Source of the DNA: Sphingobacteriaceae bacterium
GTDB taxonomy: Bacteria; Bacteroidota; Bacteroidia; UBA7662
Direction of reading: 5' to 3'
Assembly (NCBI GenBank): GCA_030682795.1
Contig: JAUXNJ010000047.1
Location: 1 to 64,000 of the forward strand
DNA: 64,000 nucleotides
This document shows, in pieces, positions 1 to 64,000 of the stretch (positions are counted from its first letter, which is position 1; each line of letters begins with the position of its first letter). The position numbers and the translations under genes were made by a program. Below the pieces are notes generated by a model. That model saw nothing but the letters and a program-made list of their open reading frames with translations, was not told where the DNA came from and did no database searches.

Positions 1-1
1 T

Positions 2-94
2 TGCAAAGAAAAGGTGCGCTTACTGGAGGAATTATTAGCGATTTACCGCCAAAACAAGCCTGATGTTGGACCAACGTTGGACCAAAAAAAATAA
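2..94 (+). CDS. C-terminal end of an unidentified protein (partial)
   Basis: An open frame enters from the left edge and ends at the TAA at 92-94, giving the last 30 residues of a protein. The tail begins CKEKVRLLEELLAIYRQ, an amphipathic charged helix, and ends in a short polar stretch. Short Bacteroidota helix-turn-helix regulators often end in a similar helix, so a regulator is a guess; there is too little sequence to name a family. The last codons contain two tandem copies of TTGGACCAA. It lies 12 bases upstream of the truncated map frame. Confidence 0.4.
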   Translation, partial: CKEKVRLLEELLAIYRQNKPDVGPTLDQKK

Positions 95-106
95 GCGAAC
101 TGATAA

Positions 107-733
107 TTAGTAAGTTATGACAAAAATCGCAGTTCCTACGAAACCTACAAATTCCCGGGTTATACCTGCATCAGCGTAGGCAAGGAGCTTTGTCACGGCA
201 TTCCCTCGCCCAAGCGGATTTTGCAAGCTGGGGATCTCATCAACATCGACGTGTCGGCTGAGTTGGATGGCTTTTGGTCCGACAACGGCGCTTCTTTTGT
301 ACTCGGAGAAGACAAATTTGGGCACCAAAAGCTGGTCGATGCCTCTAAAGACATCCTCAAAAAAGCCATCTTCAACATCAAAGGAGGGGTGAAAATTGCC
401 GACATCGGGGCGCTCATCGAGCAGGAAGCCAAAAAGGCAGGCTACAAAGTGATCAAAAACCTCGGGGGCCACGGCATTGGCCGGAGTCTGCACGAGCAAC
501 CCGACGAGCTGCTCAATTACAAAAACCGCTTCGACCAGCGGCGCTTCAAAAAGCATTCGGTGGTGGCCATCGAAACCTTCATCTCCACCGACTCCACCTA
601 CGCAGTGGAGCAAGCCGACGGCTGGACCATGCTCGGCAACAAAGGCGGCTACATGGCCCAACACGAGCACACCATCGTCATCACCGACGGCCAGCCGGTG
701 GTTTTAACGGAGGGGAATGGGATTTGGGGGTAG
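107..733 (+). pseudogene. map: Methionine aminopeptidase type I, N-terminally truncated
   Basis: Methionine aminopeptidase removes the initiator methionine from nascent proteins in the cytosol using two metal ions. Homology begins near 135 (YKFPGYTCIS) and runs to the stop at 733. All five metal ligands and the catalytic histidine are visible: CHGIP (His), NIDV (Asp), WSDNG (Asp), GGHGIG (His), AIETF (Glu) and QHEHT (Glu). The family is about 250 residues, so some 70 N-terminal residues are missing. No in-frame ATG lies upstream: the frame hits TAA at 104-106, and the ATG at 117 is in another frame that stops at once. A TTG at 221 would remove the first catalytic motif. I read this as a gene cut at its 5' end by rearrangement, or as an assembly or frameshift error. 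The intact C-terminal half suggests the break is recent. Confidence 0.75.
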
Positions 734-763
734 GCTGGGCTGCTTCGATAATAAAATTCAATT

Positions 764-1276
764 ATGACTAAAAAAGACTTTTTCGTCGTCCTTATCAAAG
801 TCTTTGGCTTGTACGCCACCTTAGTATCGCTGTTTTCGATTGTTCCGCGTATGTTTTCATACGCAGGTGCAGGATTCGATGCTTTGTCGATGACCTGGAT
901 TTTGTTGTCAGCCTTGGTTGTTGTAGGGCTTTTCGTGGGGCTGCTGTTCAAGGCCGAGGCCGTGGTTCGCCTCCTCCGGCTCGAGCGAGGTTTTGACGAG
1001 GAGCGCATCGATTTGGGTCGATTGTCAGGACTGGCTATCATCAAAATCAGCCTCCTCATCATCGGTGCCACCTTGGTCATCGATCAGCTGCCTGCATTCT
1101 TAAGCCACAGTTACTACGCCTTCAAAGCCGATCTGCGCGGGCAGGACTACGATTCAGAAGACAATTTCAACTGGCTGCTGAGTAGTCTGGAATTGATTTT
1201 GGGTTTGGCTTTGGTTACGCAGTTCGACCGGATTGCTGTGTTTTTGATGCGAAAGGAGGAGGGTGATGACAAGTAG
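764..1276 (+). CDS. Small integral membrane protein, unknown function
   Basis: A 170-residue protein with about four hydrophobic segments, near residues 8-30, 42-63, 88-110 and 136-155, separated by short charged loops. The tail KEEGDDK is acidic and polar. I recognise no catalytic motif or named domain. The ATG at 764 follows the map remnant stop by 30 bases. It is followed by a lipoprotein gene on the same strand, so the two may be co-transcribed. The best description is a multi-pass inner-membrane protein of unknown role. Confidence 0.7.
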   Translation: MTKKDFFVVLIKVFGLYATLVSLFSIVPRMFSYAGAGFDALSMTWILLSALVVVGLFVGLLFKAEAVVRLLRLERGFDEERIDLGRLSGLAIIKISLLIIGATLVIDQLPAFLSHSYYAFKADLRGQDYDSEDNFNWLLSSLELILGLALVTQFDRIAVFLMRKEEGDDK

Positions 1277-1322
1277 AGTTGATGCAGCATTGATTTTAAA
1301 TTATTTGCGAAAAAAGCCATAC

Positions 1323-1841
1323 ATGAAGGTGAATTTACTCCTGCTTTGGCCTGCCTTGTGGCTGCTAATAGGCTGTAATCAAAAGTCTAGCGCTACTACC
1401 GATACCAATACTGCGATTGCTTGGCGATGCGATTGCCTCCTCGATGAGCTTGCTGCCAACGACACCTTAATTGTAAAAATTCGCAGTGGTGGATGCTTCC
1501 ATTGGCACGAACAGCTAATGCAGTTTTACAAAAGCAACAACAAACTACATGCTGCTCTTTATTTGACAGATTTTTTGGAGAAGCGTACAGTAGGACCTAT
1601 TTCGTATGTGGTTGATAGTTCGGCAGCCATGCAATTCGCTAGCTTTTTAGAAAAAGGCCAGCAACTACCAAAAGATGAATTCCATTGTACCACTATCGAC
1701 TCTTTTGAGGTACAATATCAATCTCAAACAATTCATTTTATCGACGGTAATTGCGGTTTTCTAAGGCATCATGATCTAATTAATGCCATTTTTCCTGCAA
1801 AGGAGCTGGATAGCTTGTATTTGAAATGGCGGAGGGGGTGA
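1323..1841 (+). CDS. Putative lipoprotein, unknown function
   Basis: A 172-residue protein starting MKVNLLLLWPALWLLIGC, a lipoprotein signal peptide with lipobox LIGC and the acylated cysteine at residue 18. The start at 1323 is preferred because an upstream in-frame ATG at 1263 overlaps the preceding gene and would bury the signal peptide. The mature part is soluble, with several cysteines (WRCDCLL, CFHWH, DGNCGF) that could form disulfides in the periplasm. No family recognised. It ends three bases from the convergent gene at 1845. Confidence 0.7.
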   Translation: MKVNLLLLWPALWLLIGCNQKSSATTDTNTAIAWRCDCLLDELAANDTLIVKIRSGGCFHWHEQLMQFYKSNNKLHAALYLTDFLEKRTVGPISYVVDSSAAMQFASFLEKGQQLPKDEFHCTTIDSFEVQYQSQTIHFIDGNCGFLRHHDLINAIFPAKELDSLYLKWRRG

Positions 1842-1844
1842 ATG

Positions 1845-2306
1845 TCAGCAACCCCTCGTCCGTTCCTTCCCCTCCCTCGTCAACGCCATCTCCTTACTCC
1901 GCGTTAAAGTTTTAATGTGCTCTACCCGCCGAAAGCGCAGGGCGCTCCAGTCGTCGTCGATGGCGACTTGACGTACGGGTTCGAAGCCGAGCGCGCCAAG
2001 CACAGTCCAGCCAGTATCGCGGTTGAACTCACACTTATAGCGCTTGCTGCTGCCTTTGGGGTAGCAGATCCACAAAAGGCCATCGCTGGCAAGGTTGTCG
2101 GCCAGTTGCGCGGTAGCGGCATCGAGGGCGGCTTGGGTCATTACGAAAGCCATGGCAAAGTCGAGGGGAGCAGGGCCTGCCGGCTCAGCGCGCCATTGGC
2201 TGCTGCCCGCCAACCAGGCCTGTGCCTCGGCAAATTCAAAAGGGGCATGCAACACACAGCTGTGCACATGCCCCTTGAAGTTGAGTTTTTTGAAAAGCGC
2301 TTCCAT
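1845..2306 (-). CDS. Hypothetical protein, DUF3052-like
   Basis: A 153-residue cytosolic protein without signal peptide or membrane segment. Around residues 50-125 it has a pattern of the DUF3052 type: a hydrophobic strand (AMAFVMTQAAL), a strand followed by PKG (GLLWICYPKG), then a late DDDWSALRFR motif. The tail is basic. DUF3052 has no established activity, and my assignment is by pattern only. The gene starts inside the stop codon of the upstream HAD gene (TGATG overlap), so the two are translationally coupled and probably belong to one process. Confidence 0.6.
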   Translation of the reverse strand: MEALFKKLNFKGHVHSCVLHAPFEFAEAQAWLAGSSQWRAEPAGPAPLDFAMAFVMTQAALDAATAQLADNLASDGLLWICYPKGSSKRYKCEFNRDTGWTVLGALGFEPVRQVAIDDDWSALRFRRVEHIKTLTRSKEMALTREGKERTRGC

Positions 2307-2683
2307 CAGCCTTCACTTTCTTCCTTGGTCCAAGGCACAAAGTTGTTGATGTCGTTCAAAGCCTCGTTCCAATCGCCGCGGAAGCCAATGGCCCGGTCGT
2401 CGAGGTAAATGTCGGCCATGGGCTTGCCGAAGGTCCAGATTTTGTCGTAAGGTATCTCATGCTCGGCCAAATAGGCCTTCATGGCTGCATCTTGGTCGAT
2501 TTCGTCCTTCTTGCGAAACATTTTATTGCTGCGGGTGCTAAAAATGTAAATTTTATAGCCTTTGTCACGCAGCGCCTGCATGGCCTCGCGGGTGCCGGGC
2601 ACAGGCGGGTCGTAAATGGCGCCGCCGTTCCAGCCTTTGCTGTAGGCGTGTATGACGCCGTCGAAATCAACTGCTATGGTCAT
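2306..2683 (-). CDS. HAD-superfamily phosphatase-like protein
   Basis: A 125-residue protein with the haloacid dehalogenase signature VDFDGVI at residues 5-11; the first Asp would be the nucleophile and the second the acid/base. Motif II is the Ser/Thr in IFSTRS (about 47-52). The conserved Lys is probably near KIWTFGKP, and the acidic motif is YLDDRAIG (about 93-100). It is shorter than most HAD enzymes and lacks a cap domain. Similar Bacteroidota proteins are annotated only as hydrolases, and the substrate cannot be read from sequence. It is the first gene of a two-gene unit with the coupled DUF3052-like gene. Confidence 0.75.
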   Translation of the reverse strand: MTIAVDFDGVIHAYSKGWNGGAIYDPPVPGTREAMQALRDKGYKIYIFSTRSNKMFRKKDEIDQDAAMKAYLAEHEIPYDKIWTFGKPMADIYLDDRAIGFRGDWNEALNDINNFVPWTKEESEG

Positions 2684-2731
2684 GATTTGGGATTTGCGAT
2701 TTGGATTAGCGATTTGCGATTTGGGTTTGCA
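2684..2731 (+). repeat. Short tandem repeat of a GATTTGS-like heptamer
   Basis: Immediately upstream of the HAD gene start, variants of GATTTGG, GATTTGC and GATTAGC follow one another about six times in 48 bases. Copies are imperfect and irregularly spaced. This is a low-complexity array, not a CRISPR. It sits where the promoter of the HAD gene should be, so copy number could affect expression. Confidence 0.6.
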
Positions 2732-2764
2732 ATTACAAGGCGAAGATAGGGGTAAAAAGCAAAG

Positions 2765-2826
2765 CTTCCGGGTATTATCGAGGCATCTGATTTTGGGTAG
2801 ATGGGGGCATCGATAATCGCCGGAAG
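2765..2826. terminator. Long imperfect stem-loop, probable terminator
   Basis: CTTCCGGGTATTATCGA at 2765-2781 pairs with TCGATAATCGCCGGAAG at 2810-2826, with 15 of 17 positions complementary. A smaller CATCT/AGATG stem lies inside the loop. On the minus strand the hairpin follows the stop of the LamG gene (2845) by about 20 bases and is followed by a T-rich run, which fits transcription termination. Confidence 0.5.
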
Positions 2827-2844
2827 CCGTAGAAACGAGCGTTT

Positions 2845-4347
2845 TTACTGTTTGATTAAGCGCATTTTCGCATGCTTGGCTACTTCGAGTAGGTAGTGGC
2901 CGCTGGCCAGGCCTTCGGTGGAGAGCAAATTATTGCCGGCCTCGAATTGGCCTTTTTGCAGCACGCGGCCTTGCAAGTCGAGGAGCTGGTAGGTTAACGG
3001 ACCACTGTTTTCGGGCAAATCGATGTTCCAAGCGGCAGTAGCAGGGTTGGGGTACACTTTGAGCGGCGACAAGCCTTGCTCAGCCACGCTGGTGGTATTG
3101 ATCACAGTAAGCACCGCAGCAACGGAGGTGTCGGCACAAGGAGTTCGTAAGACCAAACAACGGTAGCTGTGGCCAGTTTGACTTAAGCTCAAATTGCTGA
3201 GTTGCAAAACCCGGGCGGTAGCTCCACTTACATCGCTACCATTGGTCAAATTGGTAAAGCCGCTACCGCTATTTACCTGCCACTGAAAGCCCGCCAAACT
3301 GTCGTAGCTCGTTACACTAAAGCTGGCAGTTTCATTCATGCGTCCAGAAGTAGCCACCGGATTATTTTCCAACATGGCGTTGCAAGTTACCGTGAGGACC
3401 ACAGCAGTGGAAGTATCGCCACAATTCGTGCTGGCCACAATACAACGGAAACTGGCTTGATTGAGGTCAAAATCTACATTGTTGATGCGCAAAGTATCGC
3501 TGTTCACCCCGCTAAAGCGGGTGCCGTTGCTCAAAGCTGCGAAGCCAGTACCAGTATTCATTTGCCATTGACGGGTGGCGGAGGCGCCTGGGCCACTGAT
3601 CACCAGACTGCTGTTTTGATTGCGCTGCACTTGAACATTGCTGGGTTGCTGACCTATTACTGCATCACAGCCTGTGAAAAGCAATTGTACTTCATTGCTG
3701 TCCAAGGCCCGGTTCCACCAACCTACGTCATCGATTTTACCTATAAAATTACTACCTGTGTTGATGCCTCTACCTATCCAAAGAGGCAAATTGGCACTGG
3801 TAACTGCCGTATGGGTAAATACATTGGTGGCCACTGCAACACCATTTTTATACAAGGTCATATTGGGTGCATTGTACACGCATACATAGTGTTCCCAAGT
3901 GTTGAGTACCACAGGAGTTTGGGCCCAAATCCAAGCCGATTGTTGTTTGTTAGTGCCAAACGAGGTAATGGTCGTGGAGTTTTGGAGCAAAGTAATAAAG
4001 TTACCCGCAGTGCTTAAACCAGTCATAATGGCTACCGTGCCTCCCGTTTTGTATAGCCAAGCACTGAAGCTAAACGACTGCGTTGGATTGAGGGTAAAGC
4101 TGGGGGCCGTATTGGTTAAATGGCCAGCTGTGCTAAATTCATAAGCACTGTTGGGTGTACCAAAACGGTCGGTGGTAGCGGTAACCGTACCCGACTGGGT
4201 TAAGTGATTGTTACTGCCGCTGGCATCTAAAATATTACCTTCGAAGCCGTAATAGGCCACCAAGCCGTTGGTGGGCACGCTGGCTGGGATCTGCGCCTGT
4301 ACTGTTCCTGCCCAAAGCAGGGCTGCTGCAAGTATAATTTTGTTCAT
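2845..4347 (-). CDS. Secreted LamG-domain protein with T9SS sorting domain
   Basis: A 500-residue secreted protein. Residues 1-18 are a signal peptide (cut after VQA). Residues about 27-225 form a concanavalin/LamG-type jelly-roll domain (GLVAYYGFEGN, FSFSAWLYKTGG, WEHYVCVYN, KIDDVGWWNRAL). Two Ig-like repeats follow at about 230-325 and 325-415, each with a paired cysteine (CRCIV-type; FRCIVAST and YRCLVLRT). The last 75 residues (VYPNPATAAWNIDLP to the C-terminal basic tail) are a type A T9SS sorting domain. It should pass the outer membrane by T9SS and stay on the surface or be released, where it may bind glycans or protein. Ligand unknown. The hairpin at 2765-2826 probably ends its transcript. 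Confidence 0.85.
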   Translation of the reverse strand: MNKIILAAALLWAGTVQAQIPASVPTNGLVAYYGFEGNILDASGSNNHLTQSGTVTATTDRFGTPNSAYEFSTAGHLTNTAPSFTLNPTQSFSFSAWLYKTGGTVAIMTGLSTAGNFITLLQNSTTITSFGTNKQQSAWIWAQTPVVLNTWEHYVCVYNAPNMTLYKNGVAVATNVFTHTAVTSANLPLWIGRGINTGSNFIGKIDDVGWWNRALDSNEVQLLFTGCDAVIGQQPSNVQVQRNQNSSLVISGPGASATRQWQMNTGTGFAALSNGTRFSGVNSDTLRINNVDFDLNQASFRCIVASTNCGDTSTAVVLTVTCNAMLENNPVATSGRMNETASFSVTSYDSLAGFQWQVNSGSGFTNLTNGSDVSGATARVLQLSNLSLSQTGHSYRCLVLRTPCADTSVAAVLTVINTTSVAEQGLSPLKVYPNPATAAWNIDLPENSGPLTYQLLDLQGRVLQKGQFEAGNNLLSTEGLASGHYLLEVAKHAKMRLIKQ

Positions 4348-4379
4348 ATATGTTTTGGTTTTAGGATGTTTTATCTGAT

Positions 4380-5219
4380 TTAAAGTTCTGCCAGTTTTAA
4401 GGTTTGGTCGGCCCGCACGCCTTTGTCGGTTTGCACCAAACTACACAGCTCAATCTGCGGGTCGTGTTCAAAGTACAGCAACCAGTTTTCGGCAGCCGCT
4501 CGGGCTAGTATCTCAGTCTTCTCCTTCAGCGTATCCAACGGCCGCATGTCGTACGCCATGATCCAGGGCAACGGCAAATGGGCAATGGAAGGCAGCAAAT
4601 CGGCGCAGTACAATATTTTACGACCTTGGTAGGGAATCAAAGGCAGCATCATGCCTTCGGTATGCCCATCTACCCGCAAAAAATCGAGTCCGGCTGCCTG
4701 CTCGCCATCTTTAATGAGCACGGCCTGACCACTTTCTATGATGGGCTGGATGTTTTCTTTTAAAAAAGAAGCCTTTTCCCGCGCATTTGGCTGGGGGTAG
4801 GCCCAATGGTACTGGTCGCTATGCAGCCAATATTTCGCATTCGGAAACACCATTTCAAAGCCGCTGCGGTCGGTTTTCCACTTTACCGAGCCCCCGCAAT
4901 GGTCGAAATGCAAATGGGTGAGCACCACGTCGGTAATGTCGTTAGGGGTGAAGCCGTGCGCGGCCAAACTTTTGTGCAGCGAACCTTCGCCATGCAGAAA
5001 GTAAAAGCCAAAAAACTTCTCATCCTGCTTATCGCCCATGCCATTGTCAATCAAAATCAAGCGTTCCCCATCTTCAATCAGCAAACAACGCAAGGCCCAA
5101 GAGCACATATTGTTGCTGTCGGCGGGATTGTGTTTCTGCCATAAACTCTTCGGTACCACGCCAAACATGGCGCCGCCGTCGAGTTTAAAATGGCCTGTAT
5201 CGATGGTATAGAGTTTCAT
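4380..5219 (-). CDS. MBL-fold metallo-hydrolase
   Basis: A 279-residue metallo-beta-lactamase-fold enzyme. The zinc motif HLHFDH lies near residue 100 within LTHLHFDHCGG. Further metal ligands are expected in VDGHTEGM (His) and YCADLLP (Asp). I start it at 5217-5219 (MKLYTIDTGHF) because the preceding in-frame residues are basic and unlike the family. There is no signal peptide, so it should be cytosolic. Close Bacteroidota relatives are annotated as MBL-fold hydrolases; lactonase activity is possible but unproved. It is divergent from mpl, with about 180 bases between them. Confidence 0.85.
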   Translation of the reverse strand: MKLYTIDTGHFKLDGGAMFGVVPKSLWQKHNPADSNNMCSWALRCLLIEDGERLILIDNGMGDKQDEKFFGFYFLHGEGSLHKSLAAHGFTPNDITDVVLTHLHFDHCGGSVKWKTDRSGFEMVFPNAKYWLHSDQYHWAYPQPNAREKASFLKENIQPIIESGQAVLIKDGEQAAGLDFLRVDGHTEGMMLPLIPYQGRKILYCADLLPSIAHLPLPWIMAYDMRPLDTLKEKTEILARAAAENWLLYFEHDPQIELCSLVQTDKGVRADQTLKLAEL

Positions 5220-5398
5220 TTGCTTGTATTTGGAAGCAAAATAGGGCTTTTTGTGCATTTTGAGGTGCAAAGCCGCGTTTTTCTGGGAGATTTTTAGCCA
5301 ATTCCATAAAAAATGAAATTGGTGGATAACCTTTCACAATCCTTTGCCAACTTGCATCCTCGTTTGAAAATTCATTCGTTCACTAAATTCCCTCACAG

Positions 5399-6739
5399 AT
5401 GAACATACATCTGATTGCCATCGGCGGTGCTGTGATGCACAACCTGGCACTCGAATTGGCCGCTCAAGGACATACCGTTACCGGTTCTGATGATATATTG
5501 CAGGAGCCATCCCGCTCCAGACTCGAAGCTGCAGGCTTGTTGCCCGCCGAAACAGGCTGGTTTCCCGAAAAAATCCATGCGGGTTTACAAGCAGTGATTT
5601 TGGGGATGCATGCCCGGGCCGACAATCCCGAGTTGTTGCAGGCCCAGGCACTCGGACTAGCCGTTTATTCTTTCCCGCAATACGTTTACGAGCACGCCAA
5701 GCACAAAAAACGCTTGGTGGTGGCTGGTAGTCACGGCAAAACCACCATCACCGCCATGGTGATGCACGTGCTGCGCTTTCATAAAAAGGACTTCGATTAC
5801 CTCGTGGGCAGTCAGCTCGCCGGCTTCGAGCGCATGGTGCGGCTCACTGAGGCAGCGCCAGTAATGGTGATAGAAGGGGATGAGTACCTCACTTCGCCAC
5901 TCGACCTGCGACCCAAGTTTCTGCACTACCAGCCGCATGCCGCCGTAATTTCGGGCGTGGCCTGGGACCACATCAATGTGTTTCCTACCTACGAATCTTA
6001 CCTCAGTCAGTTCCGCCAATTGGCCGAAAGCATGCTCCCTGGCGCTACTTTGGGTTATTACGATGGCGATGCCGACTTGGTGGCCTTGGTGGAGCCTTTT
6101 GCCGATAAACTCAAGCTTAAGCCGTACCATGCGGCCGATTATGTGTTGGAAGATGGCTACATCTTTTTAAAAACCTCGCTCGGTAAAATTCCCTTGCAGA
6201 TTTTTGGCAAGCACAACATCGAAAACATAGCCGCAGCCCGTTTGCTCACCGAAGAAGCAGGTATTAAAAAGGAAGAATTTTACCAAGCCATTGCTTCTTT
6301 CCCAGGTACAGCCAGACGCTTGGAGTGCATCCATCGGGGAAAAGATTTTGTGATTTTTAGAGATTTTGCCCATGCTCCTAGCAAGGTAGCGGCCACGGTA
6401 AAGGCAGTGAAGGAGATGTTTCCTGATAAACAAATAACGGCTGTATTAGAGCTACATACATTCTCTAGCTTAAAGCATGAGTTTATGTCACATTACGCCG
6501 GCAGCATGGATGGGGTAGACCGCGCGCTGGTGTATTACAGTCCCGAAGTAGTGGCCAGTAAAAAACTCGAAGCCTTTCCGCCGGCAGAAGTGGTGAGCGG
6601 CTTCGCACGACCCGACTTGCAAGTCATTACCCAAAAAGCCGAACTGCATCAGCAACTGGTAGAATTGCCTAAAAAAGGTGTTTTGTTGCTCATGAGCTCA
6701 GGAACTTTCGACGGTTTCGACTTGCAACAACTCAGCTAA
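5399..6739 (+). CDS. mpl: Mur ligase family protein, Mpl-type (murein peptide ligase)
   Basis: A 446-residue Mur ligase. It probably joins recycled murein tripeptide to UDP-MurNAc in the cytosol. Features in order: N-terminal Rossmann-like region (HLIAIGGAVMHNLAL), ATP-binding GSHGKTT at 110-116, VIEGDEY at 157-163, WDHINVFPTY at 189-198, GKHNIENIAAA at 270-280, RRLE at 306, and DFAHAPSK at 322-329, where Mpl and MurC have DFAHHPT. Length matches Mpl. MurC is the main alternative, but the missing second glycine-rich motif and the IGGAVMHNLA start favour Mpl. It stands alone, with the exonuclease 60 bases downstream under its own promoter. Confidence 0.85.
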   Translation: MNIHLIAIGGAVMHNLALELAAQGHTVTGSDDILQEPSRSRLEAAGLLPAETGWFPEKIHAGLQAVILGMHARADNPELLQAQALGLAVYSFPQYVYEHAKHKKRLVVAGSHGKTTITAMVMHVLRFHKKDFDYLVGSQLAGFERMVRLTEAAPVMVIEGDEYLTSPLDLRPKFLHYQPHAAVISGVAWDHINVFPTYESYLSQFRQLAESMLPGATLGYYDGDADLVALVEPFADKLKLKPYHAADYVLEDGYIFLKTSLGKIPLQIFGKHNIENIAAARLLTEEAGIKKEEFYQAIASFPGTARRLECIHRGKDFVIFRDFAHAPSKVAATVKAVKEMFPDKQITAVLELHTFSSLKHEFMSHYAGSMDGVDRALVYYSPEVVASKKLEAFPPAEVVSGFARPDLQVITQKAELHQQLVELPKKGVLLLMSSGTFDGFDLQQLS

Positions 6740-6749
6740 TGGCCTGTTT

Positions 6750-6783
6750 TTGTCAAGCTTCTGAGCCCCTTTTAGTATCTTTG
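6750..6783 (+). promoter_or_regulatory. Promoter of the DnaQ-like exonuclease gene
   Basis: TTG at 6750-6752 and TATCTTTG at 6776-6783, 23 bases apart, fit the Bacteroidota consensus TTG-N(17-23)-TAnnTTTG. The predicted start is near 6788, 13 bases before the ATG at 6801. Confidence 0.6.
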
Positions 6784-6800
6784 ACCTTTAATACATTATC

Positions 6801-7574
6801 ATGCAATTAAATCTCAAGCGTCCGCTCGCCTTTTTTGACCTCGAAACCACAGGCCTCAATCAGGCTACCGACCGCATTGTAGAAATTGCTGTGCTCAAGG
6901 CCATGCCCGACGGCACCAGTCAGATGTTGCACCAGCGCATCAATCCCGAAATGCCCATTCCCGCTGAAACCAGCAAAATTCACGGCATTTTCGACGTAGA
7001 TGTGAAAGACATGCCCACTTTCAGGGAGTTTGCCCCCAAGCTTAATGAGTTCATGCGTGATTGCGATTTTGCTGGTTACAACTCCAATTATTTCGATTTG
7101 CCGGTGATTGTGGAGGAGTTTTTAAGGGTGGACGTCGATTTTGAGATCAGTCACCGCAAATTTGTAGACGTTCAAACCATCTTCCATAAAAAAGAACCCC
7201 GTGATTTAAAAGCTGCCTACCGTTTTTATTGCGGTAAAGACCTTGAAAACGCACACAGCGCTGAGGCCGACATTACGGCGACTTACGAGATTTTGCTCAG
7301 TCAGCTCGACCGCTATGAAGACATCAAAAACGATGTGGAGTTTTTGCACCGTTTTACCTCGCGCAACAATAAATCAGTTGATTTGGCCGGGCGCATTGTG
7401 TACAACGACAAAAACGAAGAGGTTTTCAACTTTGGTAAACATAAAGGCCGCACCGTCGAAGAGGTTTTTGCCAAAGAACCTGGCTATTACCAGTGGATGA
7501 TGGATGGCGATTTCCCCAATTACACCAAAAAAGTAGTCACCGGCATACGCCTGCGGGCTTTCAACAAAAAATAG
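6801..7574 (+). CDS. DnaQ-like DEDDh 3'-5' exonuclease with C-terminal accessory module
   Basis: A 257-residue exonuclease. The four acidic residues and catalytic histidine are present: FFDLETTG (D13, E15), NYFDLP (D99) and AHSAEAD (H152, D157). IHGIFDVDV at 60-68 is the Exo II-side motif usual in epsilon-type enzymes. Residues about 208-238 (FNFGKHKGRTVEEV and YYQWMMDGDF) form a small C-terminal module also seen in exonuclease X-like proteins and DUF3820. It could act in DNA repair or proofreading, or in RNA degradation. It does not belong to a DNA polymerase gene here. It is followed at one base by mtaB, so the two are probably one transcript. Confidence 0.85.
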   Translation: MQLNLKRPLAFFDLETTGLNQATDRIVEIAVLKAMPDGTSQMLHQRINPEMPIPAETSKIHGIFDVDVKDMPTFREFAPKLNEFMRDCDFAGYNSNYFDLPVIVEEFLRVDVDFEISHRKFVDVQTIFHKKEPRDLKAAYRFYCGKDLENAHSAEADITATYEILLSQLDRYEDIKNDVEFLHRFTSRNNKSVDLAGRIVYNDKNEEVFNFGKHKGRTVEEVFAKEPGYYQWMMDGDFPNYTKKVVTGIRLRAFNKK

Positions 7575-7575
7575 G

Positions 7576-8979
7576 ATGGGTACTTTTCAGGAAGACTTTG
7601 CCAGCAGTAGCGAAGCTGTGGAACTGAGCGTTGCCGCGCCCCTGATTCCCGATACGGAAGCCCGTACCGTGGCCTTTTATACCCTCGGCTGCAAACTCAA
7701 TTACAGCGAAACCTCTGCCATAGGCCGCATTTTCACCGAAAACGGCTTTCGCAAGGTCGATTTTAACGAAGGCGCCGATGTGTATGTAATCAACACTTGC
7801 TCGGTGACCGACCATGCCGACCGCAAGTGCAAAAAAATTGTGCAGCAGGCCCTTAAGCATTCGCCAGCCGCCTACATCGCCATCATTGGCTGCTATGCTC
7901 AGCTCAAACCCACCGAAATTGCCGAAATTCCCGGTGTTGACGCCGTTTTAGGTGCTGCCGAGAAGTTCAACCTCATTGAGCACCTTGGCGATTTCAAAAA
8001 GCGCGAGCAGCCTAAAGTCCTTGCAGGCGACATTGAAGAAGTAAACCGCTTTGTGTCGAGCTACTCGGTGGGCGACCGCACGCGCTCTTTCCTCAAGGTG
8101 CAAGACGGCTGCAATTATTCCTGCACCTTTTGCACCATTCCGCTGGCCCGTGGCCACAGTCGCTCCACACCCATCCCCGAAATTGTAGCCAACGCCCGCC
8201 AAATCGCCGCGCAAGGGGTGAAGGAGGTAGTGCTTACCGGCGTAAACATTGGCGATTTTGGTTACGATGGACTGAGCGACGACAAGCGCAGTCGTCCTTT
8301 CGGCACCTTCCACGAGCTCATTACCCAACTCGACGAAGTATACGACATTGCGCGCTTCCGCATCAGCAGCATCGAGCCCAATCTGCTGCACGACGAAATC
8401 ATCAGCTTTGTAGCCGATTCTAAGCGCTTTGTGCCTCACTTCCACATTCCCCTGCAATCGGGCTCCGATCGTTTGCTCAAGAAGATGCAACGGCGTTACC
8501 TGCGCGATTTGTACGCAGCCCGGGTTTTAGCCATCAAAACCCTCATGCCGCATTGTTGCATTGGGGTGGATGTGATTGTGGGATTTCCTGGTGAAACAGA
8601 TGAGGATTTTAAAGATACTTATGCGTTTTTGAACGATTTAGACATCTCCTACCTGCATGTGTTTACCTATTCGGAGCGCGACAATACCAAAGCCATCCGC
8701 ATGGAAGGCCGTGTACCCAACGGCAAGCGCAGCGAGCGCAACAAGATGTTGACCATTCTCAGCGATAAAAAACGCCGTGCTTTCTACGAAAAACACCTCG
8801 GGGAAGTGCGCACCGTGCTTTTTGAGCACGAGCAGCACGAGGCCTTTATGTATGGCTTTACCGACAACTACATCAAGGTAAAGGCCAAATACGATCCATT
8901 GCTCACCAATGAGCTGCACAACGTACGTTTGCTGCGCATCGACGACGACGGTACGGTGTTGGTGGAAGACGCCCAGTAA
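7576..8979 (+). CDS. mtaB: tRNA (t6A37) C2-methylthiotransferase MtaB
   Basis: A radical-SAM enzyme that converts t6A37 to ms2t6A37 in ANN-decoding tRNAs. The N-terminal methylthiotransferase domain carries three cluster cysteines (C39 in TLGCKLN, C75 in NTCSVTD, C106 in IIGCYAQ). The radical-SAM triad is C179, C183 and C186 in DGCNYSCTFC. The C-terminal TRAM-like region is within about 400-467. TLGCKLNYSE and CSVTDHADRKC are MtaB features that separate it from MiaB and from RimO, which is also in this window. The N-terminus is about 25 residues longer than usual; a downstream start is possible. The spacing of one base from the exonuclease suggests coupling. Confidence 0.92.
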   Translation: MGTFQEDFASSSEAVELSVAAPLIPDTEARTVAFYTLGCKLNYSETSAIGRIFTENGFRKVDFNEGADVYVINTCSVTDHADRKCKKIVQQALKHSPAAYIAIIGCYAQLKPTEIAEIPGVDAVLGAAEKFNLIEHLGDFKKREQPKVLAGDIEEVNRFVSSYSVGDRTRSFLKVQDGCNYSCTFCTIPLARGHSRSTPIPEIVANARQIAAQGVKEVVLTGVNIGDFGYDGLSDDKRSRPFGTFHELITQLDEVYDIARFRISSIEPNLLHDEIISFVADSKRFVPHFHIPLQSGSDRLLKKMQRRYLRDLYAARVLAIKTLMPHCCIGVDVIVGFPGETDEDFKDTYAFLNDLDISYLHVFTYSERDNTKAIRMEGRVPNGKRSERNKMLTILSDKKRRAFYEKHLGEVRTVLFEHEQHEAFMYGFTDNYIKVKAKYDPLLTNELHNVRLLRIDDDGTVLVEDAQ

Positions 8980-8988
8980 AAAGCGGTC

Positions 8989-9906
8989 ATGAGGACTTTA
9001 GGAGGTTACCTTAAGCGCTATTATCAGGATGAGCTACAGCCTTATGGTCGGGCTTACCTCTTGCCTGTATTGTTTATTTGCGCCTTAACTGCCGCAGAGT
9101 ACAGTTTCCACCTCGATAAGTACTTATTTGACACCAAAAGAGCCTTCTGGTTACAACTTAGCAGTCAGTGGATCTACCTGCTGCTCATTTGGACCTTGCC
9201 CCTTTGGTGGATCGGTAGAAGACGCCAAACCCCTCTGAATTGGAAACTTTGGTATCCCTGGCTGCTGCTCGGGCTATTGGTTTACGCTTTTAGATCAACC
9301 TACAAAGGGCATTTTGAACGGCTAAGTGACATATCGTTGGGCTGGGACCGCAATACCTATTATTTCTACTGGTTTACCGTAGCACAGTGGTTTCAGGCGT
9401 TGAGCGTAGCCCTGCCTTTGGTGCTCATTGGCTGGTTCAGCCGCAGGCAGCTGGATGCCTTCCATGGGTTAAAACGCGCGAAGGTGCAACCTTACTTTAT
9501 TTTGCTACTAGGCGCGGCGGTAGTGGTGGCTTTGGCGAGCACTCAGGCTGATTTTCAAGATTATTACCCTCGTTTTGCTAAGATGTGGCCTGATGGCGGG
9601 GAGCGGCAATGGAGCCGTATTTTGGCCTTTGAAGCCAGTTACGCCCTCGATTTTTTTGCTACTGAATACCTGTTCAGGGGATTTTTAGTGCTTGCCTTTG
9701 CGCGTTACCTTGGGCCAAGTGCGATTCTGCCCATGGCCATCCTCTACGTTACCATTCATTACGGAAAACCACTTGGTGAAACCATCAGCAGCTTTTTTGG
9801 CGGGATGTTGCTGGGCGTTTTTGCTTATTACAGCAAAAGTATTTGGGGCGGCATTATTCTCCACATCGGTTTGGCCTGGCTCATGGAGCTGATAGTTCTT
9901 CTTTAA
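8989..9906 (+). CDS. CPBP-family intramembrane metalloprotease
   Basis: A 305-residue multi-pass membrane protein with about eight hydrophobic segments. The C-terminal third carries the CPBP (Abi/CAAX protease) motifs: EYLFR at 226-230, His257 in TIHYGK and His292 in LHIGLAW. The usual double glutamate is reduced to a single one (TEYLFR instead of EExxxR). The family cleaves proteins in the membrane; the substrate is not known. It follows mtaB by 9 bases. The name Abi is historical and there is no sign here of a phage-defence role. Confidence 0.82.
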   Translation: MRTLGGYLKRYYQDELQPYGRAYLLPVLFICALTAAEYSFHLDKYLFDTKRAFWLQLSSQWIYLLLIWTLPLWWIGRRRQTPLNWKLWYPWLLLGLLVYAFRSTYKGHFERLSDISLGWDRNTYYFYWFTVAQWFQALSVALPLVLIGWFSRRQLDAFHGLKRAKVQPYFILLLGAAVVVALASTQADFQDYYPRFAKMWPDGGERQWSRILAFEASYALDFFATEYLFRGFLVLAFARYLGPSAILPMAILYVTIHYGKPLGETISSFFGGMLLGVFAYYSKSIWGGIILHIGLAWLMELIVLL

Positions 9907-9923
9907 ATAAACTTAGTTTATTT
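9905..9923. terminator. AT-rich hairpin between convergent genes
   Basis: AAATAAAC (9905-9912), loop TTA, GTTTATTT (9916-9923): a perfect 8-bp stem overlapping the CPBP stop codon, just before the convergent gene ends at 9930. The weak AT stem makes it a low-confidence terminator. Confidence 0.35.
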
Positions 9924-9929
9924 GTTAAA

Positions 9930-11486
9930 CTATTGCTTCAGAAGCTTCTGAGCGTAGCTCCCTTGCTCAGTAATGAGCTGAACCAGGTATTGTCCGCTAG
10001 CCAAATCATTACAGTCGAAAGGTAGTATATGTTGGCCTGGTTCATAATAACCCGCCTTTATTTCCCGTATCAACCGGCCTTGTAAATCGGTGAGCTGCAC
10101 CGCAATCTGTCCGGCATGATTCAACTGAAAACCAAGGTTTACACGGTCTGACGCCGGATTTGGGAAAATAGGGTATAGCTTGTTGCTGATTTTGAGGATG
10201 TTTTGGGCATCGTTCTGACTCAAAGCTATGTTTTCGTCTCCAGCCTGGTAGGGCACAAAACCTAAATAACACAAATACATCTCATCGGTGGTGTTTTCGC
10301 CCCAACTCATGTTCTGCGGCGGCGAATTGGGGTTATTGGGATTGCTGGCACGGTTATCGAAAGTGGCTTCGGCATAAATCCAGGTGTTAGTAGGCAGCTT
10401 AATCAGGCGCGGGAAATAGTAAAAACCCTGCCAGTTGAAGTCCCAATCGGGTATGCTGATGAGGTTTACCGTATCATTGCCTGGCTTCACGGCATAAATC
10501 CTCCAATTTTTGCCTATGAGGTGCATGTGCGGAAAAACACTCAGGAGTGAAATATCGGCAGGTACCCGCAATCGACCTTTGAACGATCGGAGGGTGTTGG
10601 CTGGTATCACAAAGGGACCATTCATGAGGTCTAGAGGAGAAATCATGCCTACTTGCTCAAGTCGCGTTACCTGGTTAGTGCGGTCATAAAACAAATTGAT
10701 GCTGCTTGAATCGGTTTGCGACACCGAAGTAGGGGCGTAGTGCATCTGCACCAAAATATCGGCCCCAGCAGGCAAATTTTTACCGATGTTGGCTGGAAAG
10801 TATTTGGCTGAAGCACCTGGCGCCCAGCCATACCAATTATCCTCAGTGGGTGTAAACCCAAAGCCAAAAAACTGTGTATAGCCATAACCTGGCGCTAAAC
10901 TGTCGCGCTGCCGACCTTGTCCCGTTACATCAATCCCCAAAATGGCGTGGTGTACGATGCTTTTATTACCGGGCCGGAATTCAATGGCCTTGATTTTTTT
11001 GTTTTCATTGAGGTTCGTAGGAAGCACAAATACCCGGTACATATCCTGGTTATTGCCTTGGTGGAGATAGGACTGTGCCATAGAAATCACCGTATCGGGC
11101 TGTCCGAGCTGCGAACCCACAGGGTAATTGGGCATGCTGGGTTCTGTAGCAGGATTGCCACGCAAGGCCCCTTGCTGTACCCAATCTTGAATGGTTTGGA
11201 TTTCTTGGGCCGTTAAAACCCGCTGGTCGAGCAAAGAACTGTAGTTTGGATCAGGTTGCCATGGTGGCATATAGCCTGTTTGCACCGTAAAGGCAATCAT
11301 GCTGGCGTAAGCCGAAGCTTCCTGATAATTGGTGAAAGGCATAGGGCCAATCTCACCAGGCCGGTGGCAGGGCGTACAATGCTGATAAACAATGTTGGCC
11401 ACTTGTCCACTCCAGGTAACGGTGGTTTGTGCCGAAACACTGGCATGGCCAAGTAATAGCAGGAGCGCACTGAACATGATTTTCAT
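9930..11486 (-). CDS. Secreted cytochrome c/copper monooxygenase-like protein with T9SS tail
   Basis: A 518-residue secreted protein. Residues 1-20 are a signal peptide (cut after VSA). One haem site, CTPCH at 37-41, starts a cytochrome c domain that also has GYMPPW (about 71-76), a likely axial Met. Residues about 150-410 resemble the copper type II ascorbate-dependent monooxygenase (PHM-like) fold: HH at 179-180, MHY at 248-250, PHMH at 319-322 and a late Met in TTDEMYL (403). The last 75 residues, from FPNPASDRVNLGF, are a T9SS sorting domain. The start at 11484-11486 is chosen for the signal peptide. The redoxin gene lies 77 bases upstream on the same strand. The substrate is unknown. The copper site would accept electrons through the haem (inferred). 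Confidence 0.82.
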   Translation of the reverse strand: MKIMFSALLLLLGHASVSAQTTVTWSGQVANIVYQHCTPCHRPGEIGPMPFTNYQEASAYASMIAFTVQTGYMPPWQPDPNYSSLLDQRVLTAQEIQTIQDWVQQGALRGNPATEPSMPNYPVGSQLGQPDTVISMAQSYLHQGNNQDMYRVFVLPTNLNENKKIKAIEFRPGNKSIVHHAILGIDVTGQGRQRDSLAPGYGYTQFFGFGFTPTEDNWYGWAPGASAKYFPANIGKNLPAGADILVQMHYAPTSVSQTDSSSINLFYDRTNQVTRLEQVGMISPLDLMNGPFVIPANTLRSFKGRLRVPADISLLSVFPHMHLIGKNWRIYAVKPGNDTVNLISIPDWDFNWQGFYYFPRLIKLPTNTWIYAEATFDNRASNPNNPNSPPQNMSWGENTTDEMYLCYLGFVPYQAGDENIALSQNDAQNILKISNKLYPIFPNPASDRVNLGFQLNHAGQIAVQLTDLQGRLIREIKAGYYEPGQHILPFDCNDLASGQYLVQLITEQGSYAQKLLKQ

Positions 11487-11563
11487 ACAACAGAATTTGC
11501 TCCTAAGGTAATGAAAAACAGCAGAATCCATATAAAAGCTGAGAAGATTGCGCCGGACTGGTT

Positions 11564-12064
11564 TTAGGGTGCCGTATTGAGCAAGCACCCCACGGCCTGC
11601 GTTGCAAAAAAGTTAAATTCTTGCTTTTTTACCAAGCGCTCCAATACTAGTTCTAGTTCGTTGGTGGTGGCCCGATTGCGCTTTTTGCCCGGAGCTATGT
11701 AAAAATCATCTATCCGGCCTTTGTAGCGCATATGCCCCTTGGCATCTTTTACAACTACTTCTGGAGTTACTTCTATGCCATAAACGCGGCTGAAAACTTG
11801 CTTGGGGTCGAGCCGTATCACCATCGCCAAGTCGTGCCGCAATAAAAAATTAATGGCAGAGGTATCACTTGACAGCTTATTCGGGAAAACTGCCACCCAA
11901 CGCACTTCATCCCCAAATTTGAGTTGTAAATCGCGCAGCTTAGGGGTGTAGTATTGACAAATAGGACAAGTTTCAGCGAAAAACACAAAGACCGTAGGCT
12001 TTTGGGCTTGCGCACACACGGTTCCGAAGAACAGCATTACAAAAAGTAAAAGGCGTTTTGTCAT
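11564..12064 (-). CDS. Thioredoxin-fold redoxin, periplasmic
   Basis: A 166-residue protein starting MTKRLLLFVMLFFGTVCAQA, a signal peptide. The thioredoxin-fold active site is CPIC at 33-36 in FFAETCPICQ, and the cis-Pro region is VTPEVVV (about 95-101). Near the end is TQAVGCLL, a GC motif found at the end of redoxins fused to copper monooxygenases in other bacteria. The fusion partner here is a separate gene, next downstream. It may keep copper or haem-site cysteines reduced, or pass electrons to the monooxygenase; this is inferred from context. Confidence 0.8.
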   Translation of the reverse strand: MTKRLLLFVMLFFGTVCAQAQKPTVFVFFAETCPICQYYTPKLRDLQLKFGDEVRWVAVFPNKLSSDTSAINFLLRHDLAMVIRLDPKQVFSRVYGIEVTPEVVVKDAKGHMRYKGRIDDFYIAPGKKRNRATTNELELVLERLVKKQEFNFFATQAVGCLLNTAP

Positions 12065-12139
12065 TGGTTGTGCCAATTTACGGTCTTTCCCTTTAGAATT
12101 TTGAGATCAAGGGCTTAGAAGCCCAAAATTAATTAGAGT

Positions 12140-12835
12140 TTAATGTGAACGACTGATGTGGAGTTCTGATGGCTCACCGTTGCGCGCGATGATATCCCAT
12201 ACCGCTACAGCCACCTCCGCTGCTTCGAGCTTGTTAGGTTGAGGAGCAGATGGGGTTTTGTTATTAAAGTAAGTGTTTACTAAACCAGGGTATATGTTGC
12301 TGACTTTGACTGAACTATTTTTTAATTCCTCTTGCAAACTTCTAAACATTCCGTCTTGTGCAAACTTGCTCGCGCAATAGGTCGAACCACCCGCAAAGGG
12401 CCGCCGCGCAGCATCTGAAAGGATATTGATGAGCAGGCCATGGTCCCTTTGGTGCATCTGCGGCAAGAGGAGCTTGCTAAGCAACCAACTGGCCACTACA
12501 TTCACTTGAAGCTGCGCTTGAAATTGCTCGAGGCTGAGCTTTTCAATTGGACCAAAATGGCCAATACCCGCATTGTTTATCAAAACATCCACCCGGCCAA
12601 AATGGGCTAAACAACGGGAAACAGCCGTTTCTATGTCCGCCGGCCGCTGTAAATCGGCTACCAAGCACAGGCAATCCGTTGCAGCCAATCGGGTTTGAGC
12701 AGCAACCGATCGTAAATCAGCTTCATTGCGGGCTAACAAGGCCAACCTGTAGCCTTTTTGTGCTAATAAGAGTGCAATTGCCGCACCAATCCCGCGCGAG
12801 GCACCGCTAATAAAAGCAACAGGCGCACGGTTCAT
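12140..12835 (-). CDS. Short-chain dehydrogenase/reductase (SDR)
   Basis: A 231-residue classical SDR. The NAD(P) motif GASRGIG is at 11-17, NNAG at 87-90, and the catalytic set is S140 (ILSDA), Y153 and K157 (YCASK). LALLARNEADL after the first strand suggests NADP preference, but this is not conclusive. Close Bacteroidota relatives are annotated as SDR or 3-oxoacyl-ACP reductase-like; the substrate is unknown. It overlaps the stop of gmhB by 4 bases (ATGA), so the two are translationally coupled. Confidence 0.88.
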   Translation of the reverse strand: MNRAPVAFISGASRGIGAAIALLLAQKGYRLALLARNEADLRSVAAQTRLAATDCLCLVADLQRPADIETAVSRCLAHFGRVDVLINNAGIGHFGPIEKLSLEQFQAQLQVNVVASWLLSKLLLPQMHQRDHGLLINILSDAARRPFAGGSTYCASKFAQDGMFRSLQEELKNSSVKVSNIYPGLVNTYFNNKTPSAPQPNKLEAAEVAVAVWDIIARNGEPSELHISRSH

Positions 12836-13308
12836 AAGATGTTTTGCTCGTTTAAATTACAATTTCTTGGCACTAAAATACCAGGAATGCCAACAGCTGC
12901 AGCAGCTTCTAAATCCCGGTCCCGGTCGCCAATCATTAAACTGGCCGTTGTATCTATGTCAAAACGCGCTACCGCCTTCTCAAAAAATAAAGAGCCAGGC
13001 TTTCTACACAGGCACTGTCCGTAGTCGGGATGGTGGCGACAAAAGTACACCTCCGCTATGTCAATTCCCTCAGCCGCAAAGCCAATTAGCATTTTTTGAT
13101 TGATAGCATAAAAAGTTTCTAATGTATACAGTCCTTTGGCTATGCCACCTTGGTTGGTTACCACAATCAGCAAATAGTTTTGCTGGAGGGCTTTCCGTAA
13201 AAAATCAAAAATGCCAGGATTGAATTCAAAATCGGCTGGCGAACAGGTGTAATCGCCGGGGTCGTGGTTAATTACACCATCTCTGTCAAGGAAAAGGGCA
13301 GGCTTCAT
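12832..13308 (-). CDS. gmhB: D-glycero-beta-D-manno-heptose 1,7-bisphosphate 7-phosphatase (GmhB-type HAD)
   Basis: A 158-residue HAD-IIIA phosphatase. D8 and D10 in FLDRDGVIN form motif I, VTNQGG at 50-55 motif II, and IGDRDRD at 127-133 motif IV. The zinc loop [12 protein letters not shown] gives ligands C90, H92, C99 and C101, the GmhB signature. GmhB removes the 7-phosphate in ADP-heptose synthesis for LPS core; no other heptose genes are here, so the related HisB phosphatase domain remains a weaker alternative. It is divergent from guaA, with only 33 bases between the start codons. Confidence 0.85.
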
Positions 13309-13330
13309 AGCACAATGTTAGTCATTATCG

Positions 13331-13338
13331 TATTTTTG
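13331..13338 (+). promoter_or_regulatory. -7 element of guaA
   Basis: TATTTTTG matches TAnnTTTG and ends three bases before the guaA ATG. The predicted start site falls within one base of the start codon. No clear TTG lies 17-23 bases upstream. Confidence 0.45.
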
Positions 13339-13341
13339 CGC

Positions 13342-14865
13342 ATGCAAAAGATCATTATCCTCGATTTTGGCTCGCAATACACCCAGTTAATTGCCCGTAG
13401 GGTGCGCGAACAACACGTTTACTGCGAAATTCATCCCTTTAGCAAAATACCAGCGATGGATGAAAATGTGAAAGGGGTTATCCTCTCCGGAAGTCCGTTT
13501 AGCACCCACGATGCAACCTCGCCCAATCCCGATTTGAGTGCCATTTTAAACACTCGCCCCGTTTTAGGCGTATGCTACGGTGCTCAGTTACTCAGTAAGC
13601 AGTTCGGTGGCCGGGTAATGCCAAGCAAAATCAGAGAATACGGTCGTGCTAACATCAGTCACCTAGCCGCCAATCCGCTGCTCAAAGGCATCGAGGTAGG
13701 TAGTCAGGTTTGGATGTCGCATGGCGATACCATCGAAATCCTCCCTAATAACGCCAGTTTGTTGGCCAGCACCTCTGCTGTTACCAATGCGGCTTTCAAA
13801 TTCAACGATAAGCCTGTTTACGGCATTCAATTCCACCCGGAGGTAACCCACAGCACCGACGGCAAGCAATTGGTGAAGAATTTTTTGGTGGATATTTGCG
13901 GCTGTGCCCAAGACTGGACGCCCAACAGCTTCATCGAAAGTACCGTGGCCGACTTAAAGGCACAAATTGGTAACGATCAAGTGGTATTGGGCTTGAGTGG
14001 TGGGGTAGACTCCTCCGTGGCAGCTGTGCTCATTGCCAAAGCCATCGGTAAAAACTTGCATTGTATATTCGTTGACAACGGTCTGTTGCGTAAAGATGAG
14101 TTCGGCAAGGTAATCGACATTTACAAAGCGCTCGACCTCAATGTGACTGGGGTAGATGCCAAGGCTGATTTTTACAGCGCCTTGCAAGGACTTTCTGAGC
14201 CAGAAGCCAAGCGCAAAGCCATTGGACGCACTTTTATTGAGGTGTTCGACCGCGAAGCACACCGCATCAGCAATGTGAACTGGCTGGGCCAGGGCACCAT
14301 TTACCCCGATGTAATTGAGTCGGTTTCGGTAAACGGGCCATCCGTGACCATCAAATCGCACCACAACGTTGGCGGCTTGCCCGATAAAATGAAACTAAAG
14401 CTCGTAGAGCCGCTCAGAACCCTCTTTAAAGACGAAGTGCGGGAGGTAGGTCGCGCTTTAGGCATCCCTGAAGACATCCTCGGCCGCCATCCATTTCCGG
14501 GGCCCGGACTTGGCATCCGCATTTTAGGCGACATCACTCCCGAAAAAGTGCGTATATTGCAAGAAGCCGACGACATCTTCATCGAAAATTTACGCGAAGC
14601 GGGCTTATACAACAAGGTTTGGCAAGCAGGCACCATCTTTTTGCCGATCCAAAGTGTAGGTGTGATGGGCGACGAACGTACGTATGAGCATGTGGTAGCC
14701 CTGCGCGCAGTAGAAAGCTTAGATGGCATGACCGCCGATTGGTGTCATTTGCCGTATGAGTTCCTCGCTAAGGTATCTAACGAAATCATCAATAAAGTAA
14801 AAGGAATCAATCGTGTTGTATATGACATCAGTTCAAAACCGCCAGCTACTATTGAATGGGAGTAA
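13342..14865 (+). CDS. guaA: GMP synthase (glutamine-hydrolysing)
   Basis: Converts XMP to GMP with ATP and glutamine. The 507-residue length is standard. The glutamine amidotransferase domain has its triad C78 (GVCYGAQ), H165 and E167 (FHPEVTHS); the ATP pyrophosphatase PP-loop SGGVDSS is at 219-225; the C-terminal dimer domain ends in [10 protein letters not shown] choose ATG 13342 ([15 protein letters not shown]) because the conserved N-terminus starts there; upstream in-frame ATGs would add an unconserved extension overlapping gmhB. The lipoprotein gene begins within its last 44 bases. Confidence 0.97.
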
Positions 14866-15928
14866 AATTTTGCTTGTGGCACTGTTGGCCTTCACTTTAG
14901 GTTGTAAAGCCAAAAAGCCTGCTGCCGCACCTTTTGAGCCGCCTACAAGCGCCCCCATGGAGCGTGATGATGCCTCCAACCAAAGTAAATCTTTTCAGCA
15001 AGTGGCACTTACGGCCGATCCCTTCCGGGTCGGTCTTTTTTTTCCAGTGACCCGAGACCTCCAAGGCAAGATGCAATTGTCGGATGCCGCCTTAGATGCC
15101 ATGGCAGGCTTGATGATAGCTTTTGATAGCTTATTTCGAGCTGGTTTTCGAGCAGATGTACAGGTAACGGTAGGTTCGAACAAAGACCTAGAACGGCTCA
15201 TTGCCGAGGAACAGCTCGTACTGGCTTTCAACAAGGGTAATTTTGAGGTCTACGATAGCACCTATAATTACAATACCAATCCTTCTATGCCCGATCATAT
15301 GCGTCGTTTGGCTAAGTTTTGGGAGCAAAGCAAAGGTCCGGTTTATGTGGTGCACCAGGGTTCGGAACTTGAAAGGGCCATTGCAGAGGCCTTCTTAAAG
15401 GAAGACATGCCCACGGCGCAAATCTTGCAAACCGATAGTTTAGACCTCGATTTTTGGCGCGAAAAGCTCATGGATAGTGTGGTAAATCGTATTTATCTCT
15501 GTTCTCCCAACGAGCGTTACGTAAATAATATCATGCGCATTTTGCATGAATTGAATCAGGAATTTGACATACAAGTGGCGGGTTTACCCAACTGGGACCG
15601 TTTTGCTACCTTGCCGGCCGAATACCTGGAGGCAAGCAAAACCATCCTCACCCAGAGCGAATATCGGCTCGAAGGAAGTCGCCTGGCTAATTATGTTCGC
15701 AGTCAGTACCTGAGCCATTTCGCAGGAGAAGCCACACCCGCTGTGTATAAAGCTTTCGACCATGGCATGTACTTTGGGCGCATGCTGCTCCAGCAAATCG
15801 ACCCCTTTAAAAATTACAGCTTCAGTACCACCGACTTTGAGTTTGTGCAATCTGAAGAAAATTGGCTTCAAAATCAAGCCGTTAGACTCATACAATTTGA
15901 AAATTATACCTTTAATCTCCTTCCATGA
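14822..15928 (+). CDS. Putative lipoprotein with periplasmic-binding-protein-like fold
   Basis: A protein of about 368 residues. After a basic N-terminus ([11 protein letters not shown]) comes a signal peptide with lipobox LGC (FTLGCKAKK). A Pro- and Ala-rich linker follows, then a domain beginning [11 protein letters not shown], resembling the type I periplasmic binding proteins: [24 protein letters not shown], and [17 protein letters not shown]. Bacteroidota commonly have a related LysM-bearing lipoprotein next to guaA, but no LysM is visible here. It overlaps guaA by about 44 bases and shares an ATGA with the next gene. An ATG at 14813 is an alternative start. The ligand is unknown. Confidence 0.65.
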
Positions 15929-17112
15929 TTGCTGAAGTGCGTATGAAACAAGCCTTGCAGGCCTTGCAGGCTTATCAACCCGAAAAAGACTTGAATGTCT
16001 TTATCAAAACCCATCTCAAGCAATTCCCGAAGATGGGGAGTCGCGATCGCAGAGAAGTGAGCAGTCTCATTTACGACGCCATCCGCGTGAAGCTTCTTTT
16101 TCCTAATGCCGACTTAAAACAGCAGGTATGGCTCGGTCAATTACTTTGTGAGTCGGCAGTAACCGATTTTGTGCACCATTGGACGGAGCAAATCACTGGT
16201 AAGCCTTTGCCCGATTTGACTGATCTTGCCAGCAAGTTAAAGTGGCTAGATCCACTTGGCTTTGTAGCCGACTGGTCGAACTTCTTTCCGTGGTCGGAAC
16301 AAATAAGCTCAGCCGTTGAATTACAGTCGTTTTATGCGGCTCACCTCATGCATCCCATCACATGGATTCGGGTGAAATCCCGGGCCCTGCAAGCCTTCCT
16401 CAAAGAGCTTGAAGCCAAAGGCATCAAATACGAGCAGCATGAATTACTGCCTACTGCTCTTGCCTTCCCTGCGGCTACCAAGCTCGACCAATTGCAACAT
16501 TGGCAAAGTGGCGCCATCGAGGTGCAAGATTTGGCCTCGCAAATGACGGCTGCCTTGTTTACGCCAAAAAAGGGGGAAAGCTGGCTCGATGCCTGCGCAG
16601 GCTCTGGCGGCAAAAGCTTGATGTTACTTGATATGGTTTCGGATGTACGCCTCTTTGTTAGCGATATTCGCGAGGAAGCCCTTACGCGTTTGCATGAGCG
16701 CTTCAAACGCGCAGGCATTCGTTCTTACAGCCGCACCCAAGCGGATTATACCCAGCCACAGCCTTTGGCCAACGCCGGTAGCTTTCCCAAGCAATTCGAC
16801 GTGGTATTGGCCGACGTACCGTGTTCTGGTTCGGGCACTTGGAGTGCCACGCCTGAAATGCTCATCAGTCAGCGCCAACTAAATTTAACCGCCTTCACCG
16901 ACCGCCAAAAAGCCATCACGGCCAACCTGGTGCCTTCTATCAAAGAGGGAGGTCGATTGGTTTACCTTACTTGCTCGGTTTACAAACAAGAAAACGAGGA
17001 AGTGGTGGAGTATTTGGTTGCAACACATGGACTAAAAATTGTTGAACAGCAATATTTCCAAGCTTCAACCGAAGGTGGAGATGTATTGTTTGGCGCTGTT
17101 TTAATGAAATAG
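15925..17112 (+). CDS. RsmB/NOP-family rRNA (cytosine-C5) methyltransferase
   Basis: A 395-residue SAM-dependent RNA m5C methyltransferase. DACAGSGGK at 222-230 binds SAM, DIRE at 247 is the following acidic motif, and the two catalytic cysteines are C300 in DVPCSGSG and C350 in LTCSVY. The first 140 residues are the N-terminal helical region, shorter than the NusB-like domain of E. coli RsmB. The exact target cytosine is not predictable. The start overlaps the previous stop by 4 bases. Confidence 0.88.
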   Translation: MIAEVRMKQALQALQAYQPEKDLNVFIKTHLKQFPKMGSRDRREVSSLIYDAIRVKLLFPNADLKQQVWLGQLLCESAVTDFVHHWTEQITGKPLPDLTDLASKLKWLDPLGFVADWSNFFPWSEQISSAVELQSFYAAHLMHPITWIRVKSRALQAFLKELEAKGIKYEQHELLPTALAFPAATKLDQLQHWQSGAIEVQDLASQMTAALFTPKKGESWLDACAGSGGKSLMLLDMVSDVRLFVSDIREEALTRLHERFKRAGIRSYSRTQADYTQPQPLANAGSFPKQFDVVLADVPCSGSGTWSATPEMLISQRQLNLTAFTDRQKAITANLVPSIKEGGRLVYLTCSVYKQENEEVVEYLVATHGLKIVEQQYFQASTEGGDVLFGAVLMK

Positions 17113-17115
17113 GTC

Positions 17116-17457
17116 TTGAATCAAACCTTAATTGCGCCTTATCTTGAAGCAGCGCCTGCGCAGCAGGTAGCTTGCATGCGGCTGCTATTGAGCTGGTTGG
17201 AAGCCGAGGTGCCAGCTGTCCATGTTCAAATAAAGTGGAGTCGTCCTGTTTTTGGGACGACCCACGATTTTGCTTATTTCAAAAGCACTAAAAAGCACCT
17301 TAGCCTTGGTTTTATGAAAGGTGAAGGGCTACCCGATCCGCTGGGGCTGTTGGAAGGCGATGGCAAAGACATGCGCCACATCAAGCTGTATGAGCCAGGG
17401 ACCATGCCCGAAGCACAAATCCGGGAATGGCTGCGCTTGGCAGCTAAACAGCTGTAA
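17116..17457 (+). CDS. DUF1801 (YdhG-like) protein
   Basis: A 113-residue cytosolic protein of the DUF1801 family. Characteristic stretches are IKWSRPVFG, FAYFKSTKKHLSLGFM and MRHIKLYEP. The start is a TTG at 17116, three bases after the previous stop; no ATG fits better. The family's function is not established. It overlaps the convergent PLP-enzyme gene by 14 bases at its 3' end. Confidence 0.78.
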   Translation: MNQTLIAPYLEAAPAQQVACMRLLLSWLEAEVPAVHVQIKWSRPVFGTTHDFAYFKSTKKHLSLGFMKGEGLPDPLGLLEGDGKDMRHIKLYEPGTMPEAQIREWLRLAAKQL

Positions 17458-18682
17458 CCTTTTTCAAAGCCTGCTCTAAGTCCGCAATCAAATCGGCTGC
17501 GTGCTCAATGCCCACCGATAGGCGTATCAGTCCTGGTCGGATGCCATAAGCCAAGCGAATCGACTCAGCCACATTGCTGTGCGTGGTGGTGGGTGGATGG
17601 GTGGCTAAACTTTCAGTTCCGCCTAAACTTACTGCAAGTTTTACCAATTTGATGTTATTTAAGAACTGAAAGGCTGCCGCTTGCCCACCTTTGAGTTCAA
17701 TGCCTATCGTGGCCCCGGAGCCGCTGCACTGCCGCGCGTAAATGGCTTCTTGCCGTTTATAGCCGGGGTAATGCAATTGTTCTATTTTGGGATGGCTTTC
17801 AAGGTAATTTAAAATGGCTCGTGCATTGGCTTCGGCCGCACGCATGCGTAGGTCGAGGGTTTCGAGACTGCGGGTGAGGAGCCAGGCGGTATGCGGACCG
17901 GCCATATTACCCAGGCTGGTACGTATTTTTTTGATTTTTTGGATAAGTGCTTTGCTACCAATGGCTGCGCCTGCCAGTAAATCGCTGTGCCCGCCAATGT
18001 ATTTGGTGCCAGAATAAACCACCACATCAACGCCCAATTTTAAAGGCTGCTGGAAAACAGGACCTAAGTAGGTATTGTCGGCTACCACTACTGCCGCACC
18101 ACCTGCAGCATGAATGTGATTCCGCACTTCCATCACCACCTCAAAATCGATGAGGGTGTTGAGCGGATTACTCGGAGTTTCTACGTACAACATGGCAATG
18201 CGCTCAGTTTTGCCACTTTTATCGATTCTGGCAATGATTTCAGCGGCAGTTTCGTTGGGTGCATAGCTTTGCAACGAAACGCCCCAGTGGGCCAACATAT
18301 CTCTAAAAAAATTATCTGTACCGCCGTAAAGCGGCTCGCTATGCAATATCACATCTCCTGGTTGCAACAAAGCCATGGCTGTGGCGCTGATGGCTGCCAT
18401 GCCACTTTCAAAGAGGGCAGCAGCTTCTCCGCCATCATAAATGGTGAGGCGTTGCTCAGCAAGCTGTAGGTTCGGGGTATTTAGTCTGCTATAAATAAAA
18501 CCAGGCTGTCCCGGTTCGGGCGCCCGTTTGCCTTGCGATACTTCAAAAAATTGGGCAGCCTGCTCGGCCGACTCAAAAGTATAAGTGGAGCTGTGATGCA
18601 CCGGCATTTTAACGGCGCCATGGTAGTCGGAGGGCTCATAAAAGCCATCGATGATGCTGGTTTGGGGGTGGTGATTCGACAT
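17444..18682 (-). CDS. Trans-sulfuration-type PLP enzyme (cystathionine gamma-synthase/lyase family)
   Basis: A 412-residue PLP enzyme. PLP attaches to K227 in YSGTKYIGGHSD; D202 in VADNTY binds the pyridine nitrogen; YVETPSNP at 166-173 and SLGGTESLATHP late in the protein are family motifs. The family includes cystathionine gamma-synthase, gamma-lyase, beta-lyase and methionine gamma-lyase, and these cannot be told apart safely by eye. The neighbouring genes give no methionine pathway context. It carries about 20 extra residues (APEPGQPGF) compared with many members. Confidence 0.85.
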   Translation of the reverse strand: MSNHHPQTSIIDGFYEPSDYHGAVKMPVHHSSTYTFESAEQAAQFFEVSQGKRAPEPGQPGFIYSRLNTPNLQLAEQRLTIYDGGEAAALFESGMAAISATAMALLQPGDVILHSEPLYGGTDNFFRDMLAHWGVSLQSYAPNETAAEIIARIDKSGKTERIAMLYVETPSNPLNTLIDFEVVMEVRNHIHAAGGAAVVVADNTYLGPVFQQPLKLGVDVVVYSGTKYIGGHSDLLAGAAIGSKALIQKIKKIRTSLGNMAGPHTAWLLTRSLETLDLRMRAAEANARAILNYLESHPKIEQLHYPGYKRQEAIYARQCSGSGATIGIELKGGQAAAFQFLNNIKLVKLAVSLGGTESLATHPPTTTHSNVAESIRLAYGIRPGLIRLSVGIEHAADLIADLEQALKKVTAV

Positions 18683-18728
18683 GTTGCAAGTTACTAAAAG
18701 ACCCGCATTTACAGCATCCTTGGCTACA

Positions 18729-19181
18729 TTAGCCGCGTAATTTGTCTAGAAGCAAGCTGAGTTGATTGGCTTCTTCTGGCGTTAGTCTTTCCAGTTGTTG
18801 ATCCATATCTCTTTCCAGCTTTTTTAAACGTTTGAGTAGCTCAATGCCTTTTTCGGTAATTTCAACGTCTACCAAGCGCTTGTCTTTGGGACAAATGCTT
18901 TTCGAAACCAAATCTTTCGTAATCATGCGGTCAACAATTCGGCTTACATCCGACATCTTGTCGAGCATCCTGTTTCGTATTTCGAGGGTGGTAAGGGGTT
19001 CGGGATGGCTTCCACGCAAAATCCGCAGAACGTTGTATTGCTGTAGGGTAATGTCGTAGGGTTCTACCAATTGCTTTAAACCTTCGGTGAGCCAATTGTA
19101 GGTATAAAGAATGTTGACTGCCGCTTTTTGGTAGTCATTTCTAAATGCTTTTCGCTGCTTGATGTCTTCTTGTATTCCCAT
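18729..19181 (-). CDS. MarR-family transcriptional regulator
   Basis: A 150-residue winged-helix regulator. The recognition region is EIRNRMLDKMSDVSRIVDRM (about 70-89), followed by the wing KDKRLVDVEIT. MarR dimers usually bind near-palindromic sites and respond to small molecules. The region just upstream of the start codon holds a perfect 15-bp inverted repeat over its -7 element, so autorepression is likely. It is downstream of yceI on the same strand with 65 bases between them. marR-yceI pairs recur in Bacteroidota. Confidence 0.9.
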   Translation of the reverse strand: MGIQEDIKQRKAFRNDYQKAAVNILYTYNWLTEGLKQLVEPYDITLQQYNVLRILRGSHPEPLTTLEIRNRMLDKMSDVSRIVDRMITKDLVSKSICPKDKRLVDVEITEKGIELLKRLKKLERDMDQQLERLTPEEANQLSLLLDKLRG

Positions 19182-19186
19182 CGAAA

Positions 19187-19227
19187 CAAAAATACGTTTC
19201 GTTTACAACAAATTGTAAACGAAACGT
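19187..19227 (-). promoter_or_regulatory. marR promoter with perfect palindromic operator
   Basis: On the minus strand, TATTTTTG (19187-19194) is a -7 element whose predicted start falls on the marR ATG. The palindrome ACGTTTCGTTTACAA (19194-19208), spacer CAAA, TTGTAAACGAAACGT (19213-19227) is perfect over 15 bp per arm. It touches the -7 element and fills the space toward -33. A dimeric repressor bound here would block RNA polymerase. MarR is the obvious candidate. Confidence 0.75.
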
Positions 19228-19246
19228 AAAATTATGTGTGTTGGCT

Positions 19247-19864
19247 TTAGCCTTTTTTAACCATTTGGATGTTGCAAAGAATTTCTACGTCCTTGCCAAC
19301 TACTGCGCCACCGGCCTCGGTTACGCTGTTCCACTTTAAGCCATAATCAAAACGGTTTACAGTTCCTTTGGCCTTAAATCCTGCTTTCACATTGCCATAA
19401 GGGTCTTTTACGGTACCGCCGTAAGTCACCTGGAAGGTGATGGGCTTGGTAATGTCGCGGATGGTTAAGTTGCCTTTGAGCTCATATTTGTTTCCGCTAA
19501 TTTTCTTAAAGCTAGTGCTTACGAAATTCATTTTGCTGAATTTACCTGCGTTGAAGAAATCGTCGCTCTTCAAGTGGTTGTCACGCATTTCATTGTCGGT
19601 GTTGATGGTGGCTACATCAACGCTGAAGCTGATTTTGGCATCGCTGAAGTCTTCCTTTTCTGACGTCATACTGCCGTCGAATACTTTAAACGCGCCATCC
19701 ACTTCTGAAATTACGAGGTGGGTTACGGTAAACTTCACGTTTGAGTGTACGGCATCAACCGCCCAAGTGCTGGCTGCGGCTGCTGGAGCTTTGTCGGTGA
19801 CGGGTTTAAAGGCGAGGAGGGTGGTAGCTGCTACCAAGACTCCAAGGGTAAATATTTTTTTCAT
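19247..19864 (-). CDS. YceI-family periplasmic protein
   Basis: A 205-residue protein with signal peptide MKKIFTLGVLVAATTLLAFK. The YceI lipocalin-like beta-barrel is seen in TWAVDAVHSNVKFTVTHL, VDGAFKVFDGSM, MRDNHLKSDDFFNAGKF and LTIRDITKPITF. YceI proteins bind isoprenoid lipids in the periplasm. I choose the start at 19862-19864 for the signal peptide. A well-matched promoter lies immediately upstream. A second yceI is at 59909. Confidence 0.9.
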   Translation of the reverse strand: MKKIFTLGVLVAATTLLAFKPVTDKAPAAAASTWAVDAVHSNVKFTVTHLVISEVDGAFKVFDGSMTSEKEDFSDAKISFSVDVATINTDNEMRDNHLKSDDFFNAGKFSKMNFVSTSFKKISGNKYELKGNLTIRDITKPITFQVTYGGTVKDPYGNVKAGFKAKGTVNRFDYGLKWNSVTEAGGAVVGKDVEILCNIQMVKKG

Positions 19865-19882
19865 GGTTATTAATTTATGACG

Positions 19883-19913
19883 CAAACTTAATGTCTAAAC
19901 ATCGAAGTTCAAA
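19883..19913 (-). promoter_or_regulatory. Promoter of yceI
   Basis: On the minus strand, TTTG (19910-19913), 19-base spacer, TAAGTTTG (19883-19890): the best consensus promoter in the window. The predicted start is near 19878, 14 bases before the ATG. Confidence 0.7.
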
Positions 19914-19967
19914 CATTGATTTTTAAAATTATTTGAAATATGTGTTAAGTGATTGATTGGTAGCTAA

Positions 19968-20444
19968 TTAAAAATTTGCAGAATGGCCTTTGTAATTGCG
20001 TATGTAGACCAATAATCGTGCTTCTGCACAAACTACGCCTTCGGTATTCACGGCTTCGGCCTTCATCCATTTTTGAAAACGACCTTCGCTCGCCAAGGCA
20101 GCTTCTGCTTCAGCTATGTCAGCATCGCTTATGTTGAATTGGATCGTTAAACGTGTCGCAGCAGGTTTTTTGTAATCGATTTCCGCACTTTTCAGCCAAG
20201 CCTCAAGCTTCTGGTCGCGATGCGCAAAAATTTGCCAAAACATCAAGGCAAACCACGGATCGAAAGCACTAAAAATGGTGCCGCCAAAAATAGTGCGTTG
20301 CAAATTGCGGTTTAAAATCGACGGCTTCACGCTTACTGTGCAACTTTTGAAGTCTTCGCTCATGGTCCTCACCCAAACCCTGCTAAACAACAGCGCAGGA
20401 AAAATGCGCAACATCCACTTTACTTGCCAAGCCTTTAATTTCAT
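19968..20444 (-). CDS. DUF4442 hotdog-fold protein
   Basis: A 158-residue protein of the DUF4442 family, thioesterase-like hotdog proteins. Supporting stretches are NRNLQRTIFGGTIFSAFDPW (about 45-64) and the mid-protein strand DYKKPAATRLTIQF. No classical catalytic Asp/Glu signature is clear, so an acyl-CoA thioesterase role is only inferred. The N-terminus is basic, with a weak hydrophobic stretch. It follows the PhoD-like gene by 18 bases and may share its transcript. Confidence 0.75.
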   Translation of the reverse strand: MKLKAWQVKWMLRIFPALLFSRVWVRTMSEDFKSCTVSVKPSILNRNLQRTIFGGTIFSAFDPWFALMFWQIFAHRDQKLEAWLKSAEIDYKKPAATRLTIQFNISDADIAEAEAALASEGRFQKWMKAEAVNTEGVVCAEARLLVYIRNYKGHSANF

Positions 20445-20462
20445 CCTGCTAAGTTACAAAGA

Positions 20463-21770
20463 TTAAGGCTGCTGCGCGATGGTGTAAGAAAAGAGCTCTT
20501 GGCCGTTGCTATCGAAGTTTCGCAGCAATAATTGCCGTTCGCGGCGCTTACCACTTACTTCTAAGGTGGTGTAGTTGCGCTGCACAATCAAACTGCCAGC
20601 TATCCGGTTGCGGTTGTTTTCGCCATCACGACTATTGCCTTGCTTGCTGGTGAGGGGAGAAGCAGTGATGTCGTGCATCACAATGCCTTGGTGCACCAAC
20701 TTGCTTATTTCACTGTGGTGACGGTCGCCTGTGGTGAAAATCACATTTTTGATGCCCTCTGCAGCAATGCGATCGAGTAACCGCTGCCGTTCACACGGGA
20801 ATTGTGCATAGTTTTCGTACAAAGCCTCGCTATTGAGCACCTGACTGCCCACTGCCACAATCTTAAAACTGGCATTGCTGAATTTTAAGGCATTGATTAG
20901 CCAATCGAGCTGTGCTTGTCCCAGCATCTCCCTGGCACAACTGTCTTTGAGCTGCTCTGAAGTACGGTGAAAGCGGTTATCGAGTAAAAAGAAGTCGATG
21001 TCGTTGAAACGAAAGGCCCCGGTGGTGCCTTCAAATTCGGGCATGCCATAGCCGTTGTTGGCCCAAAAAAGCTTGAAAATATCGAGACTCTGCTGTTTGT
21101 GAATCCAGCTACCGTTGGCATCGTTGGGACCAAAATCATGGTCGTCCCAGATGGCGTAGTTCGGACAAGCCGCCAACAAACGCTGCATTTCTGGCAGCTG
21201 TCGGGTATGGCTGTACCGGTGGATAATGCCAGAGCGACTGCTCCAATCTACTTCTCTCAAATACGTATTGTCACCCAGCCACAACATCATATCGGGCTGG
21301 GCATCGGCCATTTTGTCGAATATCTGATAATCGCCGCCGTAGGGCTCGCCTGGACGGTCATAAGCTGTTTCCGCCACATAAGCGCAACTGCCCATGGCAA
21401 TTTTGAAGTTGGGCGGATCTTGTCGCCACTGCCAAAGCTGCTGCGTCTTAAATTCGTAAGGCTTTTCCTTGCCATGCATTTTGGCCATCACCAACAAACG
21501 GTATTCGTAAGTAGTGCCGGGTTCCAAATTGCCCAATACATACTGTGTAGTAAAAGCATCGTTTGACTTGGTGAGTCGGGTGCCTGCATTTTTCCATTTC
21601 TCAGTGCCTTTTACCCGATATTCCAGCTGTACCGCGTCTTGCTTTTGGGTTTGCAACCAAATGGCCACTTCGCGGTGCTCGGCATAACCCAACATAGGGC
21701 CCGAACGCAATTGCGCTAAGCTGAATTCAAAAACCAAAAGACCGAGCAGCAGTAGCATTAACTTTTTCAT
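20463..21770 (-). CDS. PhoD-like alkaline phosphatase/phosphodiesterase, secreted
   Basis: A 435-residue protein with signal peptide 1-19 (cut after SLA). Residues about 22-110 form an N-terminal fibronectin-like PhoD domain. The calcineurin-type metal motifs are GSC at 127-129, WLGDNTYL at 164-171, WDDHDFGPND at 208-217, and TGDRHHSE near 345. The family cleaves phosphomonoesters or phosphodiesters outside the cytoplasm. No Tat twin-arginine motif is seen, in contrast to Bacillus PhoD. The substrate is unknown. Confidence 0.85.
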   Translation of the reverse strand: MKKLMLLLLGLLVFEFSLAQLRSGPMLGYAEHREVAIWLQTQKQDAVQLEYRVKGTEKWKNAGTRLTKSNDAFTTQYVLGNLEPGTTYEYRLLVMAKMHGKEKPYEFKTQQLWQWRQDPPNFKIAMGSCAYVAETAYDRPGEPYGGDYQIFDKMADAQPDMMLWLGDNTYLREVDWSSRSGIIHRYSHTRQLPEMQRLLAACPNYAIWDDHDFGPNDANGSWIHKQQSLDIFKLFWANNGYGMPEFEGTTGAFRFNDIDFFLLDNRFHRTSEQLKDSCAREMLGQAQLDWLINALKFSNASFKIVAVGSQVLNSEALYENYAQFPCERQRLLDRIAAEGIKNVIFTTGDRHHSEISKLVHQGIVMHDITASPLTSKQGNSRDGENNRNRIAGSLIVQRNYTTLEVSGKRRERQLLLRNFDSNGQELFSYTIAQQP

Positions 21771-21865
21771 GCCCTAAAATTAGGCATTGAAGCTTATTTT
21801 GATGTTATGTAGATGTTTTATTTGCTTCAAAACGACGGAGGCTTCATCTCGAAAAAACGAATATG

Positions 21866-21873
21866 TATCTTTG
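21866..21873 (+). promoter_or_regulatory. -7 element of ftcD
   Basis: TATCTTTG lies five bases before the ftcD start codon at 21878. The expected transcription start coincides with the ATG. No good -33 TTG is seen. Confidence 0.5.
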
Positions 21874-21877
21874 TTTC

Positions 21878-23566
21878 ATGAAGCAACTCATCGAATGCGT
21901 GCCGAATTTTTCCGAGGGCCGCGACCTATCCATCATCAAACAAATAACCGATCAAATTGAAAGCGTAGAAGGCATTCGCTTGCTCGATGTTGATCCTGGT
22001 AAAGCCACCAACCGCACCGTGGTAACCTTTGTAGGAGAGCCTGCCCAAGTAGTTGAAGCGGCGTATCTCGCTATCAAAAAAGCCGGTGAAATCATCGATA
22101 TGCGGCAACATAGCGGCGAACACGCCCGCATGGGGGCCACCGATGTTTGTCCGCTTATTCCCGTTGCCAACATTAGTATGGAAGAAACCGTAGAACTTGC
22201 TAAAAAACTGGGCGAACGGGTAGGCAAGGAGCTCAACATTCCGGTATATCTGTACGAAAGTGCTGCATCTAAGCCGGAGCGCCGCAATTTGGCCACCATC
22301 CGTGCTGGAGAATATGAGGGCTTGCCTGCCAAGTTGCAAGACCCAAACTGGAAACCCGATTTTGGTCCCGCTACCTTCAACGCCCAATCGGGTGCTACGG
22401 TCATTGGCGCTCGCGATTTCCTCGTAGCCTACAACATCAACCTCAATACCAAATCTACCCGCCTGGCCAACGCCATTGCTTTCGATGTACGTGAAGCCGG
22501 CCGCATCAAACGCGAAGGACATCCTGTACTTGGCGAGGTGATTAACGACGAAAATGGTGAGCCTATACGCATTCCAGGCACTTTAAAGTCGGTAAAAGCC
22601 GTTGGCTGGTACATCGAAGAATATGGTTTTGCGCAAATTTCAATGAACCTCACCAACATCAATGTTACTTCGGTGCATAGGGCCTTCGACGAAGTGGTGC
22701 GTGCTGCCCAAGAGCGCGGTGTGCGTGTAACGGGTTCGGAGCTAGTAGGACTCATTCCGCTGCGTTGCATGCTCGAGGCAGGCCGCCATTACCTGGCTAA
22801 AATGGGTCGGTCAGAAGGGGTTTCGGAAGAAGAGCTCATTGAAACCGCCATCCGCAGCATGGGGCTCAATGAGCTCGGTCCGTTCGACCCCAAGAAAAAA
22901 ATCATCGAATACCTCATTGCACCCGAAGGTCATAACCGCTTAGTGAGCATGGACCTCCGCGCTTTTGCCAACGAAACTGCCAGTGAATCGCCAGCACCTG
23001 GGGGAGGCAGCATTGCGGCCTATGCAGGCGCAATGGGTGTATCGCTCGCCGCTATGGTAGCTAACTTATCGGCTGCCAAGCGTGGCTGGGAGGAGCAAAC
23101 AGGCTATTTCAGCGAAATGGCCTCCAAAGCGCAAGCCCTCAAAGAAGCACTCTTATATAAGGTAGATGAAGATACACGGGCCTTCGACGCCATCATGAAT
23201 GCCTTTGCCTTACCCAAAAACTCCGATCAGGAGAAAAAAGCACGTAGCTTGGCCATTCAGGAAGCCACCAAAATAGCCATTGAAGTGCCCCTGCAAACCA
23301 TGCGCTTGGCCAATGAAGCCTTCGAAATCATCCAAGCCATGGCCGAAAAGGGCAATCCCAACTCCATAACCGATGCCGCGGTAGGTGCTTTATGCGCCCG
23401 GGCAGCGGTATATGGCGGCTGGTTGAATGTTAAGGTAAATTTGGGAGGCTTTAAGGACCAATCCTATGCAGCAGCCACCCTCGCCGAAGCAGCCGCTATT
23501 CTTGCCGAAGCTCAAGCACAGGAAGCGGTAATTCTGGATCTTGTAGCAAAACGGTTGGGGGCTTAG
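21878..23566 (+). CDS. ftcD: Glutamate formimidoyltransferase/formimidoyl-THF cyclodeaminase fusion
   Basis: A 562-residue bifunctional enzyme of histidine breakdown. The N-terminal half (about 1-300) has the formiminotransferase signature VPNFSEGRD and HSGEHARMGATDVCPLIP. The C-terminal part (about 350-562) is the four-helix cyclodeaminase, with ASESPAPGGGSIAA. It passes the formimino group from formiminoglutamate to tetrahydrofolate, then releases ammonia. The start is ATG 21878 (MKQLIECVPNFSEG); an ATG five codons earlier lies within the -7 element. No other hut genes are here. Its last 71 bases are shared with the convergent OstA-like gene. Confidence 0.93.
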   Translation: MKQLIECVPNFSEGRDLSIIKQITDQIESVEGIRLLDVDPGKATNRTVVTFVGEPAQVVEAAYLAIKKAGEIIDMRQHSGEHARMGATDVCPLIPVANISMEETVELAKKLGERVGKELNIPVYLYESAASKPERRNLATIRAGEYEGLPAKLQDPNWKPDFGPATFNAQSGATVIGARDFLVAYNINLNTKSTRLANAIAFDVREAGRIKREGHPVLGEVINDENGEPIRIPGTLKSVKAVGWYIEEYGFAQISMNLTNINVTSVHRAFDEVVRAAQERGVRVTGSELVGLIPLRCMLEAGRHYLAKMGRSEGVSEEELIETAIRSMGLNELGPFDPKKKIIEYLIAPEGHNRLVSMDLRAFANETASESPAPGGGSIAAYAGAMGVSLAAMVANLSAAKRGWEEQTGYFSEMASKAQALKEALLYKVDEDTRAFDAIMNAFALPKNSDQEKKARSLAIQEATKIAIEVPLQTMRLANEAFEIIQAMAEKGNPNSITDAAVGALCARAAVYGGWLNVKVNLGGFKDQSYAAATLAEAAAILAEAQAQEAVILDLVAKRLGA

Positions 23567-25175
23567 GCCAAATCAACTCATAGAGCCCTCTTTCGGGACT
23601 GCATTCAAACGCCATCGCCATTTGGTTGATGGCGTTTTCTTTGCGTTCAATCGCCCAAATGAAGCCTTTTAAACGGAAGGCATAAGGGTCAACCTGGTCG
23701 ATGGGGTGCAAAACCGCCACAGGTTTAACATAAAAGGTGATTTCTACAGGCCTGCTGTCTTCCATCAAAATGGTGATGTCGCTCGATTCGATTTTGTTGG
23801 CACCCATAAATGTGCTGTCTTCTCGCTGCACATAATAAATGCTTTCGCCATTGCCTTTTACGTCCATGCGACTGATCTGCCGGCCTTCGAAATAGGCGGT
23901 AATGTCTTTGCCCTTGATTTGACTAAAGTGAATGCTGTCTTCGGCTTTCACCAAAAAGCCATCCCGATACATTTCTAAACGGTCAAACTCCTTGCCTTTG
24001 GTAAATAATTCCATGTATTCGGCCGTGATTTGAAATTCATCCGACCAAATAACGGGTTCAGTAAACATTCGAAAAACCGAGTCAGCTTCTTCATAGGTCA
24101 ACGAATCACAGCTCACCAGCAATTCAGCCCGGTCGATAACGGCATGGTTCCAGGCTCTCAAAACGCTCACGCTATCGCCTACTTTGTATTGGTAGATGGT
24201 GTCGGCGGTCAGGTAAAGTGTATCTGCATCCCCAAAATTGGCTAAAATAGGGTAGTCATACACCCAATTCCAACCTGCCTTTCGGTTGAATTTGCTATAA
24301 CCACCCCGAATTTCGGTTCGTTCAACACTGTCAATCATTTGCACGCCACCTCGGCAGTAGCCTACTTCTTTGGCTTCATCAAAATAAATGGTATCAGCCC
24401 TGATAAATTGCTGTTGGTCAATAATTACCTGGCCGTTTTTGGTGAGGTACGATTCTTTCGACTTGCTTCTGTACCAGCCTCCTTCGGTATAGGTAATGGT
24501 TCTTTTGGAGATGATATCGGTGGGACCAAAAAAATCGGCCTGCTCTGTGAGGTTGTTATAATGTAGGGTATCGGCCTTTAAGTCAAAATCGGGATGTTTT
24601 AAACTCACCCGTGTTCTGAAATAAAACTGCTTGCTGTTGTTGTTGTAGGTGCCTTTGAGACTTTTAAGGGTGGCTTCTTGATTGGTAATGACCGCACCTA
24701 CCACATAACGCGATATTTTTGTTTTGGTATTGTAAAACAGCTCTTCTGTGCTCAAGGTCATTTCACCGTCGGTCAAAAACACCTCTCTTCTCAGCAGCGC
24801 ATCCTTGGTAGCGCCGTTGTATTCGAGGTATTTAGAGCGGGCGTTAAATTTGCCTTCTTGCACAATCCTCACGTTGCCATAAGCCTTGGCTAATTTGGAA
24901 TCACCATATAAAAAGGCACTGTCGCAATAAAGCCGTACGTCTTCTTGTTTGAGAATGACGTTGCCCACTAGCCGCCGCACGCGCTCGCCACCAGCCTCTT
25001 CATAGGTTAATTCTGCGGCTTGTTCGATGTCGATGGTGCTTTTGCTTTGGCTGAAAACAGCTGATAAGGAGGTGCTTAGCAGCAAAAGCAGAAGGGCAGC
25101 AGATTTTTGCAAAATGGCTTTATGAGGATGATGCTTCAAAATTAGTCGATTTGCAGTAGTTTTAGGCCTTTGCAA
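23496..25175 (-). CDS. OstA-like (LptA/LptD N-domain-like) protein
   Basis: A protein of up to 559 residues with a signal peptide (LLLLLLSTSLSAVFSQ). The body is built of OstA/LptA-type beta strands: VRRLVGNVILKQEDVRLYCDSA, then repeating units such as KAYGNVRIVQEGKF, TLSTEELFYNTKTK, FDLKADTLHYNN and YTEGGWYRSKS. Such proteins carry LPS across the periplasm, and the Bacteroidota OstA-like proteins are assumed to do the same. Start uncertain: no ATG fits; TTG at 25173-25175 overlaps the divergent gene, and TTG at about 25139 is shorter. Its 3' end overlaps ftcD by 71 bases. Confidence 0.78.
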   Translation of the reverse strand: MQRPKTTANRLILKHHPHKAILQKSAALLLLLLSTSLSAVFSQSKSTIDIEQAAELTYEEAGGERVRRLVGNVILKQEDVRLYCDSAFLYGDSKLAKAYGNVRIVQEGKFNARSKYLEYNGATKDALLRREVFLTDGEMTLSTEELFYNTKTKISRYVVGAVITNQEATLKSLKGTYNNNSKQFYFRTRVSLKHPDFDLKADTLHYNNLTEQADFFGPTDIISKRTITYTEGGWYRSKSKESYLTKNGQVIIDQQQFIRADTIYFDEAKEVGYCRGGVQMIDSVERTEIRGGYSKFNRKAGWNWVYDYPILANFGDADTLYLTADTIYQYKVGDSVSVLRAWNHAVIDRAELLVSCDSLTYEEADSVFRMFTEPVIWSDEFQITAEYMELFTKGKEFDRLEMYRDGFLVKAEDSIHFSQIKGKDITAYFEGRQISRMDVKGNGESIYYVQREDSTFMGANKIESSDITILMEDSRPVEITFYVKPVAVLHPIDQVDPYAFRLKGFIWAIERKENAINQMAMAFECSPERGLYELIWPKPPTVLLQDPELPLPVLELRQE

Positions 25176-26324
25176 CCCTCAAATTCAGTGCCGAATAAAA
25201 AACATGTGCTTGTGCTTAGCAGTTGGTATCCCGAAAATGCCAATTCGCGCAACGGATTGTTCATTACCCGGCAGGTAGAAGCCTTGGCCAGCTTAAACGT
25301 GTTTCGCTTGGGATTAATTGCAGCGGTGCCAACTTCGGCTGGTCGCAAGGATTTTGAAAGTTTTGAGCGTGCTGGGTTACATCACCACATTGCGTATTAC
25401 AGGGCAGGTAATTTTGCTTTGCTTCAAGGATTGCGTTACGCCTTGGCCATTTGGCGGGCGTACCGTTCGTATGTAAAAGAGGCTGGTAAACCTGATTTGC
25501 TTTTTTTGCAGGTGGTGTGGAAGGCTGGCTGGATGGCCCTGAAGTTTCATTTTTTATTCAATTTGCCTTATGTGGTGATGGAGCATTGGTCGGGTTACCT
25601 GCCTGAAGCGGCTTCCTTCAAAGGGTTTTGGCGTCGCTACATCACCCGGATGGTGATTGATCGGGCCGAGCAAGTTTTTACAGTCTCCGCACATCTGAAA
25701 CGGGCCATGCTGCAACAAGGTCTTCAAAATCGTTATGCTGTTGTCCCAAATGTGGTAGATACAGCTATATATAAGCCTCAAAGCGAACGCAAGAGATCTG
25801 AAAGTCCGCTTTTTTTACATGTGAGTAATCTTGCGGAAGTAAAGCAATTTGACTTGCTTCTAGCCGCCTTTGCGCAATTCCAAAGTCGTTATACCGATGC
25901 GCAATTACTCGTGGCAGGAGCCTTCGCACCACAGGAGGCTCGAAAGCAGTTCGCTGGTCCCTGGCAAGGCGTATCACTCCTTGGTGTGCAAGCGCCCGAA
26001 TCTTTAGCGGTTTTGTATACCCAGGCCACTGCGCTGTTGTTGGCAAGCAAGTTTGAAACCTTCTCGATTGTGGTTCCTGAGGCCATGGCTTGCGGGGCTG
26101 AGGTTATTGCGGCGCCCCTGCCTGCGGTGAAAGAACACGAGGCATTTGGTAAGATTAATTGGGTGGAGCAACCCGATGCCGGCGCTTGGTGCGCGCAAAT
26201 GGAACAGGTGTGGAAGTCCCAGCCGCTGCCTCATGATTTTGAAGGCATCCATGCTGCTTATGGCGAGCAGGCCGTGGCGGAGCAATTATTAAAGCATATA
26301 AATCGGGTGCTGCATGCTTCGTAA
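25170..26324 (+). CDS. Glycosyltransferase (GT4/family 1-like)
   Basis: A protein of up to 384 residues with GT-B fold signs. It has LVLSSWYPENANSRNGLF at the N-terminus, a donor-binding domain start at FLHVSNLAEVKQFDLLL, and the ESFSIVVPEAMACGAEVIA-type motif (here FETFSIVVPEAMACG), whose glutamates contact the nucleotide sugar. It probably builds a surface polysaccharide or glycolipid together with the flippase that overlaps it by 11 bases. Starts are TTG 25170 (overlapping the OstA-like gene) or GTG 25188 (MPNKKHVLVLSSW). I prefer 25188 but cannot decide. Confidence 0.82.
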   Translation: MQPSNSVPNKKHVLVLSSWYPENANSRNGLFITRQVEALASLNVFRLGLIAAVPTSAGRKDFESFERAGLHHHIAYYRAGNFALLQGLRYALAIWRAYRSYVKEAGKPDLLFLQVVWKAGWMALKFHFLFNLPYVVMEHWSGYLPEAASFKGFWRRYITRMVIDRAEQVFTVSAHLKRAMLQQGLQNRYAVVPNVVDTAIYKPQSERKRSESPLFLHVSNLAEVKQFDLLLAAFAQFQSRYTDAQLLVAGAFAPQEARKQFAGPWQGVSLLGVQAPESLAVLYTQATALLLASKFETFSIVVPEAMACGAEVIAAPLPAVKEHEAFGKINWVEQPDAGAWCAQMEQVWKSQPLPHDFEGIHAAYGEQAVAEQLLKHINRVLHAS

Positions 26325-27582
26325 GGTACTCCATACCTTTGTTTCAAGAGGCATCAATGCGGTGCTCAACTTATTGCTGGTGCTGATTACCGCGCGCTTT
26401 TTGGGCGCAGAGATTCGTGGCGAAATCAGTTTGCTGGTGGCTAGCATGAATTTGTCGTTGCATGCGGTTGGACTCGCGGGTGGGGCGGCTTTGCTCTATC
26501 TGGTGCCGCGTTTTGCGCCAGGTCATTTGTACCGCATTTCCATGGGGTGGATGCTGCTGGTGACTGTGCTCACCCTACCTATGCTGCAGCTGGCCGGACA
26601 ATGGCAAGGACTAAGTACAGGGCTTTGGTTGTTGCTACTATTACTGTTCAATGCCGCCAATGTAAATCGCTACATGCTCTTGGCCTTCCGCCAAATTGAG
26701 CTTGACAATCGCATAGCCATTGGCTTTGGTGCGTTACAACTGGCTTTACTAAGTGTATTCCTGCTGTGGGGAAGCGAGCGGAACCTCTTACTGTTTGTTT
26801 ATGTGCTGCTAGCGGCCAATGCGGCTTTATTGCTGCTTACAACGGCATTGGTTGTGAAGTACTGGCCTCTCGAAAGTGCCAAACAAGTGCAGGGGGTGTT
26901 TAAAGCCATTTTTGGACATGGATTTTGGGTACAAATGGCCAATATTACGCAATTGCTTAGCTACCGGCTATCGTATTATTTGCTCGAAAGTCAGCTAGGT
27001 ACAGAAGCGGTAGGTATTTATGGCGTAGCAGTTTCTTTGGCAGAAGCTTTGTGGATTGTTAGCCGGTCGATTTCCTTAGTCCAAGTGAGCGAAATCGCTA
27101 ACAGTCACGTTGAAAGCGAGCAACAGCAACTAACAGCAACCTGGAGCAGGGTAACAATTTGGCTTACCGCTATTTGTTTAATCCCGTTGCTTTCTATTCC
27201 TGATGCTTGGTTTGGGGCCATTTTTGGCGCTGATTTTATGGGTATTCGTACGTTGTTGTTTTGGCTGGCGCCGGGTATTTTGGCTTTGGCAACTTCTAAT
27301 ATTCTTACGCATTACTTTTCTGGTAAGGGTAAGTACCAATTGAATGCCTTGGTCTCTGCTTTTACATTAATGGTGGTAGCTTTGCTTTTACCAAATATGA
27401 TTACGCGTTGGGGGGTGGTAGGGGCTGCGGCGGGACAATCTATCGCCTACCTACTTGCCTGGCTGTTTGCGGTGTTGCTTTTCTCAAAAGGAAAGCTGTT
27501 GAGTATCTTCAGTGTTTTACCTCAACCTGCAGATTTTAAATTGCTTCAAAAAAAATGGCAGCTTTTTCGCGAAAAGGCATAA
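26314..27582 (+). CDS. Polysaccharide/oligosaccharide flippase
   Basis: A 422-residue integral membrane protein with about 12-14 transmembrane segments and the MOP-superfamily start VSRGINAVLNLLLVLITARFLG (a long N-terminal amphipathic stretch before the first helix). The second conserved piece is AEIRGEISLLVASMNL. These flippases move lipid-linked sugars across the inner membrane; the adjacent glycosyltransferase supports this. No Wzy polymerase is nearby. The transcript ends at the hairpin at 27587. Confidence 0.85.
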   Translation: MLRKVLHTFVSRGINAVLNLLLVLITARFLGAEIRGEISLLVASMNLSLHAVGLAGGAALLYLVPRFAPGHLYRISMGWMLLVTVLTLPMLQLAGQWQGLSTGLWLLLLLLFNAANVNRYMLLAFRQIELDNRIAIGFGALQLALLSVFLLWGSERNLLLFVYVLLAANAALLLLTTALVVKYWPLESAKQVQGVFKAIFGHGFWVQMANITQLLSYRLSYYLLESQLGTEAVGIYGVAVSLAEALWIVSRSISLVQVSEIANSHVESEQQQLTATWSRVTIWLTAICLIPLLSIPDAWFGAIFGADFMGIRTLLFWLAPGILALATSNILTHYFSGKGKYQLNALVSAFTLMVVALLLPNMITRWGVVGAAAGQSIAYLLAWLFAVLLFSKGKLLSIFSVLPQPADFKLLQKKWQLFREKA

Positions 27583-27586
27583 AAAA

Positions 27587-27606
27587 AGCCGACTCGTAAG
27601 TCGGCT
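27587..27606. terminator. Bidirectional terminator between flippase and tRNA-His
   Basis: AGCCGACT (27587-27594), loop CGTA, AGTCGGCT (27599-27606), perfect 8 bp. On the minus strand it is followed by a run of T residues, making a good intrinsic terminator for tRNA-His. On the plus strand it closes the flippase transcript with a weaker T run. Confidence 0.8.
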
Positions 27607-27616
27607 TAATCATTCG

Positions 27617-27691
27617 GGTGAAAGACCGGGTTCGAACCGGCGACCTCTAGTGCCACAAACTAGCGCTCTAACCAGCTGAGCTACAATCACC
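27617..27691 (-). tRNA. tRNA-His (anticodon GTG)
   Basis: On the minus strand: D arm AGCTCAGCTGGTTAGAGC, anticodon stem CTAGT/ACTAG around loop TTGTGGC (anticodon GTG), T loop TTCGAAC with stem GCCGG/CCGGT, and a G at position -1 opposite C73, the His identity pair. The acceptor stem GTGATTG/CTTTCAC has two adjacent T-T mismatches (positions 5-68 and 6-67). CCA is not encoded. It has its own promoter and terminator. Confidence 0.85.
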
Positions 27692-27728
27692 ATTTTATTA
27701 GCGGGTCTTGCGAATCGCTAACGAAGTG

Positions 27729-27759
27729 CAAATATACATCCTTAACGCATTTTTTACAA
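27729..27759 (-). promoter_or_regulatory. Promoter of tRNA-His
   Basis: On the minus strand: TTG (27757-27759), 20-base spacer, TATATTTG (27729-27736). The predicted start is near 27724, about 33 bases before the mature tRNA. Confidence 0.65.
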
Positions 27760-27798
27760 CAATCAGAAAAAAATGCAGTAAATTTCACCAGCGTGCTA

Positions 27799-28167
27799 CT
27801 ATGCCGCAAGTTTTTCTTCTTTTCTAAAGATGACAACTTCTTCCCCAACTTTTTGATAACCATATTCATAGCAGAAGTAGCGCGGACTCCCCAGTCGATT
27901 CAGTTCTACGTGTGTGTGATACTTTAAAGTAAAACCGGCTTCTATCAGTTTTTCCAAAAGTATTTTCGATTTCTGTTGATGTTGAGGTAATAAAGCTTCC
28001 AAAATGCGTCTGTTTTTGCGCAAAATGTTGTGGATGTTACGAATGAGCAACACGGCATCACAGTGCTGCTTGTTGTAATGTGCGTTTCTGCATAAATCAT
28101 CGCAGAATTTTTTGTCGCGGCGTCCTTTAATAGCAGTACCGCATTCCAAACAGGTTTTTTGGTCCAT
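27799..28167 (-). CDS. Small zinc-finger protein, unknown function
   Basis: A 122-residue protein beginning MDQKTCLECGTAIKGRRDKK, with four cysteines spaced C-x2-C ... C-x3-C (CLEC, then FCDDLCRNAHYN), a treble-clef or zinc-ribbon module at residues 6-32. Basic and helical regions (RNIHNILRKNRRILEALL) follow; a short beta-type C-terminus ends the protein. It looks DNA- or RNA-binding. The start at 28165-28167 is chosen because the zinc module begins there. It is divergent from ssb, with the AAACGT-box cluster in between. Confidence 0.6.
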   Translation of the reverse strand: MDQKTCLECGTAIKGRRDKKFCDDLCRNAHYNKQHCDAVLLIRNIHNILRKNRRILEALLPQHQQKSKILLEKLIEAGFTLKYHTHVELNRLGSPRYFCYEYGYQKVGEEVVIFRKEEKLAA

Positions 28168-28207
28168 GGCATTGATTTTAAGTGAAACAGTAAAGCGAAC
28201 CGTAAGC

Positions 28208-28246
28208 AAACGTTTAACAAACGTATACATACGTTTTCAAACGTTT
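28208..28246. promoter_or_regulatory. Cluster of AAACGTTT/AAACGTAT boxes
   Basis: AAACGTTT at 28208-28215 and 28239-28246 flank a composite palindrome AAACGTAT-AC-ATACGTTT at 28219-28236. Box centres lie 15-16 bases from the composite centre. On the minus strand TACGTTTG (28218-28225) is also a -7 element for the zinc-finger gene. A dimeric or multimeric regulator binding here could control both this gene and ssb. Confidence 0.6.
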
Positions 28247-28333
28247 AAATTACGGCTAACGATTATCTCATTTGCAGCTTTGTTTTACGAAATCAGTTCG
28301 TTTGTTTCTTTTTTAAACTTAAAAATTAAAATT

Positions 28334-28684
28334 ATGGGCAACATGAGAAATCAGGTGCGCCTCATCGGCAACCTGGGAAAGGATCCTGAGATCCGCGACA
28401 TCAGCGAAACTAAGAAGTTCGCAAAGATTAGTTTGGCTACAAACGAAACCTATCTCAATGACAAAGGGGAAAAGGTAACCGAAACGCAATGGCACAACAT
28501 TGTGTTTTGGGGCAAGCTTGCCAACCTTGCTGAAAAGTACTTGGTGAAGGGCTCTGAAATAGCCATTGAAGGCAAACTCACAACCAGGGTTTTTAATGAT
28601 AAGGACGGCCATCGCCGCTTTATTACAGAAATCGTAGGGACTGATCTGGTGTTTTTAGGCAAAAAGACAGCACAAGCAGCTTAG
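28334..28684 (+). CDS. ssb: Single-stranded DNA-binding protein
   Basis: A 116-residue OB-fold SSB: VRLIGNLGKDPEIRDI, FAKISLATNETY, TQWHNIVFWGKLANLAEKYL and GSEIAIEGKL. Residues 1-110 cover the whole OB fold. The usual acidic C-terminal tip (DDDIPF) is absent; the protein ends VFLGKKTAQAA. This short form may be an accessory SSB, the main tailed SSB being elsewhere. The start at 28334 is preferred; ATG 28343 would remove only three residues. A strong terminator follows. Confidence 0.9.
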   Translation: MGNMRNQVRLIGNLGKDPEIRDISETKKFAKISLATNETYLNDKGEKVTETQWHNIVFWGKLANLAEKYLVKGSEIAIEGKLTTRVFNDKDGHRRFITEIVGTDLVFLGKKTAQAA

Positions 28685-28693
28685 AAACAAAAA

Positions 28694-28718
28694 GGGTGCT
28701 TTTCATCGAAAAGCACCC
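28694..28718 (+). terminator. Terminator of ssb
   Basis: GGGTGCTTTTC (28694-28704), loop ATC, GAAAAGCACCC (28708-28718): perfect 11-bp stem 10 bases after the ssb stop. It also lies 22 bases beyond the end of the convergent T9SS gene and may serve both. Confidence 0.75.
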
Positions 28719-28740
28719 TCTACTGATTATTTGTGCGGTT

Positions 28741-30771
28741 TTATTTGATTATCGCGAATTTCCCTGTTTGTACATCGTTGGTACGGAGATCTTTTACTGA
28801 AAATAGGTATAAGCCGCTTGCCAGATTCTGCTTGTCATCAGACAGTAAATCCCAAGCGTGCTCTCCACCAGCCATGGTGGTTTGGCTTGGGTTTCCTCCG
28901 AAACTATTGTACCAGCCAATGGTGCTACCATTAAAGTTGCTGCCAGCGTCATGCAGTAGTGTGGCAACAATATCACCGCTAACAGTGTAAATTCTAATTT
29001 CGGCACGCGCTGGAAGATTGTAAAAAACCATTTTTTTGGAGCGACTAGTGGTGCCATCCCAAGCTGCACTCAAGCGATAGGGATTGGGATAAACACCTGG
29101 TTTTCGATCTTTACTCATTTCACCAGCTTCTGTACCTGCATATATTCTAAAGGCATTTTGAATACGGGAGGACTCGAGAGGTTCTAAGCCAATAGCTGGG
29201 TCTCCCTCGTCAAAAGCAGTGAGAATGTATAAATATTGCCAACCATTTAAAACGTCACCTACCTCATATTTATACCAGTACTCCGTGGTGTCCTCTGAAA
29301 AGGTTACTGGGCTATTTAGCCTAACAGCATTAAAGCCATTATTGAATCCAACGGCATTTCCAGGTTTATCCCACTGTGCTAGTAAACTCGCGCGTGACAA
29401 AAAATTAGGACTTAAATCATCACCTGGTTTGGTTCGATAAATCCGGTACCCTTCAAAGTCCTTCACTTTAGTGATTGGATCTATGGCATCTTCTGATAGG
29501 CGATTCCAGTAAATCACAACCTTATTGTTTTGCGCCTCAAATCTAGCCTTAGGAGGAGGTGGTGGTTCTGGAAGAATGTAACGGTCGAGTACGCCATTAT
29601 TGTTTAAATCCTCGCCTGGATCTAATACGCCGTTCTCATTGGCATCTTCCCCAACAAAAGTGCGCTTGGCCCAGCCTAAATTTGCACGAAGCTGGGTACG
29701 GGCAAAATAGGTATCCAGGGGCGTGTCATCAAGTTGAGGCGCACAAACAGCAGCCATTACAAAAGTTACAGATTGGCCTGGCTCCACTCTGGCTACTGGT
29801 CCAGCTGAAATTAATTGCACACGATTGCCTGGTGTATTCAAACCGGCGCTTGGACCAAAATTACCTCTGGTTTTCATTCTATCGTAGCGCTGTAAGTCAT
29901 TGGTTGGTGCGGCCACGTTGTATAACCAATAATTACCGTTTACACGAGCAAAAGGAGTGTTGGGGTTATTCGGATGTATGTATTGTCCATTCTGTACAAT
30001 GCCCAAAAATTGCAAGGCACCATAGGAATTTGTAAAAGGACGATCCCCAATAACATCATAAGCATACATGGCCGAGAGTGTATCATCAAAGCCTAAACTG
30101 CCTTTGTTAAAAAAGGCACCGCCTCTATCGTTAGTTACATTTACATTTCGAACCACCAAGTCGCTCCACATTCCTAAATAAACCGAATCCCAAGCCACGT
30201 TATCATTGTTGGTGATGGTATAGTTTAATATGGTGAAATAATCCGCGAAGGGAAAGTTCCAAGCGTAGGTTTCCAACCTTACTCGCGCATTTAAAGGAGT
30301 TAGGTGGTTATTAATGGGTTGGTTAGAACCTGGTACAATGGTAAATTCATCTGTGAAATTGACCACATACTCCTGATGTGAACGGGCAGCTGTGGAAAAC
30401 ACTTCACTTCCCGTTAAACTCGACCGTGTGATAAACGGTGAGCCGGGTAATGGACTAAATTCATAACCGGCCTTACCTACGGCATAGCCGGAGGCATCAT
30501 CAACCGCTCCGGTCGAAACAGCTATCTGCCCATTTTTAATGGCGCCAATCCATAAACCTGCCTCGAACAAGTGTTCAACCCCCGAATTTAAAGGGTATTC
30601 CATCGATGGCGGACCCTGTGGGTCATTCCGTACGTTTGGCCTTCCAATAGCGCCAGCATTGGTAATGTTCAGACCGATATTGCCAATGCTGATCGTTTTT
30701 TCCTGAAACTGCCCATGTGCTATCCCAAAAAAGAAAAGCAAAAGCAAAAAACTAAATGAGAATTTCATCAT
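28741..30771 (-). CDS. Large secreted protein with EF-hand-like loops and T9SS/FlgD-like C-terminus
   Basis: A 676-residue protein with signal peptide 1-20. Residues 21-370 form a beta-rich domain I do not recognise. Residues about 375-397 contain DANENGVLDPGEDLNNNG, an EF-hand/dockerin-like calcium-binding motif, followed by a proline run (PEPPPPPKARFE) and a fibronectin-type region (about 410-540). The C-terminus (PNPYRLSAAWDG, LPARAEIRIYTVSGDIVATL, ASGLYLFSVK) is the FlgD-Ig/T9SS sorting module. A cell-surface or released protein, possibly part of gliding or adhesion. Many Bacteroidota have relatives without known function. Confidence 0.75.
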   Translation of the reverse strand: MMKFSFSFLLLLFFFGIAHGQFQEKTISIGNIGLNITNAGAIGRPNVRNDPQGPPSMEYPLNSGVEHLFEAGLWIGAIKNGQIAVSTGAVDDASGYAVGKAGYEFSPLPGSPFITRSSLTGSEVFSTAARSHQEYVVNFTDEFTIVPGSNQPINNHLTPLNARVRLETYAWNFPFADYFTILNYTITNNDNVAWDSVYLGMWSDLVVRNVNVTNDRGGAFFNKGSLGFDDTLSAMYAYDVIGDRPFTNSYGALQFLGIVQNGQYIHPNNPNTPFARVNGNYWLYNVAAPTNDLQRYDRMKTRGNFGPSAGLNTPGNRVQLISAGPVARVEPGQSVTFVMAAVCAPQLDDTPLDTYFARTQLRANLGWAKRTFVGEDANENGVLDPGEDLNNNGVLDRYILPEPPPPPKARFEAQNNKVVIYWNRLSEDAIDPITKVKDFEGYRIYRTKPGDDLSPNFLSRASLLAQWDKPGNAVGFNNGFNAVRLNSPVTFSEDTTEYWYKYEVGDVLNGWQYLYILTAFDEGDPAIGLEPLESSRIQNAFRIYAGTEAGEMSKDRKPGVYPNPYRLSAAWDGTTSRSKKMVFYNLPARAEIRIYTVSGDIVATLLHDAGSNFNGSTIGWYNSFGGNPSQTTMAGGEHAWDLLSDDKQNLASGLYLFSVKDLRTNDVQTGKFAIIK

Positions 30772-30822
30772 AAGCCACGAAAATAAGAAGAAGCTGTTAA
30801 ACCACTATTAAGTACCGCTATT

Positions 30823-31425
30823 TTAAATGCTTGATGAGCGAATTAAATATTGATGGGCTTCGGTTGGTCCAACATTCAGCAGCAAATCAAGTCCAGATAA
30901 ATTTGGTAAAAACCCGAAGCGATCGGTGAAACATTGATAATAAGGCGGGCAAACAGCACCATAACCCGACAGTTTTGGGTAGCGGTAATCTACATCAACA
31001 GGATAATCCATGCGAAATTTTTCGGTGTAGCCCAGCTGGGTTTTGAGCCCCATTTTTTTCAGTAGCCATTTTGTCCAAGTCATGTTCCAGTCCCATAATA
31101 ATTGGGGCCGTTCCAAAAATAAATGCGCCAGCTCTGATTCATAATATTCAAAGAATGGGGCTTTGCCATAGGCAGACTTGATGCTAAACCAATGTTGCTT
31201 GGGCCAATCGTTTTGGTAGGAAATAGCTGTTTGACAGTACATTTGTTTGTGCGATCTTCCTCCAGCAATAGGGATACTGAGCAATTGTCTGCCATTAGCA
31301 CTGTAGATAGAGGTCCGGTTGCGGGCAGATGATTTGACAAAATGCTCACAATTCTCCAACAAAACCAGAGGCTTATTTGCTATTTTTGTTAAATAACTCA
31401 CATCAGGCAAATATTGGAGTTCCAT
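30823..31425 (-). CDS. WbqC-family protein
   Basis: A 200-residue member of the WbqC family, often encoded near O-antigen or surface-sugar genes and thought to act in sugar modification or acyl transfer. The family's short N-terminal motif is replaced by MELQYLPDVSYLTKIA; other supporting pieces are LSIPIAGGRSHKQ, FEYYESELAHLFL, YRYPKLSGYGAVCPPYYQCF and the ending LSGLDLLLNVGP. The start at 31423-31425 gives the best N-terminus and leaves four bases before the divergent GWxTD start. Confidence 0.8.
   Translation of the reverse strand: MELQYLPDVSYLTKIANKPLVLLENCEHFVKSSARNRTSIYSANGRQLLSIPIAGGRSHKQMYCQTAISYQNDWPKQHWFSIKSAYGKAPFFEYYESELAHLFLERPQLLWDWNMTWTKWLLKKMGLKTQLGYTEKFRMDYPVDVDYRYPKLSGYGAVCPPYYQCFTDRFGFLPNLSGLDLLLNVGPTEAHQYLIRSSSI
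31381..31388 (+). promoter_or_regulatory. -7 element of the GWxTD gene, inside wbqC
   Basis: TATTTTTG lies 41 bases before the ATG at 31430 and within the first codons of the divergent WbqC gene, so the two transcripts must overlap at their 5' ends. No TTG is seen at the expected -33 distance. Confidence 0.45.
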
Positions 31426-31429
31426 AATT

Positions 31430-32938
31430 ATGAAAGCACCCATCGTATTTTCTATCATTTCAACTGCAAGTTTACGCTACTTAACGACTTCAATCAAGTT
31501 TTTGCTGTTGATTTGTACTGCTCTTCTCTTTTCAAATTGCGTGCAGGCCTTGGATGCGCAATTCAGATATGCAAGCTTTATTCAACCTGGAAAAGGCCCA
31601 TACATCGAAACCTACCTAGCCGTCAACAGCCGTTCTGTTCATTTTGTGAAATTGGCGCCCAACAAATTGCAAGGAGCGATTCAAATAACCATTAGCTTCG
31701 AACGAAACGATAGCATTATTTTATTTGATAAATACACCTTAAAAAGCCCTGAAATAGACACACTAAACCCTTTGAATTTCAGCTTTATCGACCTCCAGCG
31801 GTTTAGTTTGCCTCCAGGCACCTATTTTATGGAACTGCGTATTCGCGACCAATATGATACCACGAATACCGCCAGCGCTACAGGAACTATCGAATTAAAA
31901 ATGCCAGGGAATGCCATGCAATTTTCTGACATTATGTTGGTAGAAAGTTTTAAACGGGCAGAAAAAACGGGGCCTCTTACCAAAAGTGGACTTGATCTTG
32001 TACCCAGACCGTCGTTTTTTTACAATACCACCCATGATACCCTTCGTTTTTACACCGAACTGTATGGGAGTCAGTCACTACAGGATTCGGTTTTTATTAT
32101 CCGTGCCTTGCTCGAATATGGTGAGAAGCAGGTGGTTGATAAATGCAGCCGGTTTTACAAGCACAGCCCCAAAAACGTAATTGTTATTACGGATGCTTTT
32201 TTAATAGATGAGGTGCCGAGTGGGAATTATACCCTTCGGTTCGAAGCATTGAGTCGTTCAAATGAGCTGCTGGCCTCTAAAACCATGACCATCCAGCGAT
32301 TAAACAGTAAAATTGCCTTTGATGAGCAAAAAATGAAGGCGATTTCTACCAATATGTCGTTTGTAGATCCCATGACAAAACCGCAACTGCGCGATTACAT
32401 CGCCTCCTTACGCCCAATTTCGGAAATCTTTGAACGCGAGTATGCCGATAATTTATTGAAGTTAGATACCATAGATGTGGAATTACTGAAGAAGTTTATG
32501 TTGAGTTTTTGGGAGCGACGCGACAAAGCGAATCCGCAAGTGGCTTGGGCAGAATACCACATGCGCGTCAAAGAAACGATGGAGCTTTTCAGTTCTAAAA
32601 TTATGAAAGGCTATGAAACGGAGCGGGGTAGGGTGTATTTGCAATACGGCAAACCGAATACCCGCACCCAAGTAACGAATGAACCAAGCGCTTATCCTTA
32701 CGAAATCTGGTGGTACTATGAGTACAAGGGGCAACGAAACATCCGATTTGTATTTTACAATCCGGATATGATTACCAACGATTATCAACTGTTGCATTCT
32801 GAAGCCTTGGGGGAGACTTTTGATCCGCAATGGCGCCTGATTTTGTTTTCGCGCACCACTGCCTTCCGTGACATAGATGAGCAGATGAACCGCGGGCACT
32901 TTGGTAGTTACCTAGAAGACAATTTCCGCAACCAATAA
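31430..32938 (+). CDS. GWxTD domain-containing protein
   Basis: A 502-residue protein with a hydrophobic N-terminal segment (FLLLICTALLF, cut near VQA), probably periplasmic or outer-membrane. The C-terminal quarter shows the GWxTD domain: FWERRDKANPQ (where GWxTD proteins have FWxxRDP), RGRVYLQYGKP, YPYEIWWYYEY and RFVFYNPD. The N-terminal 350 residues have repeated beta-strands. The family is widespread in Bacteroidota and Gemmatimonadota but has no known function. It begins four bases from the divergent wbqC and is followed at three bases by an acyltransferase. Confidence 0.83.
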   Translation: MKAPIVFSIISTASLRYLTTSIKFLLLICTALLFSNCVQALDAQFRYASFIQPGKGPYIETYLAVNSRSVHFVKLAPNKLQGAIQITISFERNDSIILFDKYTLKSPEIDTLNPLNFSFIDLQRFSLPPGTYFMELRIRDQYDTTNTASATGTIELKMPGNAMQFSDIMLVESFKRAEKTGPLTKSGLDLVPRPSFFYNTTHDTLRFYTELYGSQSLQDSVFIIRALLEYGEKQVVDKCSRFYKHSPKNVIVITDAFLIDEVPSGNYTLRFEALSRSNELLASKTMTIQRLNSKIAFDEQKMKAISTNMSFVDPMTKPQLRDYIASLRPISEIFEREYADNLLKLDTIDVELLKKFMLSFWERRDKANPQVAWAEYHMRVKETMELFSSKIMKGYETERGRVYLQYGKPNTRTQVTNEPSAYPYEIWWYYEYKGQRNIRFVFYNPDMITNDYQLLHSEALGETFDPQWRLILFSRTTAFRDIDEQMNRGHFGSYLEDNFRNQ

Positions 32939-32941
32939 GGT

Positions 32942-33832
32942 ATGCGCATATCCTATTGGCTTCAAAAGCTTGGCATTGCTATATTTAGCAGTTTGCCCTT
33001 GTTTTTGCTCTATGTTTTAGCTGATTTTTTATTCTTGCTCAACTATTATCTGGTGGGCTATCGCAAGGCAGTGGTTCGTGAAAATTTAAAGAAGGCGTTT
33101 CCAGCGCGATCTGCTTCGGAACGTTTGCAAATTGAAAAGGATTTTTATCGCTACTTAAGCGATCAGCTCGTGGAGACTTTCAAAACTTTTCAGATGTCGG
33201 AAAACGATGTTTTGAAGCGGGTAGAGGTACTCAATCCAGAGGTGATGAATGATTTGGCTGCGAAAGGTCAGCATGTGGTGCATTTGCTCGGCCACCATGC
33301 CAATTGGGAGTGGTATGCCAAGGCCTTGGCCTTGAAAACTAAGCATTGGTTATTTTTTGTGTATAAACCGCTGAACAACAAAGGATTTGATGCACTGATG
33401 AAACAAATGCGAGAGCGATTTGGGGTAAGGGCGGTACCAATGAAGTCGGTTTTTAGCACCATTGAAAGCAATTTAGACAAGGTGCATGCGAGTTTTTTCG
33501 GTGGCGACCAATCGCCCATGGCGCATAACCGCTTTATTTGGACGCCCTTTATGCATCAGCCTACAGCGGTTTATTTAGGTGCTGAAGACATCGCTAAAAA
33601 ATACAATGCTGCCGTGGTTTTTGGTAAAATGCGACGGGTGAAACGCGGCTATTATACCATCGAACTAAAATTAATTACCGACACTCCAAACGAGACTGCC
33701 TTTGGGGACATCACACGTGCCCATACGCGTTTACTAGAAGAGTTGCTTGAAGAACAACCACAATACTGGCTGTGGTCGCATAAACGCTGGAAATTACAAC
33801 CTGATAAACACCCTTCAAATGCCACAGCTTGA
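32942..33832 (+). CDS. LpxL/HtrB-like lipid acyltransferase
   Basis: A 296-residue membrane-associated acyltransferase. The active-site motif is HHANWEW near residue 118 (HxxxxE within LLGHHANWEWY). GGDQSPM around 184 and the late WLWSHKRWK are family features. It would acylate lipid A or another surface lipid at the inner membrane. One N-terminal transmembrane segment. The next glycosyltransferase overlaps it by 14 bases, so the genes form one unit with the GWxTD gene. Confidence 0.88.
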   Translation: MRISYWLQKLGIAIFSSLPLFLLYVLADFLFLLNYYLVGYRKAVVRENLKKAFPARSASERLQIEKDFYRYLSDQLVETFKTFQMSENDVLKRVEVLNPEVMNDLAAKGQHVVHLLGHHANWEWYAKALALKTKHWLFFVYKPLNNKGFDALMKQMRERFGVRAVPMKSVFSTIESNLDKVHASFFGGDQSPMAHNRFIWTPFMHQPTAVYLGAEDIAKKYNAAVVFGKMRRVKRGYYTIELKLITDTPNETAFGDITRAHTRLLEELLEEQPQYWLWSHKRWKLQPDKHPSNATA

Positions 33833-34868
33833 CCAACCCCATATAGCGGTTGTAATTTTAAATTGGAACGGAAGGCAGCACCTTGAAACGTATTTGCCGA
33901 GTGTACTCCAAACCAGCTACCCCAATTACCAAATTTGGGTGATTGACAATGCCTCCACAGATGATTCGACCAGCTGGCTGCAGCAAAATCATCCCACAGC
34001 CGTAAAGCAAGTGCACTTAAGCAATAATGGGGGATATGCAGGCGGATACAACCAGGGTTTAAAACAAATCGAAGCAGATATTTATGTTTTGCTCAATTCA
34101 GATGTGGAGGTAACGCCCGGCTGGCTGGAACCAGTAGTGGCTCGGTTTGTGGCTAACCCCCAGCTAGCTGCCATCCAGCCCCACATACTCGATTGGAGAA
34201 AAAGAGATCAGTTTGAATACGCTGGTGCAGCAGGGGGCTACATCGATGCCCTGGGATACCCCTTTTGTGCAGGGAGGTTATTCGAAGAAATTGAAAAAAA
34301 CCAAGGGCAATTTGATGCTCCGAAATCAATTTTTTGGGCATCGGGTGCTTGTATGTTTATAAGAGCTTCCGCCTATTGGCAGGTGGGTGGACTCGATGAA
34401 CGCTATTTTGCCCACATGGAAGAAATTGACCTTTGCTGGCGTTTGCATCACGCAGGTTATACCATCCAACAGGAACCGAAATCTGTTGTATATCACCTTG
34501 GGGGTGGTTCCTTGGCCTATGGTAATCCACGCAAAACCTTCCTCAACTTCCGAAACAGCCTCATCACCCTGCAAAAAAACCTGCCAGCGGCCGAAATGCC
34601 TTGGAAAGTACTGGCGCGCTTGGTCCTGGATTTTCCAGCTGCCTTGAAGTTTGTAGCACATGGTTCTTTTGGAGATTTTTGGGCAGTTGCCCGCGCCCAT
34701 TGGTCGTTTTTTGGAATGCAAGGCTACATATGGCAACAACGCTGCCTCATTCCATCCAAAAAAAGCAGTAAATCAATCCCTGGAATATTTCAAGGTAGTG
34801 CCATTTATGCGCACTTTACTGGACGACAGCAGAAGCTGAAGGCCTTTATCGCGAGCCGGAAACTTTAA
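33819..34868 (+). CDS. Glycosyltransferase family 2
   Basis: A 349-residue GT-A enzyme. IAVVILNWNG and VIDNASTDDS bind the nucleotide sugar, LNSDVEV near residue 96 is the DxD-like motif, and FAHMEEIDLCWRLHHAGY (about 200) is the acceptor region with the likely catalytic Asp. It ends in an amphipathic/hydrophobic stretch suggesting membrane association. I start at ATG 33819, since an upstream in-frame ATG lies deep inside the acyltransferase gene. It ends in a 23-base overlap with aroQ. Confidence 0.87.
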   Translation: MPQLDQPHIAVVILNWNGRQHLETYLPSVLQTSYPNYQIWVIDNASTDDSTSWLQQNHPTAVKQVHLSNNGGYAGGYNQGLKQIEADIYVLLNSDVEVTPGWLEPVVARFVANPQLAAIQPHILDWRKRDQFEYAGAAGGYIDALGYPFCAGRLFEEIEKNQGQFDAPKSIFWASGACMFIRASAYWQVGGLDERYFAHMEEIDLCWRLHHAGYTIQQEPKSVVYHLGGGSLAYGNPRKTFLNFRNSLITLQKNLPAAEMPWKVLARLVLDFPAALKFVAHGSFGDFWAVARAHWSFFGMQGYIWQQRCLIPSKKSSKSIPGIFQGSAIYAHFTGRQQKLKAFIASRKL

Positions 34869-35286
34869 GCAGCTGAAGCAGGCCTTCCAGCGCCAAACGA
34901 TACGAATGCAAGCCAAAACCGGCTACTTGCGCTTTTACGTAGGGCGATAAAAACGACTTCCTGCGAAAATCTTCTCGACTGTATGGATTGCTGATGTGTA
35001 CTTCAATTACGGGCGTAGGGATGGCCGCTACTGCATCGGCTATGGCTACCGAAGTGTGCGTATAGCCTGCTGCATTTAAAAGTATCCCATCTATACCTTT
35101 TGCAGCTGCTTGCAGTTGGTCGATGATAGCGCCTTCGTCATTGCTTTGAAAATAGGAAAGCTGATGCATGCTAAAATCTGATTGTAACTGATCGAAATAC
35201 GCTTCGAAGCTTTGGCGACCGTAAATCTCGGGTTCACGCTTGCCAAGAAGATTCAAATTAGGACCATTGATAATTAGAATGTGCAT
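34846..35286 (-). CDS. aroQ: 3-dehydroquinate dehydratase, type II
   Basis: A 146-residue type II dehydroquinase of the shikimate pathway. INGPNLNLLGKREPEIYG holds the catalytic Arg and Tyr; LNAAGYTHTSVA binds substrate; the catalytic histidine and Arg follow in VEVHISNPYSREDFR. Start ATG 35284-35286 (MHILIINGPN). TAATTTTG (minus strand, 35304-35311) is a fitting -7 element. aroQ and xerD divergent, as here, is common in Bacteroidota. Confidence 0.95.
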   Translation of the reverse strand: MHILIINGPNLNLLGKREPEIYGRQSFEAYFDQLQSDFSMHQLSYFQSNDEGAIIDQLQAAAKGIDGILLNAAGYTHTSVAIADAVAAIPTPVIEVHISNPYSREDFRRKSFLSPYVKAQVAGFGLHSYRLALEGLLQLLKVSGSR

Positions 35287-35338
35287 CTGCTTTGATTTGA
35301 GTCCAAAATTAAGCAATTTTATAGGCTAATGCACGCTC

Positions 35339-36238
35339 TTGAACTGGCAGTCTGACATCCGTGGCTTCAAAGCCTATTTACAACTTGAGCGCTCGCTATC
35401 CGCTAATTCGGTGGAGGCCTATTTAGCCGATTTGCATAAGCTCGAATCTTATTTCAGCACCTTAGAACCGCCTAAAGGACCTACCCGCGTAACGCTAGAA
35501 GATTTGCAGGCTTTTTTGAAGTATTTGCATGAACTAGGACTCCAAGCCAGCAGTCAGGCCCGCATTTTATCAGGCATCAAGGCTTTTTATAAGTACCTGC
35601 TACTTGAAGGTTTGGTACCTGAAAATCCTGCAGAGCTTCTCGAAATGCCCCGAATGCGACGCAAATTACCAGAGATTTTGCACATTGAAGAAATCAGCGC
35701 CATGTTGGCCACCATCGATTTGAGCAAGGCTGAAGGACATCGCAATTTGGCGATTTTAGATACACTATACAGCTGTGGCCTACGCGTTAGTGAGCTGGTG
35801 GACCTCAAACTAAGCAGTCTATTTTTCGATATAGGTTTCATTAAGGTCATTGGCAAAGGCAACAAGGAGCGTTTGGTGCCTATTGGGGAAAGCGCCCAAA
35901 AAGCTATTGGTCTGTATGTTACAGGTACTCGCCGGCACTTAAACATTGCTAAAGGGGCGGAAGACATCCTGTTTTTAAGTCGTAATGGAAGACCCCTTAC
36001 GCGCATGCTGGTATTTTTGTTGGTGAAAAACCAAGCCATGCTGGCAGGTATTCACAAAACCATTAGTCCACATACCTTCCGCCATGCCTTTGCTACGCAT
36101 ATGGTGGAGGCGGGGGCAGACTTGCGCGCTGTTCAAGAAATGCTTGGCCATGAGAGCATTACCACCACTGAAATATACACACACCTGAGTCGCGAATACC
36201 TTAAAGATGTGGTGCGACAGTTCCATCCTCGACGCTAA
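35339..36238 (+). CDS. xerD: Site-specific tyrosine recombinase XerD
   Basis: A 299-residue recombinase that resolves chromosome dimers at dif. The N-terminal SAM-like core-binding domain (1-105) has FKAYLQLERSLSANSV. The catalytic residues are R149 (CGLRVSE), K173, H245 and R248 (HTFRHAF), H271 (LGHESI) and Y280 (EIYTHLS). Length and lack of flanking repeats or cargo argue for the housekeeping XerD over an integrase. The start is TTG 35339 (MNWQSD); the nearby ATG at 35329 is out of frame. Confidence 0.92.
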   Translation: MNWQSDIRGFKAYLQLERSLSANSVEAYLADLHKLESYFSTLEPPKGPTRVTLEDLQAFLKYLHELGLQASSQARILSGIKAFYKYLLLEGLVPENPAELLEMPRMRRKLPEILHIEEISAMLATIDLSKAEGHRNLAILDTLYSCGLRVSELVDLKLSSLFFDIGFIKVIGKGNKERLVPIGESAQKAIGLYVTGTRRHLNIAKGAEDILFLSRNGRPLTRMLVFLLVKNQAMLAGIHKTISPHTFRHAFATHMVEAGADLRAVQEMLGHESITTTEIYTHLSREYLKDVVRQFHPRR

Positions 36239-36304
36239 GTGCCATTTCAGATGTACAGGTATATTTTTACACCAGCAGCTGGCTGCAACAGCCTAAATCT
36301 ACCT

Positions 36305-36312
36305 TAATTTTG
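36305..36312 (+). promoter_or_regulatory. -7 element of the ccm operon
   Basis: TAATTTTG, 14 bases before the ccmB ATG at 36327. No TTG at the right distance upstream is apparent. Confidence 0.45.
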
Positions 36313-36326
36313 CATCAAACGGCATT

Positions 36327-36977
36327 ATGCAACCATTTGTAGCCCTTCTGCGACATGAGTTTTTGCTTGAATGGCGCCAGCGTAATGCCCTCGGTGGCAT
36401 ACTGTTGTATGTGGTTTCTACCGTTTTTGTAGCCTATATTACTTTTAAAGTTGTGCCTCCTTTGGCATGGATTGCCATTTATTGGGTCATCATGCTTTTT
36501 GCTGGTACCAATGCTGTGGCCAAAAGCTTTATGCAATTGTCTGCCGGACGCATGTTGTATTACTACAGTACTGTTCATCCATTACAATTGGTGGCGGCCA
36601 AATTGCTCTACAATACGCTTTTACTTTGGACGATTCATTTGCTCACCGCACTTGTGTTGAGTGTTTTGGTAGGGAACCCGGTACAAGATATGCCCTGGTT
36701 TTTGTTCACTGGGGCGGTGGGTATTTTAGGCTTTTCGGGCATCCTTACCTTGGTATCGGCCATCGCTCAAAAGGCATCCAACCAAAGCACCCTCATGGCC
36801 ATTTTGAGCTTCCCGGTTTTGATTCCGGTATTGGTGCTCGTTATCAAATTAAGCAAACAAGCTTTAGACGGTCTCGACCGCTCGCTGGGTTATGAAAGTT
36901 TGGGTAGTTTATTGGCTATAAACGCCTTGGTAGTGGCTGTAGCCCTGCTTTTATTTCCTTATCTTTGGAAGGATTGA
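36327..36977 (+). CDS. ccmB: Haem exporter protein CcmB
   Basis: A 216-residue membrane protein with six hydrophobic segments, the permease of the CcmAB transporter in cytochrome c maturation. Starting pieces LLRHEFLLEWRQRNALGGILLYVVST and AKSFMQLSAGR match CcmB. The ATPase CcmA is not in the window. It is followed after one base by ccmC. Confidence 0.88.
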   Translation: MQPFVALLRHEFLLEWRQRNALGGILLYVVSTVFVAYITFKVVPPLAWIAIYWVIMLFAGTNAVAKSFMQLSAGRMLYYYSTVHPLQLVAAKLLYNTLLLWTIHLLTALVLSVLVGNPVQDMPWFLFTGAVGILGFSGILTLVSAIAQKASNQSTLMAILSFPVLIPVLVLVIKLSKQALDGLDRSLGYESLGSLLAINALVVAVALLLFPYLWKD

Positions 36978-36978
36978 T

Positions 36979-37641
36979 ATGATTAAGAAACATTGGTATA
37001 AAATTTTAGCCGTTGGCTTGATACTCTACACCCTCTGGTTTGGCTTGATGGGGGATGTGCCGCGTAAAGTGGTGTTGAACGAGTCTATTCGGAATTTGTA
37101 TTTCCACGTACCCATGTGGTTCGGCATGATCCTCATTCTGGGTGCGTCTGCTTACCACAGCATTCGTTACTTGATAAAGCCTGATATGCTCCACGACACC
37201 AAGGCGGATAGCACGGCCAAAGTGGGCGTCCTGTTCAGTCTATTAGGCATGGCTACGGGCATGGTCTGGGCGCAATATACCTGGGGCGCATGGTGGAGCG
37301 GCGATCCTAAACAGAATACCTCGGCCATCGCCATCCTCATTTACCTGGCTTATTTGGTTTTGCGGGGATCTTTCAATGAAGAACAGCAACGTGCCCGCAT
37401 TTCGGCGGTGTACAACATTTTTGCTTTTGCCTGCTTGGTGCCGCTGCTGTTTATTTTGCCTAGGCTTACCGATTCTTTGCATCCTGGTAACGGGGGTAAC
37501 CCGGGTTTTGGCGCCTACGATCTCGATAACCGCATGCGCATGGTTTTTTATCCTGCGGTTATTGGCTGGACGTTACTCGGATTTTGGATTGCTTCACTGC
37601 GCACCCGCATCCTTACTTTAGAACAAAAAGAGCATGAATAA
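36979..37641 (+). CDS. ccmC: Cytochrome c maturation protein CcmC (CcsA-type)
   Basis: A 220-residue six-pass membrane protein. It has the tryptophan-rich WWD-type motif WGAWWSGDPKQNTSA near residue 97, and His residues in FHVPMWF and SLHPGNGGNPGF that would bind haem. In CcmC this handles haem and passes it to CcmE. In this family GD replaces the usual WD (WxWD). It overlaps ccmD by 8 bases. Confidence 0.88.
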   Translation: MIKKHWYKILAVGLILYTLWFGLMGDVPRKVVLNESIRNLYFHVPMWFGMILILGASAYHSIRYLIKPDMLHDTKADSTAKVGVLFSLLGMATGMVWAQYTWGAWWSGDPKQNTSAIAILIYLAYLVLRGSFNEEQQRARISAVYNIFAFACLVPLLFILPRLTDSLHPGNGGNPGFGAYDLDNRMRMVFYPAVIGWTLLGFWIASLRTRILTLEQKEHE

Positions 37642-37843
37642 AATAAAATACATCCTTTTAGCGGCGCTGATCCTCATTTTTCAGCCCTTTGCTCAGGCAC
37701 AGTCAGAGGTAGAAATGGCCGATTTGATGCGGACCGATGGAAAGATTTATGTGGTGGTAGCCGTGCTGTTAATCATCTTTATCGGATTGATTGTGTATCT
37801 TATCAATCTCGATCGAAAAGTCTCTAAACTCGAAAAAAAATAA
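37634..37843 (+). CDS. ccmD: CcmD-family small membrane protein
   Basis: A 69-residue protein with an N-terminal signal-anchor-like segment (YILLAALILIF) and a second hydrophobic helix (VVVAVLLIIFIGLIVYLI), ending in a basic coil KVSKLEKK. Position and size mark it as CcmD, which stabilises the CcmABC complex. It overlaps the ccmC stop by 8 bases, consistent with translational coupling. Confidence 0.75.
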   Translation: MNKIKYILLAALILIFQPFAQAQSEVEMADLMRTDGKIYVVVAVLLIIFIGLIVYLINLDRKVSKLEKK

Positions 37844-37868
37844 CGTTTCATTCACCTAAATTTAAATT

Positions 37869-39293
37869 ATGGCAAGTCACGAACACGAAGAGCATAGCTT
37901 TTTCGGAGATGTAATGAAGTACTTCGAAAATGCGGCAGCCCATTTGGATTATCCTAAAGGACTGCTCGATCAGATCAAATATTGCAACAGCGTTTATCGC
38001 ATGCGTTTTCCGGTACGGGTGGGTGAAGAGTTGGAAGTGATTGAAGCTTACCGGGTGGAACATTCGCATCACCGCATGCCTACCAAAGGAGGTATTCGCT
38101 ATGCCATGAATGTGAATCAGGATGAGGTAATGGCCTTGGCGGCCCTCATGACCTACAAATGTGCCATTGTGGATGTGCCTTTCGGAGGTGCTAAAGGCGG
38201 TGTTAAAATCGATCCTAAAAAGTACACGGTTGACCAGTTGGAGCGCATCACCCGTCGCTATACAACAGAATTGATTAAGAAGAATTTCATAGGCCCTGGT
38301 TTAGATGTGCCTGCGCCAGATTACGGTACAGGCGAGCGGGAAATGAGCTGGATCATGGATACTTACACCACCTTTTTTCCGGGCCAGATCGACGGTATTG
38401 GTTGTGTAACAGGTAAGCCTGTTACGCAAGGAGGTATCGCTGGACGCCGCGAAGCCACAGGCTTGGGAGTATATTTTGGCGTAAGAGAGGCGTGTAGTTT
38501 CGCCGATGACATGGAGCGCTTAGGTATGACTGTTGGTCTAGAAGGCAAAACCGTTGTCGTACAAGGTTTGGGCAACGTAGGTTATCACGCTGCCAAGTTC
38601 TTCCACGAAGGGGGTGCCAAGGTAGTTGCTTTGGCAGAATACGAAGGTGCCATTTATTCGGCAGACGGATTGGATTACGAAGCTGTTTTCCAACACAGAA
38701 AAGCTACAGGCAGCATTTTGAATTTTCCGGGAGCAACCAATTTAGCCAAGAGCAGCGATGCGCTTGAGTTGGCTTGCGACATTTTGATTCCTGCTGCCTT
38801 GGAAAATCAAATTCACGAAGGCAATGCAGCCAACATCAAAGCCAAAATTATTGGTGAGGCGGCAAACGGACCAGTAACGGCCGAAGCGGAAGTGATTTTG
38901 AATAAAAAGGGCATCATGGTCATTCCTGATATCTATTTGAATGCTGGCGGTGTAACCGTATCGTACTTCGAATGGTTGAAAAACCTTTCACACGTGCGTT
39001 TTGGGCGCTTGGGCAAGCGTTTTGATGAAACCTTGAACAACAACATCATTTCAGCAGTAGAAGAAATGACGGGCAAGAGTCTCAACGACAAGCAGCGTCA
39101 ACTCATTGGCCGTGGTGCCGACGAGGTTGACTTTGTACACTCTGGTTTGGAAGAAACCATGATTGAAGCTTATCGCCAAATTCGTGCTGTGAAGAAGGAA
39201 ATTCCTTCGATTCCAGATTACAGAACCGCAGCCTTTGTGGTTGCTATCCGGAAAATCGCCAAGGCTTACGAGTCTTTAGGTGTTTTCCCATAG
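37869..39293 (+). CDS. Glu/Leu/Phe/Val dehydrogenase (glutamate dehydrogenase)
   Basis: A 474-residue dehydrogenase. [34 protein letters not shown] hold the substrate lysines; the dinucleotide motif is [13 protein letters not shown] near residue 230. It interconverts glutamate and 2-oxoglutarate, linking nitrogen and carbon metabolism. NAD or NADP preference is not clear by eye. It is 25 bases downstream of ccmD and ends in a strong terminator at 39316-39333. Confidence 0.92.
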
Positions 39294-39311
39294 GGTTTAT
39301 GCAATGAAAAG

Positions 39312-39339
39312 AAAAAGGCGGGATCTCCCGCCTTTTTTT
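39312..39339. terminator. Bidirectional intrinsic terminator
   Basis: AGGCGGGA (39316-39323), TC, TCCCGCCT (39326-39333), flanked by A5 and T7. It ends gdh on the plus strand. On the minus strand it covers the stop codon of the DsbA-family gene (39338-39340) and is followed by a T run. Confidence 0.85.
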
Positions 39340-39979
39340 ATGCTTCTAATTTTTCCTTTTCAACAATGGTCTGCAAGGTAGATTCCAATGTATCGCTGCT
39401 GGTAAAACCATGGGCCAGCATAAAATATTGGCTTCCATGGCGTAAAACTACCGTCGGATATCCTGAAACTCCGTACCTGGCTGCTTCCTGAAATTCATCT
39501 TTTGCGGCCAATTGATAGTTCATGCTGTTAAAATGTGCTTCAAACGAGGCGAAATCCATCCCAAATTGTGCGCAAAGTCCACGGTAGCTTTCAGTCTTGT
39601 TAAAATCAAGTCCGTCTTTATAAAATAAGCTTTGCAAGGCATGCGCCAATTCTACTTGATGGTTGGGGAATTGTTCTTTCAAAATCACAAAAGCCCGGCT
39701 AGGTGGGGTGGAGTCCATGATGGTTTTACCTTCCCCATTTAAATCATCTAAAAAGGCTTTTCCAAAATGCTCTCCAGTAAGTTGCTCTAAGCGCGGAACG
39801 CTGTCTTTGATGTAAGCGGCAATTTGAGAGAGTGGGCCAACGCGTTCACCGGTTACCATCCCGCCGCTGATCACTGTAAATTTAATTGTATCTGCATGTT
39901 TGGCAGCAAAACGCTGCATATGGGCGCCGAAACCGTAGCACCAGCCACAAAGTGGATCGAATAGATAAATAATTTCCAT
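39338..39979 (-). CDS. DsbA/FrnE-like oxidoreductase
   Basis: A 213-residue DsbA-fold protein without a signal peptide, so cytosolic. The active site is CGWC at 11-14 in DPLCGWCYG, with the cis-Pro in VSGYPTVVL near 180. Relatives of FrnE catalyse disulfide isomerisation in the cytosol; the partner is unknown. It is followed by 31 bases to the upstream membrane-protein gene, so both are probably transcribed together. Confidence 0.82.
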   Translation of the reverse strand: MEIIYLFDPLCGWCYGFGAHMQRFAAKHADTIKFTVISGGMVTGERVGPLSQIAAYIKDSVPRLEQLTGEHFGKAFLDDLNGEGKTIMDSTPPSRAFVILKEQFPNHQVELAHALQSLFYKDGLDFNKTESYRGLCAQFGMDFASFEAHFNSMNYQLAAKDEFQEAARYGVSGYPTVVLRHGSQYFMLAHGFTSSDTLESTLQTIVEKEKLEA

Positions 39980-40010
39980 AGCTGCTTAATTCATTAGCAG
40001 CGTGAATGGT

Positions 40011-40697
40011 TCATTCTTCTTCACTCACCTTTACATAGCCTTTCAAGATGCGGTAGCTCGACAGGGCATGTGCAAACAAACTTAAGGGCATTAAAAAACC
40101 TAAAAGGAGTAGGTAGGGGAGCTCTTGGAATTGCAATGCACTGGCTGCATTCGATTGTATTTCTAGCAAAACCAAAATGCCAGAAATGAGCAACAATATG
40201 GTGCCGATGGCATTCCAACCCAAAACAATTTCCTTAGTGAGCATTTTTTGACTAAAAGCTAAACTGCCAATAACAGGAGCAGTTAAACCAATGATGATGT
40301 CGTAGTTAAATCCTTCGAAAGTAAGGTCAATCGGACTGAGACCAGCTTGGTAGAACCACAACAAGACAAAAGCAAAGGGCACACGCCACAGGTGTAAATG
40401 GTGCAGCTGCTCATCTTTTAACCCACGCATAAACTGACGAGAGGCTGGTAAAAAACTCATGATAGTCAAAATCAAGCAGGGCAATACCGTACTTGCCGAG
40501 AGTAAGAAGAGCTGGGGACTGCTATTGCTATTTGAAAAATAACTAATTCCAATTAAAATTCCACACCAAATGGCTACTATGCTTAGCGTTGCAAATCGAT
40601 TATTTGCCGAAAAAATGCTAAACAAGGCGCCAACAAGGATGCAGCACATTACAGTAATAGGTACATAACTGGGTAATTCGATGCCGGCCGTTTCCAT
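40011..40697 (-). CDS. Seven-pass integral membrane protein, unknown function
   Basis: A 228-residue protein with about seven hydrophobic segments and short loops. The only conserved-looking cytosolic loop is RGLKDEQLHHLHLWRVPF. I recognise no family. It is divergent from the ion-channel gene with 99 bases between them, and the downstream gene is the DsbA-like protein. Confidence 0.65.
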   Translation of the reverse strand: METAGIELPSYVPITVMCCILVGALFSIFSANNRFATLSIVAIWCGILIGISYFSNSNSSPQLFLLSASTVLPCLILTIMSFLPASRQFMRGLKDEQLHHLHLWRVPFAFVLLWFYQAGLSPIDLTFEGFNYDIIIGLTAPVIGSLAFSQKMLTKEIVLGWNAIGTILLLISGILVLLEIQSNAASALQFQELPYLLLLGFLMPLSLFAHALSSYRILKGYVKVSEEE

Positions 40698-40796
40698 AGA
40701 GATAGTTTAAGTATTCAAATGTCTGAGGTTCAGCGCCAAATAACCAAAAAAGTTATTAACAGTTTATTAAGTTCCTACAAATTGTAAATTGCAGGC

Positions 40797-41663
40797 ATGA
40801 AAAGGTATTTCCAGCTACTCACCAACGACCGATTTAAACCTGCCACAGGAAGAAAACGTGAAGAATGGTTTCAAATTATTTTTGAGTCTGACAGCAAAGC
40901 AGGGAAGACCTTTGATGTTTTGCTTTTGGTGGCCATTGTTTTTAGTGTGTTGGTTGTGATTTTGGATAGTATTCCAGGGATAGTAGGTATTTCCAAAAAG
41001 ATATTACTTTGGTTGGAATGGGGACTTACCATTGCGTTCACCGTCGAATATGGGGTTCGATTGTGGATTGTGAAACGACCTGCTCGTTATGCCTTGAGTA
41101 TATATGGCATCATTGATTTGTTGGCCATTCTGCCCAGCTATTTAAGTCTGCTTTTTGTGGGTACGCAATATTTGTTGGTTGTTCGGGCCTTGCGCTTATT
41201 ACGCATCTTCAGGATTTTAAAGCTTACACATTTTTTAACAGAAAGTCAATCGTTGGCACGGGCCATCATGGGCAGCGCCCGAAAAATAGCCATTTTCATG
41301 TTGTTCATCGTTATTTTGGTTACCATATTGGGCTCAATCATGTACATGGTCGAGGGTCCTGAAACAGGCTATACCAGCATTCCCGAGAGTATTTATTGGG
41401 CCATTGTTACCCTCACTACTGTTGGCTACGGAGATATTTCCCCTGGCACACCGCTTGGCAAGTTCATTGCTTCAATTATCATGTTATGTGGCTATGGCAT
41501 CATTGCAGTGCCAACAGGAATTGTAACCTCAGAGATTACCATGCAGGCCAAACGCGACATGCCAGCACAAAAAAAATGCCCAACCTGCGATATGGATAAT
41601 CCAGGCTGGGCAAAGTTTTGCACCGACTGCGGCTCAAAAATCACTATGGCTGCAAAATCATAG
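40797..41663 (+). CDS. Voltage-gated potassium channel-like protein with zinc-ribbon tail
   Basis: A 288-residue six-transmembrane cation channel. The S4 helix has arginines every third residue (R130, R133, R136, R139 in RALRLLRIFRILK), and the pore has selectivity filter TVGYGD at 208-213. After S6 a short C-terminal zinc ribbon, CPTC at 261-264 and CTDC at 275-278, replaces the usual RCK or cyclic-nucleotide domain. K+ selectivity follows from the filter; voltage gating is inferred. Its 3' end overlaps the convergent SPFH gene by 20 bases. Confidence 0.9.
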   Translation: MKRYFQLLTNDRFKPATGRKREEWFQIIFESDSKAGKTFDVLLLVAIVFSVLVVILDSIPGIVGISKKILLWLEWGLTIAFTVEYGVRLWIVKRPARYALSIYGIIDLLAILPSYLSLLFVGTQYLLVVRALRLLRIFRILKLTHFLTESQSLARAIMGSARKIAIFMLFIVILVTILGSIMYMVEGPETGYTSIPESIYWAIVTLTTVGYGDISPGTPLGKFIASIIMLCGYGIIAVPTGIVTSEITMQAKRDMPAQKKCPTCDMDNPGWAKFCTDCGSKITMAAKS

Positions 41664-42408
41664 GAGTTTTGCCGTCGGTGATGATCACTTTAGAGTTAGG
41701 ACTGATGGATAAATCCCGCATCACTTCGATGCTACGTAATTTGAGGATTTCTGGTGTAAGACCGTCGCTCAATATTTTTTGAGCATTGCGGTCACCTTCG
41801 GCCCGAATGCGCTTGCGTTCTGCCTCTTTTTCCTCTGTAATCAATACAAATTCCATGCGCTGGGCTTGCTGCTCGGCTTCGAGTTTGTCTTCGATGGCCC
41901 GTGCTAAGCCAGCAGGAAGCGTAATAGACTTTAGCAGTACCGACTCAATCATAAAGCCCCGCTGACTCAAATAGCCATTCATTTTTTGTGCAATGGCGCG
42001 TTCTATGCTATCTCTTCTGCCCGAGTGCATATCTTTTGCGAAATACTGGGCGCAAACATCTGCACTGGCTGAGCGAAATACGGAGGTGATAATTTTGTCG
42101 TAGTCGGTTCCGATTTCCGTGATGATTTTACGAACTTCTTCAGGCTGAATGTGATATAAAATCGAGATATCAGAACGAATGGTAAGGCCTTCTTTAGATG
42201 GCAAATCGATGGTAAGTTCTCGATTGATGGTGCGGATAGGTACTTTTTGTACACTGCTGGTGAATGGATTAAACCAAAGTAGCCCACCATTTTTGGGCTC
42301 ACCTTTGAACTGTCCAAATTTGGTTCGAACCCCAATTTCACCTGGTCGAATCACAGCACAAGAGCTGAGTAAGCTTGCTGCTAGGAGGAGGATTGCTATT
42401 TGTTTCAT
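41644..42408 (-). CDS. SPFH/prohibitin-domain lipoprotein
   Basis: A 254-residue protein starting MKQIAILLLAASLLSSC; lipobox LSSC gives an acylated cysteine at 17. The body is an SPFH (prohibitin/HflC) domain: IRPGEIGVRTKFGQ, VPIRTINRELTIDLPSKEGL, GTDYDKIITSVFRSA and KLEAEQQAQRME, a coiled coil near 165-215. HflC-like proteins form ring-shaped assemblies. A lipoprotein anchor would place this one in the periplasm or outer membrane rather than the usual N-terminal membrane helix. The start is chosen for the signal peptide; longer in-frame options exist upstream. Confidence 0.85.
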   Translation of the reverse strand: MKQIAILLLAASLLSSCAVIRPGEIGVRTKFGQFKGEPKNGGLLWFNPFTSSVQKVPIRTINRELTIDLPSKEGLTIRSDISILYHIQPEEVRKIITEIGTDYDKIITSVFRSASADVCAQYFAKDMHSGRRDSIERAIAQKMNGYLSQRGFMIESVLLKSITLPAGLARAIEDKLEAEQQAQRMEFVLITEEKEAERKRIRAEGDRNAQKILSDGLTPEILKLRSIEVMRDLSISPNSKVIITDGKTPMILQP

Positions 42409-42454
42409 GGTATTGGATTTGTAGAAATATACATATATAACAGCATTTTTAAAC

Positions 42455-42476
42455 AAAAAACGGCCACCAGGGACCG
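42455..42476 (-). terminator. Terminator of hmgA-hppD unit
   Basis: On the minus strand a short GC stem (CGGTCC against GGCCG with a G-T pair and one terminal mismatch, 42461-42476) is followed by six T residues at 42455-42460. It lies about 22 bases after the hppD stop. Confidence 0.55.
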
Positions 42477-42498
42477 CTTTAAGCTTTTTTATGAAATA

Positions 42499-43623
42499 CT
42501 AAAGATTGCCCCTTAGCGCCTGCTCTCTTTCAATTGATTCGAATAAAGCTTTGAAGTTGCCTTTTCCAAAGGATTTAGCTCCTTTGCGTTGGATAATCTC
42601 ATAAAAAAGAGTGGGACGATCTTCGACAGGTTTAGTGAAAATTTGCAGGAGGTAGCCCTCATCGTCGCGGTCTACTAGGATATTCAAATCGCGCAACGGC
42701 TGGATGTCTTCGTCGATATGACCTACCCGTGCCAACAAATCATCATAATAGGTATCGGGCACATGCAAAAACTCCACTCCACGGCGCCTTAACTCGGCAA
42801 CAGTGTGTAAAATATCGTTGGTGGCTACTGCAATGTGTTGTACGCCTGGGCCTTTGTAGTAGTCGATGTACTCTTCAATCTGAGACTTTTTCTTGCCTTC
42901 AGCAGGTTCGTTAATCGGGAATTTTACGTAACCATTTCCATTAGAAACCACTTTCGACATCAATGCTGTGTATTCTGTTGAAATGTCCTTATCGTCGAAA
43001 GTCAACAATAACTTAAAACCCATTACATCTTCGTAAAACTTCACCCACTGATTCATTTCTCCCCAGCCTACATTGCCTACGCAATGGTCAACATGCAGCA
43101 GACCTACGGGTTCCACATCAACCGACCAGCTTGGAGCAATGTAACCTGGCATAAACAAGCCATTGTAGTTTTTACGCTCAACAAAAGTGTGTATGGTTTC
43201 GCCATAGGTATGAATAGAAGCAAGCACCACTTCACCATCAGCATCTTTCAAAACCTTGGGCTCGCTAAAGGGCTTTGCACCGCGCTTGGTGGTTTCTTCG
43301 AACGATTTGCGGGCGTCATCTACCCATAAAGCCAAAACTTTTACACCGTCGCCATGCTTGCGTACATGCTCGCTGATTTCAGAATCGGGATGCAATGAGG
43401 TAGTGAGCACCAATCTGATTTTACCCTGCTGCAGCACATAACTTGCACGGTCGCGTAAGCCGGTTTCGGGACCGGCGTAGGCTACCAATTTATAGCCAAA
43501 AGCAGCTTGATAGTAGTAGGCCGACTGTTTGGCATTGCCTACATAAAATTCTACGTAATCGGTACCATTCAGGGGTAAAAAATCAACCGCTTGGGCGGTA
43601 GTTGTTGCAGTTTCTGTATGCAT
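42499..43623 (-). CDS. hppD: 4-hydroxyphenylpyruvate dioxygenase
   Basis: A 374-residue tyrosine-catabolism enzyme, converting 4-hydroxyphenylpyruvate to homogentisate. It has two vicinal-oxygen-chelate domains. Iron ligands are His in LLHVDHCVGNV, His in GPGVQHIAVATND and the glutamate in RPTLFYEIIQR; the C-terminal helix (GKGNFKALFESIEREQ) closes the active site. It follows hmgA by 24 bases on the same strand; both form one operon. Confidence 0.95.
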   Translation of the reverse strand: MHTETATTTAQAVDFLPLNGTDYVEFYVGNAKQSAYYYQAAFGYKLVAYAGPETGLRDRASYVLQQGKIRLVLTTSLHPDSEISEHVRKHGDGVKVLALWVDDARKSFEETTKRGAKPFSEPKVLKDADGEVVLASIHTYGETIHTFVERKNYNGLFMPGYIAPSWSVDVEPVGLLHVDHCVGNVGWGEMNQWVKFYEDVMGFKLLLTFDDKDISTEYTALMSKVVSNGNGYVKFPINEPAEGKKKSQIEEYIDYYKGPGVQHIAVATNDILHTVAELRRRGVEFLHVPDTYYDDLLARVGHIDEDIQPLRDLNILVDRDDEGYLLQIFTKPVEDRPTLFYEIIQRKGAKSFGKGNFKALFESIEREQALRGNL

Positions 43624-43647
43624 GATGCGTTGATTAAGAGAGGGTTA

Positions 43648-44817
43648 TTATTCGTATTTTGATTCCATCCAGGATCGGAAGTACTTGCCATCGTCGATGC
43701 CCAAGGCTTGCTTGGTGAGGGCAAAAGGCTTGAAAGTGTCTACCATCACGGCCAATTCTTCTGTCACGGTTTTGCCGATGCTGCGCTCGTAGGCACCAGG
43801 ATGTGGTCCGTGCGGAATGCCAGCCGGGTGCAGGGTAATGTGGCCAGGTGCAATGTCGTTTCGACTCATAAAGTCGCCATCTACATAATACAATACCTCG
43901 TCGCTGTCGATATTGCTGTGGTTGTAGGGGGCAGGAATCGAAAGCGGGTGGTAATCGTACAAGCGTGGACAAAAACTACACACCACAAAGCCAGCATTTT
44001 CGAACATTTGGTGTACTGGCGGCGGTTGGTGAATGCGACCTGTAATGGGCTCAAAGTTGTGTATGGAAATGGCGTAAGGATAATTGTAGCCATCGTATCC
44101 TACCACGTCAAAAGGGTGGTTGGCGTAAATGAGGCTGTGCAAGATGCCTTGCTTTTTAACTTTAATCTCGAAAGACCCGATTTCGTCGTGCGTTTCAAGT
44201 ATTTCAGGCAGCTTCATATCACGCTCGCAATAGGGCGAATGCTCCAAGAGCTGGCCAAACCAATTGCGGTAGCGCTTGGGGGTGTACAAAGGACTGAATG
44301 CCTCGAGATACAGCAGGCGATTGTCACTGGTTTCGAAATCAATCTGGTATATAATGCCCCGTGGAATCAGCAAATAATCGCCGTATTCAAACGGAATATT
44401 GCCCAATTGCGTTCGCAAAACGCCTTTGCCCTTATGCACAAAAAGCAATTCATCAGCGTCGGCATTTTTATAGAAATAGCTTTTGAGCGATTCGGAGGGA
44501 GCTGCCAAGCCGAGAATCAGGTCTTTATTCACCATCAAAGGCACCCGACTTTCCAAAAAATCTGCCTTGGGGGCAATGTTGAAGCCGTGTAAACGGCGTG
44601 GGGTGATGTTGTGCTCCACAGCCACTTCTGGCCGCATATCGATGCTGCCAGCCATTTCCCGAATGATGGTAGGGCGGTGGATGTGGTACAGTAGGCTCGA
44701 CATGCCGTCGAAGCCAACGGTGCCGAAGAGTTGTTCGTAATACAATTCCCCATCGGGTTTGCGGAACTGCACGTGCCTTTTGGCGGGAATTTTTCCCAGT
44801 TTGTGGTAAATCGGCAT
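43648..44817 (-). CDS. hmgA: Homogentisate 1,2-dioxygenase
   Basis: A 389-residue enzyme that opens the ring of homogentisate. Typical pieces are MPIYHKLGKIPAKRHVQFRK, YHIHRPTIIREM, ANHPFDVVGYDGYNYPY and the iron-binding GHITLHPAGIPHGPHPG at about 325. Length is shorter than the animal enzyme but typical for bacteria. Two TAnnTTTG-like elements (minus strand, 44834-44841 and 44844-44851) lie just upstream. Confidence 0.93.
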   Translation of the reverse strand: MPIYHKLGKIPAKRHVQFRKPDGELYYEQLFGTVGFDGMSSLLYHIHRPTIIREMAGSIDMRPEVAVEHNITPRRLHGFNIAPKADFLESRVPLMVNKDLILGLAAPSESLKSYFYKNADADELLFVHKGKGVLRTQLGNIPFEYGDYLLIPRGIIYQIDFETSDNRLLYLEAFSPLYTPKRYRNWFGQLLEHSPYCERDMKLPEILETHDEIGSFEIKVKKQGILHSLIYANHPFDVVGYDGYNYPYAISIHNFEPITGRIHQPPPVHQMFENAGFVVCSFCPRLYDYHPLSIPAPYNHSNIDSDEVLYYVDGDFMSRNDIAPGHITLHPAGIPHGPHPGAYERSIGKTVTEELAVMVDTFKPFALTKQALGIDDGKYFRSWMESKYE

Positions 44818-45247
44818 GCGGATCAGATTTCTACAAAGTTATCCAAATCTATGCGCATATGGAAGTGTTTGTAGAAGTGCTTGGCTGGAAACGTAAAAAT
44901 CGCCATCAAACGTAAGGTCAACCCCACTCATTTTAAGAATCAGGGCAGTTTTTGCAAGAGGCCAAGCTTGGGTAATTGATGGGAACGCCAAACGGCATAA
45001 CGGCAAAAGTGTGGCACTACAACATTACCACGCCCTGGTTTAGGCTCGAAATGCATGCATCAACAGACCAAGCACTTTTCTTTTAAAATAAAAAGCTTTG
45101 TAGACAGATCTTAGTTAATTGCTTGCAGGCCGTGGACACATTGTAATTTTTTGCTTCTGTGGATTTTTAAAAAATTGGCTGTAAAAACCAGCTTAAATGC
45201 TCCAATTTCTTTAAATCAACCATGCAAAATGGCTGCGATTTCTCCTT
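44818..45247. other. Non-coding stretch upstream of hmgA
   Basis: Some 430 AT-rich bases with no convincing gene. It holds the hmgA promoter region at its left end. A minus-strand open frame of 30 codons (44839-44931) has no ribosome site or homology signal I can see. No RNA gene, repeat or transposon remnant was noticed. Confidence 0.6.
44834..44851 (-). promoter_or_regulatory. Putative -7 elements upstream of hmgA
   Basis: On the minus strand TAACTTTG (44834-44841) and TAGATTTG (44844-44851) both match TAnnTTTG. No TTG is seen at the right distance, so which (if either) is used is open. Confidence 0.35.
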
Positions 45248-45279
45248 AAAAAAAAAAAAGAGGCCAATGCCTCCTTTTT
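45248..45279. terminator. Terminator of the TolB-like gene
   Basis: A12, GAGGC (45260-45264), loop CAAT, GCCTC (45269-45273), then CTTTTT. On the minus strand it follows the gene at 45302 by about 25 bases and ends in a long T tract; on the plus strand it would also terminate. Confidence 0.75.
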
Positions 45280-45301
45280 ATTGCTTCATGAGTTCATTGT
45301 T

Positions 45302-46423
45302 TTATTCATTCCATTCCACCACAAAAACATTGGTGTCTCGTGATCCACCATTATTACGGTTGGAGCTAAAAACTAATTTTTTGCCATCAGGAGAGAACAT
45401 CGGGAACGAGTCAAACGAGTTGTCAAAAGTGACCTGTGTCAAGCCCGTCCCATCTATATTAATCATGAAGATATTAAATGGAAAGCCTCGTGGACTGTGA
45501 TGGTTGGAGCTGAACAAAATGCGCTTCCCGTCGGGATGGAAATAGGGTGCCCAATTCGCACGACCGAGGGAGGTGATTTGTTTCATATTACTTCCGTCGA
45601 GATTGCATATGAAAATCTCCATATCGGTTGGTGCCACTAAGCCTTGCGCCAACAAGTTTTTGTACTCCTGAATAGCTTCCTTGGTTTTAGGACGGGAGGC
45701 TCTGAATAGTATTTTTTTGCTATCGGGTGAAAAAAACGCACCGCCATCATAGCCTAGTGTTTTGGTGATTTGAGTCGTCTTTTTTGTTGCAATTTCATAT
45801 AAATACAAATCCAAATCGCCATTCCGTGTACTGGTAAATACGATATAATTACCATCGGGCGATACGGTCGCTTCAGCATCGTAACCTGGACTATTGGTTA
45901 ACTGATGCACTAATTCCCCCTTTTCATTGGCAACAAAAATGTCGTAACCCGGGTCTATGGGCCATAAATATTTTTTATCAGCCCTGGGTGCAGGAGGAGG
46001 AGGACAATCTTTCCCAGCTAAATGCGTAGAAGCATAAAGTATGGTGGTATCGCCTGGCATAAAATAGGCGCATGTTGTTCTGCCACTGCCTGTAGAAATC
46101 ATTTTTGGACGCGGATCGTATTCGTTGGTGTTCTGCAGAACAAAAATCTGATCGCACTTAACCCCCCATTTTTCATAATTAGATTGGAAAACCAATTTTT
46201 TGCTATCGAAGCTCCAATAAGCCTCTGCGTTATCACCTCCAAAGGTAAGTTGAGCCATGTTGGAGAAATATTTCTCAGCTTCGTATATCAATGGTTTTTC
46301 ACTGGTAGCTTCTTGCACTTCAGTGGCTAAGTCAGCCTGGGCCCACGCCATTACTGGAGAAATTAACAGCAAAAACAAGGAGGGACTCAGGAAATAGGAC
46401 AGAAAATTATTGTTTGATGACAT
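45302..46423 (-). CDS. TolB-like (PD40/WD40-like) periplasmic protein
   Basis: A 373-residue protein with a signal peptide (FLLLISPVMAWAQA). Repeats of the PD40 type follow: AEATVSPDGNYIVFTSTRNG, GAFFSPDSKKILFRASR, WAPYFHPDGKRILFSSN and FPMFSPDGKKLVFSSN, four clear blades plus earlier weak ones, a beta-propeller. TolB propellers bind Pal and colicins; PD40 proteins in Bacteroidota are mostly uncharacterised. The region PPPPAPRADK between repeats is an exposed linker. It ends at the terminator at 45248-45279. Confidence 0.85.
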   Translation of the reverse strand: MSSNNNFLSYFLSPSLFLLLISPVMAWAQADLATEVQEATSEKPLIYEAEKYFSNMAQLTFGGDNAEAYWSFDSKKLVFQSNYEKWGVKCDQIFVLQNTNEYDPRPKMISTGSGRTTCAYFMPGDTTILYASTHLAGKDCPPPPAPRADKKYLWPIDPGYDIFVANEKGELVHQLTNSPGYDAEATVSPDGNYIVFTSTRNGDLDLYLYEIATKKTTQITKTLGYDGGAFFSPDSKKILFRASRPKTKEAIQEYKNLLAQGLVAPTDMEIFICNLDGSNMKQITSLGRANWAPYFHPDGKRILFSSNHHSPRGFPFNIFMINIDGTGLTQVTFDNSFDSFPMFSPDGKKLVFSSNRNNGGSRDTNVFVVEWNE

Positions 46424-46452
46424 AGTTATTACAGCTTATTAGCGGATTAGGT

Positions 46453-46460
46453 TATTTTTG
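46453..46460 (+). promoter_or_regulatory. -7 element of the TPR-thrS operon
   Basis: TATTTTTG, 26 bases before the ATG at 46487. No TTG at the usual -33 distance. Confidence 0.45.
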
Positions 46461-46486
46461 CAATTCGTGTCAAAAATAGATGATTC

Positions 46487-47503
46487 ATGTGGAATTCGAA
46501 GCGCTTCTTGCTGATCTTAATATTGCCCTTAGGTTTCAGCCTTTTACAATGCACTGATAAGGCCAAAAAGGAGGAGGTAGTGGTAGAAGCTGCCCCTGAA
46601 ATGGACCCCGAATTGGTTGAGCTGAATAAAGCGGTACGCCGTTCACCCAAAGATCCTGAGATCTATCACAAAAGGGCCTTGTACTATATGTCAAAGGAAA
46701 ATTACGATTTTGCTTTGGTTGATATGCGCTCGATTTTCAACATCGACACAAACAATGCGGCTTACTTTTACACGGCTGGTGAACTTTTCATAAAAATTGG
46801 CGCCTTCGATCAGGCGGATGAAGTATTGCGCATGGCAGCGGTTAAAAATCCCTCTATGGCCAAGGCATATGTCAAGCGTGGCGAGTTGGCTTTTTACAAT
46901 CGCCTCTATAATACAGCCATGAAATTTATTAATGATGGCTTGAGGGCCGACATAAACTATGCTCCCGGATACTTTTGGAAAGGGATGGTGTATCTGGAAC
47001 AAAATAATACCGAAAAAGCCATGTCTTCGTTTATGACCACCATAGAACAAGATCCAGACTTTACAGAGGCTTATATGCAATTGGCGTTGATTCTATCCGA
47101 AACCCAACCTACATTGGCATGGCAATACTTAAACAACGTGACTACACTTGATGCCAACCACATCGAGGCCTTGTATGCACGAGGACTTTTAATTCAAAAT
47201 CAAGGCTATTCAGACAGTGCTTTGATAGATTACAAAAAGATTTTAGACATCAATCCCAAGCACATTGACGCTACTTACAATATAGGTTATGTACATTTGC
47301 TGGAGAAACGCTTTGATGAGGCCATTGTGTGGTTTTCGAAAACCATTGAAATAGACCCGAAAAGCCACCGTGCTTTTCACAACAGGGGCTTAGCTTATGA
47401 GTTAAAGGGGGATTCAAAAATGGCAGTGCAGGATTACAAAGAAGCACTGAAAATTGAGCCCGGCTTTGATTTGGCGTTAAAAAGCTTAAATCGGATTAAA
47501 TAA
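46487..47503 (+). CDS. TPR-repeat lipoprotein
   Basis: A 338-residue lipoprotein with lipobox LLQC ([11 protein letters not shown]). About eight tetratricopeptide repeats fill residues 50-335: [35 protein letters not shown] and later units, each about 34 residues. TPR proteins are scaffolds; the partner is unknown. It is one base upstream of thrS, an unusual leader gene for the translation operon that follows. Confidence 0.85.
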
Positions 47504-47504
47504 A

Positions 47505-49448
47505 ATGGAAATAGCAGTCAAACTGCCTGATGGCAGTGTTAGGAATTATCCAGCAGGTACCTCTGCTTTGGATGTGGCCAAGAGTATCAGTGAAGGTTTG
47601 GCGCGCGTAGTTTTAGCGGCTGAGGTAAATGGGGAAGTGTGGGATTTAACCAGAGCTCTTCCCGAAGTTTGTGACTTAAAGCTTTTAAAATGGGATGATG
47701 AAGGTGGTAAATATGCTTTTTGGCATTCATCTGCGCATCTCCTTGCTGAAGCCTTAGAAGACCTCTATCCAGGCATTAAGTTAGGTATAGGCCCGCCAAT
47801 TGAAAATGGTTTTTATTATGACATAGATTTTGGGGATACTTCCTTTTCGTCTTTAGATTTTGAAAAAGTAGAAGCCAAAATGGCGGAATTGGTTAGTTTA
47901 GAATTGCCATATATCCGCAAGGAAGTTTCAAAGGCGGAAGCGATTGCCTATTTTCAGTCAAAAGGTGACCCATACAAGCTTGAGCTCCTGGAGGGCCTAG
48001 AAGATGGGAAAATTACTTTTTATACCCAAGGAAGCTTCACAGATTTGTGTCGCGGTCCGCATATCCCCGATACCGGCAAAATCAAAGCCATTAAAATCCT
48101 CAATACCGCAGGTGCCTACTGGCGGGGAAATGAGAAAAACAAGCAGCTTACACGTATATATGCTATCAGCTTTCCTAATCCTAAAGAATTAAAGACCTAT
48201 CTTTTTAACCTGGAAGAAGCCAAAAAGCGCGACCACCGTAAATTAGGTAAGGAACTGGAGCTTTTTACTTTTAGTGAAAAAGTAGGAATGGGTTTGCCTC
48301 TTTGGCTACCGAAAGGTGCCTTGCTGCGCGAACGCTTAGAAAATTTCATGCGCAAGGCGCAAGTACGCGCAGGCTACGACCAGGTGATTACCCCGCACAT
48401 TGGCTCCAAGGCCTTGTATGTAACTTCTGGCCACTGGGAAAAATATGGTCAGGATTCGTTTCGACCTATTTATACCCCGCACGAAGGGGAGGAGTACTTG
48501 CTTAAGCCCATGAATTGTCCGCACCACTGCGAGATTTACAAGAGCAAACCCCGATCGTACAAAGACTTACCGGTGCGTTTGGCCGAATTTGGCACCGTAT
48601 ATCGCTATGAACAACATGGCGAGTTACATGGTTTAACACGTGTTCGCGGCTTCACCCAAGATGATGCCCATTTGTTTTGTCGTCCCGATCAAGTAAAAGA
48701 AGAGTTCAAAAAAGTTATCGATTTGGTATTGTATACCTTCAACGCCTTGGGCTTTAGTGAGTATACTGCGCAGATTTCTTTACGCGATCCCGAAAACAAA
48801 ACGAAATACATTGGTTCAGACGAAGGTTGGCAAAAGGCAGAGGCAGCCATCATTGAGGCAGCCGCCGAAAAGGGCTTAAAGACTGTAACTGAGTTAGGAG
48901 AAGCGGCTTTTTATGGCCCTAAACTCGACTTCATGGTTCGGGATGCACTCGGTCGTAAGTGGCAATTAGGAACCATACAAGTAGATTATAATTTACCTGA
49001 GCGTTTTGAGCTGGAGTATACAGGAGCAGATAACCAGAAATATCGTCCAGTAATGATTCACCGAGCACCCTTCGGTTCGATGGAAAGATTTGTGGCCGTA
49101 CTGCTCGAGCATTGTGGTGGAAATTTTCCTTTATGGCTTTCTCCCGACCAAGTGGCGGTCTTGCCAATCAGCGAAAAATTCAAAGATTACGCCGAAAATG
49201 TTTCACAGATGCTAAGAAATTCCGATATTCGCAGCTTCATTGATCACAGAGATGAAAAAATTGGGCGGAAAATTCGCGACGCGGAGGTTCAAAAAACGCC
49301 TTATATGCTCATAATCGGTGAAAAAGAAGTGCAAAACGGAGAAGTTGCCGTACGAAAACATGGTGAGGGAGACCTTGGCGTGATGACGTTAGCAGCCTTC
49401 GAAGCGCATTTGAATCAGGAAATAAATAGCCAGATTCGCCCAAGTTAA
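47505..49448 (+). CDS. thrS: Threonine-tRNA ligase
   Basis: A 647-residue class II synthetase. Domains in order: TGS (1-62, [19 protein letters not shown]), editing domain with [10 protein letters not shown], catalytic core with [28 protein letters not shown] (zinc Cys/His region), [11 protein letters not shown] and FGSMERF, and anticodon-binding C-terminal domain ([10 protein letters not shown]). Length is normal. thrS-infC-rpmI-rplT is a widespread gene order. Confidence 0.97.
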
Positions 49449-49468
49449 ATTTAAAAAGGAGAAACACT

Positions 49469-50026
49469 ATCGCACAGCAGCCATCGGCTCAGTCCCGCTT
49501 CAGGAGGGATAAACCCGTTGATCCAATCAACGAAAACATCAACCACCCTGAGGTAAGACTTGTAGGGGAAAACGTAGAGAATGGCGTTTATCCCATAGCC
49601 AAAGCTTTGAAATTTGCAGATGAACTGGAGTTGGATCTGGTCATGATTACCGAGAATGCCAAGCCACCGGTTTGTCGCATCACGGATTACAGCAAATATC
49701 TGTACGAAAAAAAGAAGCGGGAGAAGGAAATCAAAGCGAATACCGTAAAAACGGTCATTAAAGAGATTCGTTTTGGTCCAAATACCGATGATCATGACTT
49801 TCAGTTTAAGCTGAAACATGCGAAGAAATTCCTTGAAGAGGGTTCAAAAGTGAAAGCTTATGTACACTTTAGAGGAAGAGCAATTGTATTTAAAGAACGA
49901 GGTGAGCTTTTATTACTTACCTTTGCGCAAGAATTGGAAGACTTGGGTAAAGTAGAAAGCATGCCGAAACTTGAAGGTAAGCGAATGTTTATCTTCATAG
50001 CACCCAAATCAGCAAAATCGAAATAA
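49469..50026 (+). CDS. infC: Translation initiation factor IF-3 (ATC start)
   Basis: A 185-residue IF-3: [16 protein letters not shown] (N domain start), [16 protein letters not shown] linker, [20 protein letters not shown] and LEGKRMFIF in the C domain. No ATG, GTG or TTG start gives the conserved N-terminus; the frame begins [14 protein letters not shown] at an ATC codon (49469-49471) seven bases after AGGAG (49457-49461). Rare start codons such as ATT are known for infC in other bacteria, where they allow IF-3 to repress its own translation. A TTG at 49607 would drop 46 conserved residues and is unlikely. Confidence 0.85.
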
Positions 50027-50044
50027 CACATAAACTAGAATACG

Positions 50045-50245
50045 ATGCCTAAAATGAAAACCCACTCCGGTGCCAAAAAGAGATTTACTCTTACCGGAAC
50101 AGGAAAGATTAAAAGGAAGCACGCCTATAAGCGTCACATTCTCACAAAGATGTCGACTACACAGAAGCGTCGTTTAACCAAATCAGGACTTGTTGATTCA
50201 ACAAACGAGTCACTCATCAAGAAACTTTTAACAATCGGAAAATAA
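50045..50245 (+). CDS. rpmI: Ribosomal protein L35
   Basis: A 66-residue basic protein of the large subunit. [20 protein letters not shown] is the classical L35 start. It is 18 bases after infC and 48 before rplT. Confidence 0.97.
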
Positions 50246-50248
50246 TCA

Positions 50249-50279
50249 GTCAGTTTACAAGCGTTTCACGACCACTGAC
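50249..50279 (+). promoter_or_regulatory. Weak stem-loop before rplT
   Basis: GTCAGT (50249-50254) and ACTGAC (50274-50279) can form a 6-bp stem with a 19-base loop in the rpmI-rplT gap. In other bacteria L20 represses this operon through RNA structure upstream of its genes; whether this small hairpin has that role is unknown. Confidence 0.25.
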
Positions 50280-50293
50280 AAAATTCAAAAGCT

Positions 50294-50638
50294 ATGCCTA
50301 GATCAGTAAACCACGTAGCATCGCGCGCACGCCGCAAAAGAGTGATGAACATGGCGAAGGGTTACTTCACCACACGCTCAACCGTTTATACCGTAGCCAA
50401 AAACGCGGTAGAAAAAGCCTTAGGTTATGCCTATCGTGACCGTAAAGCCAAAAAGCGTCATTTCCGCACCTTGTGGATAGCACGTATCAATGCAGCCGCC
50501 CGTCAAGAGGGTATGAGCTACTCAAAGTTCATGGGTAAATTGGGCAAAACCGAAATTGCTTTAAACCGTAAGGTATTGGCAGATTTGGCGATGAACCATC
50601 CAGAAGCTTTTAAAGCAGTAGTTGCTAAAACAAACTAA
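50294..50638 (+). CDS. rplT: Ribosomal protein L20
   Basis: A 114-residue assembly protein of the large subunit. [40 protein letters not shown] and [10 protein letters not shown] match L20. Last gene of the thrS operon, followed by a strong terminator. Confidence 0.97.
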
Positions 50639-50655
50639 GAATTTTTAATCCAAGA

Positions 50656-50686
50656 AAAAGCCCGGTATTTTAAATGCCGGGCTTTT
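50656..50686. terminator. Bidirectional terminator after rplT
   Basis: AAAAGCCCGG (50656-50665) pairs with CCGGGCTTTT (50677-50686), loop of 11 bases. It ends the thrS operon and, on the minus strand, the YidD operon, whose last stop is at 50692. Confidence 0.8.
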
Positions 50687-50691
50687 GTGCT

Positions 50692-51546
50692 TTAAGGGTT
50701 TTGCTTTTCGATGTCGGCCAAGATGCTGGCAAGAATTAATTTGCGATTAGCCAACATTTTCTGGTAGGCCAATAAGGATGCTTTGTTGTATCCCCCAACA
50801 TAGTAACGTTGGAACCATGGTAATACGGCAATAAAAGCATCCAAGGGGCCATAAAGATTAAAAATACGGAGGTAGTAAAATATGAATACGCTATTAATCA
50901 AAAATGAATTACCGGCTTCCCGGTATTCTTTGGCATACAACTGTCCACTACCAGGTACCATGGCACTTAACGCAAGTGCTAGTGTAGATCGCGGTCTGTA
51001 GAGTTGTTTCGGGGAAGCAAATATGCTTTGGATGTGATTGCTGTCGCTCACCAAGGCCAAAAAAGCTGCTTCCGCGGCTTCAAACTGCTCCATCTCATAT
51101 AAACACAATCCTTTGAATAGGTAGAATGTGGCTTTGGCGGAATGACTGAGCAAGGTGGTGTCTAAGCTGTAGAGTTCAGACAAGGCAAGGGTATATTTGT
51201 ATTGTCCGATCAATGCGCGGCTTTTAAGTAATATGGCTTCTTGTTGCTGCGATGTTAGCTTAGAGCTAAAGAAGGAGCGATCGAAAAAAGCACCCGCTTG
51301 CTCATAATCGCCTATAGCCAAATAACATCTGCCTATTTCAAGTTGTATTGTCGGGTCTACTTGGGGGTAATTTTCAAAGGCCACTTGATTGTAGGCATAT
51401 AACGCTAAATCGTAATTTTTTGCACCATAGGCTTTTTGTGCCATCTCCATGTAGGATACACTGCTGTTACCCTCGGTGCTTTGGGCAAAGGCGCCAATGA
51501 CGCCCAAAAACATGCTAACGCAGCTGTACAAGGCGCGAATATACAT
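50692..51546 (-). CDS. Secreted TPR protein with C-terminal PGSGQ-type membrane domain (YidD operon)
   Basis: A 284-residue protein. A signal peptide (1-21, cut after AFA) precedes a TPR-like helical region (about 32-165, e.g. AQKAYGAKNYDLALYAYNQV, AIGDYEQAGAFF). Residues 188-225 have LALSAMVPGSGQLYA and a hydrophobic helix, then FYYLRIFNLYGPLD. The PGSGQxYA motif occurs in many short Bacteroidota proteins of unknown function (DUF5683-like). The upstream gene has the same motif at exactly the same residues (198-205), so the two are paralogues. It overlaps it by 32 bases and is the last gene of the operon. Confidence 0.75.
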   Translation of the reverse strand: MYIRALYSCVSMFLGVIGAFAQSTEGNSSVSYMEMAQKAYGAKNYDLALYAYNQVAFENYPQVDPTIQLEIGRCYLAIGDYEQAGAFFDRSFFSSKLTSQQQEAILLKSRALIGQYKYTLALSELYSLDTTLLSHSAKATFYLFKGLCLYEMEQFEAAEAAFLALVSDSNHIQSIFASPKQLYRPRSTLALALSAMVPGSGQLYAKEYREAGNSFLINSVFIFYYLRIFNLYGPLDAFIAVLPWFQRYYVGGYNKASLLAYQKMLANRKLILASILADIEKQNP

Positions 51547-52369
51547 TGGCTTTGATTTTGGATTCTAACTCATGATTGTAAATGCGAGCTGCTTTCTGCG
51601 AACCATAGATATTACCAATGTAAAAGCCTGCAGAAAGACCGCCGAAGAGCCAGCCGTAGGGACTTCTGATACCAGTGCTGCTAAAGCCACGATAAGCAGT
51701 ATAGGCATTGGCTCCTACGAAAAGTAGAGAAACGAGCCCGTCTTTCCATTTGCCTGCATAGACTTTGCCTGCACCTGGAATAAAGGTGGATAAGGCACCT
51801 GCAATCAGGGGCGATTTACGCGGACTTTCAGTCCAGTCGCGCAGCGCCTGCACCAACACTTCGTCATGTTGGCTTTCCATTCCCGGAATATGTAAATGAT
51901 AGTGGGTACTTTTGTTAGGCGCGCTCAAGATGCTTAATCCTAAACTCATGTTGTCGGCATACCTGAGCATGTCAAAGTCTGAAGCCGCCGTCATGCGAAT
52001 ATCGGCCAAAATGGAGGGAATCCATACTAAATCACGCAACAGCAAGGAGTTTAAAATCATTTCTTTTTTGAAAAGATGTATTTCTTCAGTGCTGTTTTGT
52101 GGGAGTAGCGAAAAGGTTTTGGCATAGGACCTTGCCCGATCATAAGACCCATTCATGCGATTGGTTTCAACCAGGGCGGCTTGCACACCTGGCATTTGGG
52201 GAGCTACAAAATATAGCCGCTCGAATTCTAATGTGGCTAAGTGATATTGTCCGGTTAGCACAAGATATTGCCCAAACGACAGTCCCTTAGCAGTACTGTC
52301 GATTTGCGCCGAGGAAACCAAAGCCATGCCTGAGAAGAGGGCCAAAAGTAAATAGGTTTTAATGTGCAT
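51515..52369 (-). CDS. Secreted protein with PGAGK-type membrane domain, paralogue of the next gene
   Basis: A 284-residue protein with signal peptide MHIKTYLLLALFSGMALVSS. The middle resembles a degenerate TPR region (LATLEFERLYFVAPQMPGV, NRMNGSYDRARSYAKTF). The C-terminal part has GALSTFIPGAGKVYAGKWKD (motif at 198-205) and hydrophobic stretches GLVSLLFVGANAY and LFGGLSAGFYIGNI. Same size and layout as the downstream gene. It overlaps YidD by 11 bases and its paralogue by 32. Confidence 0.75.
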   Translation of the reverse strand: MHIKTYLLLALFSGMALVSSAQIDSTAKGLSFGQYLVLTGQYHLATLEFERLYFVAPQMPGVQAALVETNRMNGSYDRARSYAKTFSLLPQNSTEEIHLFKKEMILNSLLLRDLVWIPSILADIRMTAASDFDMLRYADNMSLGLSILSAPNKSTHYHLHIPGMESQHDEVLVQALRDWTESPRKSPLIAGALSTFIPGAGKVYAGKWKDGLVSLLFVGANAYTAYRGFSSTGIRSPYGWLFGGLSAGFYIGNIYGSQKAARIYNHELESKIKANVYSRLVQLR

Positions 52370-52769
52370 GGGAGTGTTCTATTGGGTCGAAATTGAGGCC
52401 TGTAGTAGGGTCTTTTTGATAATAAACGCTGTTCCAGCCGTGGCATCTCGACAGGCGGTCGAAGGTAGCCATTCCACCCACGAAAAAGCCCAGCTTTTGA
52501 ACAGCGTTAAGTCCGTAAACAGAGCAGCTCGGTTCAAAGGTACAGCTGATAGCATCTTGGGAAGAAATGTACCTTTTGTAAAAGGTGAACGCAAATTTGG
52601 CAGCAAACTCATATTCGTTGGCCGATTCGAAACGAAACGAATGGTTTGTTTTTGGCGTTGTTCGGAGGCTGTGTTCACGCACAAATGTCAGGTCATTTTT
52701 TAACTGCGCCTTTGCTGGCAGGTAAAACCCGAGGCATATAGTTGTATATATGATTGTTCTTAACTTCAT
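52359..52769 (-). CDS. yidD: YidD-family protein with a signal peptide
   Basis: A 136-residue protein whose C-terminal part is the YidD domain: FYKRYISSQDAISCTFEPSC (C76, C82), YGLNAVQKLGFFVGG and DRLSRCHGW (C109). YidD normally is a short membrane-attached protein helping YidC-dependent insertion. Here a signal peptide (cut near AKA at 20-21) and a 45-residue extension precede it, suggesting a periplasmic or outer-membrane location. The genome probably has an ordinary YidD elsewhere. The first 77 bases overlap the upstream gene, and its end overlaps the downstream gene by 11. Confidence 0.8.
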   Translation of the reverse strand: MKLRTIIYTTICLGFYLPAKAQLKNDLTFVREHSLRTTPKTNHSFRFESANEYEFAAKFAFTFYKRYISSQDAISCTFEPSCSVYGLNAVQKLGFFVGGMATFDRLSRCHGWNSVYYQKDPTTGLNFDPIEHSHAH

Positions 52770-53403
52770 TGATCACCACGTTAGTGTAGGTTGTTTGTTG
52801 CCATATTTCTTTTTGATCTTCATATACAATATCAATGATTTCTCTTGGGAAAAGTACACCTTGTATATTTAAATAATCGTTGAATAGCTGTTTGCGCAGT
52901 GCATGACCTTTGGGGTGGTAGAAAATAACACCCTTAAGCTGTTTATCTCGGGTGCTGGTAGCCACTTGGCCAACACGTTTTGCAGCCGCCGCTGGTGGGG
53001 TCCAGGTGGTAATTACCAGGCCTTTGTCTTGCCTCACTTCACTGGCCGTGAAGCTGGAGTTTTTGAGGCCGTAATGACTTAATTCCTGCTTCATGCTGAG
53101 GTGAATCACGCTCAATTCAGGACGAATAGAGGCGGGCAATACGTTTATCACCGAGTCGTTGCGCACCACCCACTGAATGCTATCCATGAAAATCCACTTT
53201 TCTTTCTCTGGAAAACTGATTTCATAAATCAATCGGCCCACACTGAGATCGTAGTAGCAAGTACCCATCACAAGTCTGGAAGCCGGCTGGTCTTTTACTT
53301 TTGTTTTGACCGAAAAATCACAACGCAGACGGGTTGTTTGTTGACTTTGGGCATCAAAATAAATCGCAATGACCAAGAGGGAAGTAAAGAGTACTTTTGA
53401 CAT
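52693..53403 (-). CDS. Secreted protein, possibly LolA-like fold (YidD operon)
   Basis: A 236-residue protein with signal peptide MSKVLFTSLLVIAIYFDAQS. The mature part looks like one beta-sheet domain (RLRCDFSVKTKV, LVMGTCYYDLSVGRLIYEIS, GLVITTWTPPAAA, RVLPAS). Order and spacing of strands recall LolA-type carriers of lipoproteins, but no LolA signature is clear, so this is a guess. First gene of the four-gene overlapping operon; the start at 53401-53403 is chosen for the signal peptide. A terminator for the preceding gene ends 12 bases upstream. Confidence 0.6.
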   Translation of the reverse strand: MSKVLFTSLLVIAIYFDAQSQQTTRLRCDFSVKTKVKDQPASRLVMGTCYYDLSVGRLIYEISFPEKEKWIFMDSIQWVVRNDSVINVLPASIRPELSVIHLSMKQELSHYGLKNSSFTASEVRQDKGLVITTWTPPAAAAKRVGQVATSTRDKQLKGVIFYHPKGHALRKQLFNDYLNIQGVLFPREIIDIVYEDQKEIWQQTTYTNVVINEVKNNHIYNYMPRVLPASKGAVKK

Positions 53404-53414
53404 AGGGCAAAAAA

Positions 53415-53450
53415 AAAGCGCTGCATTAAGTATAGTTAACACAGCGCTTT
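53415..53450 (-). terminator. Terminator of the 53466 gene
   Basis: On the minus strand AAAGCGCTG (53442-53450) pairs with CAGCGCTTT (53415-53423) and is followed by a T run. It separates the small membrane protein from the YidD operon. Confidence 0.7.
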
Positions 53451-53465
53451 GGACATCATTAGTTG

Positions 53466-53894
53466 TTAAGGAGTAGTGAAATTAAACGATTGTGGATTCG
53501 ACACGACAGTGATGGCACCTACAACGGCGTTTGTGACAAGGCCAATCCAAAAGGATAGTTTTTGGTCATTCGACTTGTTGCTATTGATGGCAACTACAAA
53601 AAAACCAACAGGCCAACAGCAAAAGCCCCATGCAAATGAACCCCAGTCCATGTCTTGAATAGACCAGCTGGCGTGTTGTAATCCCAAGCCAGCAAGTTCA
53701 TTGTTCCATTTCTCAGAAGTTTTTGCTTCTGTCAGGCTAAAGCCATGGAGTTTCACGTCTTGTTCCAATTGGTTCAAGCTTGTCATTTCCGTTTCGAATG
53801 CAACTGCATCGTAGCTGAAGTCATCCGCACTTACGGTAGCAAATGCATTGAAGCCGAGGCAGCATGCAAATGCTAGGGTTAAGAGTTTTTTCAT
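53466..53894 (-). CDS. Small secreted/membrane protein, unknown function
   Basis: A 142-residue protein with signal peptide MKKLLTLAFACCLGFNAFA. A charged middle part is followed by two hydrophobic segments: GSFAWGFCCWPVGFFVVAI and FWIGLVTNAVVGAITVV. The cysteine pair CCWP is characteristic of small Bacteroidota proteins without known function. A 77-base gap separates it from rocD. The start at 53892-53894 is chosen for the signal peptide. Confidence 0.65.
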   Translation of the reverse strand: MKKLLTLAFACCLGFNAFATVSADDFSYDAVAFETEMTSLNQLEQDVKLHGFSLTEAKTSEKWNNELAGLGLQHASWSIQDMDWGSFAWGFCCWPVGFFVVAINSNKSNDQKLSFWIGLVTNAVVGAITVVSNPQSFNFTTP

Positions 53895-53973
53895 GATAGA
53901 TAATTTAGGTGCTGCAAGATACATCGGTCTGAAAGCACGCACAACATTTCCTGCTTACATTTTGCGACAATGT

Positions 53974-55230
53974 TTAGAAACCGCTGATAGCGCGCTCAAA
54001 CCGATTAATTCCTTCTAATAATTGGGTTTCATTGATTACCAAAGGCGGGGCTAAACGTATGATATTGCCATGGGTTGGTTTGGCTAGTATTCCAAGTTCC
54101 ATCATTTTTAGGCAGATATTCCAGGCCGTTTTGCTATCCTCCCGGTCGTTGATGACTACGGCATTGAGCAAGCCTTTTCCGCGTACGAGCTGTAGCAAAG
54201 CGTATTTATCAACTAATTTCTGCATTTCTGAGCGAAACAACTTCCCTAGTCGATCGGCATTTTCGATCATGCCTTCTTCCAACAACACTTCTAAGGAGGT
54301 CATGGCTACGCGACAGCCCAAGGGGTTGCCGCCAAAGGTTGAGCCATGCTCACCGGGACCGATATTGAGCATGATCTCGTCATCGCACAAAACGGCACTC
54401 ACTGGGAAGACGCCCCCAGCCAAGGCCTTGCCGAGTACGAGAATATCGGGACGAACATTTTCATGGTCACAAGCCAGCATTTTACCTGTTCTGCCAATGC
54501 CTGTTTGAATTTCATCAGCAATCATCAGCACCTGATGTTCGGCGCATATGGCTTTAACGCTTTGTAAATAGCCTGGATCTGGCACCACTACGCCAGCTTC
54601 TCCCTGGATGGGCTCAAGCATAAAGGCAGCCACGTGCGGGTCTTTCAAGGCCTGATGCAAAGCGTCTAAGTCGTTATAAGGAATGAGATCGTAGCCCGGA
54701 ACAAATGGGCCGAAGCCTTTTTTAGAGCTTGGGTCGGTGGAAGACGAGATGGCGCCAATAGATCGGCCCCAAAAATTACCTGCTGCAAATACAATTCGGG
54801 CTTTATTTTCAGGAATGCCTTTTTTATCGTAGCCCCATCTTCTTGCCAATTTTACGGCTGTTTCAGCAGCTTCTACGCCTGTATTCATGGGTAAAAGGCG
54901 TTCATAACCAAATAAATCGGTCATGAATTTCTCGTATTGGCCGAGTACATTGTTGTGAAAGGCACGGGAGGTAAGGGTAATTTGGCTGGCCTGATTCACC
55001 AGGCTTTGAATGATTTTTGGATGGCAATGACCTTGATTTACAGCAGAATAAGCCGAAAGAAAATCAAAGTATGCTTTGCCTTCAGCGTCCCAAACCTCTG
55101 CACCTAAGCCTTTTGCGAGCACCACGGGGAGGGGGTGATAGTTATAGGCCCCGAAGTCGTGCTCCAAGGCCATAGCTTCTTGTGAAGAAATGTGTGGGTT
55201 GTAAGTGAAGGTGCTGCTGGTGATAGACAT
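53974..55230 (-). CDS. rocD: Ornithine-oxo-acid transaminase
   Basis: A 418-residue class III aminotransferase. PLP lysine K268 in [25 protein letters not shown] at 238-249 and [17 protein letters not shown] at 116-132 are ornithine-aminotransferase features. It makes glutamate semialdehyde from ornithine and 2-oxoglutarate. No other arginine-catabolism gene is near. It is divergent from rpmB. Confidence 0.93.
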
Positions 55231-55253
55231 AAATTAAAAACTTAGATTGTTTA

Positions 55254-55284
55254 TTGGTGAATTCGTTTGCTTCCTTTATCTTTG
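55254..55284 (+). promoter_or_regulatory. Promoter of rpmB-rpmG operon
   Basis: TTG (55254-55256), 20-base spacer, TATCTTTG (55277-55284), an excellent match to the lineage consensus. Predicted start near 55289, leaving a 57-base leader that might be targeted by ribosomal-protein feedback. Confidence 0.65.
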
Positions 55285-55345
55285 CATTCTCGTTTTGCAG
55301 GGGTGAGTATGCTTACTGCAAAAATAAGCTAAAAGAGCAGAAAAG

Positions 55346-55579
55346 ATGTCTAAAGTTTGTATACTTACAGGTAAGAAGGTGATGGTTGGGAACAACGTAT
55401 CACACTCGAATATCAAAACAAAGCGTAGGTTCTATCCGAACCTCCAGACGAAGCGCTTTTATATCCCGGAATCAGGGGAGTGGGTAACTTTGAAGTTATC
55501 TACCAGTGCGATTAAGACCATTAACAAAAATGGCATCACACCGACGATCAATAAGTTTTTGAAAAAAGGAAAAATCTGA
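55346..55579 (+). CDS. rpmB: Ribosomal protein L28
   Basis: A 77-residue protein of the large subunit. MSKVCILTGKKVMVGNNVSH and KTKRRFYPNLQTKRFYIP are typical. VCILTGKK keeps the first position of a CxxG zinc pair but has a single cysteine, so it is a zinc-free form. Confidence 0.97.
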   Translation: MSKVCILTGKKVMVGNNVSHSNIKTKRRFYPNLQTKRFYIPESGEWVTLKLSTSAIKTINKNGITPTINKFLKKGKI

Positions 55580-55585
55580 TAAATC

Positions 55586-55768
55586 ATGGCAAAGAAGGGT
55601 AACCGAGTACAGGTAATTCTCGAGTGCACGGAGCACAAAACGAGTGGAATGCCCGGCACTTCCAGATACATTACCACCAAGAACAAGAAAAATACGACTG
55701 AGCGTATGGAATTGAAGAAGTTCAATTCTATCCTGAAGCGTGTAACCGTCCACAAAGAAATTAAGTAA
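55586..55768 (+). CDS. rpmG: Ribosomal protein L33
   Basis: A 60-residue protein of the large subunit: [32 protein letters not shown] and [18 protein letters not shown]. It retains one cysteine (LECTEH), so it too lacks a full zinc site. Six bases after rpmB. Confidence 0.97.
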
Positions 55769-55770
55769 CC

Positions 55771-55929
55771 ATGGCAAAGAAAGTAGTGGCTACCCTGAAG
55801 CGTCAAACTTCAGAAACCGAAAAAGTAGTTAAAGTGATTCGCTCTAAGAGATCTGAAAAGTCTGGCGCATACACTTTCAAAGAAGAGTTCATCACTGCCG
55901 ACCGCGTGAAGGATTTCTTCAGCAAGTAA
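55771..55929 (+). CDS. DUF4295 protein
   Basis: A 52-residue basic protein starting MAKKVVATLKRQTSETEKVV, ending ITADRVKDFFSK. DUF4295 occurs in Bacteroidota just after L28-L33. It has no known function; the position and basic character suggest a ribosome-associated protein. ATG at 55771 follows the L33 stop by two bases. It is too short for usual length cut-offs. Confidence 0.88.
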   Translation: MAKKVVATLKRQTSETEKVVKVIRSKRSEKSGAYTFKEEFITADRVKDFFSK

Positions 55930-55938
55930 ACCGTTGAA

Positions 55939-55975
55939 AGAGGGAATTAGGTGATTCTTTTACCTTCAACCCTCT
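55939..55975. terminator. First hairpin after DUF4295
   Basis: AGAGGG (55939-55944) pairs with CCCTCT (55970-55975), with an inner AGGT/ACCT stem; followed by GCTTTTT. It is 10 bases after the DUF4295 stop. Confidence 0.5.
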
Positions 55976-56000
55976 GCTTTTTGGAGCAACAAATAAGGAA

Positions 56001-56029
56001 CAGGGCCGTATCTGCATGACACGGCCCTG
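56001..56029. terminator. Second hairpin after DUF4295
   Basis: CAGGGCCGT (56001-56009) pairs perfectly with ACGGCCCTG (56021-56029), 11-base loop, followed by a T-containing stretch before ftsY. Together with the first hairpin it insulates ftsY. Confidence 0.7.
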
Positions 56030-56049
56030 TTTGCATTTAAGCTAAAATT

Positions 56050-57006
56050 ATGGGATTTTTTGATTTTTTCAGCAGTCGCAAAAACCGTGATGCCCTGGTA
56101 AAAGGCATGGAACGCACCCGTGAAGGTGTTTTTTCAAAGATTGCTCGCCTCATCACGGGCAAGGCAAGGGTCGATGATGATATGCTCGACGAACTTGAAG
56201 AATTGCTCATCAGTTCAGACGTTGGCGTGGATACCACCATCAAAATCATTGAAAATATACAGCAACGCGTTGCACGCGAAAAAGGCTTGGCTTCCGATCA
56301 GCTACAAATAGTGCTGAGAGAAGAAATAGCGGCTTTGATGGCGGTGCATGACAATGGGCTCAAAGGACTCGAGCTTCCAGCCGACCAAAAGCCCTATGTA
56401 ATCATGGTTGTAGGAGTGAATGGCGTAGGTAAGACTACCACCATTGGCAAATTGGCTTGGCAGTTTAAGCAGCAAGGTAAACAAGTGGTGCTCGGTGCTT
56501 CCGATACCTTTAGGGCCGCAGCTGTTGACCAGCTCAAAATTTGGGGCGAGCGTGTAGGAGTAAAAGTTATTGCCCAAAACATGGGTTCTGATCCGGCCTC
56601 TGTGGCTTTCGATACGTTGAAGTCGGCCGTGGCAAGCGGAGCGGATGTAGTGATTATTGATACGGCTGGTCGTTTGCATAACAAAATTGGTTTGATGAGT
56701 GAACTCAGCAAAATCAAAAATGTGATGCAGAAGGTAGTTCCTAATGCACCTCATGAGGTGCTGTTGGTGCTGGATGCATCCACCGGACAAAACGCGGTGG
56801 AACAGGCCCGTCAGTTTACAGCAGCCACCGAGGTAAATGCGCTGGCATTGACCAAGTTAGACGGCACTGCCAAAGGCGGTGTGGTCATTGGTATTAGCGA
56901 TCAATTTCAAGTACCCGTAAAATACATTGGTGTTGGGGAACAAATGGAAGATTTGCAGCCTTTTGATAGGGTTGCCTTTGTAGAGGCTTTGTTTGCCAAC
57001 GAATAG
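56050..57006 (+). CDS. ftsY: Signal recognition particle receptor FtsY
   Basis: A 318-residue SRP GTPase. Basic N-terminus (residues 1-40) in place of the long acidic A domain of E. coli. The GTPase P-loop is GVNGVGKTT at 122-130; DTAGRLHNK, TKLDGTAKGG and the C-terminal helices follow. Short form usual for Bacteroidota. It is two bases upstream of rimO. Confidence 0.96.
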   Translation: MGFFDFFSSRKNRDALVKGMERTREGVFSKIARLITGKARVDDDMLDELEELLISSDVGVDTTIKIIENIQQRVAREKGLASDQLQIVLREEIAALMAVHDNGLKGLELPADQKPYVIMVVGVNGVGKTTTIGKLAWQFKQQGKQVVLGASDTFRAAAVDQLKIWGERVGVKVIAQNMGSDPASVAFDTLKSAVASGADVVIIDTAGRLHNKIGLMSELSKIKNVMQKVVPNAPHEVLLVLDASTGQNAVEQARQFTAATEVNALALTKLDGTAKGGVVIGISDQFQVPVKYIGVGEQMEDLQPFDRVAFVEALFANE

Positions 57007-57007
57007 T

Positions 57008-58321
57008 ATGAAGACAAAAAATACAGCGAGACCAAAGGTCAACATCATCACCTTAGGGTGTTCCAAAAACTTGGTAGACTCTGAGAACCTGATTACGCAG
57101 CTCAAAGCAAATCAGTTTGATGTAACGCACGAATCGGCTAAGGATGATGCCCAAGTGGTAATCGTAAACACATGCGGCTTCATTGAAAATGCGAAACAAG
57201 AGTCGATCGATACCATATTTCGGTACATCGATGCCAAACAGGCTGGTTTAGTGGATAAACTCTACGTAACGGGTTGCTTGAGTCATCGCTATAAAGATGA
57301 GCTGGAAGCGGAAATGCCCGAGGTAGATGCCTTTTTTGGCACCATGGAGCTTCCTCGCATGCTCAAAACCTTGAATGCCGATTACAAGCACGAGCTATTG
57401 GGTGAGCGTATCATCACTACACCTTCGCATACTGCCTTTATGAAGATAGCCGAAGGTTGTAACCGTCCTTGTTCCTTCTGTGCAATACCCTTGATGCGTG
57501 GTAAGCATGTGTCGAAATCGCTTGAGGATTTAGAGCGTGAGGCCAGTAATTTGGTTAAGAGCGGAGTTAAAGAACTGGTGCTTATTGCGCAAGATTTGAC
57601 CTATTATGGACTCGATTTGTATGGAAAGCGCAATTTGGCCGATTTACTCAAACGCCTTTCCGATATCAACGATTTGGAATGGATTCGGTTACAATACGCC
57701 TATCCTTCGCAATTCCCTGAGGATATTTTGCCTGTGATGCGGGAGAGAAACAACATTTGCAACTACCTCGACATCCCGCTGCAACACGCTTCCGATAATA
57801 TGCTTAAAAGCATGCGCCGTGGTATATCTGCCGCCAGAACGCAGGATTTGATTGATAAAATCAGATTTGAAGTACCCAACATTCACTTACGCACCACCAT
57901 GATCAGTGGATATCCAGGTGAAAGTGAGGCCGATCAACAGGCCATGCTTGATTTTGTAGCACACAATCGATTTGAACGATTAGGAGTATTTGCCTATTCT
58001 CACGAAGAAAATACGGCGGCTTTCAATTTAGTAGATGATGTGCCTCAAGAGCTCAAAGAGGCGCGGGTAGAAGAAATCATGGCCCTTCAACAGGACATTT
58101 CCCATGAATTGAACCAAGCCAAAGTAGGGCAAGAGCTCAAAGTATTGTTCGACCGCAAGGAGGGCCAGTATTTTGTGGGTAGAACTGAGTTTGACTCGCC
58201 GGAAGTTGACAATGAGGTGTTGGTAGATGCCAGCAAGCATTTTGTGCGAATTGGGGATTTTGCCACTGTGCACATCGACAGTGCCGAAGAATTTGATTTG
58301 TACGCCACACCTATTATATGA
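57008..58321 (+). CDS. rimO: Ribosomal protein S12 methylthiotransferase RimO
   Basis: A 437-residue radical-SAM enzyme that adds a methylthio group to Asp89 of S12. Cluster cysteines are C18, C56 and C90 in the N domain; radical-SAM cysteines C151, C155 and C158 in CNRPCSFC; TRAM domain at the end (VGQELKVLFDRKE). Start ATG 57008, since the TTG five codons upstream lies inside ftsY. The next gene overlaps by 4 bases. Confidence 0.95.
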   Translation: MKTKNTARPKVNIITLGCSKNLVDSENLITQLKANQFDVTHESAKDDAQVVIVNTCGFIENAKQESIDTIFRYIDAKQAGLVDKLYVTGCLSHRYKDELEAEMPEVDAFFGTMELPRMLKTLNADYKHELLGERIITTPSHTAFMKIAEGCNRPCSFCAIPLMRGKHVSKSLEDLEREASNLVKSGVKELVLIAQDLTYYGLDLYGKRNLADLLKRLSDINDLEWIRLQYAYPSQFPEDILPVMRERNNICNYLDIPLQHASDNMLKSMRRGISAARTQDLIDKIRFEVPNIHLRTTMISGYPGESEADQQAMLDFVAHNRFERLGVFAYSHEENTAAFNLVDDVPQELKEARVEEIMALQQDISHELNQAKVGQELKVLFDRKEGQYFVGRTEFDSPEVDNEVLVDASKHFVRIGDFATVHIDSAEEFDLYATPII

Positions 58322-59904
58322 ATACCAACAGCCTGAGCTTCAAAGAAACAGCTGCTTTTAGTGCTTTAGCAACGCAGTACATAGAGCAGCCTGAGCTTTT
58401 TGAAGGGCTTCTGGTGCATGCTGCTACCGAAGCAGGCATTTGGGAAGCTAAATCTCTTAGAGCGGATTTTCCACAAGCGAATCGCGAAATATTGGTTAGC
58501 AGCATCCACCGGCAGTATGCCAGTGTAGAGCAGCAACAACTGGATGCTTCACAAATCAATCGGCTGCTCGAGTCAACCACCTTTACCGTAACTACAGCGC
58601 ATCAGCCAAATTTATTTGGCGGACCAGCCTACTTCATCTATAAAATAGCAGGTGCAGTGGCACTGGCCAACCGACTCAATGCAAGAGCACAAGGGCATTT
58701 TGTGCCGGTTTATTGGATGGGAGCAGAGGACCACGATTTAGAAGAGCTCAACCATGCTTACGTTTTCGGACAAAAACTGAGTTGGGATACCGCACAAACA
58801 GGCGCAGTAGGCAGAATGTCGCTGGCCGATTTACAACCAATTGTGGCGCAGTTAAAAGACATTCTAGGGGAATCGATGCATGCCAAAAGCTTGTTTAAGC
58901 TTATTGAGCGCTGCTATCAACCTCAGTATACCTTGGCTCAGGCTACCAGAAGCCTGGTAGACGCGCTATTTGGTGCTTACGGACTTGTTGTAGTAGATGG
59001 GGATGATGAGGCACTGAAAGCGCTCTTTGTGCCCATTATGCAGGACGAGCTGGAGCATGGTGCTTCGCATGATTTGGTGGTTGAAAATGCCACGCTGTTA
59101 GAAGCCAAAGGTTTTAAAGCACAAATTTATCCCCGCGATATTAATTTATTTTGGTTGGAGCAGGGCGTGCGTGAACGGATTGTGAGAACAGATACCGGTT
59201 TTGGACTTGCTAAAGGCGATAAGACTTGGTCGAAATCAGCAATATTCAGCGACTTGACGCAGCAGCCGGCCAGCTTTAGTCCGAATGTTGTACTACGCCC
59301 CCTGTATCAAGAGCTGGTACTCCCCAATGTTGCCTTTATAGGTGGTGGAGCGGAAGTGGCATATTGGATGCTATTGCCAAAAGTATTTAAAAGATTTCAA
59401 CTTTCTTTTCCGGTGGTATTGCTTCGTGCATCTGCTATGGTAATCGAAAAGAGCAGTCAGACTAAGCTTGAAAAATTAGGCCTCAGGGTTAAAGATGTAT
59501 TTGCCGAAACCGAAGACATTATCAAAACCTTTATTGAACAGCACGAATCAGGTGTATTTTCACTTGAAACTACCTTAGAACGTTTAGAGGCCCTTTACGC
59601 ACAAGCTGCGCAAGAAGTGCATGAAGTTGATCCATCGCTGAAAGGTGCTGTTTTGGCAGAAGGCAAGAAGGCAGAGGCTGCTTTAAAAGGGCTTGAATCG
59701 CGGGTACGAAAGGCGCAAAAACAAAAGCACGAAACTGAACTTAATCAGATCCGTGCTTTAAAATCGAAGCTGTTTCCCGATAATCACTTACAGGAGCGCC
59801 ACGATAACTTTATGAATTTTTACCTCACGCATGGTACCGATTTTATTGGCCATTGCGTGGCAGAATTGGACCCCTTACGGAAGGTTTTTTTAATTTTTAG
59901 CTGA
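58318..59904 (+). CDS. bshC: Bacillithiol biosynthesis cysteine-adding enzyme BshC
   Basis: A 528-residue protein that adds cysteine to glucosaminyl-malate, the last step of bacillithiol synthesis. TTAHQPNLFGGPAYFIYK, MGAEDHDLEELNH, PNVVLRPLYQELVLPNVAF and the coiled-coil C-terminal third are BshC features. BshA and BshB genes are not in this window. ATGA overlap with rimO. Confidence 0.93.
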   Translation: MNTNSLSFKETAAFSALATQYIEQPELFEGLLVHAATEAGIWEAKSLRADFPQANREILVSSIHRQYASVEQQQLDASQINRLLESTTFTVTTAHQPNLFGGPAYFIYKIAGAVALANRLNARAQGHFVPVYWMGAEDHDLEELNHAYVFGQKLSWDTAQTGAVGRMSLADLQPIVAQLKDILGESMHAKSLFKLIERCYQPQYTLAQATRSLVDALFGAYGLVVVDGDDEALKALFVPIMQDELEHGASHDLVVENATLLEAKGFKAQIYPRDINLFWLEQGVRERIVRTDTGFGLAKGDKTWSKSAIFSDLTQQPASFSPNVVLRPLYQELVLPNVAFIGGGAEVAYWMLLPKVFKRFQLSFPVVLLRASAMVIEKSSQTKLEKLGLRVKDVFAETEDIIKTFIEQHESGVFSLETTLERLEALYAQAAQEVHEVDPSLKGAVLAEGKKAEAALKGLESRVRKAQKQKHETELNQIRALKSKLFPDNHLQERHDNFMNFYLTHGTDFIGHCVAELDPLRKVFLIFS

Positions 59905-59908
59905 GAAA

Positions 59909-60466
59909 TTATTTGCCTGCTGCCGCTAATTCCATAGCCAGCTGCACATCTGCTACTTTTGCCAGTTTGTCTTCTACAATTTTAGGTATGCTGATGTTGT
60001 AATCTGCCAATGTGATTTGGAAATCGGAGTTCAGGAAAATTTTACCGTCCTTCACTTCAAGCATACCCTTTTCATTGACGGGCTTTTTTACGCCGTGTAA
60101 GTCCATCTCGCCATTCACAACCACTGGGTACTTGCCGTTTTTGCTAAAGTCGATTTTTTCAATTTGCAATAACTTGCCTTTTAAAACCGCTTTAGGATAT
60201 TTATGAGATTCGAGGTAATTTTCATTGAAGTGTTCTTGCATTAATGCTTTTTTAAATACAAAACTTTTAACAGCAATTTGAAAAACGATGTCACCTGTAG
60301 CGACATCAAGTACGCAGGCTGCCTGGTTATTAATGGCTTTCACATCGTCTTTAACGGGGCCTTCTGCTACAAAATTCACAGTCCCTGTACGGGTCATGTA
60401 CTTTGATTGACCATGGGCAAGCTGTACAAAACTGAGTACGACTGCCAAAAGAAAGATTTTTTTCAT
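59909..60466 (-). CDS. YceI-family protein (second copy)
   Basis: A 185-residue protein with signal peptide (VQLAHG cut near 19). The YceI-like barrel is divergent: YMTRTGTVNFVAEGPV, NQAACVLDVATGDIVFQI, SHKYPKAVLKGKL and EMDLHGVKKPVNEKGM. Compared with the 19247 copy it lacks the VDPVHS-type start, and its lipid ligand cannot be predicted. Third gene of the cytochrome/OB-fold/YceI operon, eight bases after the OB-fold gene. Confidence 0.83.
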   Translation of the reverse strand: MKKIFLLAVVLSFVQLAHGQSKYMTRTGTVNFVAEGPVKDDVKAINNQAACVLDVATGDIVFQIAVKSFVFKKALMQEHFNENYLESHKYPKAVLKGKLLQIEKIDFSKNGKYPVVVNGEMDLHGVKKPVNEKGMLEVKDGKIFLNSDFQITLADYNISIPKIVEDKLAKVADVQLAMELAAAGK

Positions 60467-60473
60467 TTGTGTT

Positions 60474-60896
60474 TTAATTTATAAGTTCACATCTATTGAG
60501 GACTACATCAAGCAATTTACCAGTGCAAACACCTTTAATTGTGAGCAACTGTCCAGCCTCAATCTCGGCAGCGCCTTCTTTTGTCTCAAATTCGCACATG
60601 ACTCCAAAAATCAAATCGTCTGTTTCGAAAATGGCTACAGGAAGTCCGATTTCGCTTTTTTTCACCTCTTTGATGATGCCTGTAACCTCTATTACTTTAT
60701 TCAAATACTGGTCGTTGGCGGTGGCTTCATCTGTTTCAAACGCTGTAAATAGCTCATTGGCGGGAATGCTTATTTCGGTTTCCATGCTGCTGATTTTAGC
60801 GACTGGTTTAAACCAAAGATAGGTGCCTGTAGCCGCGCCGATAAGTCCTAGTACTAGCACAAGCAGCATTGTTTTTTTTAAGTGTTTCTGGGTCAT
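60474..60896 (-). CDS. Membrane-anchored OB-fold (tRNA_anti-like) protein
   Basis: A 140-residue protein: N-terminal membrane helix (TMLLVLVLGLIGAATGTYLWF), then an OB-fold of the tRNA_anti-like type (YLNKVIEVTGIIKEVKKSE, VMCEFETKEGAAEI, GQLLTIKGVCTGKL). Such proteins are exported and need not bind tRNA. Start ATG 60894-60896. Between the cytochrome gene (2 bases) and yceI (8 bases). Confidence 0.75.
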   Translation of the reverse strand: MTQKHLKKTMLLVLVLGLIGAATGTYLWFKPVAKISSMETEISIPANELFTAFETDEATANDQYLNKVIEVTGIIKEVKKSEIGLPVAIFETDDLIFGVMCEFETKEGAAEIEAGQLLTIKGVCTGKLLDVVLNRCELIN

Positions 60897-60898
60897 GA

Positions 60899-61606
60899 TT
60901 ATTGATTTCGGCCTTGATTGGCCCAAGCTTTAATTTTATTAACGTTACAATCACTTAAACGGTTTCCCGGAGGCATGGCAGCTACGCCCGCACTGTGGCT
61001 AACGACCGCTTGTAACAGGCCAGAACTGGCTATGGCCGATGCTTGGTTGTAATTTGTAAGAAGCAGGTTACCACTTGGGTTACTACCGCTGTGGCAGCCT
61101 GTGCAATTATTAGTCAAGATAGGCGCAATATCAAGATTATAGGTCATGCCCAGTGTGTCACATTCCCCCATAGCCTCTAAGCAGCTATTGTGCTGTGCAC
61201 CTTGTAAAATCCACTTGCGAATGCGGTCTATTTTGTTGGCATCAAGCGATGGGTAGGGAGGTGGTGGCATCCTTTTATCATTCCGCGTTTCTACTATAAC
61301 CTTATACAAATCACTGTCGTAGGGGTTACCAGGTTTTACTTCGCCTGATTGCATCACACTTGCATAGCTATTCAGCTGTATGCCGTCTGCCTTGGTTTGC
61401 GCGTCGTGGCAACCGCTCATGGCACAGTTACTTAATAGTATTGGCAATACATCGTTCACAAAATAAGCTGTATCTGGGTTACAAGGTAATCCAGTAGAAA
61501 TGGGGCGATTTGCTGGATCATAGCCCGCAGGATAGATCGGGGAATGTTTACAGCTCATTGCTAAAAGCAATATAATCAGTATTAAATATATTGTGTTTTT
61601 TCTCAT
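60899..61606 (-). CDS. Cytochrome c-type lipoprotein
   Basis: A 235-residue lipoprotein (lipobox LAMSC). Two haem-binding sites: CAMSGCH with an extra two residues between the cysteines (CX4CH) near 62-68, and CTGCH near 168. Conserved MPPPPYP and MPPGNRLSDC may supply axial Met. It resembles planctomycete-type cytochrome c domains that are repeated. First gene of a three-gene operon. Confidence 0.82.
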   Translation of the reverse strand: MRKNTIYLILIILLLAMSCKHSPIYPAGYDPANRPISTGLPCNPDTAYFVNDVLPILLSNCAMSGCHDAQTKADGIQLNSYASVMQSGEVKPGNPYDSDLYKVIVETRNDKRMPPPPYPSLDANKIDRIRKWILQGAQHNSCLEAMGECDTLGMTYNLDIAPILTNNCTGCHSGSNPSGNLLLTNYNQASAIASSGLLQAVVSHSAGVAAMPPGNRLSDCNVNKIKAWANQGRNQ

Positions 61607-61642
61607 TTTGTATTGACCAAAGGTGGTTGAATGTTTTCATTA

Positions 61643-61690
61643 CACGAATTTTATTGTGCTAAAAGCCCAATTTATGGCTTTGAATTCGTG
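61643..61690. repeat. Inverted repeat with nested hairpin
   Basis: CACGAATT (61643-61650) pairs with AATTCGTG (61683-61690). Inside, AAAGCC and GGCTTT form a second stem with an 8-base loop. It lies 17 bases after the LytTR regulator stop and before the cytochrome gene start, so it could end the regulator transcript or be a regulatory site for the operon. Confidence 0.4.
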
Positions 61691-61706
61691 AAATATTGGA
61701 TTGTAC

Positions 61707-62462
61707 CTAACCTTCTAGCCATTTTTTAAAAGCAGCCGCTCTTTCTGTACTTACTATGAGTTCGGCTTTGATGGGAGGGTTCAGTTGCAATGAAACCCGA
61801 GAACGACTGTACATTTCCATGTTTTTGATGGCCCTAACATTTACAATTACTTTTCTGTTGATTCGAAAGAACTGTTTAGGATCAAGCATGGCTTCTAATT
61901 GTTCGAGGTTTTGGTCAGCCGCCAATTGCCTCCCATCAAAAGTACACATCATACATACCCTTTCTTCTACATAAAAGGCAGCGATATCTGCAATATCAAT
62001 GGCTTTGATACTGTTTCCAAACTTAATTACTAAGCGTTTTTGATAGGCTTTCCCTCCTAATTGAAAGAGCTGAGAAAGCGCCTGAAAATCGGGCACACGA
62101 GTTTTAGCGAGTCGTTGAAATTTATCAATAGCAACGGATAAACTTTCTTCATTGATAGGCTTGAGTAAATAATCAATGCTTAAATGCTTGAAAGCCTCTA
62201 AAGCATATTCATTATGCGCTGTTGTAAAAATGACCGGAGTTTGGTTGTTCGTTTTTTCAAAGATTTCAAGACTTAATCCATCTCCCAATTGAATGTCTGC
62301 GAGTATTAAATCAATTTCAGAAGGATGGGCGCCAAACCAATTCAAAGCACTTTCTACACTATCAAGCTTAGCAACTACCTCCAATGGTTGGATTATTTTG
62401 GATAGGAGCTTTTCCATTCTCTGCATGGCCAATGGCTCGTCTTCGATGAGTACAATTTTCAT
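61707..62462 (-). CDS. LytTR-family response regulator
   Basis: A 251-residue regulator. Receiver domain 1-120 with phospho-acceptor D56 (LILADIQLG), VIFTTAHNEYALEAF switch region and LLKPI lysine. The C-terminal LytTR DNA-binding domain (about 145-250) has KFGNSIKAIDIADIAAFYVE and FFRINRKVIVNVRAIKNME. It overlaps the kinase stop by 4 bases (ATGA), the typical kinase-first order. Confidence 0.92.
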   Translation of the reverse strand: MKIVLIEDEPLAMQRMEKLLSKIIQPLEVVAKLDSVESALNWFGAHPSEIDLILADIQLGDGLSLEIFEKTNNQTPVIFTTAHNEYALEAFKHLSIDYLLKPINEESLSVAIDKFQRLAKTRVPDFQALSQLFQLGGKAYQKRLVIKFGNSIKAIDIADIAAFYVEERVCMMCTFDGRQLAADQNLEQLEAMLDPKQFFRINRKVIVNVRAIKNMEMYSRSRVSLQLNPPIKAELIVSTERAAAFKKWLEG

Positions 62463-64000
62463 ACGGCTGTGATTAAGGGTAAATCCACTTGAAAATATTG
62501 ATTTGTGCTGTTAATGTGCAGATTTTCTTTGAATATACTGGCGTAGCGCTGTTCCAAACTACTTAACCCAAATCCGGTGGAAGGCTCAGACTGCACCTTG
62601 GGCTGGAGGTTATTCCGCACGGTTACATACTTTTGTGTACTGCTTATTTGAATTTGCAGTGGTTTTTGCGTGGTGATGGCATTGTGCTTAATAGCATTTT
62701 CAACCAATAATTGTAAACTCATGGGCATCACCATTTGCTTTAAAGTATCAGAAGGTATGTTGATGTTGATTTTCAGATTTGCCCCGAAGCGTTGCTGTTG
62801 CAAATAAATATAGGCTTCAACCAATACGAGTTCTTCTTTTAGTGAAATCAAATCGGTGTCTTTGTAAGTGAGTACAGACCTAAACAAGACGGAAAGTTTT
62901 TCTACATAGGCGCTAGCCAGTTTTTGATCCTCTTCAATTAAGGCTAATAAGGTATTGAAAGAGTTGAATAAGAAGTGAGGGGAGACCTGACTTTTTAGTA
63001 ATTCGTATTGCGCTCTAACTTGCTCTACCTTGGCATTTTCCTCACTTTTGCGCTTATTTATTTTGGCCTTCACAAATAGTCGAACTAGTACCGCTGCACT
63101 CACCAAAACTATAAGGGCGAACCACCAGCGGGCATAAAATGGCTTTTTGATGATAAATCCATAGCTGCTTCTTTGAGCGAGGCTGAAATCGGGATAGAGA
63201 CTACTCTCAACTAATAATCGATAACTTCCAGAACGAAGTCCTTGCAAAAAAATCTCCCTTTTAGTTGTGCTTACCCACTCTTCATGAAAATCTAACAGTT
63301 TGTAGCGCATAAAAACCGCATCAGGAGCTCCGCCCCAAAGGGCATTGAGATAAAAGGACAAAGCATTTTTATTGGGTTCAAATACAGAATCAGCAGTTGG
63401 ATTTGGGTCATTTAATTGCACTTTAAATGCAGGCGCTTTGTGCAGATTAAGTATGTCTAAATCTAAGCTGATCAGGCCTTCTTTTACTCCAATCCATACT
63501 TTATTGTCAATTGAAAAGAGGGCATTGGTAATGCCTTCCGTGGCTTGAAAACCATAAAGTTTATTGATGTTGATGGCCTTTTTTTGCATTAAGTCCATGG
63601 CTCGTAAACCATCTGTAGTGCTGATTAATAATTGGTTGCCGTAAGTAGCTATGGCTGCAATTTCTACTTTGGGATAAGTGGCCTGTAGACCAAGTGCCGT
63701 CACATTTTTTCCAGCGAATTGTAGTAGGCCTTGATCCAAACTACTGAACCATATTGTGCCTTCTTGATCTTCCGTGATGGAGGTAACAATCCTGAACTCG
63801 CCAGCAGAACTTTGATTAAATTGCTGGAAGCGATTGGAGGCATGTACGAAAGCTCCCATGCCATCGGTTCCAATCCATAAACGGTCTTTTGAATCCACAA
63901 ATACCTGGTAAATGTAATAACTTCCAGGTCCGGTAGGATCAGCTTGTTTGAAAGCACTTACCCATTTTGATGGCTCCTTTGCATGTAGATCTATGGCGTA
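62459..64000 (-). CDS. Sensor histidine kinase with beta-propeller sensor (LytS-type), partial
   Basis: The 3' part (513 codons) of a kinase that runs off the right edge. From the edge: two-component regulator propeller repeats (DSKDRLWIGTDGMGAFVH, DQEGTIWFSSLDQGLLQF, DNKVWIGVKEGLISL), a Y_Y_Y-type domain (YKLLDFHEEWVSTTKRE), one transmembrane segment (WWFALIVLVSAAVLV), coiled coil, and the His_kinase domain with SPHFLFNSFNTLLALIEED, whose His is the phosphate acceptor, and a C-terminal ATPase part ending STGFGLSSLEQRY. A GTG at 63896-63898 is not the start; the frame is open to 64000. Confidence 0.92.
   Translation of the reverse strand, partial: YAIDLHAKEPSKWVSAFKQADPTGPGSYYIYQVFVDSKDRLWIGTDGMGAFVHASNRFQQFNQSSAGEFRIVTSITEDQEGTIWFSSLDQGLLQFAGKNVTALGLQATYPKVEIAAIATYGNQLLISTTDGLRAMDLMQKKAININKLYGFQATEGITNALFSIDNKVWIGVKEGLISLDLDILNLHKAPAFKVQLNDPNPTADSVFEPNKNALSFYLNALWGGAPDAVFMRYKLLDFHEEWVSTTKREIFLQGLRSGSYRLLVESSLYPDFSLAQRSSYGFIIKKPFYARWWFALIVLVSAAVLVRLFVKAKINKRKSEENAKVEQVRAQYELLKSQVSPHFLFNSFNTLLALIEEDQKLASAYVEKLSVLFRSVLTYKDTDLISLKEELVLVEAYIYLQQQRFGANLKININIPSDTLKQMVMPMSLQLLVENAIKHNAITTQKPLQIQISSTQKYVTVRNNLQPKVQSEPSTGFGLSSLEQRYASIFKENLHINSTNQYFQVDLPLITAV

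Follow-up and report, generated by a model that had tools for sequence, protein, structure and literature searches.

Canonical YidD, an insertion efficiency factor associated with YidC, is tied to the insertion of proteins into the inner membrane (Yu et al., 2011, as cited in PMC8082313), and its domain is near-universal, being found in 387 of the 395 genomes of the phylum sample used here, and poorly understood. P. gingivalis LolA3, which is among the nearest structural matches of one of the proteins described below, has a function that is not known (PMC11885536; PMC13103446). For exported proteins, a glutamine following the cleavage site marks the substrates of signal peptidase I in Bacteroidota, a rule which is valid for Bacteroidetes but not for the whole FCB group (PMC5837995). 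The window analysed here, a stretch of 64,000 nucleotides from a Sphingobacteriaceae bacterium (GCA_030682795.1, contig JAUXNJ010000047.1), contains a gene set in which a YidD domain follows a signal peptide and is encoded together with a LolA-like protein and two paralogous proteins. The initial annotation of this DNA had presented the set as a candidate undescribed envelope system, and this is supported. No description was found in the searched literature: the parts belong to known families, while that literature describes neither their assembly nor the cargo nor this compartment for YidD, and the module appears new as a system. Among the listed hits of a literature search, judged by title and abstract and mostly without subscription journals, there was no paper on an exported YidD, and an earlier mention in such journals is possible. 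An exported form with conserved partners would be an envelope pathway missing from textbook models.

Gene layout and domains in the window

All genes of the set lie on the minus strand. The LolA-like protein (52693..53403; 236 aa) is followed by the exported YidD paralogue, here SP-YidD (52359..52769; 136 aa, signal peptide 1-21), and by two proteins of 284 aa each, P1 (51515..52369) and P2 (50692..51546). These four genes overlap in turn by 77, 11, and 32 nt, which was confirmed to the base, and each product bears a predicted signal peptide fitting a Q-rule cleavage site, namely between LPAKA and QLKN in SP-YidD, VSSA and QIDS in P1, GAFA and QSTE in P2, and FDA and QSQQ, or two residues further on, in the LolA-like protein. 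While the three partners first ascribed to the secreted YidD are real, a fifth gene had been overlooked: it encodes a small CD225-like protein (53466..53894, minus strand; 142 aa) that has, besides its signal peptide, two more hydrophobic segments and a C-terminal hydrophobic hairpin and is a possible cargo or partner. Between this gene and the LolA-like gene lies a terminator-like hairpin of 15 pairs followed by a T run (53415..53450, minus strand). In 13 other loci, most of them from Bacteroidales (L143:6543-7457, L131:6458-7384, L148:6621-7565, and ten further loci), P2 is followed by a sixth gene, whose product of about 304 aa carries a signal peptide and has no Pfam match. At the other end of the set, the inverted repeat GCCCGGTATTTTAAATGCCGGGC with A and T runs on its flanks is found at 50655-50687, between rplT and the end of P2, and it is probably a terminator for both converging transcripts; the pattern scan did not report it. 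A reading as a defence system found no PADLOC match.

The YidD domain was borne out by PF01809 (E 2.9e-17, residues 59-115), with scores above the cut-offs for PF01809 (62.6 bits, cut-off 27) and for TIGR00278 (59.4 bits, equivalog cut-off 40). Because the TIGR00278 score exceeds the equivalog cut-off, annotation pipelines would name SP-YidD the canonical insertion factor, and the label "membrane protein insertion efficiency factor", when assigned automatically, cannot be relied on for exported YidDs. C76 and C82 are invariant among 31 aligned homologues, and what had been taken for a long N-terminal extension consists of the signal peptide and a linker of some 35 residues that is poorly conserved. 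A fold search of the PDB with a model of SP-YidD gave no useful match (best E 4.5), and a profile search found no solved homologue. SP-YidD departs from the short cytosolic form without signal peptide that characterizes canonical YidD, and its gene is placed with those of the LolA-like protein, P1 and P2 and not beside rnpA. A canonical YidD of 69 aa, encoded beside rnpA (locus L036), is also present in the same genome, and so is a separate PF03548 LolA on another contig; since both persist, the exported set is an addition and not a replacement.

Beyond the PG motif, P1 and P2 also bear N-terminal TPR-type repeats: P1 matched TPR chains in the PDB by profile search and P2 matches TPR_16 (E 2.6e-8). 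The C-terminal hairpin domain carries PGxGK-Y in P1, where it is TM2-like (PF05154; E 0.0015, 19.2 bits, below the curated cut-off of 27.9), and PGxGQ-Y in P2, where it is DUF5683-like (PF18935; E 0.0065, 16.9 bits, below the curated cut-off of 26.7); the small upstream protein matches CD225 (PF04505) at E 0.0024 and 18.4 bits, likewise below the curated cut-off of 27.1. As first noted, the motif stands at the same position in both proteins of 284 aa, which is P198, and this equality of position is due to chance and without meaning because homologues carry the motif anywhere from about 170 to 270.

Conservation, gene order, and export signals across phyla

In the phylum sample of 395 genomes, 54 besides the window's genome have at least two YidD matches, and 40 second-copy loci were read. 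Using profiles of the cassette proteins, P1/P2-type partners were found at 32 of these 40 loci and at none of 48 canonical YidD loci, and although the canonical loci compared were shorter (about 3.2 kb versus 8 kb) the difference stands because the partners normally touch YidD. The eight loci without partners (L088-L096) come from a few other families and hold second YidDs of different types. One such subtype, IP..RR..C.F..SCS with a hydrophobic start and without cassette, was seen in two families of the class (L088:3935-4279, L089:3891-4178, L090:3933-4283, L091:3955-4239). Moreover, contigs of GTDB genomes were scanned with a P1 alignment. From the 340 relatives found, 80 named loci were retained, and together with the 40 second-YidD loci 120 loci were examined. 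The full set of LolA-like protein, YidD, P1 and P2 is present in 55 of them, and YidD, P1 and P2 without a LolA-like gene nearby in 43. The sources are mostly metagenome-assembled genomes and include Chitinophagales, Saprospiraceae, Bacteroidales, Prolixibacteraceae, Flavobacteriales, and Cyclobacterium on the Bacteroidota side and, farther away, Ignavibacteria (Ignavibacteriota), Kapabacteria, KSB1, Cloacimonadota, Marinimicrobia, and Aminicenantes. The co-occurrence of signal-peptide YidD and the PG paralogues, for which the initial annotation had called, is thus seen as a gene cluster that recurs in many genomes, and the claim survives with the clustering found in other Bacteroidota. The survey of loci excludes chance or a local oddity. 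As judged from the sequences, the module is real and ancient and spans several phyla.

Within the window's family, the order CD225-like protein, LolA-like protein, SP-YidD, P1, P2 is common to six genomes (the window and L027-L031); L032, from another family of the order, has SP-YidD with one PGLGK protein. A count by hand gave tandem P1-P2 pairs in no fewer than 37 of the 198 Bacteroidia genomes sampled. The core of YidD, P1 and P2 in Ignavibacteria has neither a LolA-like nor a small hairpin gene nearby, so that these two genes are not needed by the core everywhere. Genes that recur in Ignavibacteria only, upstream for an acyl-CoA dehydrogenase and downstream for ACT-domain and DUF711 proteins, were rejected as partners and taken as shared synteny. 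Two cassettes occur in some genomes (L131, L133, L136; G531, G528, G577, G501), and in L131, L133, and L136 both are on one contig, a few kb apart, with the second more divergent.

The gene order is nearly fixed across loci and adjacent genes commonly overlap when the longest ORF starts are used (LolA-YidD in 57 of 61 cases, YidD-P1 in 81 of 108, and P1-P2 in 87 of 107). In a tree of 92 sequences all first-position proteins form one clade and all second-position proteins another, each with a support of 100/100, and related lineages group together in both halves. This pattern points to a single ancient duplication that either is older than the divergence of these phyla or was spread en bloc. 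In G129 (L069), YidD and P1 form a single fused protein of 400 aa, and since the fusion is also present in a second genus (G593), 41% identical over the whole length, it is not a sequencing error. In L136, P2 is fused to the TPR-like product of the sixth gene, which stands alone downstream in 12 other loci. Some arrangements deviate: P1-type proteins without YidD or P2 nearby follow genes of 153-155 aa and 490 aa (L149:4959-5819, L154:4959-5819, L159:4926-5768), a P1-P2 pair on a contig labelled Spirochaetales has no YidD nearby (L169:4923-6651), and P2 of a Cyclobacterium sp. lies in two overlapping ORFs, by frameshift or genuine split (L142:5692-6572).

Q-rule-like sites were found in 94 of 115 YidD homologues, 101 of 114 P1 and 48 of 59 LolA-like proteins (81-89%) and in 82 of 108 P2 proteins (76%), compared with 2 of 49 canonical YidDs (4%) and 107 of 555 other ORFs of the same loci, and this evidence is weaker outside Bacteroidota because the rule does not cover the whole FCB group. 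The signal-peptide evidence on cleavage is favourable, and SP-YidD should end up outside the cytosol, in line with the periplasmic site of action first proposed. Exported YidDs form a single clade apart from the canonical ones (support 99/97) in a tree of 87 columns only, which is to be read with care and from which three long-branch rows were excluded. An ordinary cytosolic duplicate, in which the hydrophobic N-terminus is no signal peptide and the neighbours are there by chance, is what pipelines would call from the TIGR00278 score; such a plain duplicate is largely contradicted by the survey and is extremely improbable in view of the Q-rule sites, the separate clade, the distribution of the partners and the conserved fusion with P1.

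The LolA-like protein and the small upstream protein

The LolA-like character suspected for the first gene holds: its Pfam match is weak (DUF4292, E 0.015), yet an AlphaFold2 model from eight sequences (pLDDT 83, pTM 0.76) matches the LolA superfamily, best with NE2245 (3buu; Foldseek E 2.6e-10, prob 1.00, TM-score about 0.57), further with P. gingivalis LolA3 (1.0e-8) and P. aeruginosa LolA (3.5e-8), and also with a Vibrio lipoprotein-sorting protein, many LolAs, and P. gingivalis LolB. Links by sequence are weak (3buu E 0.38 by profile; PF17131 E 3e-4 in a Marinimicrobia homologue), and a match to PF03548, the canonical LolA, was not obtained. On the model, the protein is a LolA-fold protein and not a canonical LolA. 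At the site of the LolA arginine in the beta2-beta3 loop, the model loop 53-56 reads LSVG, and R57, which opens the next strand, is unconserved in L028. The protein differs from LolB by its signal peptide of the SPI type, with no lipoprotein signal, and by the beta3-beta4 model loop 65-67, which reads PEK where LolB exposes a hydrophobic residue.

The predicted fold allows for lipid or lipoprotein export, in which the LolA-like protein would ferry acyl cargo from the inner to the outer membrane and P1, P2, and SP-YidD would be the release site. The separate canonical LolA in the same genome is consistent with such a role, as is the proposal of LolA-type proteins of Bacteroidota for one dedicated pathway (PMC11885536). 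However, the recurrent neighbours, of which some clusters were run against Pfam, included no recognisable gene for lipid synthesis, for a LolB-like lipoprotein or for a transporter, and the loci with YidD, P1, and P2 only also speak against it; we regard export of this kind as possible but rather unlikely.

The CD225-like gene is single-copy in the window's genome, and eight of ten copies in seven genomes adjoin the cassette. Its position is filled in other phyla by small exported hairpin proteins of another kind, while clear TM2 proteins are encoded upstream in some Bacteroidota cassettes (E 3.5e-15 and 2.9e-19). A small exported protein with a hydrophobic segment is encoded at most 700 nt upstream in 44 of 53 cassettes with a LolA-like gene versus 3 of 46 without, and in 4 of 87 downstream controls; the raw Fisher p of 4e-16 for this link is inflated because both traits follow the tree with few independent changes, and an independent-pairs test with two (at most six) usable pairs was not significant after kinship correction. 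The terminator-like hairpin recurs in 16 of 36 homologous gaps versus 0.2 expected from mononucleotide shuffles, and as the gaps include the same or close genomes (e.g., L027 and L108) the independent cases are perhaps ten. Termination at this point would raise the amount of the small protein above that of the other products, as for a client relative to its machinery; the plain end of a separate transcript fits too.

The domain content may alternatively point away from transport, towards a scaffold or sensor: TPR pairs with TM2-like hairpins would, together with SP-YidD, organise a membrane domain or keep it stable, and the small CD225/TM2-like proteins would be structural membrane proteins. 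TM2-like, CD225-like, and TPR parts dominate the set, the small hairpin protein is present as several tandem copies in some loci, and no ATPase or other energy source is encoded in the cassette, which also counts against the client-handling module proposed below. The presence of a carrier with the LolA fold in the operon speaks for a hydrophobic ligand and against this scaffold, which we judge unlikely.

Proposed mechanism and comparison with described systems

Our own proposal, which is advanced tentatively, is a dedicated envelope module that comprises an anchor of P1 and P2, SP-YidD and a LolA-like carrier and that handles a hydrophobic client. It draws on the association of the partners with second YidDs and not with canonical ones, the near-fixed order of overlapping genes, the fusions, the Q-rule sites, the LolA fold and the upstream hairpin gene; the Ignavibacteria cassettes and the non-significant link between the LolA-like and the hairpin gene speak against it. 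P1 and P2 would be exported by Sec and cleaved by signal peptidase I, placing their TPR domains in the periplasm. Their C-terminal PGxG[K/Q]-Y hairpins would most likely serve as anchors in the inner membrane, and P1 and P2 would most likely hold SP-YidD, in a putative complex, at the periplasmic side of this membrane. Hydrophobic cargo would then be passed on to the LolA-like carrier, whose hydrophobic groove would shield the client while it crosses the periplasm, and the leading candidate for this client is the small hairpin protein whose gene lies directly upstream. Anchoring in the membrane may be weak, given the moderate hydrophobicity of the P1 and P2 hairpins: the best 19-residue mean exceeds 1.3 in 28 of 98 P1 and 54 of 87 P2 proteins, and P1 and P2 of the window both stay below this value.

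A more specific form of this proposal is a second insertion route on the periplasmic side, in which P1, P2, and SP-YidD would take over small hairpin proteins once Sec has exported them, and the LolA-like protein would maintain their solubility before insertion into either the inner or the outer membrane. We consider this quite doubtful; if true, YidD would have been shifted to the other face of the membrane along with a dedicated client. The initial annotation had suggested insertion of outer-membrane proteins or lipids, and this is possible but not supported; nothing in the sequences points to outer-membrane beta-barrels. A periplasmic carrier and TPR proteins generally resemble parts of outer-membrane assembly; in its protein form the suggestion is nevertheless very unlikely, since the recurrent neighbours included no recognisable gene for a beta-barrel or a BamA/TamA-type protein and canonical YidD is linked to inner-membrane insertion (Yu et al., 2011, as cited in PMC8082313).

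In comparison with described systems, the LolA-like protein shares the LolA fold and export with P. gingivalis LolA3 (9tp6) and, as read on the model, also seems to have neither the arginine of LolA nor the leucine of LolB (definitions from PMC13103446), and it differs from the LolA superfamily in having its gene together with those of SP-YidD, P1 and P2 and in giving no PF03548 match. The Lol pathway (LolCDE-LolA-LolB) resembles the proposed module in its LolA-fold carrier and in the presumed start point at the inner membrane, whereas no ABC transporter such as LolCDE and no LolB was recognised beside the cassette. For lipid export, a parallel would be provided by LolA2/LolB2, the genes of which lie in the flexirubin locus of Bacteroidota. 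With TM2, DUF5683, and CD225 proteins, P1, P2 and the small protein share the PGxG-x2-Y(x)G hairpin motif and Pfam matches that stay below threshold; they differ in falling short of the curated cut-offs and, for P1 and P2, in the added TPR domains. Finally, the exported YidDs have the same domain as canonical YidD and keep the C-x5-C-S core and the D-R-x2-R and D-P positions, while they differ by their signal peptide, their own clade, their other neighbours, and, in the Ignavibacteria branch, by loss of the third cysteine (RD for RC). The exported cassette offers a clean handle on the role of the YidD domain, with partners, fusions, and a possible client visible.
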